This document shows positions 1 to 42,881 of a stretch of 42,881 nucleotides of DNA, one piece after another. The stretch lies in IMG/VR virus record IMGVR_UViG_3300044679_000070, positions 1 through 42,881 of that record. One strand, given 5' to 3'. The notes beneath the pieces are model-generated. The model had not been told where the DNA came from. It saw only the letters and a program-made list of their open reading frames with translations, and did not search any database. The number at the start of each line of letters is the position of its first letter. Positions within the stretch are counted from its first letter, which is position 1. The position numbers and the translations under genes are program-made. The stretch comes from a virus.

Positions 1-585
1 GTGTGGGGCGACGACTGGGCCGGCGTCGACTCGAGCCCATCCGGGAACGAGTTCCTCGCGTTCGACCAGACCGACTCCGACCCAATCGAGTTCTTCGACC
101 AGCGCCGCGAGGTCCTCGGATCCGCGACCGGGTTCTGGCCGAACACGCTCGTGCTCGGCCCAGCTGCATTCCGGGCGATCAAGAACAACCCGCTCGTGCT
201 CGAGCGCATCAAGTACACGCAGCGCGGCATGGTGTCCGAGGATCTCCTCGCCTCACTGCTCGAGGTCGACCAGGTCTTGGTCGCTCGCGCCGTCTACAAC
301 TCGGCGAACGAGGGGCAGACCGCGGACATCGGGTTCATCGCCCCGACCGACTCGGCGCTGCTCGTGTACGCCGCGCCGGACCCGGCGATCGACACGCCCA
401 CGGGCGGGTACACGTTCACATGGTCGAACCTGATTCCGGGTGCGACGAACGAGATGGGCGCGGTGATCGAGCGTGGCCGGGAAGAGCTGGCGCACTCGGA
501 CATCTTCCAGGGTCGGATGGCGATCGACCCGGCGATCGTCGCGCCGGCGCTCGGCGAGTTCTACACCGCCTGCAGCTCGAGCTGA
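1..585 (+). CDS. Major capsid protein, C-terminal part (5' end outside window)
   Basis: Forms the icosahedral shell. The 194 residues visible resemble the C-terminal half of HK97-fold major capsid proteins: a segment reading NTLVLGPAAFRAIKNNPLV followed by an IKYTQ motif, then VDQVLVARAVYNSANEG, is typical of one phage/prophage capsid family (from memory of the family). Such proteins are usually about 300-350 residues, so roughly the first third to half is missing. The GTG at the window edge is just the first base triplet seen and is probably internal. The stop lies 2 bp before the next gene. Family call fairly sure; exact subfamily not. Confidence 0.75.
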   Translation: MWGDDWAGVDSSPSGNEFLAFDQTDSDPIEFFDQRREVLGSATGFWPNTLVLGPAAFRAIKNNPLVLERIKYTQRGMVSEDLLASLLEVDQVLVARAVYNSANEGQTADIGFIAPTDSALLVYAAPDPAIDTPTGGYTFTWSNLIPGATNEMGAVIERGREELAHSDIFQGRMAIDPAIVAPALGEFYTACSSS

Positions 586-587
586 TC

Positions 588-923
588 ATGGCGTTTCAGG
601 CACTGAAGCGCACCAGGCTCGGCGCGCACGTCTACGTCCGCGGGGACATGTTCTCTGAGGATGCGGATCCGGCGCGTCTGGCGCGGCTTGTGTCGCTTGG
701 CTTCGCTGCCGAGGTGTCCGAGCCGAAGGGCTCGAAGGCGCCGCCCGCGAAGCCGGCCGAGTCCAAGCAGCCCGCGAAGGCCCCGGCGAAGCAGCCGGCG
801 GCCGCTAAGCAACCGGCCGGGAAGCCTGCAGGCAAGGCACCGGCCGGCAAGGACGCCGAGAAGGCAACGCCAGCAGCCAAGCCCGCAGGCGACGGTAAGC
901 CGCCCGCGAAGCCGGCCGAGTAG
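588..923 (+). CDS. Small head-module protein with Ala/Lys/Pro-rich tail
   Basis: A 111-residue protein directly after the capsid gene. Residues 1-45 form a short globular part (RLGAHVYVRGDMFSEDADP, then RLARLVSLGFAAEVSE); the rest is a low-complexity basic tail of AKP/KPA repeats resembling histone H1 tails. The ATG lies two bases after the capsid stop, so it is likely coupled to it. The gene at 3897 has the same design (short domain plus AKP tail), which suggests two related virion-associated proteins. Function unknown; a decoration, head-completion or DNA-contacting role is only inference from place and charge. Confidence 0.7.
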   Translation: MAFQALKRTRLGAHVYVRGDMFSEDADPARLARLVSLGFAAEVSEPKGSKAPPAKPAESKQPAKAPAKQPAAAKQPAGKPAGKAPAGKDAEKATPAAKPAGDGKPPAKPAE

Positions 924-926
924 CCC

Positions 927-1379
927 GTGTCCTGGTCGTACTCGGGCGACCCGTCCGCGACGCCGCTCGACCAGACCCGGTTCGAGATCCAGGACACCGA
1001 CAGCTCCGCGCCGCTCCTCCAGGACGAGGAAATCTCGTTCGCGATCGAGACAGAGGCGCCCGATCTCACGCCCGGTCAGCTGTACGCGGCGGCGGCCAGG
1101 TGCTGCGAGGTGCTGTCGCGACGGTTCGCGATGCAGGCCGACCAGACGGTTGGTGACACCGAGACGGCGTACGCGAAGATGGCGGTCACGTACGCGGAGC
1201 GGGCGGCGGAGCTGCGCGCGAAAGCACAGGGCGCGCACTCCCCGTCAGCGGGCGGGATCACGCATACTGGGAAGCGGATCGCACGATCGGATCCTGACCG
1301 GATCCAGCCGCTATTCCGCCGCGGCGAATTCAATAACCCGTATGTGGGCGGTGACCGGGGCTGTCCGCCGAGGCCGTGA
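927..1379 (+). CDS. Head-tail connector-like protein
   Basis: A 150-residue protein with GTG start 3 bp after the previous stop. It begins with WSYSGDPSATPLDQTRFEIQDTD and has a helix-rich middle (LYAAAARCCEVLSRRFAMQAD, then TAYAKMAVTYAERAAELRAKA). The pattern 'DP..TPLD..RF.IGDTD....LLQDEEI' is common in gp6/gp15-type connectors at this place in siphovirus genomes. It would sit between portal and tail. The C-terminus is Arg/Pro/Gly rich and looks disordered. Call rests on motif memory and gene order. Confidence 0.65.
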   Translation: MSWSYSGDPSATPLDQTRFEIQDTDSSAPLLQDEEISFAIETEAPDLTPGQLYAAAARCCEVLSRRFAMQADQTVGDTETAYAKMAVTYAERAAELRAKAQGAHSPSAGGITHTGKRIARSDPDRIQPLFRRGEFNNPYVGGDRGCPPRP

Positions 1380-1753
1380 TGCTGGCGTACACGCTCAACA
1401 AGATGCTCGAGTCGCAGCTCGCGGTCATCGAGCGGGACATGGGCGCCACCCTTGACGAGCACGGTGGCGAGCAGGCGGCGGATTGGCAGCCGCTCGGCGC
1501 CCCGGTTCCGTGCTCGTTCTACTGGCGGAAGGAGTCAGGGCGCGGGCCCGCGAAGCAGATCGCCGCGCCGCAGCGCGAGGTTGCGGTGTCCGAGGGCGGG
1601 ATCATCTTCGGCCCCGGCACCGACATCACCGTGAACGACCGGGTAGGGCAGATCCTGAACCCTGACGGGTCGCTGCAGGTGGAGGGCCCGTTTGTGGTCC
1701 AGGCCGTGTTCGACTACGGCGACCATGTCGAGATCGGGTGGCTCTCACCGTAA
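1379..1753 (+). CDS. Head closure / head-tail joining protein
   Basis: A 124-residue protein; the ATG overlaps the preceding stop as TGATG (a GTG one codon earlier is possible). The C-terminal half is beta-rich: GGIIFGPGTDITVNDRV, LQVEGPFVVQAVFDYGDHVEIG. A small beta-barrel directly after a connector is expected for head closure (stopper) proteins such as SPP1 gp16 or HK97 gp7-like proteins. Place and fold impression agree, but there is no diagnostic motif. Confidence 0.55.
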   Translation: MLAYTLNKMLESQLAVIERDMGATLDEHGGEQAADWQPLGAPVPCSFYWRKESGRGPAKQIAAPQREVAVSEGGIIFGPGTDITVNDRVGQILNPDGSLQVEGPFVVQAVFDYGDHVEIGWLSP

Positions 1754-1769
1754 GTCCTTGGAGGTACAG

Positions 1770-2303
1770 ATGGCGAAGCTCAACTGGAACGGAGCGAAGA
1801 TCGCCGCCAGGACCCAAGCCGCGTCCGTGCTCGCCGTCGACCGCACGATGAGCGAAGCCGTGATCGAGGCGAAGGCAATCCACCCATGGCACAACGTGAC
1901 GGGCTTCACCGAGGGGTCCATCGCTGTGATGCAGCCCGCGACGGTGAGCGGCGAGAAGGTGAGCGGCCGGTGGGGGTCATCCGCTGCGGACGCCCTGGAC
2001 CTCGAACTCGGAACGTCCCGCATCGGGCCGACAGTCGGTGAGCGCGAGGCAGCTTCTCCGGAGGGGATGTGGACGATCGCTGGCCCGGAGCCCCAGCCGG
2101 GCGTCCGCGTCCGGCAGGACTTCACGATCCTGCCGCCCGGGACGATGCCGGGGCAGGGTGACTTCGTCACGCTCCACCGCCCGAGCGAGGGAGAGGGGCC
2201 GCTCATGGAAGCGCGGCCTTACCTGCGTCCCGCCGCCGACGCCCAGTACAAGCTGCTCGGCCGGCGGATCGGCCAGGCGTTTCGTGGCGAGGACCTGACG
2301 TGA
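1770..2303 (+). CDS. Neck / tail-completion protein (HK97 gp10-like)
   Basis: 177 residues starting at an ATG preceded by a GGAGG at 1760-1764. Helical N-terminus (MAKLNWNGAKIAARTQAAS) followed by VIEAKAIHPWHNVTGFTEGSI, which fits the HK97 gp10-like family (proteins that link head closure and tail terminator; their hallmark is an N-terminal helix, then 'tG.L..si'). A loop of roughly 60 residues (REAASPEGMWTIAGPEPQPG and following) separates this from a C-terminal PLMEARPYLRPAADAQ, matching the family's 'pYl.PA' end. Next gene overlaps by 4 bp. Confidence 0.65.
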   Translation: MAKLNWNGAKIAARTQAASVLAVDRTMSEAVIEAKAIHPWHNVTGFTEGSIAVMQPATVSGEKVSGRWGSSAADALDLELGTSRIGPTVGEREAASPEGMWTIAGPEPQPGVRVRQDFTILPPGTMPGQGDFVTLHRPSEGEGPLMEARPYLRPAADAQYKLLGRRIGQAFRGEDLT

Positions 2304-2707
2304 GCGACCCCAGAGCCGCGGTCGTCGCGTACCTCCAAGAGCACGACCACATCGTCGCGATGGTGGACGGCAGGATCTTCCGGCCGAAGCTCCCGCAAGC
2401 CGAGGATGAGTACATGCCGCGCGCGTGCATCATCGTGTCCGGCGCCGGCGGCGTTGACCTGTACGCAGGGTCGTATCTGCCGCTGTCAACCCCGCGGATC
2501 GACATTCGCTGCTACGGGTCGACCGGGCTCGAGGCGGACAACGTCGCGCAGGCGTGCAAGATGGCTATGAAGCGGCTGCGCGCGGGGGTGTGGGCGGACA
2601 CGAAGGTCTACTGGGCGAAGATCAGCGCGGACCTGAACCCGCTCGTCGACGCCGACACCTTGTGGCCGTTCTCGCTGATCAGCTGCCAGGTGCAGGTCGG
2701 GGACTAG
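2300..2707 (+). CDS. Tail terminator-like protein
   Basis: 135 residues, GTG start in a GTGA overlap with the previous stop. MSDPRAAVVAYLQEHDHIVAM followed by a small mixed alpha/beta domain with VDLYAGSYLPLSTPRIDIRCYG matches what is usual for tail terminator (gpU/gp17-like) proteins, which cap the tail tube at the neck and precede the major tail protein. Here the major tail gene is displaced downstream by an inserted block with leftward genes. Call is from order and fold impression. Confidence 0.55.
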   Translation: MSDPRAAVVAYLQEHDHIVAMVDGRIFRPKLPQAEDEYMPRACIIVSGAGGVDLYAGSYLPLSTPRIDIRCYGSTGLEADNVAQACKMAMKRLRAGVWADTKVYWAKISADLNPLVDADTLWPFSLISCQVQVGD

Positions 2708-2710
2708 CGG

Positions 2711-2935
2711 TCAGTCCCACACGATTTCGCCGACGAGGTCCGAGTGCACCGTCCGCGTCAAACCCGACGGGTCCATCCAGCTCACCCACGGGTGATGCGC
2801 TTGGCACCACACCGCGGTGATCTGACCGCCTGACCGCAATCGGACCGTCGCGCCGCCCGCTGGCTCGCCGTCGGCCCCGTCGACGACCCGCAGCTGATGG
2901 AGCTTCTTCTGCGCTTCCGCGACCGACCCCGGCAT
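2711..2935 (-). CDS. Small leftward protein, SH3-like candidate
   Basis: 74 residues, unknown function. The C-terminal 45 residues read as a small beta barrel (GGATVRLRSGGQITAVWC, then HHPWVSWMDPSGLTRTVHSD), while the first 15 are helical. Its ATG overlaps the stop of the upstream leftward gene as TGATG, which strongly suggests the two are translated from one leftward message. The rightward strand has no convincing gene here, so this is not a shadow. Leftward genes inside a rightward structural module look like inserted morons. Confidence 0.6.
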   Translation of the reverse strand: MPGSVAEAQKKLHQLRVVDGADGEPAGGATVRLRSGGQITAVWCQAHHPWVSWMDPSGLTRTVHSDLVGEIVWD

Positions 2936-3096
2936 CAGACGGCCACGATCCGGATGTACCGATGGAACTGCGCCATGTCGCGGACCAACGAGTCGGCGCT
3001 AGCTCGCGTCACCGGTCCCCACCGGCTGACCACGCTGCCCTCCGGGCCATCGAGAACCTCGACCCGGACCAGTTCATCCAGCACTTGTCTTTGCAT
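2935..3096 (-). CDS. Small leftward protein, first of a coupled pair
   Basis: 53 residues from the ATG at 3096; a TTG ten codons upstream (3126) is an alternative but its GGAG touches the start codon. Sequence MQRQVLDELVRVEVLDGPEG followed by a Ser/Ala/Asp helix and IRIVAV. No family recognised. Its stop is shared with the start of the next leftward gene. I see no clear promoter; one would have to lie inside the rightward gene at 3147. Confidence 0.5.
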   Translation of the reverse strand: MQRQVLDELVRVEVLDGPEGSVVSRWGPVTRASADSLVRDMAQFHRYIRIVAV

Positions 3097-3146
3097 GCCG
3101 TCAAGTCTGCCACCCGCCTCCGACAACTCCGAAAGGACCCAACCCC

Positions 3147-3476
3147 ATGGCCGCCCTCCAAGCCCAGCAGATCAGCCAGCAGGGCCTCACCCCCAGCCTC
3201 GTCGCCGCCACCTCCGGCGGTGACAGCTTCGAGCCCGGACCCCACACCTTCCTCTACGTCAAGAACGGCGGCGGCAGCTCGATCAACGTCACCGTTGACA
3301 CCACCGCAACGGCGTTCGGCGAACCGATCTCCAACGTCGTTACCGCGGTCGCTGCGGGCGCCGAAGCGTTCATCGGCCCGTTCCAGCCGGCCGAGGTGGA
3401 GCAGCCCGGCACCGGGCAGGCGGACATCACCTACAGCGCCGTCACGACCGTCACGATCGCCGTCCTCACCTTCTAA
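3147..3476 (+). CDS. Small beta-rich virion protein
   Basis: 109 residues, ATG preceded by AAAGGA about 9 bp upstream. After a helical N-terminus (MAALQAQQISQQGLTPSLV) the chain is almost all strand (HTFLYVKNGGGSSINVTVDT, ADITYSAVTTVTIAVLTF), like small head-decoration or immunoglobulin-like virion proteins of siphoviruses. Position between neck and major tail genes supports a structural role, but nothing defines which. Confidence 0.6.
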   Translation: MAALQAQQISQQGLTPSLVAATSGGDSFEPGPHTFLYVKNGGGSSINVTVDTTATAFGEPISNVVTAVAAGAEAFIGPFQPAEVEQPGTGQADITYSAVTTVTIAVLTF

Positions 3477-3489
3477 GGATGTAACCTGG

Positions 3490-3516
3490 CCCGCAGCGGC
3501 GCCGAGGCGCTGCGGG
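3490..3516 (+). other. 9-bp perfect hairpin overlapping the tRNA-like element
   Basis: CCCGCAGCG at 3490-3498 pairs perfectly with CGCTGCGGG at 3508-3516 across a 9-nt loop. The right arm shares five bases (3512-3516) with the 5' acceptor strand of the tRNA-like element, so the two folds exclude each other. No T-run follows, so it is not a standard terminator; it may end or process the upstream message, or act as a folding switch. Confidence 0.5.
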
Positions 3517-3595
3517 ATGGCCCAGCGGCTCAAGGCAGCCCCATCGGTGGTCCGCTTTCGGTGGGGAAGATCCCCGGTTCGAATCCGGGTCCCGC
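3512..3595 (+). tRNA. tRNA-like element with aberrant anticodon arm
   Basis: 84 nt. A 7-bp acceptor stem pairs 3512-3518 (GCGGGAT) with 3589-3595 (GTCCCGC). A 5-bp T stem (CCCGG/CCGGG) encloses TTCGAAT at 3578-3584, a perfect T loop. The D arm has a 3-bp stem (GCC 3520-3522, GGC 3534-3536) around CAGCGGCTCAA with the usual GG, much like tRNA-Ser/Leu. Between them no normal 5+7+5 anticodon arm forms: CCCCA (3540-3543 with 3539) pairs with TGGGG (3562-3566) leaving an 18-nt loop, or an arm with one mismatch at 3551-3567 would place TCG in the anticodon position but leave the D region far too long. Either a degenerate tRNA, a decoy, or one with an unusual anticodon region. Confidence 0.5.
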
Positions 3596-3631
3596 GGCGA
3601 TTCGCCTCGGCGTGATCGCAGGCGAGTCGCC
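3596..3631 (+). other. 12-bp hairpin directly after the tRNA-like element
   Basis: GGCGATTCGCCT at 3596-3607 pairs with AGGCGAGTCGCC at 3620-3631 with a single T-G wobble and a 12-nt loop. It starts on the base after the acceptor stem. No T-run follows. It may terminate by another route or guide 3' processing of the tRNA-like RNA. From here to 3684 I see no further gene or signal. Confidence 0.45.
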
Positions 3632-3684
3632 CGTCGCACCCCGGATTAGGGAACGGGCGCTCGTCGCCTGCTGCGCGGACTCTC

Positions 3685-3867
3685 TTAGGACGCCTTAGCG
3701 CCGAGATCCGCGGGAGGCCCGTCCGGCGGCACCGGGTGAACCAGTTCCCACGGCCCATCCGGATCAAGCAACACCTCCGGGGATGGGTCTGATCCAACGG
3801 GGGCGATGAACAGCGTTGCTGTCGCCGGGTCGATCCTGACCTCACGCGCGTGACGCCCAAGAAGCAC
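3685..3867 (-). CDS. Small leftward protein, unknown
   Basis: 60 residues from a GTG, without a clear ribosome binding site. REVRIDPATATLFIAPVGSD and VLLDPDGPWELVHPVPPDGP look like a short beta hairpin followed by a Pro/Asp-rich tail. No rightward gene covers this stretch. It is the third leftward gene in the structural block after the pair at 2711-3096, and may have arrived with them. No family recognised; it could also be non-coding spacer that happens to be open. Confidence 0.4.
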   Translation of the reverse strand: MLLGRHAREVRIDPATATLFIAPVGSDPSPEVLLDPDGPWELVHPVPPDGPPADLGAKAS

Positions 3868-3896
3868 GAACCGAGCCTACATAGGAGGCGAGAGCA

Positions 3897-4208
3897 TTGC
3901 GATTGATCTTCGACCGGCCCAAGGGCTTCGTACTCGTGGTTGACCACCAGACCGTCAAGGGCGGCGACAGCTTCGAGGTGTCCGACGAGCGCGGCAAGGA
4001 GCTGCTCGCCCAGCCGCGACTGCACCTGCACAAGGCGCCTGACCTCGAGCCCGCCGCCAAGCCCGCTGGCCAGGCGAAGCAGCCGACCGCACCGAAGGCC
4101 CCAGCGAAAGCCGCCTCCAAGCCCGCGGCCCCCGACCCCGCAGCGAAGGCCGAGCAGGCCACCGCACCCCCGGCCGACAAGCCGGCCGCCCCGCCCGAAA
4201 CCGCCTAA
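3897..4208 (+). CDS. Small tail-module protein with Ala/Lys/Pro-rich tail
   Basis: 103 residues with a TTG start chosen because AGGAGG lies at 3882-3887, nine bases upstream. Residues 1-45 (MRLIFDRPKGFVLVVDHQTV, then SFEVSDERGKELLAQPRLHL) form a short domain; residues 50-103 are AKP-type low complexity. The same design occurs in the gene at 588, including a terminal domain ending just before the basic tail. Probably virion-associated; exact function unknown. Confidence 0.65.
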   Translation: MRLIFDRPKGFVLVVDHQTVKGGDSFEVSDERGKELLAQPRLHLHKAPDLEPAAKPAGQAKQPTAPKAPAKAASKPAAPDPAAKAEQATAPPADKPAAPPETA

Positions 4209-4313
4209 CAGCACCTCTTCCCCCGGCCACACCGCGGCCGGCAAAACAGATCTGAAAGCCCGCGGCCATGAGGCGAGGGGCGTGTCCACCCCCTGCGAAG
4301 GAGGCACCCCCTC
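4209..4313 (+). promoter_or_regulatory. Leader of the major tail gene with small hairpin
   Basis: A 105-bp gap, long for this genome. It contains CCGGCC (4223-4228) pairing with GGCCGG (4236-4241) followed by CAAAA, and an AAGGAGG ribosome binding site at 4298-4304 nine bases before the major tail ATG. A strong ribosome site is expected for the most abundant tail protein. I do not see a convincing promoter. Confidence 0.3.
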
Positions 4314-4916
4314 ATGCCCCAGCAAGTCCACCCCGAGATCCTCGCCGCGCCACTCACCCTCTGGCTCGGCCCCGTCGGCACCGCATTCCCGCTCATCGAC
4401 GCCGCACCCGGCACATTCTCCGACGCCTGGACGATGGTCGGCACCAACGGCGACGTCAACTACGACTCGACCGGCATCACCGTCACACACAACAAGACGT
4501 TCGCGACCTGGACGTCAGTCGGGTCAACCGCGCCGATCAAGGCGTGGTGCACCAACGAGGCGCTCGAGATCGCCGTTGTGCTCGCCGACCTCTCACCGGA
4601 GCAGTACGCGCTCGCGATGAACGACGTGCCCGTCACAACCGTCGCCGCCACGTCAGAGGTTGCGGGGGAGATGGACTTCCCGCTCCTCGGCGGCTACCAG
4701 GTCGCCACGTTCGCCCTGCTCGCTCGCGGCCTGTCCGCGGTCGACAACACGCTCAACGCCCAGTACGCGGTGCCATGCGTCTACCAGTCAGCTAACCCGG
4801 CGCCGGTGTTCAAGCTGGGCGCCCCCGCCGAGCTCGCGCTGACGTACACCACGCTGCTTGACCCGAACGGAAACGGGTTCGGCGAGTACCAGCAGCAGAC
4901 CGCCGCGAAGACCTGA
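4314..4916 (+). CDS. Major tail protein (tail tube)
   Basis: 200 residues. Polymerises into the tail tube. The position (just before the tail chaperones and tape measure), size, strong ribosome binding site and strand-rich sequence all fit: GTNGDVNYDSTGITVTHNKT and ALEIAVVLADLSPEQYALAM are typical of siphovirus tail tube subunits, where a 'G....g......t......a......t..' first domain is followed by LE..l.e.....L.......... A sequence match to a named family cannot be shown by eye. Confidence 0.75.
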   Translation: MPQQVHPEILAAPLTLWLGPVGTAFPLIDAAPGTFSDAWTMVGTNGDVNYDSTGITVTHNKTFATWTSVGSTAPIKAWCTNEALEIAVVLADLSPEQYALAMNDVPVTTVAATSEVAGEMDFPLLGGYQVATFALLARGLSAVDNTLNAQYAVPCVYQSANPAPVFKLGAPAELALTYTTLLDPNGNGFGEYQQQTAAKT

Positions 4917-4919
4917 TCC

Positions 4920-5177
4920 ATGCGGGATCGGTCTGGCGTTCTGGCGCGCGCCGAGCAGTTGGAGGCGCGCGCCCAGGAGATCAAGGCGCAGATGCGGGTG
5001 CTCAGAGACGAGCTCGCGCACGTCAAGCAGGAGCAGGCGCGGGTGCTCGGCATCGAGGTGGTGCCGAAACGCCAGCGGTCCGGGTTCCGCCCAGAGCAGG
5101 CCCAACTCACACAGCCCAGGAGGCATAGTGGCCACACAGACCAGGAAACGCACAGCCCCGGACGCCAAGCCGCCTGA
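4920..5177 (+). CDS. Small coiled-coil protein upstream of tail chaperone
   Basis: 85 residues, ATG 3 bp after the major tail stop. Residues 5-42 form a clear coiled coil (LARAEQLEARAQEIKAQMRV, LRDELAHVKQEQ). The C-terminal 17 residues overlap the chaperone gene start in another frame and are polar. Unknown function; small coiled-coil genes at this place are seen in other actinophages, but I cannot name a family. Confidence 0.55.
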   Translation: MRDRSGVLARAEQLEARAQEIKAQMRVLRDELAHVKQEQARVLGIEVVPKRQRSGFRPEQAQLTQPRRHSGHTDQETHSPGRQAA

Positions 5178-5643
5178 GGACAAGGAGCCGACGGTCGCGC
5201 ATGCGCCGAAGAAGGATGAGGACGACGGGGTGCTCCTCACCCTCTCGACGCTCGCGCCGAAGCGGCCGACCATTCGGATCATCACCGAGGACCACCCCGT
5301 CGGTCGGCTGTATGAGATCAAGGTCCGCGCGGACTTCGGGATCCGCGACCAGCAAACCCTCACCCGCGACGGCCGCGAGTGGAACGCGCTGTGGAACTCC
5401 GACGAGGAGCTCTCAGACGACCAGGCGGACCGGCTGAAGTTGCTGCTTGACCGCATGTTCGACAAGGTCCTCGACGCGCCCGCGACCGTCCGCAAGCAGG
5501 TCGGCGATGAGCACCGCGCCGAGGTGGTCACGGTTTTTACCAACGCGCGGCTGTTGATGACAGCGATGGCGCAAGCGAAGGCACAGGCGGAGCAGGAGAA
5601 GACGGACGACCAGGCGCGGGACGGCTCGACTACGGCGAGCTGA
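5128..5643 (+). CDS. Tail assembly chaperone, G-type
   Basis: 171 residues from a GTG preceded by AGGAGG at 5118-5123. Acts with the longer frameshift product to assemble the tail around the tape measure. After a charged N-terminus comes a compact domain (RPTIRIITEDHPVGRLYEIK, then EWNALWNSDEELSDDQADRL) and helical end. Next ORF lies in the -1 frame, is open without stops far back into this gene, and together they reproduce the gpG/gpGT arrangement of lambda-like tails. It sits directly between major tail and tape measure genes, as expected. Confidence 0.75.
   Translation: MATQTRKRTAPDAKPPEDKEPTVAHAPKKDEDDGVLLTLSTLAPKRPTIRIITEDHPVGRLYEIKVRADFGIRDQQTLTRDGREWNALWNSDEELSDDQADRLKLLLDRMFDKVLDAPATVRKQVGDEHRAEVVTVFTNARLLMTAMAQAKAQAEQEKTDDQARDGSTTAS
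5532..5538 (+). promoter_or_regulatory. Candidate -1 ribosomal slippage site
   Basis: GGTTTTT, read as (G)GTT TTT in the G frame. A run of five T is conspicuous in this GC-rich coding sequence. A ribosome with TTT (5536-5538) in the P site could slip to TTT one base back and continue in the downstream T frame, which has no stop from here to 5939. The heptamer is not the canonical X XXY YYZ type, and a later slip site closer to the G stop (5641) cannot be excluded. Confidence 0.35.
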
Positions 5644-5702
5644 TCCCGCGCCTTTCGCGTTTCTACGGGCCCGCGCCCGCACCGGATGGCGACTGGCTCG
5701 AA

Positions 5703-5942
5703 GTGCCCGAGCCGATCTTCTCGTGCTACGTGCGGATGCTCGGACGCATTCAGGCGGAGGAGGCGCTCGCTGGCCGGGCGACGATCGCTGCCGGCAGCGG
5801 CGCGATGGAGAAGGACGACCAGAAGACGTGGCTGCGTGAGCAGCGCGCGAAGACCGGAAGGCGCAGGCAGACGCGGAAGGTCGGGTCGGTCAGCGAGATC
5901 GCCGCGATCGGCATCAAGGTCAAGAAGGGAGGTGAGAGCTAG
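5703..5942 (+). CDS. Tail assembly chaperone, T-type domain (made by -1 frameshift)
   Basis: The interval given begins at the first in-frame GTG, but the frame is open well upstream and reads as convincing protein before that point (RLDYGELIPRLSRFYGP, then DGDWLEVPEPIFSCYVRML), so independent initiation would cut a domain in half. The frame is -1 relative to the G gene, matching the gpGT fusion strategy. The remainder is basic (RREQRAKTGRRRQTRK-like) and ends one codon before the tape measure GTG. I infer that the working product is the G protein fused to this domain. Confidence 0.7.
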   Translation: MPEPIFSCYVRMLGRIQAEEALAGRATIAAGSGAMEKDDQKTWLREQRAKTGRRRQTRKVGSVSEIAAIGIKVKKGGES

Positions 5943-8900
5943 GTGGAGGATCTTGGCCAGGCGGTACTCGAGCTCGATGTAAATCAGAAGCCGTTGAATG
6001 TTGGGTTGGCGAGCGCGGAGCGGCGGACGGCGGCGTCGGTTGCGGCGATGCAGGCGATGCTGGACAAGGTTTCGCAGGCGTACATCACGCAGGCGAAGGC
6101 GGCGGTCGCGGCGGCGGATGTTGAGATCGCGGCGGCGGACAGGGTGACGGCCGCGTATTTGCGTGAGGCTGCTGCGGAGAGGGCGGCGCGGGAGGAGCGC
6201 GGCGGGATCGGGGCAGCCCGGGCCGGGTCGGTTGATACCCGCCAGATCTCGGAGCAGATCGCGTCGGATGTGTCTTCTCGGCTTGCGCGCAGTTCGGGGG
6301 CCGGGGTCGGGATGTCGGCGGTGCGGGGTGTGCGTGGCCCGAACGGTGGCGGGTTGACGAATCCGGTGGTCACGGTGTTGGAGGCGGGGAAGTACGCGCC
6401 GATGGGGTCGATGGCCGCTGCGGTGTCGGACGGCTCGTTGAACGATCAGCAGCAGGGGACCGCGCTCGCGTCCGCGACTGACGTGCAGGCGTTGACGAGC
6501 CAGATCTCAGACTTGGCGGACCGGATGTCCCCGGCTGGCCGGTTGGCGCAAGCGGGGTCGGCTGGGATCGCGAGTCCGGTGGTGGGCGCGCCTGGGACGC
6601 CGGCCGGGTCGCCGACGGCTGTTGAGGATGTGCAGACGGCGACGCTGCTCGAGCAAGCCCTCGGGCGGCTCGCCGCGCTCGACGACGCGATGCAGGCCCA
6701 TCCGTTGATGCAGGCCGCGCGCGGGGAGACACCAACGGTGTCGCGGGCGGTCACGACCGTCGACCGGGATGAGACGACAGAGCGCACCGTCCAGTCAGGC
6801 ACGGGCGATCTGATCGACGCGGCGGAGGATTTGAAGCAGGCAGCGCGGGATCTCGAGGCGGCCGCTGTCGCACGTCCGCCCGCAGCCGGCGGGTCGGGTG
6901 GCGGGTCGGGTGGGAAGCCCCCGGTCGCGTTCGGCGGCGACTTCGGTGGCGGGGAAGGACCCGGCGGTGGTGGTCGTGGTGGCGCGCGGATCATGCGGAC
7001 GCTGCCCGGCGGGAAGCGCATCGAGCCGGACCAGAGCAACGGTGGTCTGAGCGACGCGCTGACGTTCGCGAACCTGTTCAAGGGCGACCAGGGTCGCGGC
7101 GGCGCTTTCGGCCTGCCCGGGTTCGGCTCCGTCGGATCGTTGGCCGGGCTTGGGCTGGAGCATTGGATCCTGTCTGGGCTCGGGGTCGGGGTCAGCGCAG
7201 GATCGGCGGTCGCCGGCGCCGGGCTGCTCGGCACCGCGGGCCTGACGTCGATGGCGGTCGGGTCCGGCGCGGACATGCTGATCAACAAGGACACGGTCAC
7301 GCAGGCCAAGAACCTGTACACCAACGTCCAAGCCTTGAATAAGGCGATCGCCGTCAACGGCGCCGGAAGCAAACAGGCCGCCACAGCGCAGTACGCGCTG
7401 AACCAGCAGTGGGCGCAGCTCGGCGGCGGCGCAGGTAAGCAGGCGATCGAAGCGCTCGACACGTCGGCGATCTCGCTGCAGCACCTGTTCGACACCGAAT
7501 CGGGCGGCGCAAGGGTCCAGTCCGCGGACCTGTTCCAGCAGATCCTGAAACTCGGCACCAGCTACGTGCCATTGGTGACGCAGGCCGCGGAGCAGAACCT
7601 CAAGATCACGAACGACAGCCTCCGGCCCTTGTTCTCGTGGCTCGAAGGGCCTGAGGGGATGGGGATCATCCAGACCCTCGAGAACGCGTTCAAACGGGAT
7701 CTGCCCGTCTCGCTGAACGCGTTCGACATGGGCATCGAGGACTTCCTCCGGCTGATGGCGGTCGCGTCGCAGTACACGGGCGGGCTGTCGCGGGATCTCG
7801 ACAACCTGTTCACGGCGAAGAACCACGAGTCGACCGAGCAATACGACCTTGAGGTGCAGAAGCTCGTCGGCGACCTCCACGAATGGGACACGCTGTTAAA
7901 GCTGTTGGCCGAGGACGCAGGCGGCATGTTCAAAGAGGACGCCGGCACCGCGAACAGCATCGTTGACGAGCTCACCCAGATGCTCGAGGAGCTCCACAAG
8001 TGGGAGCAGGGCACCACCGGCCAGACGCAGCTGCAGAACGTCTTCTACGTCCACAAGCAGGAGATCGACTCGCTGCTGAAGCTGCTGCCTGAGCTGACAT
8101 CCGGCTACGGCGCGTTCTACCTTGATGTCGCCCCGCCGTTGGTCAGGGCGCTGACGGACATCTCGGGTGCGGTCACCGACGTTTTGAAGGCGATCGAGAA
8201 GATTCCCGGCGGCGCTGACCTGCTCGGCCTCGCGATCGTCCTAGGCAAGCTCGGCGTTCTCGGGCCCGGACTGCGCGCCACCGCGAGCGCGCTCGGGCTG
8301 ATGACAAAGGCCGAGGAAGCGAACGCTCCCGCAGCCGCGGCCGACGCCGCCGCGAGCTCGGGACTGGCGGCGAGCGAGACCGGTGTCGCCGCTGGCGGCG
8401 CGGCCGCGGGAGCCGGCACAGCGGAGGGGGCAGCGGGGGGCGTCGCAGCCGGCGGGATCCTCTCAAAACTCGGGAGCATCGGAGCCAGGGCGGGCAGCGG
8501 GATCGAGTCGGGTGGTCTCGCCGCCGGCGGCATGCTCGAGGGGATTGGACTCGGTGGCGCTGGGATGGGCGTCGTCAGCGCAGCCGGCGCGATCGCGCCC
8601 GTCGTGACCGCTGCGCTGCCGATCATCCTCGCCGGCGGGGCGGGCGTTATCGCCGCGAAGCTGATCGCGAGCGCGCTCGGGATCTCCGACGACTTCGCGA
8701 GCACCAGCACCGTGACGGCGAGGACTGGCGCGAACGGGTTCAAGACGCAGCCGGGCATCGGACAGGCACCGAAGGGATACGGGATCGTTGGGCAGGCGAT
8801 CACCGACGTCGGCGGCGGCCTACTGCACGTCCTCGGGTTCAACACGGCCGACACGCTGGAGATCAAGGAGATCGGCGACTTCGCCGACTACTCCACCACC

Positions 8901-11900
8901 CAGCTTCAGAAACTCCTCGCCGAGGTCAAGTCCAGCAGCGGGGTGACGTTCAGGGTCAACGGCATCAAGGAGACCCAGACCGAGTTCGATCAGCTGCTCG
9001 AAACGCCGCTCGCGAAGAAGTCCGAGTGGGACAAGGGATTCGACGAGGCGTGGTCTGACGTCAACACGTTCTACCGCGACACCGGCAGGACGCTCGGGGA
9101 TCTGAACGACGACTTCCAGTCGAACATGCGCGCCATCGTGCAGACCCTCGGCACCGGGTCTGCCGCCGGTAAGCAGCTCGTCGCCGAGAACGTCCAGAAA
9201 ATGGTGTCGTCGGTGACCGCGGGAATGGTCAGCGGCAAGATCTCAGTGGCCTCCGGGATAGCGGCGATCAACAGTGCGCTGAAGACCGGGATGCAAGCCG
9301 GCGCCACGACCTGGAGCACTGACTGGCACGACATGATGTCGACCGTCGACGAGCTCTACGCCGCCCACAAGGTCGACACGCAGCAGTACGTCTCGGACGT
9401 CCAGTCGATCCTGCACGAGGGCAACCAGCGGATCCTGCAGGACTCCAACGCCACCTATACGCAGATGGTCTCGGATCTGAAGACGCAGCTGCAGGAGGGT
9501 CAGATCACCCACCAGCAGTTCGTGACCAAGGTCGCCGCCGCCGAAGCGACGATGCACACCACCGCGTCGGCGAACATGAAGTCCTTCGCCGACGCGGTCG
9601 TGGCAGGGATGGCGTCCGCGGTGGATCCGAGCGCGAAGGGGATCGCTGGCCTGATCGACAGCGTCAACAAGGCGCTGAAGCTCCTCGGGCAGCCGCAGCT
9701 TTCGGGCATGCAGGTGGTCCTCATGGCCGCGTCCCCCGCGTCGAGCGCCGCGTCCGGCGCGGTGTCGGGGATCGGGAACCTGTTCGCGTCCGGTGGTCTG
9801 ATTCAGATCGGCCAGCCCGGAGAGAAGGGCCGCGACTCGATCCCGCTGAACGTAGGCGGGTATCCGATCAAGGTCGCACCGGGCGAGAAGGTCGCGGTCA
9901 TCAACACCAATCAGGAGCCGATCATCGATCGGGCGCTCGCCCGCGAAGGGTATGCGGGGCTGCCGGGCCTGTTCCAGAACGTCAAGACCCCGAACTACAT
10001 GGCGTCCGGCGGGTATGTCCCCGGGTTCGCGGGGGGAGGAACGCTCGACTACTCGCAGCTTGAGGGGCTGTGGAATGAGGGCGCAGCCGCGATGGGCCAC
10101 CCGAACCTGGATGCCGACGCGAACGTGGCGGCCGCGATCGCCATGGCCGAATCAGGCGGCCGGGACGTGACGAACAGCATCGGCGCCGCCGGCTACTGGC
10201 AGATCTACGGGCTCCCGTTTGCCGGCAACCCACTCGTGCCGCTCACCAACTCGGAGATGGCCGTCGCGAAGTATCTCGCCCAAGGCTGGGACGCCTGGGT
10301 GACCTACCAGACGGGCGCGTACAGGCAGTTCCTGAACGGCGCCGGGCCAACGTCGCCAGGCGGAGCGCTCGCGGACATCACGGCGCCGAGAGTGAAGGGC
10401 ACCGGGGCGATGGCCAACATGGCGACCGGCGCCCTCGGCGACATCGCGACCGCAGCCAACGCGTACCTCGCGAAGTTCGGCGGCGCGGGCGGCGGCGCGG
10501 GCCCGGGCACAGTCCTAGCGCCGGCGGGATCGTCTGCTTCCACCATCGAGAAGGCGATGATGGCGGCCGCCGACGGCGTGATCAACCTGCCATACGTCTG
10601 GGGCGGCGGCCACGGCTCTTTCAGCTCAGACGGGTACGACTGCTCCGGCCTCGTGTCGTACATGCTGCACGCCGCCGGCCTGCTCGCGTCGCCCGAAACG
10701 ACCGCCGGGCTCGCCTCCTACGGCGACCCAGGACCCGGCAAGTACATCACTATCGGCGACCTCGTCGGTGGTGAAGGCGGCGGCCACACCATGCTGTCGT
10801 TCTTCGATCACTTCATCGAGTCAGGCGGGCCGGCCGGCAAGAACTACGTGCACTGGGACGACGGCTGGTCGCAATCCTTCCCGATCTACCGTCACCCGCC
10901 CGGCCTCGCCGGTGGCGGCACCGTCGGCGACTTCGGGGAGGTGTCCCCCGCATACCTGCTCGCCACCAACCCGGCGCTCGCCACCAACCCGGCGTTTCAG
11001 GCTTACGCGAAGTCCAAGGGCTATCCGCTCGACACCTCCTCGAGCGGTGCTCAGGTGCAGGCGGCCGCGAAGAAGCTCGCGTCGGCGCCGAAGAAGACGA
11101 CACCGAAACCTAAGCCTGGCAAGACGCTCGTTGGGATGGTCGACGGTCCCACCCAGGTCGTCGGCGCCGGCCCCGCGAGCCTCACCGGAGCGGTCGGGAC
11201 GGGCCTCGGCGCCTCGGGAATCCTCGGTGAGAACGGACCGTTCCCATTCCAGACCGAGGACCTCTCATCGATCAGCTCCGCGATCGAAGCGATCTTCTCG
11301 TTCGACGGCGGCGACTCGACCGGCGTCAGCCAGGGCACCGGGACCAGCGACGCGATGAAGATGCAGGACCTCATCAACTGGTACACGGGCACCGAGTGGG
11401 TCAGCGCCGCCTATCCCACGCCGAACTGGTCAAGCGCGGGATCCCCGTCCGATTTCGTTATCACCGAAACAGACCCGACGACAGGGAACACGACCGGCTA
11501 TTCGATCTCGCCGAACATCAACGAGGTGGTGCAGGAACTCGGGCAGGTCATCGGCTGGTACACCGAATGGATCGGCGACCTGAACCAGGCGTCGCGGATC
11601 TCGACGTCGCTACTCCCAGCGATCCAGAAGGCCATCAGCCGCCGCGTCGCGATCGTCAAGAAGATCAAGGCGCGTATCGACGCGAACGTCGCGAAGATCA
11701 AGGCGCTGCAGGCGAAGATCGCCGCCGAGAATAAGCTGAAACTCCCGTACCCGAACGCGAAAACGACGGCCGAGAAGCAGGCGAACCTCGCGTTCGACAC
11801 GGACCGCAAGGCGAAGATCGCCGGTTGGAACAAGGACATCTCGTCGCTCGAAGCTGAGAACGTGCTGCTCGGCGGATCGAAGACGTCGGTCGGGACTACG

Positions 11901-12581
11901 GGCGAGCTCGGCAGCATCACCGGCGAGCTCGGGTCGGGTGCGACCGGCACCGGCGCGCTCGCCACCGCCGAGGGCACCGGAGGATCGTCAGCGACGGGCC
12001 TGTACGCGCTGCAGGGAAACGTCGAGTCGTGGATCGCGACGCTCGGCGGATCGGGCGGCGCCGGCGGCGACATCGCCACCCAGCAGCTAACGCTTCTCCA
12101 GTACCAGCAGGACCTCGCCGCGCTACTCCCCGGCGCGAACGCGGATCTCGCGAGCGACCTCGCGCAGCTCGCGAACTCCTCCGCGACCTCCACCAGCAGC
12201 ACCGACTCTCAGATCGCATCGTTGCTACAACAGCAGCTCGCGACCACCGGCGAGGAACTCGCCGTCTCCCAGCTCCAATATCAGGCGCTCGCGGAGATGC
12301 CACCGTTCGGCGGGTCGTTTCTCACCGGCGGCGTAGTGCCCGGCATGCCCGGGGAGGCCAGGACGATCATCGCGCACGGCGGCGAAGTCGTCACACCCCT
12401 CGGCGGCGACGGTCCCATGTCGCACGTCACGCACGTGATCGTCGAGGACGGCGCTGTTGACCCGAAGAAGATCCGGGTCATCGCCCGCGACGAGGTCAGC
12501 AAAGGCACTCGCGCGATAGGCCGCAGAGCGGCGCGCAGGCTTCCCGGGCGTGGCGGCGGCCAGCTAATCCAGACGCCCTAG
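5943..12581 (+). CDS. Tape measure protein with two peptidoglycan hydrolase domains
   Basis: 2212 residues; sets tail length (about 330 nm if 1.5 angstrom per residue applies throughout). GTG start directly after the previous stop. N-terminal 100 residues are a coiled coil; residues about 790-910 are Ala/Gly-rich hydrophobic, typical of tape measures. Around 1375-1460 lies a lysozyme/transglycosylase-like domain with AIAMAESGG (Glu1403 likely catalytic) and AAGYWQIYGLP. Residues about 1535-1650 are NlpC/P60-like: LPYVWGGGHG, YDCSGLVSY (Cys1567), and GGHTMLSFFD (His1615). The last 90 residues contain the common GGVVPG...HGGEVV motif. The enzyme domains probably help the tail pass the cell wall at infection. 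Confidence 0.92.
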   Translation: MEDLGQAVLELDVNQKPLNVGLASAERRTAASVAAMQAMLDKVSQAYITQAKAAVAAADVEIAAADRVTAAYLREAAAERAAREERGGIGAARAGSVDTRQISEQIASDVSSRLARSSGAGVGMSAVRGVRGPNGGGLTNPVVTVLEAGKYAPMGSMAAAVSDGSLNDQQQGTALASATDVQALTSQISDLADRMSPAGRLAQAGSAGIASPVVGAPGTPAGSPTAVEDVQTATLLEQALGRLAALDDAMQAHPLMQAARGETPTVSRAVTTVDRDETTERTVQSGTGDLIDAAEDLKQAARDLEAAAVARPPAAGGSGGGSGGKPPVAFGGDFGGGEGPGGGGRGGARIMRTLPGGKRIEPDQSNGGLSDALTFANLFKGDQGRGGAFGLPGFGSVGSLAGLGLEHWILSGLGVGVSAGSAVAGAGLLGTAGLTSMAVGSGADMLINKDTVTQAKNLYTNVQALNKAIAVNGAGSKQAATAQYALNQQWAQLGGGAGKQAIEALDTSAISLQHLFDTESGGARVQSADLFQQILKLGTSYVPLVTQAAEQNLKITNDSLRPLFSWLEGPEGMGIIQTLENAFKRDLPVSLNAFDMGIEDFLRLMAVASQYTGGLSRDLDNLFTAKNHESTEQYDLEVQKLVGDLHEWDTLLKLLAEDAGGMFKEDAGTANSIVDELTQMLEELHKWEQGTTGQTQLQNVFYVHKQEIDSLLKLLPELTSGYGAFYLDVAPPLVRALTDISGAVTDVLKAIEKIPGGADLLGLAIVLGKLGVLGPGLRATASALGLMTKAEEANAPAAAADAAASSGLAASETGVAAGGAAAGAGTAEGAAGGVAAGGILSKLGSIGARAGSGIESGGLAAGGMLEGIGLGGAGMGVVSAAGAIAPVVTAALPIILAGGAGVIAAKLIASALGISDDFASTSTVTARTGANGFKTQPGIGQAPKGYGIVGQAITDVGGGLLHVLGFNTADTLEIKEIGDFADYSTTQLQKLLAEVKSSSGVTFRVNGIKETQTEFDQLLETPLAKKSEWDKGFDEAWSDVNTFYRDTGRTLGDLNDDFQSNMRAIVQTLGTGSAAGKQLVAENVQKMVSSVTAGMVSGKISVASGIAAINSALKTGMQAGATTWSTDWHDMMSTVDELYAAHKVDTQQYVSDVQSILHEGNQRILQDSNATYTQMVSDLKTQLQEGQITHQQFVTKVAAAEATMHTTASANMKSFADAVVAGMASAVDPSAKGIAGLIDSVNKALKLLGQPQLSGMQVVLMAASPASSAASGAVSGIGNLFASGGLIQIGQPGEKGRDSIPLNVGGYPIKVAPGEKVAVINTNQEPIIDRALAREGYAGLPGLFQNVKTPNYMASGGYVPGFAGGGTLDYSQLEGLWNEGAAAMGHPNLDADANVAAAIAMAESGGRDVTNSIGAAGYWQIYGLPFAGNPLVPLTNSEMAVAKYLAQGWDAWVTYQTGAYRQFLNGAGPTSPGGALADITAPRVKGTGAMANMATGALGDIATAANAYLAKFGGAGGGAGPGTVLAPAGSSASTIEKAMMAAADGVINLPYVWGGGHGSFSSDGYDCSGLVSYMLHAAGLLASPETTAGLASYGDPGPGKYITIGDLVGGEGGGHTMLSFFDHFIESGGPAGKNYVHWDDGWSQSFPIYRHPPGLAGGGTVGDFGEVSPAYLLATNPALATNPAFQAYAKSKGYPLDTSSSGAQVQAAAKKLASAPKKTTPKPKPGKTLVGMVDGPTQVVGAGPASLTGAVGTGLGASGILGENGPFPFQTEDLSSISSAIEAIFSFDGGDSTGVSQGTGTSDAMKMQDLINWYTGTEWVSAAYPTPNWSSAGSPSDFVITETDPTTGNTTGYSISPNINEVVQELGQVIGWYTEWIGDLNQASRISTSLLPAIQKAISRRVAIVKKIKARIDANVAKIKALQAKIAAENKLKLPYPNAKTTAEKQANLAFDTDRKAKIAGWNKDISSLEAENVLLGGSKTSVGTTGELGSITGELGSGATGTGALATAEGTGGSSATGLYALQGNVESWIATLGGSGGAGGDIATQQLTLLQYQQDLAALLPGANADLASDLAQLANSSATSTSSTDSQIASLLQQQLATTGEELAVSQLQYQALAEMPPFGGSFLTGGVVPGMPGEARTIIAHGGEVVTPLGGDGPMSHVTHVIVEDGAVDPKKIRVIARDEVSKGTRAIGRRAARRLPGRGGGQLIQTP

Positions 12582-12634
12582 CGGGGCGCATCCCAGATTT
12601 CGTCGTCCCCATCCCTCGACGGGAGGCAATGCCC

Positions 12635-14023
12635 ATGACTTCGCTCCCAGTCGGATCGGTGGTGCTGGACCCAGCGCAGATCGCGACGAACCGGACGCCG
12701 CTGCAACTGAACTCAGGGCCGATCCGGGTGGGCGACACGGGCGACGGCACCACCGCCATCGACTGGGGCACCGCCCAGATCACCGAGTACGCGAGCGAGC
12801 AGCAGCAGTGGGGGTCAAGCGTGATCGACTACCGGGTACCGAACCGGACGATCACGATCGGGCTGCTGCTCGGAGCGGACGACTCCGGCCAGTACGAGAC
12901 CGCCCTCCAGCAGCTACGACAGAAGACGGCGCTGCTGCAACGCGAGGGCGGCTGGCTCGGCCGCTCCTCAAGTTCGGGCCAGAACCTTTACGCCGACATC
13001 GTCGACGCGACCCTCCAGATCCCCGACGCGTACGGGGAGGAGGGCGGCTTCGAGCCCGACGTGCAGCTGGTGCTTACCTGCCTCCCGGACTTCTACGGGG
13101 ATCTCATCACCCTGGACACGCTGTCGGGGACGGGAGAGATCACGACCGTCCTCACGCAGGGCGGCACGCCGGCGGTCATCGCGGGGGATTATCCGGGGCG
13201 GGCGATCATCGACGTGGTCGACACGTCGGGGCACACACAGTTCGGGTGCGTGTGGGCGTTCCAGTCGCGGTATTACAGCGCGGCGACGTCCGCGGCGCTC
13301 GCGTACAGCGCTGGGACGTCGGGGCTGATCTCCCCGGCGTCCGGGGCGAGCGTCGCCGCGCTGTCGGGCGCCCGTGGCGGCGAGGCGATCACGCAGCCGT
13401 CGGTCAGCTCGTCGGCGTTCACCCCGATCGCTCACTGGCTTCTGACGCACGAGGGGACCTACCGGTGCTGGGCGCGCGTTTACACCGCGAGCAGCGGTGT
13501 GAGCGTCCAGCTCGGCTGGCGTCCCGGCGACGGGTCGAACGGGCTGATCTACGGGCCGGAGGTCCCCGTCCCGGGGGCCAGCGCCTTCTACCTGCTGAAC
13601 CTTGACCTCGTGCGGATCCCGCCACCGTCGATCGGTACCCCCCAATGGTTCGGGGAGATCCTCGCCGAGGCGACGTCTGGGACCGCGAGCGTGTCCGTGG
13701 ACATGATCTACCTGCAGCCCGTCGACGAGAACGCCGGCTGGCTTTCCGGGCAGGAGACGACCGATCCGGTGATTCTCGCTGACCTGCAGGCAGCGCTCCG
13801 GTACGACGGACCCGTCCGCGCGCTCGCCGGAGGGTCGATCTACTCGCCGGTCGGGATGACGTTCGGGGACCTCCCGCGGATCCCGCCGTCCGGCATGGAA
13901 GCCAGGCAGGTGCAGCTCCTTACCAAACCATCCCGCGGAGATCTGCAGACCTACCCCGACGCGGGGACAGACAGCTTCGAGGCGACGGTCTCCTACCGGC
14001 CCGCCTACCTCTTCCGACTCTAA
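12635..14023 (+). CDS. Distal tail (Dit-like) protein
   Basis: 462 residues. Two ATGs exist at 12629 and 12635; GGGAGG ends at 12626, so the second has proper 8-bp spacing and was chosen. First gene after the tape measure, the usual place of Dit. The N-terminal 150 residues (IDWGTAQITEYASEQQQWGS, IDYRVPNRTITIGLLLGADD) resemble Dit-type beta-sandwich domains; residues about 180-390 form an inserted carbohydrate-binding-like beta domain with HWLLTHEGTYRCWARVYT; the end returns to tail-hub-like sequence. Forms the ring joining tail tube and tip. Confidence 0.65.
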   Translation: MTSLPVGSVVLDPAQIATNRTPLQLNSGPIRVGDTGDGTTAIDWGTAQITEYASEQQQWGSSVIDYRVPNRTITIGLLLGADDSGQYETALQQLRQKTALLQREGGWLGRSSSSGQNLYADIVDATLQIPDAYGEEGGFEPDVQLVLTCLPDFYGDLITLDTLSGTGEITTVLTQGGTPAVIAGDYPGRAIIDVVDTSGHTQFGCVWAFQSRYYSAATSAALAYSAGTSGLISPASGASVAALSGARGGEAITQPSVSSSAFTPIAHWLLTHEGTYRCWARVYTASSGVSVQLGWRPGDGSNGLIYGPEVPVPGASAFYLLNLDLVRIPPPSIGTPQWFGEILAEATSGTASVSVDMIYLQPVDENAGWLSGQETTDPVILADLQAALRYDGPVRALAGGSIYSPVGMTFGDLPRIPPSGMEARQVQLLTKPSRGDLQTYPDAGTDSFEATVSYRPAYLFRL

Positions 14024-14039
14024 AGGAGGCCCTCAGCCA

Positions 14040-15227
14040 ATGATCATCGAGCTTGGTAACCACGCCCCACACAGGGCGATGGACAACCATCCATGCGTCA
14101 CCAGGATCCACGTCCCCGACTTCGACGACGGGTCAACTCACCCTGACGCCGTCTACGAAGGCCGTCATCCTCACGACCCCGCGCCGAACGGCGAGCCGGT
14201 GGGAAAGCTGAAGACGCCGGGGCCACGCCTCGGGGGTTACACACACAAGGTCGGCGGGATCACCGTCTCGGATTTCAAGACGCACCGCCAGGAGGCGGAG
14301 GACTACCGCGGCGGGGTCACGCGGCTCCCTGATCACGAGGCGCTTCTGGCGATCACCAGAGCGTGGCCTACGCAGAGCATGGAACGCCCCGCGTGGCTGC
14401 GGGTCGTCGCGGAGGAGATGACGGACCCGAAGGTCACGAAGGACATCGAGAAGTTCCTCACCGAGTTCTACGGCTGCCAGGGCGGCGCGCCCGCAGACCT
14501 CGAGGACCGCTACTGGACGAAGTGGGGACCCCCCGGCGACGGGCCACGACTCCCCGCTCTGCAAGCGCTATTCACCAACGATGGGCGCACCCAGCAGGCC
14601 GTCAACTATGCGGGCGGCCAGGTCGGCGCGACTGGCGCGGCGACAGCATCGTCCTCAACGACGCTCACCAACACGGGCGCATCATGGACGACAAACCAGT
14701 GGGCCGGCTACCGCGTGTACGCGACCGTCTCCGGCTCGGTGATGGTGTGGGGCAACGTCATCTCCAACACCGCCACCGTGCTGACCGTCGACCGGTGGTA
14801 TGCCGCTGCGACCCCGGGCGGGTCCGCCGGGTCGACACCATCCTCGACGGCCACTTATCTCATCGCCGACGGCGGCGTCGTGTCCGCCTGGTTCGTCGGG
14901 CTGACCACCACCAACATCACACCCGCCGCAACGGACCACTCAATGTCGGGCGAGTACACCACCGCCGGCGGCGGCTACGTCCGGAAGATCGCGCCGTACG
15001 CGCTCACCTCCGGCACGTCGCCGATGACCTACACGCTCACCCCGGTCTACACCGGCAACGGATCGGACACCTACCCGTCGACGTTCTACGCGATCAACGC
15101 GTGCAACAGCATGGTCGTGTCCGACTCGACGCTCGCGATGAAGTTCGAAACGTCGCTGTCGGCGTCCGCGACGGTCAGCGCGTCGGGTGACCAGGTCAAC
15201 GTCACCGAGACCGTGACCGGGTCATAG
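14040..15227 (+). CDS. Minor tail protein
   Basis: 395 residues, ATG preceded by AGGAGG at about 14024. Two parts: residues 1-190 are polar and helical with several Trp/His segments (RVVAEEMTDPKVTKDIEKFL), and residues 190-395 are Thr/Ser/Gly-rich strands typical of fibre or tip proteins (TNTGASWTTNQWAGYRVYAT, STFYAINACNSMVVSDS). It follows the Dit-like gene with 16 bp spacing. Probably part of the tail tip; family not recognised. Confidence 0.6.
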   Translation: MIIELGNHAPHRAMDNHPCVTRIHVPDFDDGSTHPDAVYEGRHPHDPAPNGEPVGKLKTPGPRLGGYTHKVGGITVSDFKTHRQEAEDYRGGVTRLPDHEALLAITRAWPTQSMERPAWLRVVAEEMTDPKVTKDIEKFLTEFYGCQGGAPADLEDRYWTKWGPPGDGPRLPALQALFTNDGRTQQAVNYAGGQVGATGAATASSSTTLTNTGASWTTNQWAGYRVYATVSGSVMVWGNVISNTATVLTVDRWYAAATPGGSAGSTPSSTATYLIADGGVVSAWFVGLTTTNITPAATDHSMSGEYTTAGGGYVRKIAPYALTSGTSPMTYTLTPVYTGNGSDTYPSTFYAINACNSMVVSDSTLAMKFETSLSASATVSASGDQVNVTETVTGS

Positions 15228-15230
15228 ACC

Positions 15231-15683
15231 ATGGCTTTGTACGCGGTTACCACCGGGAAGGTGACGTTGACGGCTTCGGCAACGAAGTCGCTGGTGCTCG
15301 TGAACCCTGCGACTCCCGCTTTCAAGGTGAGGCAGCTCGAGGTGTCAATGGACGCATCGGCCGCAGCCGCGGGCGTCGAGTTCGACCTTTACCGCACGTC
15401 GACCGTCGGGTCGCCTGCGGGGTCCGCCGCAACTCCGGCGCAAGCGGACGAGCGGGACATCGCGGCGCAGTCGACTGCTCTAACGGCGCTAACTACCGAG
15501 CCGACGGCGGTGACCGTGATCGCCTCCTACTATCTGCAGCCGTTCGGCGGGGTGCTCGTCGTGCCGTTCCCTTACGGGGCGGAGGTCATCGGGAAGGGCG
15601 GCGGGAACCGCATTGGCGTCCGGTACGTCACCCCGTCCGGGGTGACACCCGACTGCCTGCTGAACCTATGGTGGGAGGAGTAG
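15231..15683 (+). CDS. Small tail tip protein
   Basis: 150 residues, ATG 3 bp after the preceding stop. Composition is that of a beta sandwich (KVTLTASATKSLVLVNPATP, FKVRQLEVSMDASAAAAGVE) ending GNRIGVRYVTPSGVTPDCLL. Proteins of this length and pattern occur in actinobacterial siphovirus tail tips. No catalytic motif, signal or membrane segment. Function by position only. Confidence 0.6.
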   Translation: MALYAVTTGKVTLTASATKSLVLVNPATPAFKVRQLEVSMDASAAAAGVEFDLYRTSTVGSPAGSAATPAQADERDIAAQSTALTALTTEPTAVTVIASYYLQPFGGVLVVPFPYGAEVIGKGGGNRIGVRYVTPSGVTPDCLLNLWWEE

Positions 15684-15689
15684 AAGCCG

Positions 15690-16361
15690 GTGGCTGCCGC
15701 GCTCGACGAGGCGCTCGGCGCCGCCGCAACCGATTTCACGTGCGCGTATGCCGTGGCGGTCGGGGAGCTCGTCGTCGCGTGCGCCGCGGACCTCGCATCG
15801 ACCGTCTCCACGATCTCGGACACCCCCGGGAACACGTACTCGGACGCATGCTCCGCCGCGGGCAGCGCGAGCGTCCCCGGACCGGTGATCGCCGCGGCGA
15901 TCCTGACCGCGGCGCTGACCACCTCGTCGACGATTAGCGCGTCGAGGACGGAGGCAGGCGTCGCCGGCGCCAGCTTCACCGGATGCCTGAACGCTCCGTA
16001 CGCGACCGCGGCGCTCGCCGACAGCACATCCACGACAACCCCCACCCTCACCACAAGCGCCTCAGTGAACGCCGGGGACCTCGTCGTAGGTTTCGCCGCG
16101 GCCGTCGGCTCCTTCGCATCGCGGACGTGGTCGACCCCGTCCGGCTGGACCGCGCTGAGCACCTACGGCGGCAGCTCGAGCACGATGGCGATCGCGATGT
16201 TCTACCTCATCGCCCCCTCCACTCAGACGTACACGCTGAACCCGACCGCTAGCTCGTCCGAGAAACAGGGGCTCGGTATCGCCGCGTTCCCCGCCATCAG
16301 CTCGCTTCCCGCCCCAGCGCCCACGAATTACGCGGCAGTCTTCCGGGGGATGTACCGGTGA
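15690..16361 (+). CDS. Ala/Ser/Thr-rich tail protein
   Basis: 223 residues from a GTG 7 bp after the previous stop, overlapping the next gene by 4 bp. Strongly Ala/Ser/Thr rich, beta type. The central segment SASVNAGDLVVGFAAAVGS followed by WSTPSGWTALSTYGGSSSTM resembles the concanavalin/jelly-roll-like 'v.aGDllv.........tppsGWt......' domains common in phage tail tip and appendage proteins. Could contact the host surface. No named family. Confidence 0.55.
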   Translation: MAAALDEALGAAATDFTCAYAVAVGELVVACAADLASTVSTISDTPGNTYSDACSAAGSASVPGPVIAAAILTAALTTSSTISASRTEAGVAGASFTGCLNAPYATAALADSTSTTTPTLTTSASVNAGDLVVGFAAAVGSFASRTWSTPSGWTALSTYGGSSSTMAIAMFYLIAPSTQTYTLNPTASSSEKQGLGIAAFPAISSLPAPAPTNYAAVFRGMYR

Positions 16362-19147
16362 GGCAGGGCGGCCGCACCGTCCCCGCCCCCTCATGGGGAC
16401 GCATCCTCAGGATCGCGGGTCAGGCGAACGTCACCGCCAGCGACACGAGCACCTCGACCGACAGTGCGGCGGCGACGCGTGTTATCGGCCGCTCTAGCGC
16501 GGACGCAAGCGTCTCGTCGGACTCCTGCTCGTCGTACCTCCCCGCGGCGGCCAGCGACACCAGCACGTCATCCGACAGTGCGACCGCAACAACCCAAGCG
16601 GCGCGCACCTCGACCGATACGAGCGCCACCAGCGACACCGCAGCACGCGCCGTCGCCGTTCCCGTCACGGCCACGGACACTTCCGCGTCCACCGACGTGG
16701 CGTCGCGCCACGTCACCTTCGCCCGCACCACGTCAGACATGAGCGCGTCCGCCGACGCCAGCGCGCGGACGGTCACGCTCCCCGCCTCAACGTCCGACAG
16801 CAGCACCAGCACCGACGCCGCTGCCGCGGTCCTCCTCGCCACCGCCGCCGACACGAGCACCACCGCGGACAGCGCCTCCCGGACCGTCACCTATCCGCGC
16901 GCCACCACCGACACGAGCACAACCTCGGACTCCGCCAGCATCGGCCGCTTCCTGCAGCGCACCGCATCAGACACGAGCGCCACCACCGACAGTCTCGTCC
17001 GTCAGCAGTCACTCCCAAGAACCGCATCAGACACGAGCGCCACCACCGACACAGCGGGGCGGCAGTTCGCGCCCGGCCGAACCGCATCGGATGCAAGCTC
17101 GTCCACAGACACCGCGGGCCGCGGGTTCCAGGCGCCGTCCGCGGCGACCGATACGAGCGCCACCAGCGACACCGCAGCACGCGGCGCCCACGCCACCCGC
17201 ACGGCCGGCGACACCAGCGCATCAAGCGACACGGCTCACCGGACGGTCGCACGCAACCCCGCAGCCTCCGACACCAGCACCTCGACCGACAGTGCGAAGC
17301 GCACCACCATTAGGCACCTCACCGCCGCTGACACTAGCACCACTGCGGACAGCGCGGCCTCTGAGCATCGACGAAACGTCACCTCGTCAGATACGAGCAC
17401 AAGCACAGACACGGCGTTCGTGCTCGTCATCGCCCCGACACGGCAAATCATCGTCCGGGAGAAACCGCCGCTACGTCTCCAGCTCGCCGTGCAAACCCCC
17501 GCCGGCTACCACCAGCGTCTCGGATACGACGATCCCAACCCGGCGAACAGCCCCTCCGCGCTCACGTTCACCACCACCATGCCCGGCGGGTTCGAGAACG
17601 CCAGCTTCACCCTCCAACGCAAGATCGGGCAGTCCTACCCTGACCTCGAGCTCCTATCCACCGTCACCGTCCTCGGCGCCGCCGGCGAAGTCGCATGGCA
17701 AGGACGCATCGAGGAACTCCCCGACGTCGGCGGGGACCAGTCGCAGATCAACCCGCAATGCGTCGGCTGGCAATCCCACCTCGCCGACGACGACAGCGCC
17801 CGCGAGATCTTCGTCGACACCAACATCACCGAATGGGAAGGCCCGTCCGTCGCCCGACAGCTCGCAGGAATGGAGGACCCCGAAGGCGCCGTTGTCGACC
17901 AAGGGCCCTCCGTCGCCCCCGACTACACGAACGGGTATCCGTCCCTCGCGCTCGCTTTGCAGGGGTCGTGGAGTCAGGCGCAACTCGTGGAGGGCTGGTA
18001 CGACGGTCACGGCATCCCAATCGGGTTGCTGTACGCCGCGTGGGAAACGAACGGCGCGTTCACGCTCACCGGCGGCGACGCGTTCGGCGCCGCCCTGTTC
18101 CTTTGCACCGACGACACCGGCGAGTCGTACGACGAGATCAATCCGATTACGACCGCGCCAAGCTCCGCGACGCTGTACGCCACCACCACGAGGCCGTGGG
18201 CGCTCGTGCAACTGTGGAACGACACCATTCCCGGCGGGCAGGACGGAGTCACCTACAGCCTGTTCATGACCGCGCTCGCCGTGTACGGCACGCACGGCCT
18301 GCCGCTCTACGGCACCGAAGGGCCAACCGAATCCCAAGGGCTCCTGGCGTCAGACGCGATCGCTTATGCGGTGGGCCGGTGGGCGCCGAAGATCACCTAC
18401 ACGCAAGGGGCGAGCGGGACGATCCAGCCATCCGCTTTCGTGATCCCGCAGCTCGTGTTCCTAGACCCCACGACGGTCTCGGCGATGATCCAGCAGGCCG
18501 TCCAATACGAGCTGCTCGACTGGGGGGTGTGGGAGGAACCCGTCGGCGTCTTCCCCGCTCAGCCATGCTTCTACCTGAACGCTCGCGGGGCACGCGCGAA
18601 CTACTGGCGCGCCCGCACGGGCCCCGCGCAACTCCAGGAAACCGGGCAGCAGGTCTCGAGCCTGTACAACGGCGTCGTCGTCCAATGGACGGACGTCACT
18701 GGCATCAACCGGTCCGTCGGACCGCCCGGATCGGGCACCAACTACACCGACAGCTCGCTCGTTACCACCGACCCCGCGAACCCCGCCAACCAGGCAGGAA
18801 TCAACCGGTGGGGGCTCGTCACCATGGGCACCTCAACCCTCGCCGGTGCGACGCAGATCGGCCAGGTGTTCCTCCAAGAGCAGGCTCTTCTCAACCAGTC
18901 CGGGCAGGCGACCCTCACCGGCTACGTTGAGGACCAGAACGGGATCTCGTGGCCCGCGTGGATGGTCCGCGCCGGCGACTACATCACGTTCACCGACGCG
19001 CACGACACCACCCCCCGCCGGATCGTGTCCACCAGCTACGACGACACGCAGAAGGCGAACACGCTGCAGCTCGACCAGCCACCCGACGCGCTCGACGCGC
19101 TGCTGCAGCGCATGAGCGTGGCCCTCCAGCCGATCGGATTGTCGTGA
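16358..19147 (+). CDS. Large tail tip protein with 17-copy Asp/Ser/Thr repeat
   Basis: 929 residues, GTG start in a GTGA overlap. Residues 1-27 are basic; 28-353 consist of 17 degenerate copies of a roughly 19-20-residue unit with core D-T-S-x-S/T-x-D; residues 354-929 are a globular region starting with REKPPLRLQLAVQTPAGYHQ and containing WQGRIEELPDVGGDQSQ and HDTTPRRIVSTSYDD, which resembles tail hub / receptor-binding base proteins of actinophages that follow Dit. The repeat region may be a flexible or calcium-coordinating stalk at the tail tip. No peptidase motif seen. Confidence 0.65.
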   Translation: MRQGGRTVPAPSWGRILRIAGQANVTASDTSTSTDSAAATRVIGRSSADASVSSDSCSSYLPAAASDTSTSSDSATATTQAARTSTDTSATSDTAARAVAVPVTATDTSASTDVASRHVTFARTTSDMSASADASARTVTLPASTSDSSTSTDAAAAVLLATAADTSTTADSASRTVTYPRATTDTSTTSDSASIGRFLQRTASDTSATTDSLVRQQSLPRTASDTSATTDTAGRQFAPGRTASDASSSTDTAGRGFQAPSAATDTSATSDTAARGAHATRTAGDTSASSDTAHRTVARNPAASDTSTSTDSAKRTTIRHLTAADTSTTADSAASEHRRNVTSSDTSTSTDTAFVLVIAPTRQIIVREKPPLRLQLAVQTPAGYHQRLGYDDPNPANSPSALTFTTTMPGGFENASFTLQRKIGQSYPDLELLSTVTVLGAAGEVAWQGRIEELPDVGGDQSQINPQCVGWQSHLADDDSAREIFVDTNITEWEGPSVARQLAGMEDPEGAVVDQGPSVAPDYTNGYPSLALALQGSWSQAQLVEGWYDGHGIPIGLLYAAWETNGAFTLTGGDAFGAALFLCTDDTGESYDEINPITTAPSSATLYATTTRPWALVQLWNDTIPGGQDGVTYSLFMTALAVYGTHGLPLYGTEGPTESQGLLASDAIAYAVGRWAPKITYTQGASGTIQPSAFVIPQLVFLDPTTVSAMIQQAVQYELLDWGVWEEPVGVFPAQPCFYLNARGARANYWRARTGPAQLQETGQQVSSLYNGVVVQWTDVTGINRSVGPPGSGTNYTDSSLVTTDPANPANQAGINRWGLVTMGTSTLAGATQIGQVFLQEQALLNQSGQATLTGYVEDQNGISWPAWMVRAGDYITFTDAHDTTPRRIVSTSYDDTQKANTLQLDQPPDALDALLQRMSVALQPIGLS
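16439..17416 (+). repeat. 17 tandem ~60-bp coding repeats (Asp/Ser/Thr unit)
   Basis: Repeats encode residues 28-353 of the tail tip protein. Core heptapeptides include DTSTSTD, DASVSSD, DTSTSSD, DTSATSD, DTSASTD, DMSASAD, DSSTSTD, DTSTTAD and DTSATTD, spaced mostly 20 residues apart, with variable basic or hydrophobic residues between (for example RTVTYP, RQQSLP, RQFAPG). Copies at the DNA level are strongly diverged except units 10 and 11, which share a nearly identical stretch. Confidence 0.85.
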
Positions 19148-19476
19148 GCGCCCTGTCGCCGTTCTTCCCGGTGGTGAACAACCTCGGGCAGCAGCTCATC
19201 GTCTCGACCGGCACCAGCGCGTTCTACGCGAGCGGCGGCCTGAGCTACATGCAGGTCGTCGTTGAGCACGGCCTGAACAACGCGCCCGCGACGCTCCCTC
19301 TGCGGACCCCGGTTTGGTACGACATCATGCCCACCCCGTCTGAAGGGTTTTATTGGGGTGGCGTGATTTACGCCTATCAGGAGGCGGACACGGGGAGTTT
19401 CTACATGCAGGCCGCGAACCCGTCCGGGACGATCGAAGAGGGCGCTTACGGGTTCAATTGGATCGCGATCGGGTGA
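19144..19476 (+). CDS. Small tail protein after the tip gene
   Basis: 110 residues from a GTG in a GTGA overlap with the large tip gene. Beta-rich with aromatic pairs (YDIMPTPSEGFYWGGVIYA, GSFYMQAANPSGTIEEGAYG, FNWIAIG). A 'pt...fywggv.ya....t.f.m.a....g.f.w.aig' ending is common for small tail proteins following receptor-binding components. The last gene of the rightward tail block. Confidence 0.6.
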   Translation: MSALSPFFPVVNNLGQQLIVSTGTSAFYASGGLSYMQVVVEHGLNNAPATLPLRTPVWYDIMPTPSEGFYWGGVIYAYQEADTGSFYMQAANPSGTIEEGAYGFNWIAIG

Positions 19477-19487
19477 TCCGGGCGCCG

Positions 19488-19697
19488 TTAGCGCTTTGCG
19501 TAGCGTCTGCGCGCCGTCTGCCGCGCTGTCACGCCCCTGGGCGCCAGGGTCGACCAAGACCAGCCCTGAGCTGTTTCGCCGTCTGAAACGCCGCGAGAGC
19601 GCGCAGCTTCGCGGCGGCATGTGGAGGAGCAGTAGCGGGCGTCTGAGCGGAGGTGCTCAAGGCTCGCGTCGCAGCCGGGCCGCTCGCACCGTCGCAT
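19488..19697 (-). CDS. Small leftward zinc-finger-like protein
   Basis: 69 residues from the ATG at 19697. RRCERPGCDASLEHLRSDAR followed by YCSSTCRREAARSRG gives a CxxxxC...CxxxC arrangement seen in many small actinobacterial and phage proteins of the form 'C..pGC......r.DaryCs..CR.aa.R'. A TTG at 19748 has a better ribosome site (GGAG seven bases upstream) and would add 17 residues. Lies convergent to the tail operon, in the only long gap before the lysis cassette. Possibly DNA-binding; unknown function. Confidence 0.6.
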   Translation of the reverse strand: MRRCERPGCDASLEHLRSDARYCSSTCRREAARSRGVSDGETAQGWSWSTLAPRGVTARQTARRRYAKR

Positions 19698-19771
19698 GGC
19701 GTTGAGGCTAGCTGCGAGTTCGGCTGCACAACCGTCTTTCTCTCTCAAGCCCTCGCTCCAAAGGAGTTTCT

Positions 19772-20830
19772 ATGAAACGCCTCGCTGCTGTCCTCGCGCT
19801 GCTGTGCGTGTTCCTGGTTGCGCTCGCTGCGTGCGGTGCCACCTCGGTCACGCGCCCGCTCACCATCCGGGCGCCTGAGAAGAGCGCCGCTGTACGGTGC
19901 CCGCCGCAGACCGCGGTCATGGGTTGTGCTGACGGCGTCGCCGCGAAGCCGACGCCCCCGCCGCCCGGAAAGGTTGGCGTGACCGCGCCAGTCACGGGCT
20001 GCATCTATCCGGACGTCAGCCAGTGGCAGGGGCATCCGGATTGGGCTGCGGCCGCCGGCCATATTTGCGCTGGGGTGGCGAAGGCGGGCGAGACGGTCGA
20101 GGACCCCGACTTTGCGTGGAACGTCGCGACGCTCCGGGCGCTGCACATTCCGTGGGGCGCGTACTGGTTCGTGTCCGCGTGCGGTGAGGGCCCGGCGTTT
20201 GTGCGGGTGCTGGACTCGGTGCATTTCAAGGGTGATCTGGATGCGTTGCGGCCGGTGCTCGACATGGAGATCCCGGCCGCGCGCGGGTGCGCGGTCCCGA
20301 TGGCCGCGGCGATCCACAAGGCGTTCGGGATCGAGCCCGACATCTACACGGCGCCGGGAACGTGGCCGGGCGGCTCGAGCGATGGTCTGCCGGTGTGGGA
20401 GGCCGATTACGGGCCCGTGCTCGGCGCGCTCCCGTTCGCGGCTCATGTGGTCGGTTGGCAGGAGTGGTCTCCGCCGTACCGGTTTTTGTTCGAGCCGGGG
20501 CTTGGGTATATCGACGAGTCGCTGTCCCGCGGGTATGCGGCCGAGCGGGCGTTCCCGGCGAACCCGCTGGCGATCTACCCGGTCACGCGGTTCCTGCTCG
20601 CTGGCGGCATCCGCGCGTCGGAGCGCGGCACCATGAGCACCTGGCGCGCCGCGCGATGCGCTGACCCCGTGCGCCGCCCAGTGTGCCGGTCCAGCCGGTC
20701 TCACGCTCGGCTGCTCAAGGCGCGCCTCTGGTACGTCGCGCACCACCCGCTGCGGGGTGGGAAGGCGACGTGGGGTTATGACCACCGCGGCGCTCGATAT
20801 CAGGGGCTCTCAAAGGTGGTCGGGGGATGA
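19772..20830 (+). CDS. GH25 muramidase (endolysin-like) with lipoprotein signal
   Basis: 352 residues; cleaves the beta-1,4 bond between N-acetylmuramic acid and N-acetylglucosamine. ATG preceded by AAAGGAG. Residues 1-21 are a signal peptide with lipobox LAAC (Cys21), so it would be exported and lipid-anchored by the host, unlike normal holin-released endolysins. GH25 features: IYPDVSQWQG (Asp81), WGAYWFV, and PVLDMEIP (Asp164, Glu166 catalytic pair), then TAPGTWPGG and VGWQEWS. A C-terminal stretch after 285 is basic and may bind the wall. Next gene overlaps by ATGA. Confidence 0.85.
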   Translation: MKRLAAVLALLCVFLVALAACGATSVTRPLTIRAPEKSAAVRCPPQTAVMGCADGVAAKPTPPPPGKVGVTAPVTGCIYPDVSQWQGHPDWAAAAGHICAGVAKAGETVEDPDFAWNVATLRALHIPWGAYWFVSACGEGPAFVRVLDSVHFKGDLDALRPVLDMEIPAARGCAVPMAAAIHKAFGIEPDIYTAPGTWPGGSSDGLPVWEADYGPVLGALPFAAHVVGWQEWSPPYRFLFEPGLGYIDESLSRGYAAERAFPANPLAIYPVTRFLLAGGIRASERGTMSTWRAARCADPVRRPVCRSSRSHARLLKARLWYVAHHPLRGGKATWGYDHRGARYQGLSKVVGG

Positions 20831-21051
20831 CCGCGCGGGAAGAGATAGCCGCGCTGCGGGCTGAGGTTGCGGAGCTGCGAGCCGAGGTGGCCGCCCTACG
20901 CGCGCAGGGCTCTGTGCATCACCACCACTACCCGCCGCAGCCGACACCTCTCCCAGCGACCGCGCCCATTCCGGGTGTCTTGCCACCGTGGAGTCCGAAC
21001 ATCTGCCGGGTCGGGACGCCTAACACTGGTGGCTCGCTGGTGCACTCATGA
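20827..21051 (+). CDS. Small coiled-coil protein in lysis cassette
   Basis: 74 residues in an ATGA overlap with the muramidase gene. First 27 residues are a tight leucine-zipper-like heptad (EEIAALRAEVAELRAEVAAL), followed by HHHH and a Pro-rich linker. Likely a small oligomerisation module; it may accompany the muramidase or form part of the virion. No family recognised. Confidence 0.6.
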   Translation: MTAREEIAALRAEVAELRAEVAALRAQGSVHHHHYPPQPTPLPATAPIPGVLPPWSPNICRVGTPNTGGSLVHS

Positions 21052-21140
21052 ACTGGCGCGACGGGGACTGGCTCGACGTCATGCACACGCCGCCATCACG
21101 CGGGTTGTGGTGGTGCCCTGAGCAGATCGCGAGCGACTGA
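21048..21140 (+). CDS. 30-residue coupled micro-gene
   Basis: Encodes MNWRDGDWLDVMHTPPSRGL followed by WWCPEQIASD. Start overlaps the previous stop as ATGA and its own stop overlaps the next ATG as TGATG, so it fills the gap in a fully coupled chain. Trp-rich (five Trp in 30 residues). Unknown function; could serve mostly for coupling. Confidence 0.5.
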   Translation: MNWRDGDWLDVMHTPPSRGLWWCPEQIASD

Positions 21141-21667
21141 TGGAAGCGACGCCCGGCGGTTGCCCGCTGTCCGCGATCGAACTCTCCGCGGTCGAACTCC
21201 TGGCCGAAGGGCTGGCGTACAAGGAGATCGGCGCGCGACTGAATCGGTCGCCGTCCACGATCCGCACTCATCTGCACCACGTCTACGTCAAGCTCGGGGT
21301 CAGCGATCGCGCTCAGGCCGTGCTCGCTGCTACTCGCGCGGGATGGATCGACTCGCCGGACCTTGACCCGTACGCGCAGCTGACGCTTCGTCTCGCTCGC
21401 GCCACCGAGGAGCTGTGCCGCGCGGTCCGCGAGCGGTCTAAGCTGACCGGCCCGCAGCGCGCGTATCTGAGCGCGTTCGACGCGCTGCTTTACGCGCGGA
21501 CGGATGAGGACAAGATCGCTGCGCGTGAGGGCATGCAGGCGGCGCTCGGCGTGGTTCTCGGTGACGCGGGCGTGCCGGACCGTCCGCGCAGGCAGCGTGA
21601 TCTGGTGGAGCTGCTCGTCGGCTACGCGGACCGGTTCGCGGAGCCGCGATTGAGGAGCGCGGCGTGA
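21140..21667 (+). CDS. LuxR-type helix-turn-helix protein
   Basis: 175 residues. Residues 9-68 form a GerE/LuxR-like HTH: LSAIELSAVELLAEGLAYKE, IGARLNRSPSTIRTHLHHVY, KLGVSDRAQAVLAA. The rest is helical and contains no receiver or ligand domain. Likely DNA-binding; could regulate late genes or be a small-terminase-like protein displaced from its usual place, but nothing decides. Flanked by TGATG couplings on both sides. Confidence 0.7.
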   Translation: MEATPGGCPLSAIELSAVELLAEGLAYKEIGARLNRSPSTIRTHLHHVYVKLGVSDRAQAVLAATRAGWIDSPDLDPYAQLTLRLARATEELCRAVRERSKLTGPQRAYLSAFDALLYARTDEDKIAAREGMQAALGVVLGDAGVPDRPRRQRDLVELLVGYADRFAEPRLRSAA

Positions 21668-22005
21668 TGCAGGGGCGCCGACTTGCCGATGGCTGGCATT
21701 ACCACCGCTCAGCCGATGTGGCCGCATGGGGTGATCCATCACCCGCAACGGAGCCGTGCCAGCCCGGCGACTACTGGAAGCAACTCATGGCCACGCGCGA
21801 GGAAGCAGGCGACGCCCCGCAAGCCACGGGCCCGCGCAACCGCGACTGGTACTGGACGATCTGCGACCCGCGCGGCTCGCTCGGGATGATCACCACGCAC
21901 GAGGTGACCGAGCACCCCGACGGCACAATCACGGTCCACCCGTCGATCCTCGATCCCAACGGCTGGCACGGCTGGCTCGAGCGCGGCGTCTGGCGGGAGG
22001 TCTGA
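21667..22005 (+). CDS. DUF6527-like small protein
   Basis: 112 residues from the ATG in a TGATG overlap (a GTG one codon upstream is possible). The C-terminal half, HEVTEHPDGTITVHPSILDP then NGWHGWLERGVWREV, matches my memory of DUF6527-type proteins ('G.itl.PSI......gWHGfl..G.w'), found in phages and next to defence-linked genes. Function unknown. The N-terminal half is polar and Trp-rich. Confidence 0.6.
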   Translation: MQGRRLADGWHYHRSADVAAWGDPSPATEPCQPGDYWKQLMATREEAGDAPQATGPRNRDWYWTICDPRGSLGMITTHEVTEHPDGTITVHPSILDPNGWHGWLERGVWREV

Positions 22006-22154
22006 TGCGCATCGTCGTTCTCAGCTACGAGGCCTTCCAGGAGCGGCGGCGCGGGTTCGCCGGCGAGGATTACGCAGCGTGCGGCGGCTGGCGCGGGGGC
22101 GCGTGCCCCACCGGCCACTGGTGGCTCCGGGACGGCGAGCTGGTGCCAGCCTGA
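22005..22154 (+). CDS. 49-residue coupled protein
   Basis: Start in TGATG overlap, end in TGATG overlap. MRIVVLSYEAFQERRRGFAG then a Gly/Cys/Trp-rich end with two Cys (AACGGWRGGACPTGHWWL). No family recognised. Short genes like this between the HTH protein and the glycosidase keep the coupling chain unbroken. Confidence 0.5.
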   Translation: MRIVVLSYEAFQERRRGFAGEDYAACGGWRGGACPTGHWWLRDGELVPA

Positions 22155-23080
22155 TGCTCAAGACCCTGAACCCCGACCCGTCCGTCGGGTACAGCGCCGA
22201 CGTCCGCGCGTTCGTCAAAGCGACCGGCACCAAGGCCGTCGTGCTGTGGGGTGCGACGCTCGCCGACCTCGAACCCGAACAAGGACAACTCGACCTCTCC
22301 CAGTTCGCGATCCTCGACGAACAAGCGCCGGTCGTTCTCGCTGACGGGCTGCGGCTACTGATCGCGCTCGAATGCTCGTACCCCGCGTGGGCATGCACGC
22401 CCGGCACGCGGGTGCCGGCGGACCTCTCGCCGTCCGGGCCGTGGGCCTCCTACATCGAGCTCGTGATGCGCCGCTACCCGAAGGCGCTGATCATCGTGCT
22501 CAACGAGCCGAACTTCAACGGGATCCCCGCCGATGCGTGCGCGGAGATGATGAAGACCGCCGCCGCGGTCGCGAAACGGTGCGGCTGCTCGCACTTCCTC
22601 GCGCCGGCGAACGCCGGGAAACTCGGCCCCTACACCGGCGACGTGCTCAAAGCGCTCGGGCACGGATGGACACCACCCGCAGGCGTGACCGTCGGCTGGG
22701 CGATCCATCCCTACGACGACGTGCAAGCCGGATCGGTCAACGGCATCAAAGCCACCCTCGACCTCCTCGCCAAGTGGGCGTGGCACGCCGGCCCGAAGGT
22801 CTGGTGCACCGAAGGCGGCTACCTCTACAAGACCGCCTGCTCCACGCCACCGCCGTACCCCGCCGACCCCGCCACCTGGTCCTACGTCCAGCAAGCCGCC
22901 GACGAACACACACAGCTTGCGCACGTCCGCTGGCACTACGACTGGAGCAAGCAGTCGGGGAAGGTCGAGTGCTGGGCCAACTACGAGCTGACCGACTCCC
23001 TCTGGAGCGGCTGGGCGTCCGGCTTCAACGCGCACGACGACACGCCCCACCCGCTCGCCGGCGAATGGGCCGACCTCTAA
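22154..23080 (+). CDS. Clan GH-A-like glycoside hydrolase
   Basis: 308 residues without signal peptide. Predicted TIM barrel: strand 4 ends in IIVLNEPNF (Glu118, acid/base in the N-E-P motif) and strand 7 in VWCTEGGY (Glu220, nucleophile), the two-glutamate signature of retaining clan GH-A enzymes (GH5, GH39, GH53 and relatives). GWAIHPYDDV between them is also family-like. Substrate unknown: host arabinogalactan, capsule or other glycan are options. It may be a virion or lysis enzyme. TGATG coupling to the preceding gene. Confidence 0.7.
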   Translation: MLKTLNPDPSVGYSADVRAFVKATGTKAVVLWGATLADLEPEQGQLDLSQFAILDEQAPVVLADGLRLLIALECSYPAWACTPGTRVPADLSPSGPWASYIELVMRRYPKALIIVLNEPNFNGIPADACAEMMKTAAAVAKRCGCSHFLAPANAGKLGPYTGDVLKALGHGWTPPAGVTVGWAIHPYDDVQAGSVNGIKATLDLLAKWAWHAGPKVWCTEGGYLYKTACSTPPPYPADPATWSYVQQAADEHTQLAHVRWHYDWSKQSGKVECWANYELTDSLWSGWASGFNAHDDTPHPLAGEWADL

Positions 23081-23091
23081 ACGAGACGGGC

Positions 23092-23274
23092 ATGCCCTCG
23101 GTCATACCCAAAGCCACCGTCGAAGCGGCGCTCTCTGACCCGCACGTCGCGGATCTCACCGGCCCGATGCAAGCCGTGTTCGACGCGCTCGCCGACGCGA
23201 CCGGTGGCTACCGCAGCCAGGACTACACCGCCATCGCTCTCACCCTCGTCACCCCGGAGGAACCAACATCGTGA
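23092..23274 (+). CDS. Small helical protein upstream of peptidase
   Basis: 60 residues, ATG 12 bp after the glycosidase stop. PKATVEAALSDPHVADLTGP and MQAVFDALADATGGYRSQDY read as two helices. Its stop overlaps the start of the papain-like gene (GTGA). No family recognised. Confidence 0.5.
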   Translation: MPSVIPKATVEAALSDPHVADLTGPMQAVFDALADATGGYRSQDYTAIALTLVTPEEPTS

Positions 23275-24188
23275 CCACCGTCCATCTCGAAACCCGCGGC
23301 ATTGACGTCTGCCTCGGCAAGCGCCTTGACACCATCAGCCCGGGCCCGGACGCAATCCGGATGGCGGACGTGCTGAAGCTCATCGCTCCCAGCGTCCTGA
23401 AGCACGTCGTCTCCGGCGACCTCCCGCCAGGCCTCCCGACCATCCCGACCAGCGGGTGGGGATGGGGATTCGAGTTCGGACAAGCCGGCTGGGGGATGGA
23501 CGGCAACGGCCCCGCACAGAAGGGAAGCAACCTGCCGCCCAGCTCCGTCGCCTACAAGCAAGGCGCCGGCGACTGCTGGTGGGCGATGTTCCTCCACCGG
23601 CTACGGCTGTGGGCGAAACTCGCCAGGCGGCCGATCCCCAACGTCTCAGATCTCACGCTCCTGACGCAGTACTCGGCGTACATCGCGTCGACGAACAACG
23701 GCCAGGGCTACAACATCCATACCGGAGCGAACGACCTCGGCACCGACCCGCTCGCCGCCTACGCGTTCCTGGCCAAGACGCCGTTCCATGACGATGCGGG
23801 CAACAAGTACCCGGTCGGCAAGCCCGTGTCGCTGACGCCCGGGAACGTGCAGGAGCACATCGTCTCGACCTACCTGTTCCAGGGGACCGGTGTTGGCGTG
23901 CAGCTCCAGCAGGCGCAGGTCGACCAGTTCGACCAGCGCCAGCCGCTCGCCTATGTGAAGGGCTCGCCGGTCGTCGGCGGTCACGAGCTGCTGCAGGCCG
24001 GCCCGGACGGCATGGTCGAGTGGGGCGAGCAGATCCCCTACAGCCCGTCGTTCCTGGAGGAGTGCAACGACCAGTCCGAGGCGACGTTCTCGGTCGAGAT
24101 GTTCAACGCGGTGACCGGCGAGGACGCCACCACGGCCGACGAGCTCGATGTCGAGAAGTACGTCGCCGCGTTCACCAGCTCCACCTGA
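23271..24188 (+). CDS. Papain-like cysteine peptidase
   Basis: 305 residues. KQGAGDCWWAMF resembles the papain active site (Gln97 oxyanion hole, Cys102 nucleophile followed by W-A), and VVGGHELLQ supplies His238, followed by EWGEQIPYSPSFLEECNDQ, similar to the 'tWG....mt..Fl..y.de' end of phage papain-like proteins. No signal peptide. Could be a wall peptidase in the lysis set or a virion enzyme. Fold assignment by motif only; the Gln-Cys spacing is one residue shorter than in papain. Confidence 0.6.
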   Translation: MTTVHLETRGIDVCLGKRLDTISPGPDAIRMADVLKLIAPSVLKHVVSGDLPPGLPTIPTSGWGWGFEFGQAGWGMDGNGPAQKGSNLPPSSVAYKQGAGDCWWAMFLHRLRLWAKLARRPIPNVSDLTLLTQYSAYIASTNNGQGYNIHTGANDLGTDPLAAYAFLAKTPFHDDAGNKYPVGKPVSLTPGNVQEHIVSTYLFQGTGVGVQLQQAQVDQFDQRQPLAYVKGSPVVGGHELLQAGPDGMVEWGEQIPYSPSFLEECNDQSEATFSVEMFNAVTGEDATTADELDVEKYVAAFTSST

Positions 24189-24232
24189 CCCTCTACCAAC
24201 CCTCAGTCTGACCCTCAACTCGAAGGAGAGAC

Positions 24233-24610
24233 ATGCCCAAGATCAACCTCAATCAGCACGAAATTCTCAGCGTGCTCGCTGCAGTCGTCACTGTCGTCGT
24301 CAGCGTCGTCCCGTCGTGGTCGCCCGATAAGCAGGCGGTCCTCGCTGCCGGCGGTCTTCTCGTCAGCGGCATCTTCGCCGTCATCGGTGTGGCGAAGCGG
24401 CTCGCTGATTCGCACGTCAGCCTTGCGCTCGTCATCGCGGACCTCAAGTCGACGGTCGAGAAGATGCTCGAGCAGCTCGTCTCACAGCAGTCGAAGCCGG
24501 CTGTCCGTCGGCCCGCGAAGCACCGGCTCGCTGATGCTCTCCCTGCTGTAGATCCGGCTGCGGCTCCCGTCGACCCGGTCTCGCCGGCGCCCGCAGCACC
24601 CGCCGCGTAG
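24233..24610 (+). CDS. Holin-like membrane protein
   Basis: 125 residues, ATG behind GAAGGAGAG. Two hydrophobic segments at about 11-29 (ILSVLAAVVTVVVSVVPSW) and 35-54 (AVLAAGGLLVSGIFAVIGVA), then a short helix and a Pro/Ala-rich C-terminus. Two-segment proteins of this size after the endolysin are the common holin type of actinophages. It would form the membrane lesion that sets lysis timing, though the muramidase here has its own export signal. Confidence 0.75.
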   Translation: MPKINLNQHEILSVLAAVVTVVVSVVPSWSPDKQAVLAAGGLLVSGIFAVIGVAKRLADSHVSLALVIADLKSTVEKMLEQLVSQQSKPAVRRPAKHRLADALPAVDPAAAPVDPVSPAPAAPAA

Positions 24611-24614
24611 CACG

Positions 24615-25208
24615 ATGAGCACGGATGCCCACAAGGATCTCGCAGGGCTTGGTTGGGGAGATCTCGGCCGCTTCAAGGCGGCCGGGCGCTTCCCTGACGA
24701 CTATCCCGCGGACACGCTCACGTTCTACAGCCCGCGGGATCCTGGCGTGCATGAGGTGATCCTCTGGACGCTTCTCCAAGCCCGTCACTCGATCGTCGTG
24801 AACATGTACGGACTCGACGACGACGACGCGGTCGAGCTGATCGTCGAGGCGACTCGAAACGAGGACCTGTACGTGCAGCTCAACCTCGACTCCACGCAGG
24901 CTGGCGGCGTGCACGAGCGGGAGCTGCTGCAGAAGTTCAACCACGACGAGATCGGGAACAGCGTCGCTATCGGCCGCAGCATCCATGGTGCGATCTCGCA
25001 CCTGAAGGTGCTGATCGTCGATGGGCTCTATCTGGTGGATGGGTCGACGAACTGGTCCGAGTCGGGAGAGCGCAAGCAGGACAACCAGCTCACCCTCAGC
25101 CGCGAACGGCCCCGGTGCGCGGAGGCGCGTGCGATCGCGGACCTCAATCACGACGCGATGCTCCAGCAGATGCGAGCCAAGAGCGCCCGGGGCCGGCTGG
25201 TGCGATGA
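24615..25208 (+). CDS. Phospholipase D-family protein (single HKD motif)
   Basis: 197 residues, ATG 4 bp after the holin stop. Contains one HKD motif: HLKVLIVD (His129, Lys131, Asp136) followed by GSTNWS. Earlier strands (SIVVNMYGLDDDDAVELIVE, EDLYVQLNLDSTQAGGV) match the PLDc fold. Proteins with a single motif, such as the nuclease Nuc, work as dimers and cut nucleic acid, whereas two-motif enzymes cut phospholipids; length here favours a dimer. Placed in the lysis cassette, so membrane or DNA substrate are both open. Confidence 0.8.
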   Translation: MSTDAHKDLAGLGWGDLGRFKAAGRFPDDYPADTLTFYSPRDPGVHEVILWTLLQARHSIVVNMYGLDDDDAVELIVEATRNEDLYVQLNLDSTQAGGVHERELLQKFNHDEIGNSVAIGRSIHGAISHLKVLIVDGLYLVDGSTNWSESGERKQDNQLTLSRERPRCAEARAIADLNHDAMLQQMRAKSARGRLVR

Positions 25209-25387
25209 GGGCGCTCGCGATCATTGGTTGCACGGTCGGCGGTGCTGGCGTCGGGTTCGTTGTCGGCATCTTCTGGCCGACGAAGGGCGCCGACGATTTC
25301 GGTTTCGGCGCTGCCATGAACGGCGTGTGTGGCGCGTTTCTCGGCGGCGTGGCCGGGGTTGTCGCCGGGGCGGTTCTGTTCGCGTGA
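25205..25387 (+). CDS. Small two-segment membrane protein
   Basis: 60 residues in an ATGA overlap with the PLD gene. Two Gly-rich hydrophobic segments (LAIIGCTVGGAGVGFVVGIF and GAFLGGVAGVVAGAVLFA). Could be a second holin, antiholin or spanin-like helper. Last gene of the rightward late operon before a strong hairpin. Confidence 0.6.
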   Translation: MRALAIIGCTVGGAGVGFVVGIFWPTKGADDFGFGAAMNGVCGAFLGGVAGVVAGAVLFA

Positions 25388-25508
25388 TCCGCTGTCGCGC
25401 CGGGTAAGACCTTCGTTCGCGAGCCGTCCGCCTGACGCGGCGGCCTGACGGAGACATAGCCGCGCCGCTCACGACCGGGCGGCGTGGCGATCTATACCGA
25501 GAGGCGAT

Positions 25509-25539
25509 CCCTCCTGGCCCCCGTCTGGGGCTGGGAGGG
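25509..25539. terminator. Strong hairpin between convergent operons
   Basis: CCCTCCTGGCCCC (25509-25521) pairs with GGGGCTGGGAGGG (25527-25539), 13 bp with two wobble pairs and a 5-nt loop, followed by CTTTCGTCGTT. It lies between the end of the rightward late genes (25387) and the end of the leftward cargo genes (25549), so it can serve both directions. The rest of the gap 25388-25508 holds nothing I can identify. Confidence 0.7.
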
Positions 25540-25548
25540 CTTTCGTCG

Positions 25549-26580
25549 TTAAGGCTCGATGTCGAGCGTCGGCGAGGAGGAGGCTTGGAACTTGGCCACG
25601 AGCGCGTCGCGCTCTGCGCGACTGAGCGGGGGCTTGGGGAGCGGTGCGCTGCCGCTCATGCGCGGGAGGTAGGTAGGTGGCACAGCGAAGACCGGGTAGG
25701 GCCTCACCGGTCCGCCTTGCGCGTAGTAGCCCAGCGCCTGCTCGTAGTGCTGCCTGCCTGCCTCCGCGAGCAGGTCGTCGGGCACGAGCTGGCCGTGCTC
25801 CTTCGCGGCGTCCTCCAGGTGCTCGAGCTTGCACACGTCCGCGGCGTGCTCTTGGGCGAGAGCGCGGATCGCCGCGTTCTTCGGCGACGCGTACTCGTCG
25901 CTGGTCGCGAGGAGAACGACTTGGGCGTAGCGGGCGCGGAAGCCGGTGGCGTGCACGAGCAGCCCGATCGGCGCTGGCTCTTCTTTGTGGCGGATGTCGA
26001 CACCAGCGGCTTCGGCGACGTCGCCGGGCTTGAGCGACCCGTCGTGATCGTTCGCGGGGACGCCCCACGCTCTGACCGCCCCGGTGACGACGTCGCCGTT
26101 CCACCAGTTGGCTCCCTCGGAGAACCTGGCGAGTGCGTAGAGGCCGCACTCACAGTCGGGGTGGGGGGCGGTATGGCCGCCGTCGGAGAAGCCGAGGCAG
26201 GTTGCACAGGTTGCCTCATTGACCCCCGGTGTCCAAGTGCCGCCTATGCCCGTCGAGCCCAGCTGCCAGTCGGCGATCTGCCATGCGCGGTAGCCGATGA
26301 ACGCGCCGTGAAACGTCGGGAGATCAACGGGGTCAGGGTCGGTGCCCGCGTTGTGCGGTGGGATGCTGACCGACTGGCGGATCAGGTCCGTCAACGCTCC
26401 GACGGCGCCGCCCGGATGCACGATCGCGACGCGATCGTCTATGTCCGCGTTGAGCCTCCACCCGCAGCCGCGGCATTCCAGCTCAACGCGTTCTCTCGTT
26501 GGCATGGAGAAGCGCATCATCTGGACGTGGACGTCACGGCAAGCGCCGCAATGAGGGCAGCGCAGGGCGGAGGGGTTCAC
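25549..26580 (-). CDS. Zinc-ribbon cargo protein
   Basis: 343 residues, GTG start overlapping the stop of the small upstream gene (GTGA). Residues 8-40 form a zinc ribbon (CPHCGAC ... CRGCGW). The middle holds FIGYRAWQIADWQLGSTGIG, TWTPGVNEATCATC, and HPDCECGLYAL, a pattern I know from actinobacterial and phage proteins of unknown function ('GYR.W.........W.PG...A.C......H..P...C.CGlyA'). Leftward, opposite to the late operon, next to secreted proteins: likely expressed from the lysogen. Function unknown. Confidence 0.7.
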   Translation of the reverse strand: MNPSALRCPHCGACRDVHVQMMRFSMPTRERVELECRGCGWRLNADIDDRVAIVHPGGAVGALTDLIRQSVSIPPHNAGTDPDPVDLPTFHGAFIGYRAWQIADWQLGSTGIGGTWTPGVNEATCATCLGFSDGGHTAPHPDCECGLYALARFSEGANWWNGDVVTGAVRAWGVPANDHDGSLKPGDVAEAAGVDIRHKEEPAPIGLLVHATGFRARYAQVVLLATSDEYASPKNAAIRALAQEHAADVCKLEHLEDAAKEHGQLVPDDLLAEAGRQHYEQALGYYAQGGPVRPYPVFAVPPTYLPRMSGSAPLPKPPLSRAERDALVAKFQASSSPTLDIEP

Positions 26581-26714
26581 GCTCCGACTGGCTCCTTCTC
26601 CCGGTCCGGCACGACCACCGGCTCCGGTTCACGGTCGGGTATCGGCTCGGGTGTCTGCTCTGGTAGCGGGTCGCGGGTGACGCGGACCGGTATGCCTTTC
26701 CCAGGAAGACCCAT
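26577..26714 (-). CDS. 45-residue Pro/Glu-rich protein
   Basis: ATG at 26714; encodes MGLPGKGIPVRVTRDPLPEQ followed by a PEPIPDREPEPVVVPDREKE-type tail. Its stop overlaps the GTG of the zinc-ribbon gene, which supports it being translated. Disordered, unknown function. Confidence 0.5.
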   Translation of the reverse strand: MGLPGKGIPVRVTRDPLPEQTPEPIPDREPEPVVVPDREKEPVGA

Positions 26715-26769
26715 CGCCCGAATGGTGGCAGACCGGTGTGACGCCCTCGGCTCGGGTCGCCGCGGGGGG

Positions 26770-27210
26770 CTAGCAGCTGGACGCGGCGGCCTTGTACCAA
26801 GCCGGCAGCTCTCCGATGGCGATGTCGTGCTCGGCGGCGACGACTGTGGAGTAGGGCTCGGTCTCCTCGATGTTCCGTAGTACGCACGCGCATTGGGTGA
26901 ACGTGGGGCCGGACTGCTCGCAAGTCACGTCGAACGCCGATTCGAACGAGGATGGGTACTGCGACTCGTAGCCTGCACCTGTGTTGCCGGTCGCGCCAGT
27001 TCCGGTGTTGCCCGTGAAGCCGGTGCCGGTGTTCCCGGTCGACCCGGTTGCGCCCGTGAAGCCGGTGGCTCCGGTCCCGGTTGCGCCGGTCGCGCCCGTT
27101 GATGCGGGCGGCGGCGTGCTCGGGGTCACCGTGACCGTCTTGGTGGCGCCCCCGCATCCCACCAGGGCTACAGCGGCAGCGGCGAGTAACGCGGCTGCGA
27201 GGTTCTTCAT
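26770..27210 (-). CDS. Lipoprotein with collagen-like Gly-x-Thr stretch
   Basis: 146 residues, ATG with GGGAGGG just upstream. Signal peptide MKNLAAALLAAAAVALVGCG with lipobox LVGC, so exported and lipid-anchored at the cell surface. Residues about 38-78 are Gly-x-Thr collagen-like triplets (TGATGATGTGATGFTGATGS and on). The C-terminal 65 residues have three Cys and resemble small extracellular domains (SAFDVTCEQSGPTFTQCACV). A surface protein displayed by the lysogen is the natural reading; role (exclusion, adhesion) unknown. Confidence 0.8.
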   Translation of the reverse strand: MKNLAAALLAAAAVALVGCGGATKTVTVTPSTPPPASTGATGATGTGATGFTGATGSTGNTGTGFTGNTGTGATGNTGAGYESQYPSSFESAFDVTCEQSGPTFTQCACVLRNIEETEPYSTVVAAEHDIAIGELPAWYKAAASSC

Positions 27211-27252
27211 GGTCCCTCCCCTCGTTGAGCGGCCTGCGATCAGTTGCGCACC

Positions 27253-28314
27253 TTAGGAGGCCGACCTGCGGATGGCCACGGTGCTGAATCCACTGCTTGG
27301 AACGAAGCAGTACAGCCGCAGATTGGCGGAGTAGATCGTGTAGTGCTTGTCGATGCAGGTGTTCACGAACCCATCGGTTCCCTGATAGATCCGCTCGCCG
27401 GGACTCCAGATGCGGGAGCTGAATACCTGGCCCGAGAAGAGGACGGTGGCGCCGAAACGAACGGTCAGGCTGTACCGGTAGTTGTAGGCCCGGTTGAGAG
27501 CTGGGGCGAAGAGGCCAATCTCCCAACCCTTTGCGCTCGAGGATGTCTCATTCTCGAAGGTCAGGCCGGGCAGCGTGGGGAAGCGCCCAAGGTCATAGCA
27601 TGGCGTCAGGTCTACCACCGCTCTGCGGTGCTCGCCGCTCAGGACCGCTGTCAGCTGACCGGCCGATTGGAGCCAACAGTTCCCTGCCGGCGGATTCAGG
27701 ACCATCGCCGCAGCGAACTCGTTGGTCGAGACGTGGAAGTCCTCGGCCTCGTTGTGGTATTTGAAGGTTGGCGTCTGTCCGGCGACGGCGTTCACGGGTT
27801 GGGAGACGGACTGGTCACAGGTCACGGCCGTCTCGGCACCGCTCGTCCCGAACGTCTCGACGGTCGTCTGATACGTCACAACCACGAGGAGCGCCGGGTT
27901 GGTGGGTGCAGCCGTGAACGTGGCCAGAAGCGACGGATATGGCGCCAGGTTCCGCGGGTAGTCTGCCGCGGGAACCTGCTCGGAAGAGATGGTCTGGCTC
28001 GTCGCGGAGTTCTCGACGGAGAAGGTCATCGTGCCTGGGATTGGGCCGCTGTCCGTGATCGTTCCCGTGTCGAGTTCGGCGTATACGGGTTCGGGTCCGA
28101 AGGCGACCTGCGATCCGACTTCTATCGATAGAGATGGACCGGTGACGGAGTCACAGGCGGACCCGGGCGGCGTCGCGGCTGCAGCTGGCGCCGCTATGAG
28201 AGCCGCCAGCGCGAGGCCGACGGTCAGGGCGCCCCCAAGCCGCCGGGCCGATCTACCACAAAACCGGTCTGATTTTCTTGCGCGCTCGTTTATGGGTGGG
28301 TACGGTTTGGTCAT
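27253..28314 (-). CDS. Secreted protein, unknown
   Basis: 353 residues. N-terminal basic region of about 28 residues, then a signal peptide core (GGALTVGLALAALIAAPAAA) with AAA-type cleavage. The mature part is beta-rich with six or more Cys (SACDSVTG, VTCDQSVSQ, GNCWLQSAG, TPCYDLG, NTCIDKHY, LRLYCFV), consistent with a disulphide-bonded extracellular protein. No family recognised. Leftward with the lipoprotein and zinc-ribbon genes, so probably lysogenic-conversion cargo. An internal start would shorten the unusually long n-region. Confidence 0.75.
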   Translation of the reverse strand: MTKPYPPINERARKSDRFCGRSARRLGGALTVGLALAALIAAPAAAATPPGSACDSVTGPSLSIEVGSQVAFGPEPVYAELDTGTITDSGPIPGTMTFSVENSATSQTISSEQVPAADYPRNLAPYPSLLATFTAAPTNPALLVVVTYQTTVETFGTSGAETAVTCDQSVSQPVNAVAGQTPTFKYHNEAEDFHVSTNEFAAAMVLNPPAGNCWLQSAGQLTAVLSGEHRRAVVDLTPCYDLGRFPTLPGLTFENETSSSAKGWEIGLFAPALNRAYNYRYSLTVRFGATVLFSGQVFSSRIWSPGERIYQGTDGFVNTCIDKHYTIYSANLRLYCFVPSSGFSTVAIRRSAS

Positions 28315-28385
28315 CAGGTCGCGAGTGTGTACCGAGGGTCGGCGGAACTCGCAGCGGCAGGATCCGCGATGAAGGAGAGAGCCTC

Positions 28386-28604
28386 ATGGGGGACACGGAC
28401 GAGCGGCGACTCATAGTCCACCAGGGCGGTCACGGCGATGATGTGGCGACGAAGACCGCCGAGGCGTCGCGGGTTCTCGCGGAGCTGGCGGTCATGCTGC
28501 CCGCTTCGGACGTTTTGCAGGAGTCGGTGGAGGCGCTGTCGCGGTGTCTTTCTCGACGGCTGCGAGGAGTCCCGCCGCAACGAGCCGCTCGACCAGATCG
28601 TTGA
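28386..28604 (+). CDS. Small rightward protein antisense to the repressor 3' end
   Basis: 72 residues from an ATG with AAGGAGAG about 8 bp upstream. MGDTDERRLIVHQGGHGDDV followed by TKTAEASRVLAELAVMLPAS and LQESVEALSR looks like real helical protein; the last 20 residues are Arg-rich and lie opposite the repressor gene, overlapping its 3' end by 113 bp. Good ribosome site argues for, antisense overlap argues against. Confidence 0.45.
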   Translation: MGDTDERRLIVHQGGHGDDVATKTAEASRVLAELAVMLPASDVLQESVEALSRCLSRRLRGVPPQRAARPDR

Positions 28605-28971
28605 GCGACTGCTCGATGCGCGCGAGCGCGGCGGTTGTCGGGTCCTGGACCTCGAATGGGTCTGGGGTGCTGGTCTTGTCGGGTTCGGGAGCCATGAGAT
28701 CCGCGACATCGCACTCGAGGATTCGGGCGAGTTCCTCGAGCGTGTCGGGGTTCGGCTGGTGCAGGCCCTTCTCCCAGCGGTAGAGCTGGTTCTCGTTCAC
28801 GCGGCCGGACATCTGGCTGACGACATCGGGCCGGGATAGGTTCAGCGCTTCTCGGCGTTCGCGTATGCGTTCGCCCAGCCGTTCGAGGAAGGCGGCAGCC
28901 ATCAATTGCAGCCTAAGGCGCTGCGCGTGGCTTGTCCCCATCATTTGTCGCGACAGGTCTTGACGAGTCAT
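28492..28971 (-). CDS. Immunity repressor, XRE-family
   Basis: 159 residues. HTH at residues about 30-85 (LGERIRERREALNLSRPDVV, SQMSGRVNENQLYRWEKGL, PNPDTLEELARILECDVADL). Short C-terminal helix (ALARIEQSLNDLVERLVAAG) probably dimerises it; there is no LexA/CI-type peptidase domain, so induction is not by simple RecA-stimulated self-cleavage. Start at 28971 is favoured because the predicted leftward promoter places the transcript start about 3 nt upstream. Represses the divergent early promoter and keeps lysogeny. Confidence 0.8.
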   Translation of the reverse strand: MTRQDLSRQMMGTSHAQRLRLQLMAAAFLERLGERIRERREALNLSRPDVVSQMSGRVNENQLYRWEKGLHQPNPDTLEELARILECDVADLMAPEPDKTSTPDPFEVQDPTTAALARIEQSLNDLVERLVAAGLLAAVEKDTATAPPPTPAKRPKRAA

Positions 28972-29009
28972 TTCGCGAGTAGTATTGTCGCCACTAGATG
29001 ACGAGTCAA
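28960..29009. promoter_or_regulatory. Face-to-face promoters and twin operators of the immunity switch
   Basis: Rightward promoter: TTGACG (28960-28965), 17-bp spacer, TATTGT (28983-28988), start near 28995, ATG at 28998. Leftward promoter: TTGACT (complement of 29004-29009), 17-bp spacer, AATACT (complement of 28981-28986), start near 28974, ATG at 28971. The -10 boxes overlap by four bases, so only one promoter can be open at a time. The 10-bp word TGACGAGTCA (TGAC-N2-GTCA) occurs at 28961-28970 and 28999-29008, in each case covering one promoter's -35 and the opposite gene's start codon. These are the likely operators. Confidence 0.7.
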
Positions 29010-29243
29010 GCGGCCAATCAAATCGTGACGACCATCGGGCGCAACATCCGCTCCGCGCGGATCGCGGCAGGCCTCACTCAGCGAGCACTGGCCACCAAGC
29101 TGGGACTCGACATTCGGGCGGTGAATCGCTGGGAGCGCGCGGGCATCATGCCGAGCGCGCAGAACCTCGCGAAACTCGCCGATGAGCTTGGCCACGACCC
29201 AGGCTGGTTCTATACCGACCACGCCGAGCAGGCGGCGGCGTGA
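28998..29243 (+). CDS. Cro-like helix-turn-helix protein
   Basis: 81 residues, one XRE-type HTH: IGRNIRSARIAAGLTQRALA, TKLGLDIRAVNRWERAGIMP, NLAKLADELGHDPGWFYTD. First gene of the rightward early operon and divergent from the repressor. The start codon lies about 3 nt from the predicted transcript start, so the message is close to leaderless. Likely turns off the repressor promoter and favours lytic growth. Confidence 0.8.
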   Translation: MTSQAANQIVTTIGRNIRSARIAAGLTQRALATKLGLDIRAVNRWERAGIMPSAQNLAKLADELGHDPGWFYTDHAEQAAA

Positions 29244-29623
29244 TGTCGGATCGCGAGCCGAGGATCTCCGTGCGGCTGGATGTCTCCATCCAGCGCCCGC
29301 CTGCCCCTTGGTCGCCTGCGCTGCTCGCTGAGCTATTCGACTCGGCTTTCGGCCCCGGGTGGCGGAAGGAGCGCGCGAAGGCGGTCGATCTCAGCGGCGA
29401 GCAGCGGGATCAGCTCGGTGACCGCGTCGAGCATGTGCCGGTGGCCGTCGACTATGGCTTTCAGCTGATCGCTTCGGTCGCTGTTCGTCGTGATGGCGGC
29501 GACGATCTTGGCGATTTCGCGGTTCGCCATCTCGAAGCGTTGCGCGACCAGTTGGAGCGTGTTGTCGTCTGGTGCCGCGATGAGGCGGAAGCTAACCGCT
29601 CCGACACCGGCGAGCAAGCATGA
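29243..29623 (+). CDS. Early protein, unknown
   Basis: 126 residues; ATG in TGATG overlap with the Cro-like gene. MSDREPRISVRLDVSIQRPP and WSPALLAELFDSAFGPGWRK look natural; the second half is highly charged. A leftward frame over 29333-29617 is also open, codes a coiled-coil-like protein and has slightly higher GC in its third codon position, so the strand choice is uncertain. The ATGA overlap at the 3' end favours the rightward gene. Confidence 0.45.
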   Translation: MSDREPRISVRLDVSIQRPPAPWSPALLAELFDSAFGPGWRKERAKAVDLSGEQRDQLGDRVEHVPVAVDYGFQLIASVAVRRDGGDDLGDFAVRHLEALRDQLERVVVWCRDEAEANRSDTGEQA

Positions 29624-29865
29624 CCCCCAGGTTTTTCAGTCTCCGCGTCGTCGTGTCCCGCGCGTCCACCCTGCCGGGTGCCCATAGCGGCGTGCGGCTC
29701 TCCTCCCGCACGACGGCACGGAGAAACCTTGACGGTCTTGCCGCGCCCCCGGCAAGCGAGCAGGCTGGAGCCGCCTCCGTGGCCGGTCTGCTCACCGTTG
29801 CGCGTCGCCCGTCCTCGTCCCGCGGGCGGCGCGCAACCCCTAACTCCACGGGGGCGACGGGATGA
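29620..29865 (+). CDS. Arg/Ser-rich early ORF, doubtful
   Basis: 81 residues joined by ATGA overlaps to the genes on both sides, which is the main support. Composition (Arg, Ser, Ala, Pro) is unlike a folded protein: RFFSLRVVVSRASTLPGAHS. May be a poorly conserved small protein or a spacer with a chance frame. Confidence 0.4.
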   Translation: MTPRFFSLRVVVSRASTLPGAHSGVRLSSRTTARRNLDGLAAPPASEQAGAASVAGLLTVARRPSSSRGRRATPNSTGATG

Positions 29866-30470
29866 GCTACCGGGTCGATCCGGACGCGTACTGCACCGAG
29901 GACGGGTGCACGAACCCGCGTGCGACGGGAATGGACGTGTGCGCTCAGCACGTGTATCTCGGCCGGTTGAGCGGCCAGCCGTTCTACCAGCGCGAGGAGG
30001 AGCAGCTGGATCCGGAGGTGGCGGCGCTGAAGGAGCTGTTCGCGCTCGACGCCGCCCCCGAGCCAGCGGCGGGACTGCGTGCCGCGGTGTCGCCTGTCGA
30101 GGCTTACGACCGGGCGATGCGGCTTCTCGCCCGGGTGCCGGACGGATCGAAGATCAAGGCCGTCGGCGAAGCGCTCCGCGTTGACGGCACAGAGCTGGTG
30201 AAGCTGTGTTTGGCGCGTGTCGCGGCGACGATGGAGGCGTGCACGGCTGATGAGGCTGCGGCGTCTGACGAGCAGGACGAGGCGCGGCTGATCGCCGGTC
30301 ACTTGTACGGGATGGCAGTGGAGATTTTCGCTGCCGGGCTTGAGGTTGGCCGCAGCGAGATCCGGCTGCCGTCGCTCGGCCCGTCCGAGTTCGAGATGGA
30401 CCGGCAGGACGACATGCTGCTCGATGCGCAGGACGCTGAGGCGGCCGAGCGTGAGGACGGCGAATCGTGA
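29862..30470 (+). CDS. Early protein with N-terminal Cys cluster
   Basis: 202 residues. N-terminus has YCTEDGCTNPRATGMDVCAQH, a CxxxxC...CxxH zinc-binding pattern. The middle is helical (EVAALKELFALDA, YDRAMRLLARVPDGSKIKAV, VKLCLARVAATMEACTADEA). Possibly a nucleic-acid-binding early protein. No family recognised. ATGA and GTGA overlaps at both ends. Confidence 0.6.
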   Translation: MSYRVDPDAYCTEDGCTNPRATGMDVCAQHVYLGRLSGQPFYQREEEQLDPEVAALKELFALDAAPEPAAGLRAAVSPVEAYDRAMRLLARVPDGSKIKAVGEALRVDGTELVKLCLARVAATMEACTADEAAASDEQDEARLIAGHLYGMAVEIFAAGLEVGRSEIRLPSLGPSEFEMDRQDDMLLDAQDAEAAEREDGES

Positions 30471-30757
30471 ACCCGGGCGAGGTCATTGCGGTCACGTTCT
30501 GGGGTCTCGTCGTGACCGGCTGCGGGTATGGGCTCTCCTGCGACCTGCGCCGCTGGCTCGGCAGGCGCGTCACCCGCCGGCAGCTTCTCGCGCTGAACGC
30601 CGAGCTTGATCGCGCCCTCGAGTATCAGAACGCGGTCAACGCGATGCTCGCCGCGCAGATCCCGTTCCCGGACGGCGAGACGTTGGACAGGCTCCGCGTT
30701 GAGCTGGCTGAGATCCAGAATCTCCCGACCGTTGAGCCGGTCAGGCGGCTGCGATGA
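30467..30757 (+). CDS. Small single-pass membrane protein with coiled coil
   Basis: 96 residues, GTG start in GTGA overlap. N-terminal hydrophobic segment (EVIAVTFWGLVVTGCGYGLS), then basic RRWLGRRVTRRQ and a helix (LLALNAELDRALEYQNAVNA). Suggests a membrane anchor with a cytoplasmic coiled coil. Unknown role. Confidence 0.5.
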   Translation: MNPGEVIAVTFWGLVVTGCGYGLSCDLRRWLGRRVTRRQLLALNAELDRALEYQNAVNAMLAAQIPFPDGETLDRLRVELAEIQNLPTVEPVRRLR

Positions 30758-30972
30758 CCGCGCACGCCTTCTCGAGCAGCTCGGCCGTCGCGGCTTCGAT
30801 GCTCGACGCGTACACGTGCCCGCAGACCCGCAAGCACGGGTTCGCGAGCCGGGCGAAGGCGCGCCGGTTCATCAATAGCCGCAAGGGCAGCCCAGGCTTC
30901 GTCGCCCGCAACGAATACCGCTGCCCCTCATGCGGGCAATGGCATATCACGAGCCAGGGCAGCGCGCGGTGA
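30754..30972 (+). CDS. Small zinc-finger-like protein
   Basis: 72 residues in an ATGA overlap. AYTCPQTRKHGFASRAKARR and YRCPSCGQWHITSQ give C...H / CPxCGxWH ligands, a layout common in short actinophage proteins ('C.....k..f.s...A......k......YrCp.Cg.WHlts'). Probably nucleic-acid-binding. Confidence 0.65.
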   Translation: MTAHAFSSSSAVAASMLDAYTCPQTRKHGFASRAKARRFINSRKGSPGFVARNEYRCPSCGQWHITSQGSAR

Positions 30973-31178
30973 AGCTCCTCGCGTTTTTCACTGGCCGCCT
31001 GCTGCGCGACCCGGACGCTGAGCGTCGCCGCCAGCTCATCGGCGAGCGCGCCGCGACCCTCCAGCTCTACAGCACTTCCACCCGCCGGGTGACCGGCACC
31101 CCAAAAAACGCGCCCGGGCTGCGATCAACACCCCGGGCGCACGACCACGGAGGCACCCGTGACCGCAGCGAACATTGA
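30969..31178 (+). CDS. Small basic protein, C-terminus doubtful
   Basis: 69 residues from a GTG in GTGA overlap. The first 38 residues are plausible (MKLLAFFTGRLLRDPDAERR); the rest crosses a perfect hairpin preceded by a run of A and reads like untranslated spacer. Might end early in nature, or the hairpin may be inside the coding part. Confidence 0.4.
   Translation: MKLLAFFTGRLLRDPDAERRRQLIGERAATLQLYSTSTRRVTGTPKNAPGLRSTPRAHDHGGTRDRSEH
31103..31140 (-). terminator. Leftward-oriented intrinsic terminator shape
   Basis: GCGCCCGGG (31110-31118) pairs with CCCGGGCGC (31132-31140) around a 13-nt loop. Six A precede it at 31103-31108, so on the leftward strand the hairpin is followed by G and six T, the classic terminator form. 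Rightward it has no T-run and lies 18 bp before the next GTG and close to its GGAGG. Confidence 0.55.
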
Positions 31179-31611
31179 CACACCCGACGGCTTGACCGAC
31201 GAGGAGCAAGCCTACGTCGACGGTCTGCGCGAGCTGGCCGACTGGCTTGAAGCGCATCCCGCAGCCCGTCCATCGTTCGGCGGCTTCGACCCGGTGAGGC
31301 TGCTCTGGCCGTGCGGAGACAGCAGGGATGGACTCGCCGCCGCGGCTCGCGTCCTCGGCCGCGCAGCGAAGAGCAGCGACTCGAAGTGGGTGAACGTCAC
31401 GCGCCTCTTCGGTCCACACCAGATCCAGGCGTATGCCAGCCACGAGGCCGTCTGCGAACGGGTCGTCGTCGGCACCGAGACAATCGAGACTGAGGTCCCT
31501 GATCCGGAGGCGCTCAAGAACGTCCCGACGATCAAGGTCACCGAGACCGTGGAGCAGGTCGAGTGGCGCTGCCCACCGAGTCTTCTCGCCGCGACGGAGG
31601 GACCCTCGTGA
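31159..31611 (+). CDS. Conserved-type early phage protein
   Basis: 150 residues, GTG with GGAGG at 31149-31153. LTDEEQAYVDGLRELADWLE, AHPAARPSF and RVLGRAAKSSDSKWVNVTRL followed by FGPHQIQAYASHEAVCERVV are a pattern I know from many actinophage early genes of unknown function ('l..l..fLe.hP.lp.P.......'). Ends WRCPPSLLAA. Confidence 0.65.
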   Translation: MTAANIDTPDGLTDEEQAYVDGLRELADWLEAHPAARPSFGGFDPVRLLWPCGDSRDGLAAAARVLGRAAKSSDSKWVNVTRLFGPHQIQAYASHEAVCERVVVGTETIETEVPDPEALKNVPTIKVTETVEQVEWRCPPSLLAATEGPS

Positions 31612-31994
31612 GCGGCTATGACGACATCCTCGGGCCGCCTGTCGACCCTCGGTATCGGATCGCGGTGGAACTTCAACGCCAGCGGCGGCCTGCGCCGCCT
31701 ATCGCGTGCACGCCGACCGATCTTGAGGAGACTGGCGACGGCTGGGTAGGGCTCCTGGTCGTTCTCGGCGACGAGGGCTGGGTGCTTTCCGAGCGCCGCT
31801 CGGATGGGCGGACGGTGCTGTGGGCGAACAACGGTAATGGCAGCTATGTCTGCGGCGTCTACGGTGATACGGCGAAGGACCGCGCTCTCGCGTTGTTCAA
31901 GAAGCTGTACTCCGATGAGCCTGACGCGATCGCGTGTGCGAGCGCCTTCTGGCCACCACCCGCGCCGGTAGCGCAGATCGGAGCGCGGCTATGA
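31608..31994 (+). CDS. Early protein, unknown
   Basis: 128 residues, GTG start in GTGA overlap with the preceding gene. DPRYRIAVELQRQRRPAPPI then WVGLLVVLGDEGWVLSERRS: mixed alpha/beta with Trp and Tyr pairs. No family recognised; part of a run of small coupled early genes. Confidence 0.55.
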   Translation: MSGYDDILGPPVDPRYRIAVELQRQRRPAPPIACTPTDLEETGDGWVGLLVVLGDEGWVLSERRSDGRTVLWANNGNGSYVCGVYGDTAKDRALALFKKLYSDEPDAIACASAFWPPPAPVAQIGARL

Positions 31995-32431
31995 CCGCGA
32001 CCACGGAACTCCGCTGGGAGCCGGGAAGCCTCCCCGCCACCGTGCTTGAGCGGATCCTGCTCGACGTCCTCGCCGACCTGTACCGCGCCACCCCACGGTA
32101 CGAGCACACCACCGGATTCCGGGAGCGCCACTACCGCGAACGCCTCGAACAGATCTCCGAGGCCGCGACCGGCATCCCCCTCTGCGGACTCCCCGCACGG
32201 ACCAACGGCCGGGAGGTCACCGAAGCGGAGGTTGACACCGCCGTCCAACGGTTTCACGCCACCTACGGGCAGGTCTACAGCGCGTCCGCCGTGAGCGCCG
32301 GCCCGCAGCAGGCGCACGACGAAGCCGTCCAAGAAGGCATCGAAGCCGTCCTCACCGGCCCCCCGTGCGCCGGGTTCGGATCGGCGATCCCTGTCACCCG
32401 CGAAGAGTTCGAAACCGGGGGTGCAGCGTGA
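31991..32431 (+). CDS. Early protein, unknown, helical
   Basis: 146 residues, ATG in ATGA overlap. LERILLDVLADLYRATPRY, HYRERLEQISEAATGIPLCG and EVTEAEVDTAVQRFHATYGQ predict a mostly helical protein. No recognised motif. GTGA overlap with the next gene. Confidence 0.55.
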   Translation: MTATTELRWEPGSLPATVLERILLDVLADLYRATPRYEHTTGFRERHYRERLEQISEAATGIPLCGLPARTNGREVTEAEVDTAVQRFHATYGQVYSASAVSAGPQQAHDEAVQEGIEAVLTGPPCAGFGSAIPVTREEFETGGAA

Positions 32432-32604
32432 CGACCGTCCCGCACCGCATCAGCACCTACCGCGAAGACGGCAGCGCATCAGCTCGCCGTCAGCAGCGCG
32501 GTCACCTCAAGCGCAACGACCACGTCTCCGCGCGCGAACTCCGCCGCGAGCAAGAACGCCGTGAACGCAAACACCGCGCACGGTGGCTCGAGGTGACGGC
32601 ATGA
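32428..32604 (+). CDS. Small very basic protein
   Basis: 58 residues, about one third Arg/Lys/His (RRQQRGHLKRNDHVSARELR, REQERRERKHRARW). Probably binds nucleic acid or is disordered. Coupled on both sides. Confidence 0.5.
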   Translation: MTTVPHRISTYREDGSASARRQQRGHLKRNDHVSARELRREQERRERKHRARWLEVTA

Positions 32605-33470
32605 CCGCGCCGGGGATCCACATCATGAGCGCCGAGGCGTATCACGGCGATCCGTGTGACCGGCCGAGCCTGAGCGCGTCGATCGCTCACATCCTGCTCG
32701 ACAAGAGCCCGCTGCACGCCTGGTACGCGCACCCGCGTTTGAACCCCGACTTCGTCCGCAAGGAAGAGAAGAAGTTCGACGTCGGCACCGCCGCGCACGC
32801 CCTCCTGTTCGAGGACACCCAGCCCGCGATCATCGACGCGCCCGACTGGCGAACGAAGAAGGCGCAAGAAGAACGCGACGAAGCACGCGCCGCCGGCCTC
32901 ACACCTCTGCTCGCCAAGCAAGCCGTCGAGGTGACCGCCATGGTCGACGCAGTCCGCGGCCAGCTCGACGAGCTCGACATCGACCCGCCCCTGTTCCGAG
33001 AAGGGACGCCCGAGAAGACGCTCGTGTGGGAAGACACCGGCGGCGTCATCTGCCGCGCGCGCGTGGACTACCTCCACGACGACTACACCGCGATCGACGA
33101 CATGAAGACCGCCGGGCGGTCCGCGAACCCGTTCCAATGGACGCGCAACACGCTCTGGTCGATCGGAGCAGACGTGCAGGTCGGATTCAACCGCCGGGCC
33201 GTGAAAAAGCTCACCGGCCAGGACGCATGGTTCCGGTACGTCGTCGTCGAGACCGCGCCGCCTTACGCCCTCTCGATCGTGGACCTCTCACCCGCCGCTC
33301 TGGCGCTCGCTGACGCGAAGGTCGAGAAGGCGATCGCCATCTGGCGCCGCTGCCTGGACACCGACGTCTGGCCGTCCTATCCGCAGCAGGTCGTGAGCGC
33401 CGAGCCGCTCCCGTGGCACGAAGCCGCGTGGTTAGAGCAGCAGGCGATCGAAGAGGAGCTGGCCGCGTGA
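32601..33470 (+). CDS. RecE-like PD-(D/E)XK exonuclease
   Basis: 289 residues. Resects DNA ends for phage recombination. PSLSASIAHILLDKSPLHAW and GTAAHALLFED (His66) are typical of RecE/Cas4-like nucleases ('lSaS.i..l..sP.h', 'G.a.H.lll'). Active-site core: ICRARVDYLHDDYTAIDDMK with Asp156, Asp167 and Lys169. ATGA coupling before and GTGA after; the next gene is a P-loop ATPase, so the pair is likely one recombination unit. Confidence 0.8.
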   Translation: MTAPGIHIMSAEAYHGDPCDRPSLSASIAHILLDKSPLHAWYAHPRLNPDFVRKEEKKFDVGTAAHALLFEDTQPAIIDAPDWRTKKAQEERDEARAAGLTPLLAKQAVEVTAMVDAVRGQLDELDIDPPLFREGTPEKTLVWEDTGGVICRARVDYLHDDYTAIDDMKTAGRSANPFQWTRNTLWSIGADVQVGFNRRAVKKLTGQDAWFRYVVVETAPPYALSIVDLSPAALALADAKVEKAIAIWRRCLDTDVWPSYPQQVVSAEPLPWHEAAWLEQQAIEEELAA

Positions 33471-34468
33471 GCCCGTTCACGATCAGACCAGCGAAGCGAG
33501 AGAACGTGTGGCTCCTCCTCGGCCTCGCTGGCGGTACCGGCAGCGGGAAGACCTACAGCGCGATGCGCCTCGCGAAGGGACTCGCCGGCGACGCGCGATT
33601 CGGAGCTGTCGATACCGAGAACGGGCGGGCGTCGCACTATGCGGACGAGTTCGCGTTCGACGTGGTCGACCTGGGCGCCCCGTTCCGACCTGAGCGGTAC
33701 AGCGAAGCGATCCAGACCCTCGCCGACGCCAACTACCCCGTGATCGTCGTCGACTCGATGACGCACGAGTGGGACGGCGACGGCGGGATGCTCGAGTGGC
33801 ATGAGCAGGAGATGGGCGGCCGCGAGGCCAAGAATCTCGCGGGGTGGATCAAGCCGAAGATGGCGCACCGCAAGTTCGTCACCCACCTGCTGCAGCTCCA
33901 CGCGCACATCATCCTGTGCTTCCGCGCCGCCGAGCGCGTCGAGATGGTCAAGAACCCGCAGACTGGGAAGCAAGAGATCGTCCCTAAGCGGTCGCTGACC
34001 GGCCTTGATGGGTGGGTGCCGATCTCGGAGAAGACGCTGCCGTTCGAGCTCACCCTGTCGCTGCTGCTGACCCCGGACGCGCCGGGGATCCCGAAGCCGA
34101 TCAAGCTGCAGCAGCAGCACCGGCTCCTGCTGCCGCTCGACCAGCCGATCAGCGAACAGACCGGCATCGCGCTCGCGCAGTGGGCACGCGGCGACGCCGG
34201 CAAAGAAGACCCTGAGGAGCTGCCCGAGTTGATCACCGACGTTCTCGCGATCTCTGACCAGCTTGGCAAGCGTGACGAGACGACCGCGGCGATCACCAAG
34301 AACCGCAGGAAGAACGCCGCGAACCTCGCCGCGCACGCCGACTGGCTCCGCGGCCTGCTGGACCGCGGTCGCGTGCAGGTCGACGCGCTCGCCGCCGAGC
34401 CCGAGCAGGACCCATTCGCGGACCTTCCGCCCACAGAGCCGTCTGACCCAACCCCAACCGAGGAGTAG
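33467..34468 (+). CDS. P-loop ATPase of recombination module (Sak4/RecA-like)
   Basis: 333 residues, GTG in GTGA overlap with the exonuclease gene. Walker A GGTGSGKT (22-29), Walker B VIVVDS (92-97). The size, the VDSMTHEWDG following Walker B and the downstream neighbour context match AAA_24/Sak4-type proteins that promote single-strand annealing next to an exonuclease. The tail after 280 is acidic and Pro-rich (EPSDPTPTEE), as in many DNA-end-processing partners that bind SSB. Confidence 0.7.
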   Translation: MSPFTIRPAKRENVWLLLGLAGGTGSGKTYSAMRLAKGLAGDARFGAVDTENGRASHYADEFAFDVVDLGAPFRPERYSEAIQTLADANYPVIVVDSMTHEWDGDGGMLEWHEQEMGGREAKNLAGWIKPKMAHRKFVTHLLQLHAHIILCFRAAERVEMVKNPQTGKQEIVPKRSLTGLDGWVPISEKTLPFELTLSLLLTPDAPGIPKPIKLQQQHRLLLPLDQPISEQTGIALAQWARGDAGKEDPEELPELITDVLAISDQLGKRDETTAAITKNRRKNAANLAAHADWLRGLLDRGRVQVDALAAEPEQDPFADLPPTEPSDPTPTEE

Positions 34469-34936
34469 ATGATGGGAACCCTCACCGACGATCGATCCGC
34501 CACCCAGCTCCGCGAGGAGAAGGAGGCGCGCGAAGCCCGTGAAGAAGCCAAGCACGCGGAGGAGCGGGAGCGTGCCGAGCTCGTGCAGGCCGAAGAGGCC
34601 GCAGCGACACGAGCGGCCGCGACCCAGAACGGCCACGGCCGGAACGGCGCTAACGTCGACGCGCAAGACGGCCTGTTCGACACCGTCATCGAAGACAGCG
34701 CTCTCGAAGAAGCCTTGGAGGCTCGTGAGAAGGTCAAGGCATCACGTGCCGCGTTGAACGCCAAGTTCCGGGAGGCCGACGAGACAGCGAAGGGTCTGCT
34801 CTCCGCGCTCGGCCTTGAGAAGGACACCGTGGTGCGGATCGGACGGTTCCGGATCACGCTGAGCGAGATCGAAGCGCGGTCAGTCTCGTTCGAGACCGAG
34901 GCGTCCGAGCGGCTCACGATCACCGCTGCCGACTGA
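34469..34936 (+). CDS. Coiled-coil early protein
   Basis: 155 residues directly after the ATPase stop; ATG at 34469 or 34472 (GAGGAG six bases before the second). First 45 residues are a highly charged helix (REEKEAREAREEAKHAEERE). The C-terminal third (TVVRIGRFRITLSEIEARSV) is a small domain. Probably accompanies the recombination pair; unknown. Confidence 0.55.
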   Translation: MMGTLTDDRSATQLREEKEAREAREEAKHAEERERAELVQAEEAAATRAAATQNGHGRNGANVDAQDGLFDTVIEDSALEEALEAREKVKASRAALNAKFREADETAKGLLSALGLEKDTVVRIGRFRITLSEIEARSVSFETEASERLTITAAD

Positions 34937-34937
34937 C

Positions 34938-35096
34938 ATGGGCGCGTCCTCACCAATGCGCCCGGTTCACGTCGGGCGCCGAATCAAGCTCTACCGGGCC
35001 GAGAGGGGTGTCCACGCCTATCCCGGGCTGCATCTCTGGCTCGGCCCTAAATACGGGCACCTGCGTCTCTGGCCGCCGAAGCTGGTGCGCGGGTGA
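34938..35096 (+). CDS. 52-residue early protein
   Basis: ATG one base after the preceding stop; stop overlaps the GTG of the resolvase gene. Encodes VGRRIKLYRAERGVHAYPGL then HLWLGPKYGHLRLWPPKLVR: short strands with Trp and Leu repeats. Unknown. Confidence 0.5.
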   Translation: MGASSPMRPVHVGRRIKLYRAERGVHAYPGLHLWLGPKYGHLRLWPPKLVRG

Positions 35097-35629
35097 CTCA
35101 GCTTCGTTTCTTCGTGCCCGGCCGCCCCCAGACGGCCGGGTCCAAGACCGCGGTTCCGATGGGCGCCCGCATGGGCGTCATCGAGGCCGGCTCGAAGGCA
35201 TCCCGGCTGCGGAAGAAGACGTGGCGGGGGGATCTCCGCGACGCGGCGCTCACCGCCCTCGATGACGCGAGCGTTCATGGGCTGATCCGTGACCCTGTCG
35301 CGCTGACCGTAGTGATCGTGCGTCGCCGGCCGGTTGCGCAGGTACGCACCGGCCGTCACGCCGGCGAGGTCAAGGAGTGGGCCAGCGCGCTGCTGCCCGT
35401 CGAGCGTCCTGACACCGTCAAGATCGTCCGCGCCGCCGAGGACGCCCTCACTGGCGTCGTGTGGGTCGACGACTCGCAGATCGTCCGGCACTCCCTGCAC
35501 AAGGCGTTCGGCGACCAGGTCGGCCTTACGTCGACCGTGGAGGGCCTGTTTGTAGCGGTTGACCCTGTTGCCGGGTATATGGGCCCGCAGATCAGCTTCA
35601 CCGTCCGAGATATGGCGGTCGCAGCGTGA
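35093..35629 (+). CDS. RusA-like Holliday junction resolvase with altered active site
   Basis: 178 residues, GTG in GTGA overlap. RusA enzymes resolve four-way junctions as dimers. FFVPGRPQTAGSKTA and RPDTVKIVRAAEDALTGVVW followed by VDDSQIV are the family's landmarks. RusA normally has PDxDN with two catalytic Asp (D70, D72 in E. coli) and a later Asp (D91). Here Asp107 is present, the second position is Val109, and the later DD (126-127) is kept. The change may weaken or end catalysis. Confidence 0.75.
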   Translation: MTQLRFFVPGRPQTAGSKTAVPMGARMGVIEAGSKASRLRKKTWRGDLRDAALTALDDASVHGLIRDPVALTVVIVRRRPVAQVRTGRHAGEVKEWASALLPVERPDTVKIVRAAEDALTGVVWVDDSQIVRHSLHKAFGDQVGLTSTVEGLFVAVDPVAGYMGPQISFTVRDMAVAA

Positions 35630-36492
35630 GACCTCGGATCCGGACCCTCAAGCCCGAGTTCTATGGCGACGAGCTCGTGTGCGCCATCAGTCGGGACGCG
35701 CGCCTCACCACGGTGGGCCTGATCAGCGCCGCTGATGATCGCGGTCGCCTGGAGTTCAGTGTCCCCGCGATCCGCGGGTTTGTGTTCCCGCGCGACAAGC
35801 TCTCGGACCGGCACGTCGCCCGGTGGATCGCGGAGATCACCGGCATCGGTATCGCCGTTGTCTATGAGGTGACGTGGCCCTATCTGTGGCTCCCGAACTT
35901 CTGGAAGCACCAGGTCATCAACCGGCCAACCGAGTCTGTGCTGCCACCGCATCCCGACGATCCCTACGGGGAGTTTCCTGTCGCCGAAGCGATGAAGAAA
36001 TTCCGTGAGGACTCAGTGGTTAATCACGGAGGGCTCACTCCCTCACGCGCAGGCGCGCGTTCCAGTTCCATTTCCCTTCCTGGTGTTGACGTTCGAACTA
36101 CACCAACCGATGTGGCGCGTGAGGCGCGCAAGGTCATAGACCAGGACCAGCTTCCTGACGACTTTGATCTGGAGCTCAGCGCTCGTGCTCTCGAGGTACT
36201 CGCCGTGCTCCTCGGGGTTCAGGCGGAGCGGGGTGGCACCGTCCCGACGTTGCGTGGGGTGGGGCTGGCGATGCGCCGGTTCCCCGGTCGTGATCACCTC
36301 AGGGTCGTTCGGGAACTTGAGCACTGGGCGCTTGCTGGAACGGGGCAGCGTAAGACGGTGCGGGACTGGGCGCGTACTTTCGGCACGTTCCTCGACGGGT
36401 CGGAGGATGCGACACCGTCGCGTAGCGGGAACGGCAATGGCGGTCGCCCGAAGGCGTCGGTCGCGAAGCGCAACGAGCTGATGGGCCTATGA
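35626..36492 (+). CDS. Replication initiator-like protein
   Basis: 288 residues, GTG in GTGA overlap. RIRTLKPEFYGDELVCAISR and LTTVGLISAADDRGRLEFSV are the standard N-terminus of phage replisome organisers of Gram-positive siphoviruses ('iRtiKPeff.de....l.....r....glw..aDdeGr'). WLPNFWKHQVINRPT is also typical. C-terminal 80 residues are basic. Followed immediately by a helicase loader, as in other phage initiation pairs. Confidence 0.75.
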   Translation: MRPRIRTLKPEFYGDELVCAISRDARLTTVGLISAADDRGRLEFSVPAIRGFVFPRDKLSDRHVARWIAEITGIGIAVVYEVTWPYLWLPNFWKHQVINRPTESVLPPHPDDPYGEFPVAEAMKKFREDSVVNHGGLTPSRAGARSSSISLPGVDVRTTPTDVAREARKVIDQDQLPDDFDLELSARALEVLAVLLGVQAERGGTVPTLRGVGLAMRRFPGRDHLRVVRELEHWALAGTGQRKTVRDWARTFGTFLDGSEDATPSRSGNGNGGRPKASVAKRNELMGL

Positions 36493-37379
36493 CCGAGCCG
36501 CGTCATAGCCAGCCGAAGCCGCTGCACTTCCTCGGTCTGGCGGAGCGGCTCGGCGTTGATCTCAACGCTGCAGTCGCGGAGGCGCAGACGGCGACCGGCC
36601 AAAGGTATTTGTCGCACGCCGAGCTCGCCGACCGTCGCGGCTGGAAGGACCGCGACGTCTGCTCGGGGCAGCTGGTGGTGTTGGATCGCGACGATCGGGT
36701 TTGGGTGGTGAGGTGCGATGTTTGTGGGTGGGAGGGCGGCTTGCCGGAGCGCGAGGCGGACCCGAAGGCTCGGGCTAGCTGGCTGGTTGACCGGGCTGGG
36801 CTGCCGGAGCGGTTTCTCTCCAAGCAGTTCGAGAAGACGTCGGCGGCGAACGAGTTCACTCGCCGGTCGCTGTGGTCATGGATCGCGTCTGAAAGGCTGG
36901 CGCCGGCGCCGGCGTTGTTCGGGTTGCCGGGCCGCGGCAAGACGCACTTGTTCGTGTTCGTGCTTCGGGAGCTCGTGGTTCGGCGTCAGAAGCCGGTGCT
37001 GTTCCGTACCGCGCCGCAGCTTCTGTCTGATCTGCAGGCGGCGATGAACACGCCGGGCTATGACGAGCAGTGGCGCCAGCTTGTGAGCACGCCGCTGTTA
37101 GCCCTCGATGATCTCGGTGCGGAGATGGACACTGACTGGCGGACGGACCGGATCGCTGCGCTCGTCGATGAGCGCTACCGGGCCGATTTGCCGTTGGCGG
37201 TTACGACGAACATCGCGCCGGACCGGTGGGATGACGCGTTTGATGGTCGGACCGCGAGTCGGCTGCGGGAGATGACGTTCCCGCTCGAGCTTGTCGGCGA
37301 TGACCGTCGCGTGAACGACGGTAAGCAGCTTGCGCTTGTTGGCGCGCCTGCAGTCTCTCAACTCGAAGGGAAGGACTGA
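36489..37379 (+). CDS. DnaC-like helicase loader ATPase
   Basis: 296 residues, ATGA overlap with the initiator. Walker A GLPGRGKT (145-152), Walker B LLALDDLG (203-210, Asp207 and Asp208), sensor-like VTTNIAPDRWDDAF and arginine finger region DGRTASRLREM. VVRCDVCGWEGG near residue 73 adds a CxxC and may bind zinc. Loads the replicative helicase, of host or phage origin (none coded in this window). Confidence 0.85.
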   Translation: MTEPRHSQPKPLHFLGLAERLGVDLNAAVAEAQTATGQRYLSHAELADRRGWKDRDVCSGQLVVLDRDDRVWVVRCDVCGWEGGLPEREADPKARASWLVDRAGLPERFLSKQFEKTSAANEFTRRSLWSWIASERLAPAPALFGLPGRGKTHLFVFVLRELVVRRQKPVLFRTAPQLLSDLQAAMNTPGYDEQWRQLVSTPLLALDDLGAEMDTDWRTDRIAALVDERYRADLPLAVTTNIAPDRWDDAFDGRTASRLREMTFPLELVGDDRRVNDGKQLALVGAPAVSQLEGKD

Positions 37380-37382
37380 GCT

Positions 37383-37709
37383 ATGGGCACAGTGACGGTG
37401 GAGCTGTCGGCTCCGGAGCGCACGCTGCTGCAGCGTCAGGAGGCGCTGATCAAGGCGAACGTGGTGCGGAGCAAGCGGAAGGATTTGAAGCGTGATCTGA
37501 AGGCTGGCCGCGAGTCGGTGGTGTCGCTGCTGCTCGATCCGCCGGAGGAGCTGCTGACCATGAAGGTGATGGACCTGCTGCTCGCTTTGCCGAAGTGGGG
37601 GAGCGTGAAGGTGAACCGTGTTCTGCGGGTGCACCGGATCTCGCCGTCGAAGACGATCGGCGGGTTGTCTGAGAGGCAGCGTGGCGAGCTGCTCGGAGCG
37701 CTGCGATGA
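37383..37709 (+). CDS. mIHF-like nucleoid protein
   Basis: 108 residues. LKAGRESVVSLLLDPPEELL, MKVMDLLLALPKWGSVKVNR and ISPSKTIGGLSERQRGELLG match the actinobacterial integration host factor (mIHF) family, whose H2TH-like fold has 'MkV..LL..LP..G...a...m...gi......r.lg..q...Ll'. It bends DNA; host mIHF supports mycobacteriophage L5 integration. Placed after the helicase loader, so it may act in phage replication or excision. Start ATG behind GAAGGGAAGG. Confidence 0.8.
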   Translation: MGTVTVELSAPERTLLQRQEALIKANVVRSKRKDLKRDLKAGRESVVSLLLDPPEELLTMKVMDLLLALPKWGSVKVNRVLRVHRISPSKTIGGLSERQRGELLGALR

Positions 37710-38038
37710 GCGTCGACACGCAGAACGACACCGACCGACTGGCAGAGGTGTTCCGCCAGCTCAGCGGCCCGGAACGCCAACTCCTCGTCTGCGCGCTCGC
37801 CGGTAACCATCCGCCCAACCTCGCACCGATTAGGCCACGGGTGCTGCGGGGATTGGCCAAGGCCGACGCACGCCTTACTCGGGAGCTTCGCGCTGAGGCG
37901 CGTGCCGCGACTGTGGGTCAGCCATGGACGGACGCCGACGGCACCCATGCCCACGAGTGGGGCCCGTGGCAGGCCGACCCGATCGGTGCTGTGCGCGTGT
38001 GCGCATGCGGCGCGTTTGAAGCGAGGCACGAAGGATGA
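37706..38038 (+). CDS. Early protein, unknown
   Basis: 110 residues in an ATGA overlap. Helical front (DRLAEVFRQLSGPERQLLV), then Pro/Arg segment and a C-terminal AHEWGPWQADPIGAVRVCAC with Cys pair and His residues, a possible zinc site. Unknown family. Confidence 0.55.
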   Translation: MSVDTQNDTDRLAEVFRQLSGPERQLLVCALAGNHPPNLAPIRPRVLRGLAKADARLTRELRAEARAATVGQPWTDADGTHAHEWGPWQADPIGAVRVCACGAFEARHEG

Positions 38039-38904
38039 GCCAGTCGACTGCGATCGAGTGGACCGACGTGAGCTGGAACCCGGTGCACGGGTGCAGCAAG
38101 GTCAGCCCGGGATGCGCGCACTGTTACGCGGCGACGCTGAGCCTGCGATACGGGCAGACGAAGAAGCCGTGGACGCCAGCGAACGCTGCCGAGAACGTGA
38201 TGTTGAAGCCGCACAAGCTGCGGGAGCCGCTGAGCAACGCGAAGGAGTGGCGTGGCCTCGGCGCCGCAGCGGCGGCGGCTGGGATGGCGGACGGGAAGCT
38301 TGTGTTCGTCAACTCGACGAGCGATCTGTTCCACGAGGAAGTGCCGTCGACCTTCATCATCGACGTGTTCAACGTGATGGGGGAGGCGCGCCAGCACACG
38401 TTTCAGATCCTCACCAAGCGCCCCGAGCGGATGGCGAACATGCTGCGTTCATGGCCGCTGCGCGAGCACTGGCCGAACGTGTGGCTCGGCGTGTCGATCG
38501 AGAATCGGCGGTTCGCCGGTCGGGCGGACTGGCTCCGGCTAATCAGCCCGGCGGTGAGGTTCATCTCGGCCGAGCCGTTGCTGGGCCCGCTCGTTGGCAT
38601 GGAGAAGCGCCAGCAGGACTACCCGATCCGGGCTGGACGACCGCACGGTGTTGTTCAAGAGACGTGGCGCCCCGGGCTCGACCTGACCGGCATCGACTGG
38701 CTGATCATCGGCGGCGAGAGCGGCCCTGGACATCGTCGGATGGACTTGCAGCGGGCGCGGGACCTGAGAGACGCGGCGCAGCACGGGGGGACCGCCCTGT
38801 TCGTGAAGCAGCTCGGCGGAGCGCGCCCCGGAACCGAGCTGGAGGACCTGCCGGCTGACCTGCGTGTGCGCGAGTTTCCGACGCGGGCGGAGGCCACGGC
38901 GTGA
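38035..38904 (+). CDS. Phage Gp37/Gp68 family (DUF5131) protein
   Basis: 289 residues. IEWTDVSWNPVHGCSKVSPG then CAHCYAATLSLRYG is the family's hallmark N-terminus, with Cys20, Cys27 and Cys30 resembling a radical-SAM iron-sulphur site. TSDLFHEEVP, ILTKRPERM, LGVSIEN, FISAEPLLGPL and IIGGESGPGHR follow in the usual order. The family is widespread in phages; its reaction is unproven to my knowledge, DNA or nucleotide modification being suspected. Coupled to the helicase-methyltransferase gene by GTGA. Confidence 0.85.
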   Translation: MSQSTAIEWTDVSWNPVHGCSKVSPGCAHCYAATLSLRYGQTKKPWTPANAAENVMLKPHKLREPLSNAKEWRGLGAAAAAAGMADGKLVFVNSTSDLFHEEVPSTFIIDVFNVMGEARQHTFQILTKRPERMANMLRSWPLREHWPNVWLGVSIENRRFAGRADWLRLISPAVRFISAEPLLGPLVGMEKRQQDYPIRAGRPHGVVQETWRPGLDLTGIDWLIIGGESGPGHRRMDLQRARDLRDAAQHGGTALFVKQLGGARPGTELEDLPADLRVREFPTRAEATA

Positions 38905-41510
38905 GCGCGACGGCCATCGAGCCGGTTGGGTACGAGGAGTTCCTTCGGTCGAAGGCGACGATCGCGACGGTCGACGGGTTCGAGATCGACGACTCGGAGA
39001 TCAACTCGATCCTGAAGCCGCACCAGCGCGAGATCGTCCGGTGGGCTGTCGCTGGTGGCCGGCGGGCGATCTTCGCCGCGTTCGGTGTCGGGAAGAGCGT
39101 CTGCCAGCTCGAGGTCCTCCGTCTGACGTTGGAGCGCGCCGGCGGCCGCGGGCTGATCGTGTGCCCCCTCGGCGTGCAGCAGGAGTTCGCTCACGACGCC
39201 GCGATGCTCGGCATGGAACTCGTCCGGATCCGGACCACGGCCGAGGCGCAGGACCTGGAGCGCGGGCAGATCGCGATCACGAACTACGAGCCGGTCCGCG
39301 ACGGGAAGCTCGACCCCAACCACTTCACGGTTGTGACCCTCGACGAGGCCGCGATCCTCCGCTCGTTCGGCAGCAAGACCTACCAGTCGTTCCTCGCTCT
39401 TTTCGACGCGGTTCCTTACCGGTTCGTCGCGACCGCGACGCCGTCGCCGAACCGGTTCAAGGAGCTGATCCACTACGCCGCGTTCCTTGGGATCTTGGAC
39501 ACGGGGCAGGCGCTCACGCGGTTCTTCAAGCGCGATAGCTCGCAGGCGGGGAACCTCCAGCTGCTGGAGTCGCAGGAGGCGAACTTCTGGCTGTGGCTCG
39601 CGTCATGGTCGGTGTGGCTGCAGTCGCCGGCGGAGCTGTGTGTCTGCGTGTGCCACGCGGCGGCGGCCGGACCCGGGAGCTGCGACGCCTGCTGCTGCAG
39701 CCAATACGTCCTCCCGGAACTCCGTCTGGTCGAGCACCAGATCGCGGTCGATCACCTCGCGAACGTAAAGCTCGAGCGCGACGGGCAAACCTACCTGCTG
39801 AACGACGGGGCGTTGAGCTTGCAGGCCGCCGCCGCGGAGAAGCGGGCAACGATTTCGGCGCGTGTCGCAAAGCTGATCGAGATCGTCGACGGCTACCGGA
39901 AGGCGAACCCAGCAGAGGACCAGCTGATCGTCTACTGCCATCTCAACGATGAGCAGCACGCAATCGAGAAGGCCTTCGCCGAGCGGGGTCTGTCGTTCTC
40001 CTCGATCGACGGGTCACTCCCGACCGATGAGGTTGAGCGCAGGCTCGCCGAGTGGAAGGCCCGCAGCACGTACGCGCTGATCGGTAAGCCGGTAATGCTC
40101 GGCGTCGGGCTAAACCTGCAGCAGTGCAACAAGATGGTGTTCGTCGGGATCGACTACCGGTTCCACGACACCATCCAGGCCGTCCACCGCATCCAACGAT
40201 TCGGGCAGGCGCGACGGTGCGAGGTGCACCTTATCTACGCCGAATCTGAGCGGGAGATCCTCGCGACACTCCTCGGCAAGTGGCGTCAGCACGAGCAGCT
40301 GACCGCAACGATGAGCGACCTCATCGAGGCTCACGGCCTGTCCCGCTCAAGCGTCGAGACCGCGCTCGCCCGCTCGCTCGGCGTCGAGCGTGTCGAGGCA
40401 TCCGGTGAGAACTGGCGGCTCGTGAACAACGACTGCGTCCCCGAGGTCGCCAGCATGGAGGAGAACTCGGTTGGGCTGATCGTCACCAGCATCCCGTTCA
40501 GCAACCACTACGAGTACACGCCCGCCCACGAGGACCTCGGGTTCACCGAAAGCAACGAGCACTTCTGGCAGCAGATGAGCTTCCTCACCCCGCAGCTTCT
40601 CCGGGTGCTGCAACCGGGCCGGATCTACGCGTGCCACGTGAAGGACCGCATCCTGTTCGGAAACGTCACCGGCGCCGGGCTGCCCACGAGTTCGCCGTTT
40701 CATGCCGAGGCGATCATGCACGGCCGCGAGCACGGCTTCGACTACCTCGGAATGATCACCGTCGTCACCGACGTCGTCCGCGAGAACAACCAGACCTACC
40801 GGCTCGGATGGTCAGAGAACGCGAAGGACGGCACCAAGATGGGCGTCGGCTCGCCCGAGTACGTGCTGCTGTTCCACAAGCCGCAGTCCGACCGGTCCCG
40901 CGGGTACGCGGACGTGCCGGTCGCGAAAGACAAGGCGTCCTATAGCCGGTCGCGGTGGCAGGTCGACGCCCACGCCTTCTGGCGCTCCTCCGGTGACCGT
41001 CATCTCACCCCCGACGAGCTCGCGGCGCTGACACCCGAGCAGCTCTCTCGCACGTTCACCGAGCAATCCCTGCAGGCGGTGTACGACTACGAGTCGCACG
41101 TCCGGATCGGGGAGACACTCGACGACCGCGGCGCGCTGCCAGCGACGTTCATGTCGCTCGCGCCGGGGTCTCATCACCCGGACGTGTGGCACGACATCCA
41201 CCGGATGCGGACCCTCAACGGCGAGCAGTCCCGCCGGGGCCTGGTGCAGCACATCTGCCCGCTGCAGCTCGACCTGATTGACCGGCTCATCGTCCGCTAT
41301 TCCAACCCCGGCGATCTCGTCCTGGACCCGTTCAGCGGGCTTGCGTCCGTCCCCGTCCGGGCCCTGGCCGCCGGCCGGCGCGGCCTCGGGGTAGAGCTGA
41401 ACGCTGGCTACTTCCGTGACGGCGTGAAGTACTGCGAGGCCGCGGAGCGCGAGCACTCTATGCCGACCCTGTTCGACGCGCTTGACGCGGCCATGGAGCC
41501 AGCAGCGTGA
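38901..41510 (+). CDS. SF2 helicase-DNA methyltransferase fusion
   Basis: 869 residues. Residues about 35-470: SF2 helicase with PHQREIVRWA (Q-like), FGVGKS (motif I, Lys65), TLDEAAIL (II), ATATPSPN (III) and QAVHRIQRFGQ (VI), closest to SNF2/RapA types. A Cys-rich insert at 247-266 (CVCVCH ... CDACCC) may bind zinc. Residues about 505-850: methyltransferase of beta order, motif IV TSIPFS (529-534, variant of SPPY), then LDPFSGLAS (motif I, 808-816) and GRRGLGVELN. Methylates amino groups of A or C and may travel on DNA by the helicase part. GTG start in GTGA overlap. Confidence 0.85.
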   Translation: MSATAIEPVGYEEFLRSKATIATVDGFEIDDSEINSILKPHQREIVRWAVAGGRRAIFAAFGVGKSVCQLEVLRLTLERAGGRGLIVCPLGVQQEFAHDAAMLGMELVRIRTTAEAQDLERGQIAITNYEPVRDGKLDPNHFTVVTLDEAAILRSFGSKTYQSFLALFDAVPYRFVATATPSPNRFKELIHYAAFLGILDTGQALTRFFKRDSSQAGNLQLLESQEANFWLWLASWSVWLQSPAELCVCVCHAAAAGPGSCDACCCSQYVLPELRLVEHQIAVDHLANVKLERDGQTYLLNDGALSLQAAAAEKRATISARVAKLIEIVDGYRKANPAEDQLIVYCHLNDEQHAIEKAFAERGLSFSSIDGSLPTDEVERRLAEWKARSTYALIGKPVMLGVGLNLQQCNKMVFVGIDYRFHDTIQAVHRIQRFGQARRCEVHLIYAESEREILATLLGKWRQHEQLTATMSDLIEAHGLSRSSVETALARSLGVERVEASGENWRLVNNDCVPEVASMEENSVGLIVTSIPFSNHYEYTPAHEDLGFTESNEHFWQQMSFLTPQLLRVLQPGRIYACHVKDRILFGNVTGAGLPTSSPFHAEAIMHGREHGFDYLGMITVVTDVVRENNQTYRLGWSENAKDGTKMGVGSPEYVLLFHKPQSDRSRGYADVPVAKDKASYSRSRWQVDAHAFWRSSGDRHLTPDELAALTPEQLSRTFTEQSLQAVYDYESHVRIGETLDDRGALPATFMSLAPGSHHPDVWHDIHRMRTLNGEQSRRGLVQHICPLQLDLIDRLIVRYSNPGDLVLDPFSGLASVPVRALAAGRRGLGVELNAGYFRDGVKYCEAAEREHSMPTLFDALDAAMEPAA

Positions 41511-41767
41511 CCGCTCAGTGGATTCCCGGTCAGAAACGCCTCCCCGACCTCAGCCGCGCACGCGGCTGGTGCCCCGGACGCAGCTGCCCACGCACATCCT
41601 GCGGGCCGCGCACCGCACCCGACAAGTGCACGTGCCTCACCTGCAGCTGCGAGCGGTGCCGGACTCGCGCCGCCCGTAGCGGCAAACTCGCCAACAGGCC
41701 CATCTTCACCCAGGCGGCCGCCTATCAGCCGTCGCTATTCACACCACCAACAGGAAGGACGCAATGA
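41507..41767 (+). CDS. Cys-rich small protein
   Basis: 86 residues, GTG in GTGA overlap with the fusion gene. Eight Cys within about 30 residues (RGWCPGRSCPRTSCGPRTAP, DKCTCLTCSCERCRT), likely two zinc sites. C-terminus Pro/Thr rich with FTQAAAYQPSLF. Possibly DNA- or protein-binding; unknown family. Confidence 0.6.
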   Translation: MTAQWIPGQKRLPDLSRARGWCPGRSCPRTSCGPRTAPDKCTCLTCSCERCRTRAARSGKLANRPIFTQAAAYQPSLFTPPTGRTQ

Positions 41768-42114
41768 CCAAGCAGCGCCTCCCCGTCCGCCAGGGCGACA
41801 TCGTGCTCATCCCCATCACCAAGCGGCAGATCCCGAAGGGACTTGCCACCGTCGATCGTGACAACCGCGGCCGGATCGTCCTCGCTGAGGGTGAGACAAC
41901 CGGCCACGCGCACGCCATCCTCGAGAACCCCGCGACCCTGTTCCGGCAGGCCGACCTCGACGAGATGGCCGACCGGTTCCTCGCCGTCGAGAAGGAGGGG
42001 GTCGAGCTCGTGCACGAGGAGCACGGCACCATCAAGCTCGACAAGGGGAACTACATCGTGCGGCACAAGCGCGAGTACGTCCCGCGCGAGATCCCGCGGG
42101 CGGTAATCGACTGA
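41764..42114 (+). CDS. Conserved protein often paired with DUF6745-like repeat protein
   Basis: 116 residues in an ATGA overlap. RQGDIVLIPITKRQIPKG, VLAEGETTGHAHAI, LVHEEHGTIKLDKGNYIVRH and KREYVPREI form a beta protein with a GHAH motif. I know this pattern from many actinobacterial and phage genomes, commonly beside genes like the one at 42451. Function unknown. Confidence 0.7.
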   Translation: MTKQRLPVRQGDIVLIPITKRQIPKGLATVDRDNRGRIVLAEGETTGHAHAILENPATLFRQADLDEMADRFLAVEKEGVELVHEEHGTIKLDKGNYIVRHKREYVPREIPRAVID

Positions 42115-42278
42115 TGACCGCGCCCCGCCAGCGGCCCCGCACCGTCGCATATCGAGTCGGCTACCGAGTCGGCTACTGGCTTGGCGTGCGTATCAGCGGG
42201 CCGCTGGCATGGGCGCTCTGGCAGATCAAACCACTCCGACCCAGGCTCGCCCGGTGGGCGATGAAAGGACTCGAATGA
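42114..42278 (+). CDS. 54-residue basic protein
   Basis: ATG in a TGATG overlap. Carries an internal duplication: YRVGYRVGYWLGVRISG. Middle segment (PLAWALWQIKP) is hydrophobic, ends are basic. May associate with membrane. Unknown; stop overlaps the next ATG. Confidence 0.45.
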   Translation: MTAPRQRPRTVAYRVGYRVGYWLGVRISGPLAWALWQIKPLRPRLARWAMKGLE

Positions 42279-42451
42279 TGAAGACACAGACCGCATTCGA
42301 CCGGGCATGGGAAGCGACCATGGACACAACCACGGTCGCCCTAGCGCACGCCGTCACACCCCCCGGATACCAGGTCCGGCGCGTCTGGCGCTGGGCGACC
42401 GTTCTCCGGGTCGGACGTCTCGTTATTCGCAAGCGCCGGAGGCTCGTCTGA
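42275..42451 (+). CDS. 58-residue basic protein
   Basis: ATG at 42275 (ATGA overlap) or 42278. TAFDRAWEATMDTTTVALAH then YQVRRVWRWATVLRVGRLVI and RKRRRLV. C-terminal third strongly basic. Unknown family. Next gene couples by TGATG. Confidence 0.45.
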   Translation: MMKTQTAFDRAWEATMDTTTVALAHAVTPPGYQVRRVWRWATVLRVGRLVIRKRRRLV

Positions 42452-42881
42452 TGGCCGATCGCCTCCTGAACAAGCTCACCTCCGATCAGGAGGCGCTCAT
42501 CCCAGCCGTCCGCGACGAATGGCTCGCGGTCGGCTTGCAGTCAACGCCAGCCGCCCGCAAGGAAGCCGAAGAGGGCGTTGCGGCTGCCTACCGGGCGGCT
42601 GGCCTCGAACCTCCGCGCATCATCGTCTGGCTTGACTCCCCGCTCGCCGGCGCGATCGGCACGACCTACCTCCAGCGTCTCCTTGAGACGCTGGAGGGCC
42701 AGGTTTGGGACCAGGTTGGGGACCAGGTTCGGGACCAGGTTTGGGACCAGGTTCGGGACCAGGTTTGGGGCCAGGTTGGGGACCAGGTTGGGGGCCAGGT
42801 TTGGGGCCAGGTTGGGGACCAGGTTCGGGACCAGGTTAGGGACCAGGTTAGGGGCCAGGTTGGGGACCAGGTTGGGGACCA
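42451..42881 (+). CDS. DUF6745-like protein with QV[WGR][DG] repeats (3' end outside window)
   Basis: 143 residues visible. RLLNKLTSDQEALIPAVRDE, EGVAAAYRAAGLEPPRIIVW and LDSPLAGAIGTTYL are the N-terminal pattern of DUF6745-type proteins as I remember them; these carry low-complexity repeats after the first domain and a larger C-terminal part that here lies beyond the window. From residue 84 the chain is a perfect four-residue repeat. No stop occurs before the window ends. Molecular function unknown. Confidence 0.7.
   Translation, partial: MADRLLNKLTSDQEALIPAVRDEWLAVGLQSTPAARKEAEEGVAAAYRAAGLEPPRIIVWLDSPLAGAIGTTYLQRLLETLEGQVWDQVGDQVRDQVWDQVRDQVWGQVGDQVGGQVWGQVGDQVRDQVRDQVRGQVGDQVGD
42700..42879 (+). 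repeat. 15 tandem 12-bp coding repeats
   Basis: Unit CAGGTTNGGGRC encodes Gln-Val-(Trp/Gly/Arg)-(Asp/Gly). Only the first base of codon 3 (T, G, C or A) and the second base of codon 4 (A or G) vary; CAG and GTT are identical in all 15 copies. The repeat continues to the window end, so copy number is a minimum. Confidence 0.95.

Follow-up and report, generated by a model that had tools for sequence, protein, structure and literature searches.

How can two opposing regulatory genes, each with its own promoter, be served by the same 50 bases of DNA, and what kind of decision might such an arrangement make? The question is raised by a viral record, IMGVR_UViG_3300044679_000070 of IMG/VR, all 42,881 nucleotides of which we call "the window," and within it, by the element at 28960-29009 (TTGACGAGTCATTTCGCGAGTAGTATTGTCGCCACTAGATGACGAGTCAA), where two divergent genes for HTH proteins begin. 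The original prediction for this locus was a symmetric immunity switch. Here, we have taken that idea apart into its pieces—the genes, the promoters, the starts of translation, and the repeated words that might be operators—and the pieces deserve different degrees of belief. Taken as a whole, the element is, we think it fairly probable, the lysis-lysogeny (immunity) switch of a temperate phage, probably an actinobacterial one, operating on a bidirectional sigma70-type promoter.

Two Regulators at the Head of an Early Operon

Leftward from the element, rep (28492-28971, minus strand) encodes a 159-aa HTH_3 repressor-like protein (HTH_3, E=7e-10; PHROG transcriptional repressor) that is extended by 23 residues at its N terminus and is predicted to have a helix at its C terminus; rightward, a cro-like gene (28998-29243, plus strand) encodes an 81-aa HTH_3 protein (E=1e-13) with the fold of P22 c2 and 434 Cro. 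AlphaFold places an HTH domain in both (mean pLDDT 71 for Rep; pLDDT 86 for the Cro-like protein), and the Foldseek neighbors are P22 c2, 434 Cro, C.AhdI, SinR, and BldD-type domains, with P22 c2, C.AhdI, and 434 Cro among those of the Cro-like model. A profile comparison puts the identity of the two proteins at 21%, and their recognition helices are unlike (VNENQLYRW vs. LDIRAVNRW).

The cro-like gene leads a rightward run that holds a RecE-like exonuclease (32583-33470, plus strand; PHROG exonuclease VIII, E=3e-53), an AAA ATPase, a replication initiation protein, a DnaC-like loader, and a helicase/methylase. Divergent HTH regulators, one of them heading an early operon, are what a rep/cro switch consists of, and this much of the original prediction, a repressor and a Cro-like protein in an immunity-type switch, is supported by the arrangement of the genes. 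Could the pair instead be regulators of some other kind, such as a restriction-modification controller or the regulator of a defense or toxin-antitoxin system, with no immunity switch at all? C.AhdI and other controller proteins do have similar folds, and there are weak PADLOC matches to HTH-containing regulators, but matches of this sort arise for all HTH_3 proteins, no recognizable restriction or toxin gene adjoins the pair, and the run that the cro side enters is a classic early operon, all of which leaves such a pair very improbable.

Because homologues of the exonuclease come mostly from Mycobacterium and Gordonia phages and the helicase resembles those of Arthrobacter phages, the host is likely actinobacterial, as judged from these relatives. 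The helicase in question is an 869-aa fused DNA helicase/methyltransferase (38901-41510, plus strand), the gene for which is, over 1.4 kb, ~76% identical to DNA of Arthrobacter phages, Tiff81 and Seahorse among them. On the other side, downstream of rep on the minus strand, lie two candidates for surface proteins expressed in a lysogen: a lipoprotein-like product with GATGATG-type collagen-like repeats (26770-27210) and a product with a signal-peptide-like start (27253-28314).

Two Predicted Promoters Sharing One -10 Region

A promoter scan of 27.5-31 kb finds two sigma70-like promoters in the element, one per strand and each with 9/12 matches. The predicted promoter of cro, P_cro (28960-28988, plus strand), has the -35 box TTGACG (28960-28965) and the -10 box TATTGT (28983-28988), and that of rep, P_rep (28981-29009, minus strand), has TTGACT (29009-29004) and AATACT (28986-28981). 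Both -35 boxes match the consensus at 5/6 bases. The 17-bp spacers claimed for both promoters are present in the sequence, as are the four bases (28983-28986) that the -10 boxes were said to have in common, within a shared core at 28981-28988 (AGTATNNT). By the same rule (at least 9/12), P_cro and P_rep are the sole promoter-like sites in the whole 42.9-kb record; 60 dinucleotide shuffles gave a mean of 2.6 such sites and 0 divergent pairs with overlapping -10 boxes. An Rfam search gave no match.

The start codons, ATG at 28971-28969 (minus strand) for rep and ATG at 28998-29000 (plus strand) for cro, are 26 bp apart, and the genes diverge. With the usual 6-nt discriminator, transcription is predicted to begin at 28974 and 28995, each 3 nt ahead of its ATG, in agreement with the claim of starts about 3 nt before the ATG, which is itself a prediction from the position of the -10 box; for the plus strand, A28996 is as plausible as 28995. 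"Face-to-face," the term first applied to these promoters, is wrong. The minus-strand start (~28974) lies to the left of the plus-strand start (~28995), so that the transcripts diverge, at predicted positions ~21 bp apart, and a convergent class is not what the geometry describes. That is, by its predicted promoters, the element is of the overlapping-divergent class, now named bidirectional promoters, with divergent -10 boxes (28981-28986 and 28983-28988) that overlap here and in the one relative that we found.

The Same Element in a Second Phage

That relative is IMG/VR contig L003 (record G001, 48.5 kb), which encodes both proteins (64% identity for the Cro-like protein and 55% for Rep) and carries an element of equal length, TTGACTCGTCACGATGTGAGGAGTATGCTCGTCTACAGATGACGAGTCAA, so that the independent examples number two. 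Its promoters read TTGACT-17-TATGCT on the cro side and TTGACT-17-CATACT on the rep side. Thus, both 17-bp spacers are kept, as are the 9-nt distances from -10 box to start codon, the 28 bp between the repeated words (a 38-bp register), and AGTATNNT; the rep start codon is GTG. Between the two phages, 11/12 of the -35 positions, 5/6 of the start codon positions, and 6/8 of the -10 region are identical vs. 9/18 of the unconstrained positions, and on these counts, the predicted promoters are kept, while the filling between them drifts.

The cro -10 box fits TANNNT in both phages (TATTGT and TATGCT), and the rep -10 box does so in neither (AATACT and CATACT), for which reason P_cro would be expected to be the stronger of the two. 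The switch was called symmetric; in function, with only one -10 box fitting TANNNT, it is not.

At the DNA level, the stretch at 28654-29221 is common to the window and IMGVR_UViG_3300045837_000016 (~70%, blastn). This module and one brief match close to the helicase-loader genes are all that blastn finds between the window and G001, and because other DNA similarity between the two phages is nearly absent, the module appears to behave as a mosaic cassette. A tyrosine integrase is encoded in G001. In the window record, possibly an incomplete one, neither PF00589 nor PF00239, the two integrase families tested, has a match, and it is therefore from the relative that we infer a temperate lifestyle for the window phage.

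Where Translation Begins

No Shine-Dalgarno sequence precedes the rep or the cro start in the window, although one is present at the majority of the other genes tested in this phage. The distance from the -10 box to the start codon is 9 nt at all four starts in the two phages, and transcription should therefore start 0-3 nt before the start codon. In Mycobacterium tuberculosis, more than a fifth of expressed genes have their transcription start no more than 5 bp from the start codon, and TANNNT is centered 7-12 bp upstream of the start site (PMC3898074); from that work, we have taken both the definition of leaderless (a transcription start within 5 nt of the start codon) and the placement of the -10 box. 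By this definition, both genes fall in the leaderless class, insofar as a -10 box predicts placement: the predicted start lies at most 5 nt from the start codon, and the missing Shine-Dalgarno sequences fit mRNAs that are leaderless or nearly so.

Two near-leaderless genes had been proposed, and the two proposals now differ in standing. The cro start is well supported by a conserved ATG and, in the window, an in-frame TAG directly before it, and a near-leaderless cro mRNA is likely. For rep, where the 23-residue extension is an open frame that is partly conserved, a near-leaderless mRNA is just probable. Excess synonymous conservation was not significant either at the start of cro (p=0.07) or for rep (p=0.57).

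Suppose, then, that Rep starts internally, at Met24 (28902) or at Met10 or Met11, with a leader of 30-70 nt on the rep mRNA and cro alone leaderless, in which case the left word would cover only the -35 box of P_cro and the start region of P_rep. Substitutions in rep codons 2-23 are indeed spread evenly over codon positions (5, 8, and 7), GC3 is lower there (0.64 vs. 0.82-0.85), AlphaFold confidence is low for residues 1-20, and CTTAGG is conserved 9 nt upstream of codon 24. However, the codon-position difference from the remainder of rep is not significant (p=0.31), no good Shine-Dalgarno sequence precedes the internal starts, with CTTAGG itself at background (-2.4 and -3.1 kcal/mol against a background median of -2.5), and the extension has 13/22 identical residues in a frame that stays open without indels in both phages. 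We think an internal start unlikely, if well worth keeping in mind. The block kept in both phages right before codon 24 is CTTAGG-N-TGCA (28907-28917, minus strand), a poor Shine-Dalgarno sequence in which Arg is encoded by AGG.

Are the Repeated Words Operators?

The original prediction saw twin operators in two identical 10-bp words, and there are exactly two copies of TGACGAGTCA, at 28961-28970 and 28999-29008. The left candidate operator, O_L, lies over the -35 box of P_cro and the start codon of rep, and 8/10 of its bases are kept in L003 (TGACTCGTCA); the right one, O_R, lies over the -35 box of P_rep and the start codon of cro and is identical in L003. Each word was said to cover the opposite start codon; the overlap is real but takes in just two of the three codon bases (TG). 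The palindromic form, TGACNNGTCA, has exactly two sites per record in the window and in G001, all of them in this element, and with two such sites in the record, we do not find the three operators that a lambda-type region has between repressor and cro.

How much should one make of a palindrome that had few other choices? In each word, TGAC is part of the -35 box, two further palindromic bases fall in the start codon of the opposite gene, and 2 bases are extra. Six of the eight palindromic bases are thus already set by other signals, which makes TGACNNGTCA weaker evidence for an operator than it appears to be. By chance, both words would carry these extra bases with a probability of ~0.003, or ~0.0005 if their centers are also to match.

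One may therefore ask whether the bidirectional promoter is real and the word no operator at all, being a by-product, on both sides, of laying the -35 sequence TTGAC over an opposite Met-Thr start, ATGAC, with the true operators elsewhere, for instance, in the shared -10 core. Beyond the bases that are forced, it is not rare in these records to find two identical imperfect (4+4) palindromes within 60 bp of each other, and the core, GAG-N-AGTAT-NN-TCG, is likewise conserved. Against this, the extra palindrome bases are conserved at 4/4 positions vs. 9/18 at the other unconstrained positions, the word is absent elsewhere in both records, the words of L003 make a perfect 14-bp inverted repeat, and in the left copy, the phages disagree at the two center bases (GA vs. 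TC) but not in the arms. The by-product explanation is, in our estimation, less probable than its opposite, although of all the alternatives considered here, it is the one that we take most seriously.

On this comparison of two phages, the pseudo-palindromic words are the likeliest places for one of the HTH proteins, or both, to bind. That TGACGAGTCA is the operator for both is unproven, because the recognition helices differ and because the palindrome is mostly forced. Of the twin operators, then, the pair of words, with arms kept in L003, is real, and the dual-protein role is what goes unproven. Since neither word is confined to one promoter, a protein bound at either would affect both promoters, and identical sites alone cannot confer opposite preferences on Rep and Cro.

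Other possible sites were considered. A palindrome at 28947 (TGTCGCGACA), suspected of being a third operator, was rejected, as it is not conserved in L003, and TCGTNACGA, inside cro, is conserved but has its left partner in G001 only. A possible third protein site is TCGTGACGA at 29023-29031 (cro codons 9-12), which is identical in L003; only G001 has an inverted partner for it, at the left word.

How Unusual Is the Arrangement?

The claim of unusual compactness holds up against a small sample: the gap between the divergent HTH or repressor/cro genes of four actinophages is 73 bp in B3, 159 bp in Adephagia, 310 bp in TillyBobJoe, and 362 bp in Seahorse, next to which 26 bp is compact. We scanned a collection of 2.9 million viral contigs for the word pair, for the layout of -35 boxes and starts with 24-28 bp spacing, for that layout with both -10 boxes, and with relaxed -35 boxes. 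Among the matches listed, the exact geometry gave no further example with two HTH genes, and L003 was the only true relative; a match in L010 was rejected as a repeat inside coding sequence, and none of the remaining relaxed -35 matches listed has two substantial HTH-like ORFs. Protein searches of phages and genomes (genome contigs with the Cro protein as query) found no closer relative, and in the open-licence literature, we found no description of a phage switch on a shared -10 box.

Relation to Known Switches and Promoters

The bidirectional promoters described by Warman, Grainger, and colleagues have shared -10 boxes and divergent starts 7-25 bp apart, commonly 18, 10, or 23 bp (PMC10268837, PMC12825309). 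The element resembles them in offering RNA polymerase two orientations on a short sequence, with overlapping -10 boxes and starts at a predicted ~21 bp, and differs in that its -35 boxes match at 5/6 with 17-bp spacing and both transcripts encode regulators that start immediately. It had been claimed that this layout makes repressor and Cro-like protein mutually exclusive even before protein binding. At five bidirectional promoters, Warman et al. saw no substantial competition between polymerases at basal strength and saw competition only after one side was strengthened or activated (PMC12825309). Exclusivity from layout alone would hence depend on promoter strength, and the claim is not established.

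Among phages, one comparison is the O_R region of lambda (cI/cro, P_RM/P_R), which likewise has divergent repressor and Cro-like genes, a cro side that runs into an early operon, and a leaderless repressor mRNA. Lambda has three operators and promoters that do not overlap. Here, in contrast, the promoters overlap almost completely, and there are only two candidate sites. In telomere phage PY54, the cI and cro mRNAs are both leaderless and arise from divergent promoters, as we predict here. Its Cro acts at one operator only, OR3, at a distance of up to 40 bp from the promoter of cro, and the text consulted mentions no shared -10 box (PMC4488713). The Pc/Pr conjugation switch of pLS20 also sets a regulator gene against an opposing operon, with overlapping divergent promoters of unequal strength, but it belongs to a plasmid, relies on Rco as its sole regulator and on a DNA loop that joins two operators, and has a long 5' leader (PMC4207663). 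Mycobacteriophage BPs, an actinophage with divergent P_rep and P_R, has short palindromic operator words (12 bp) near its promoters; there, however, O_R is placed between the -10 and -35 boxes of P_R and O_Rep downstream of P_rep, other sites are scattered through the genome, and immunity is integration-dependent (PMC4557955).

What we have, then, is a very compact rep/cro-type switch on a bidirectional promoter, a variant of a type of switch already known, in which the assignment of operators and exclusivity before protein binding are hypotheses. How might it work? RNA polymerase would have two overlapping ways of binding the 50 bp: facing right, it would express the Cro-like gene together with the early operon for replication and recombination, and facing left, the repressor, from mRNAs that would start 0-3 nt ahead of the start codon and be translated with little or no leader. 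Because each word covers one -35 box and the first transcribed bases of the other promoter, a protein bound there would hinder both promoters, most of all the one whose -35 box lies beneath it. The choice of direction may then come from modest asymmetries (the stronger cro -10 box, different flanks, and different recognition helices) along with polymerase competition once one side is activated.

A bolder version can be imagined. On each side of the shared -10 box, one set of ten bases would act as operator, as the -35 box of one gene, and as the start codon of the leaderless gene opposite; in this minimal switch, lysis or lysogeny would be set mainly by the orientation of a single polymerase, with the proteins only locking the choice. 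We put this forward as speculation, more doubtful than any alternative above except that of unrelated regulators. Still, the locus joins two lines that are separate in the literature found, bidirectional promoters with a shared -10 box and the lysis-lysogeny switches of phages. Within 50 bp, it combines a pair of promoters, a pair of start codons, and a pair of candidate operators, and it is conserved as a cassette in two phages whose DNA otherwise has little in common; such an element would cleanly test competition between polymerase orientations as the sole bias of a binary decision. It would also be a very small part for synthetic toggles.

Elsewhere in the window, there is a tRNA-Arg gene (anticodon TCG; 3511-3598, plus strand) in the left part of the record and a phospholipase-D-like protein (PF13091; 24615-25208, plus strand). 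Near the lysis genes, a 175-aa product (21140-21667, plus strand) matches a phage sigma-factor family (phrog_3282, E=4e-12) and might redirect polymerase to late promoters.
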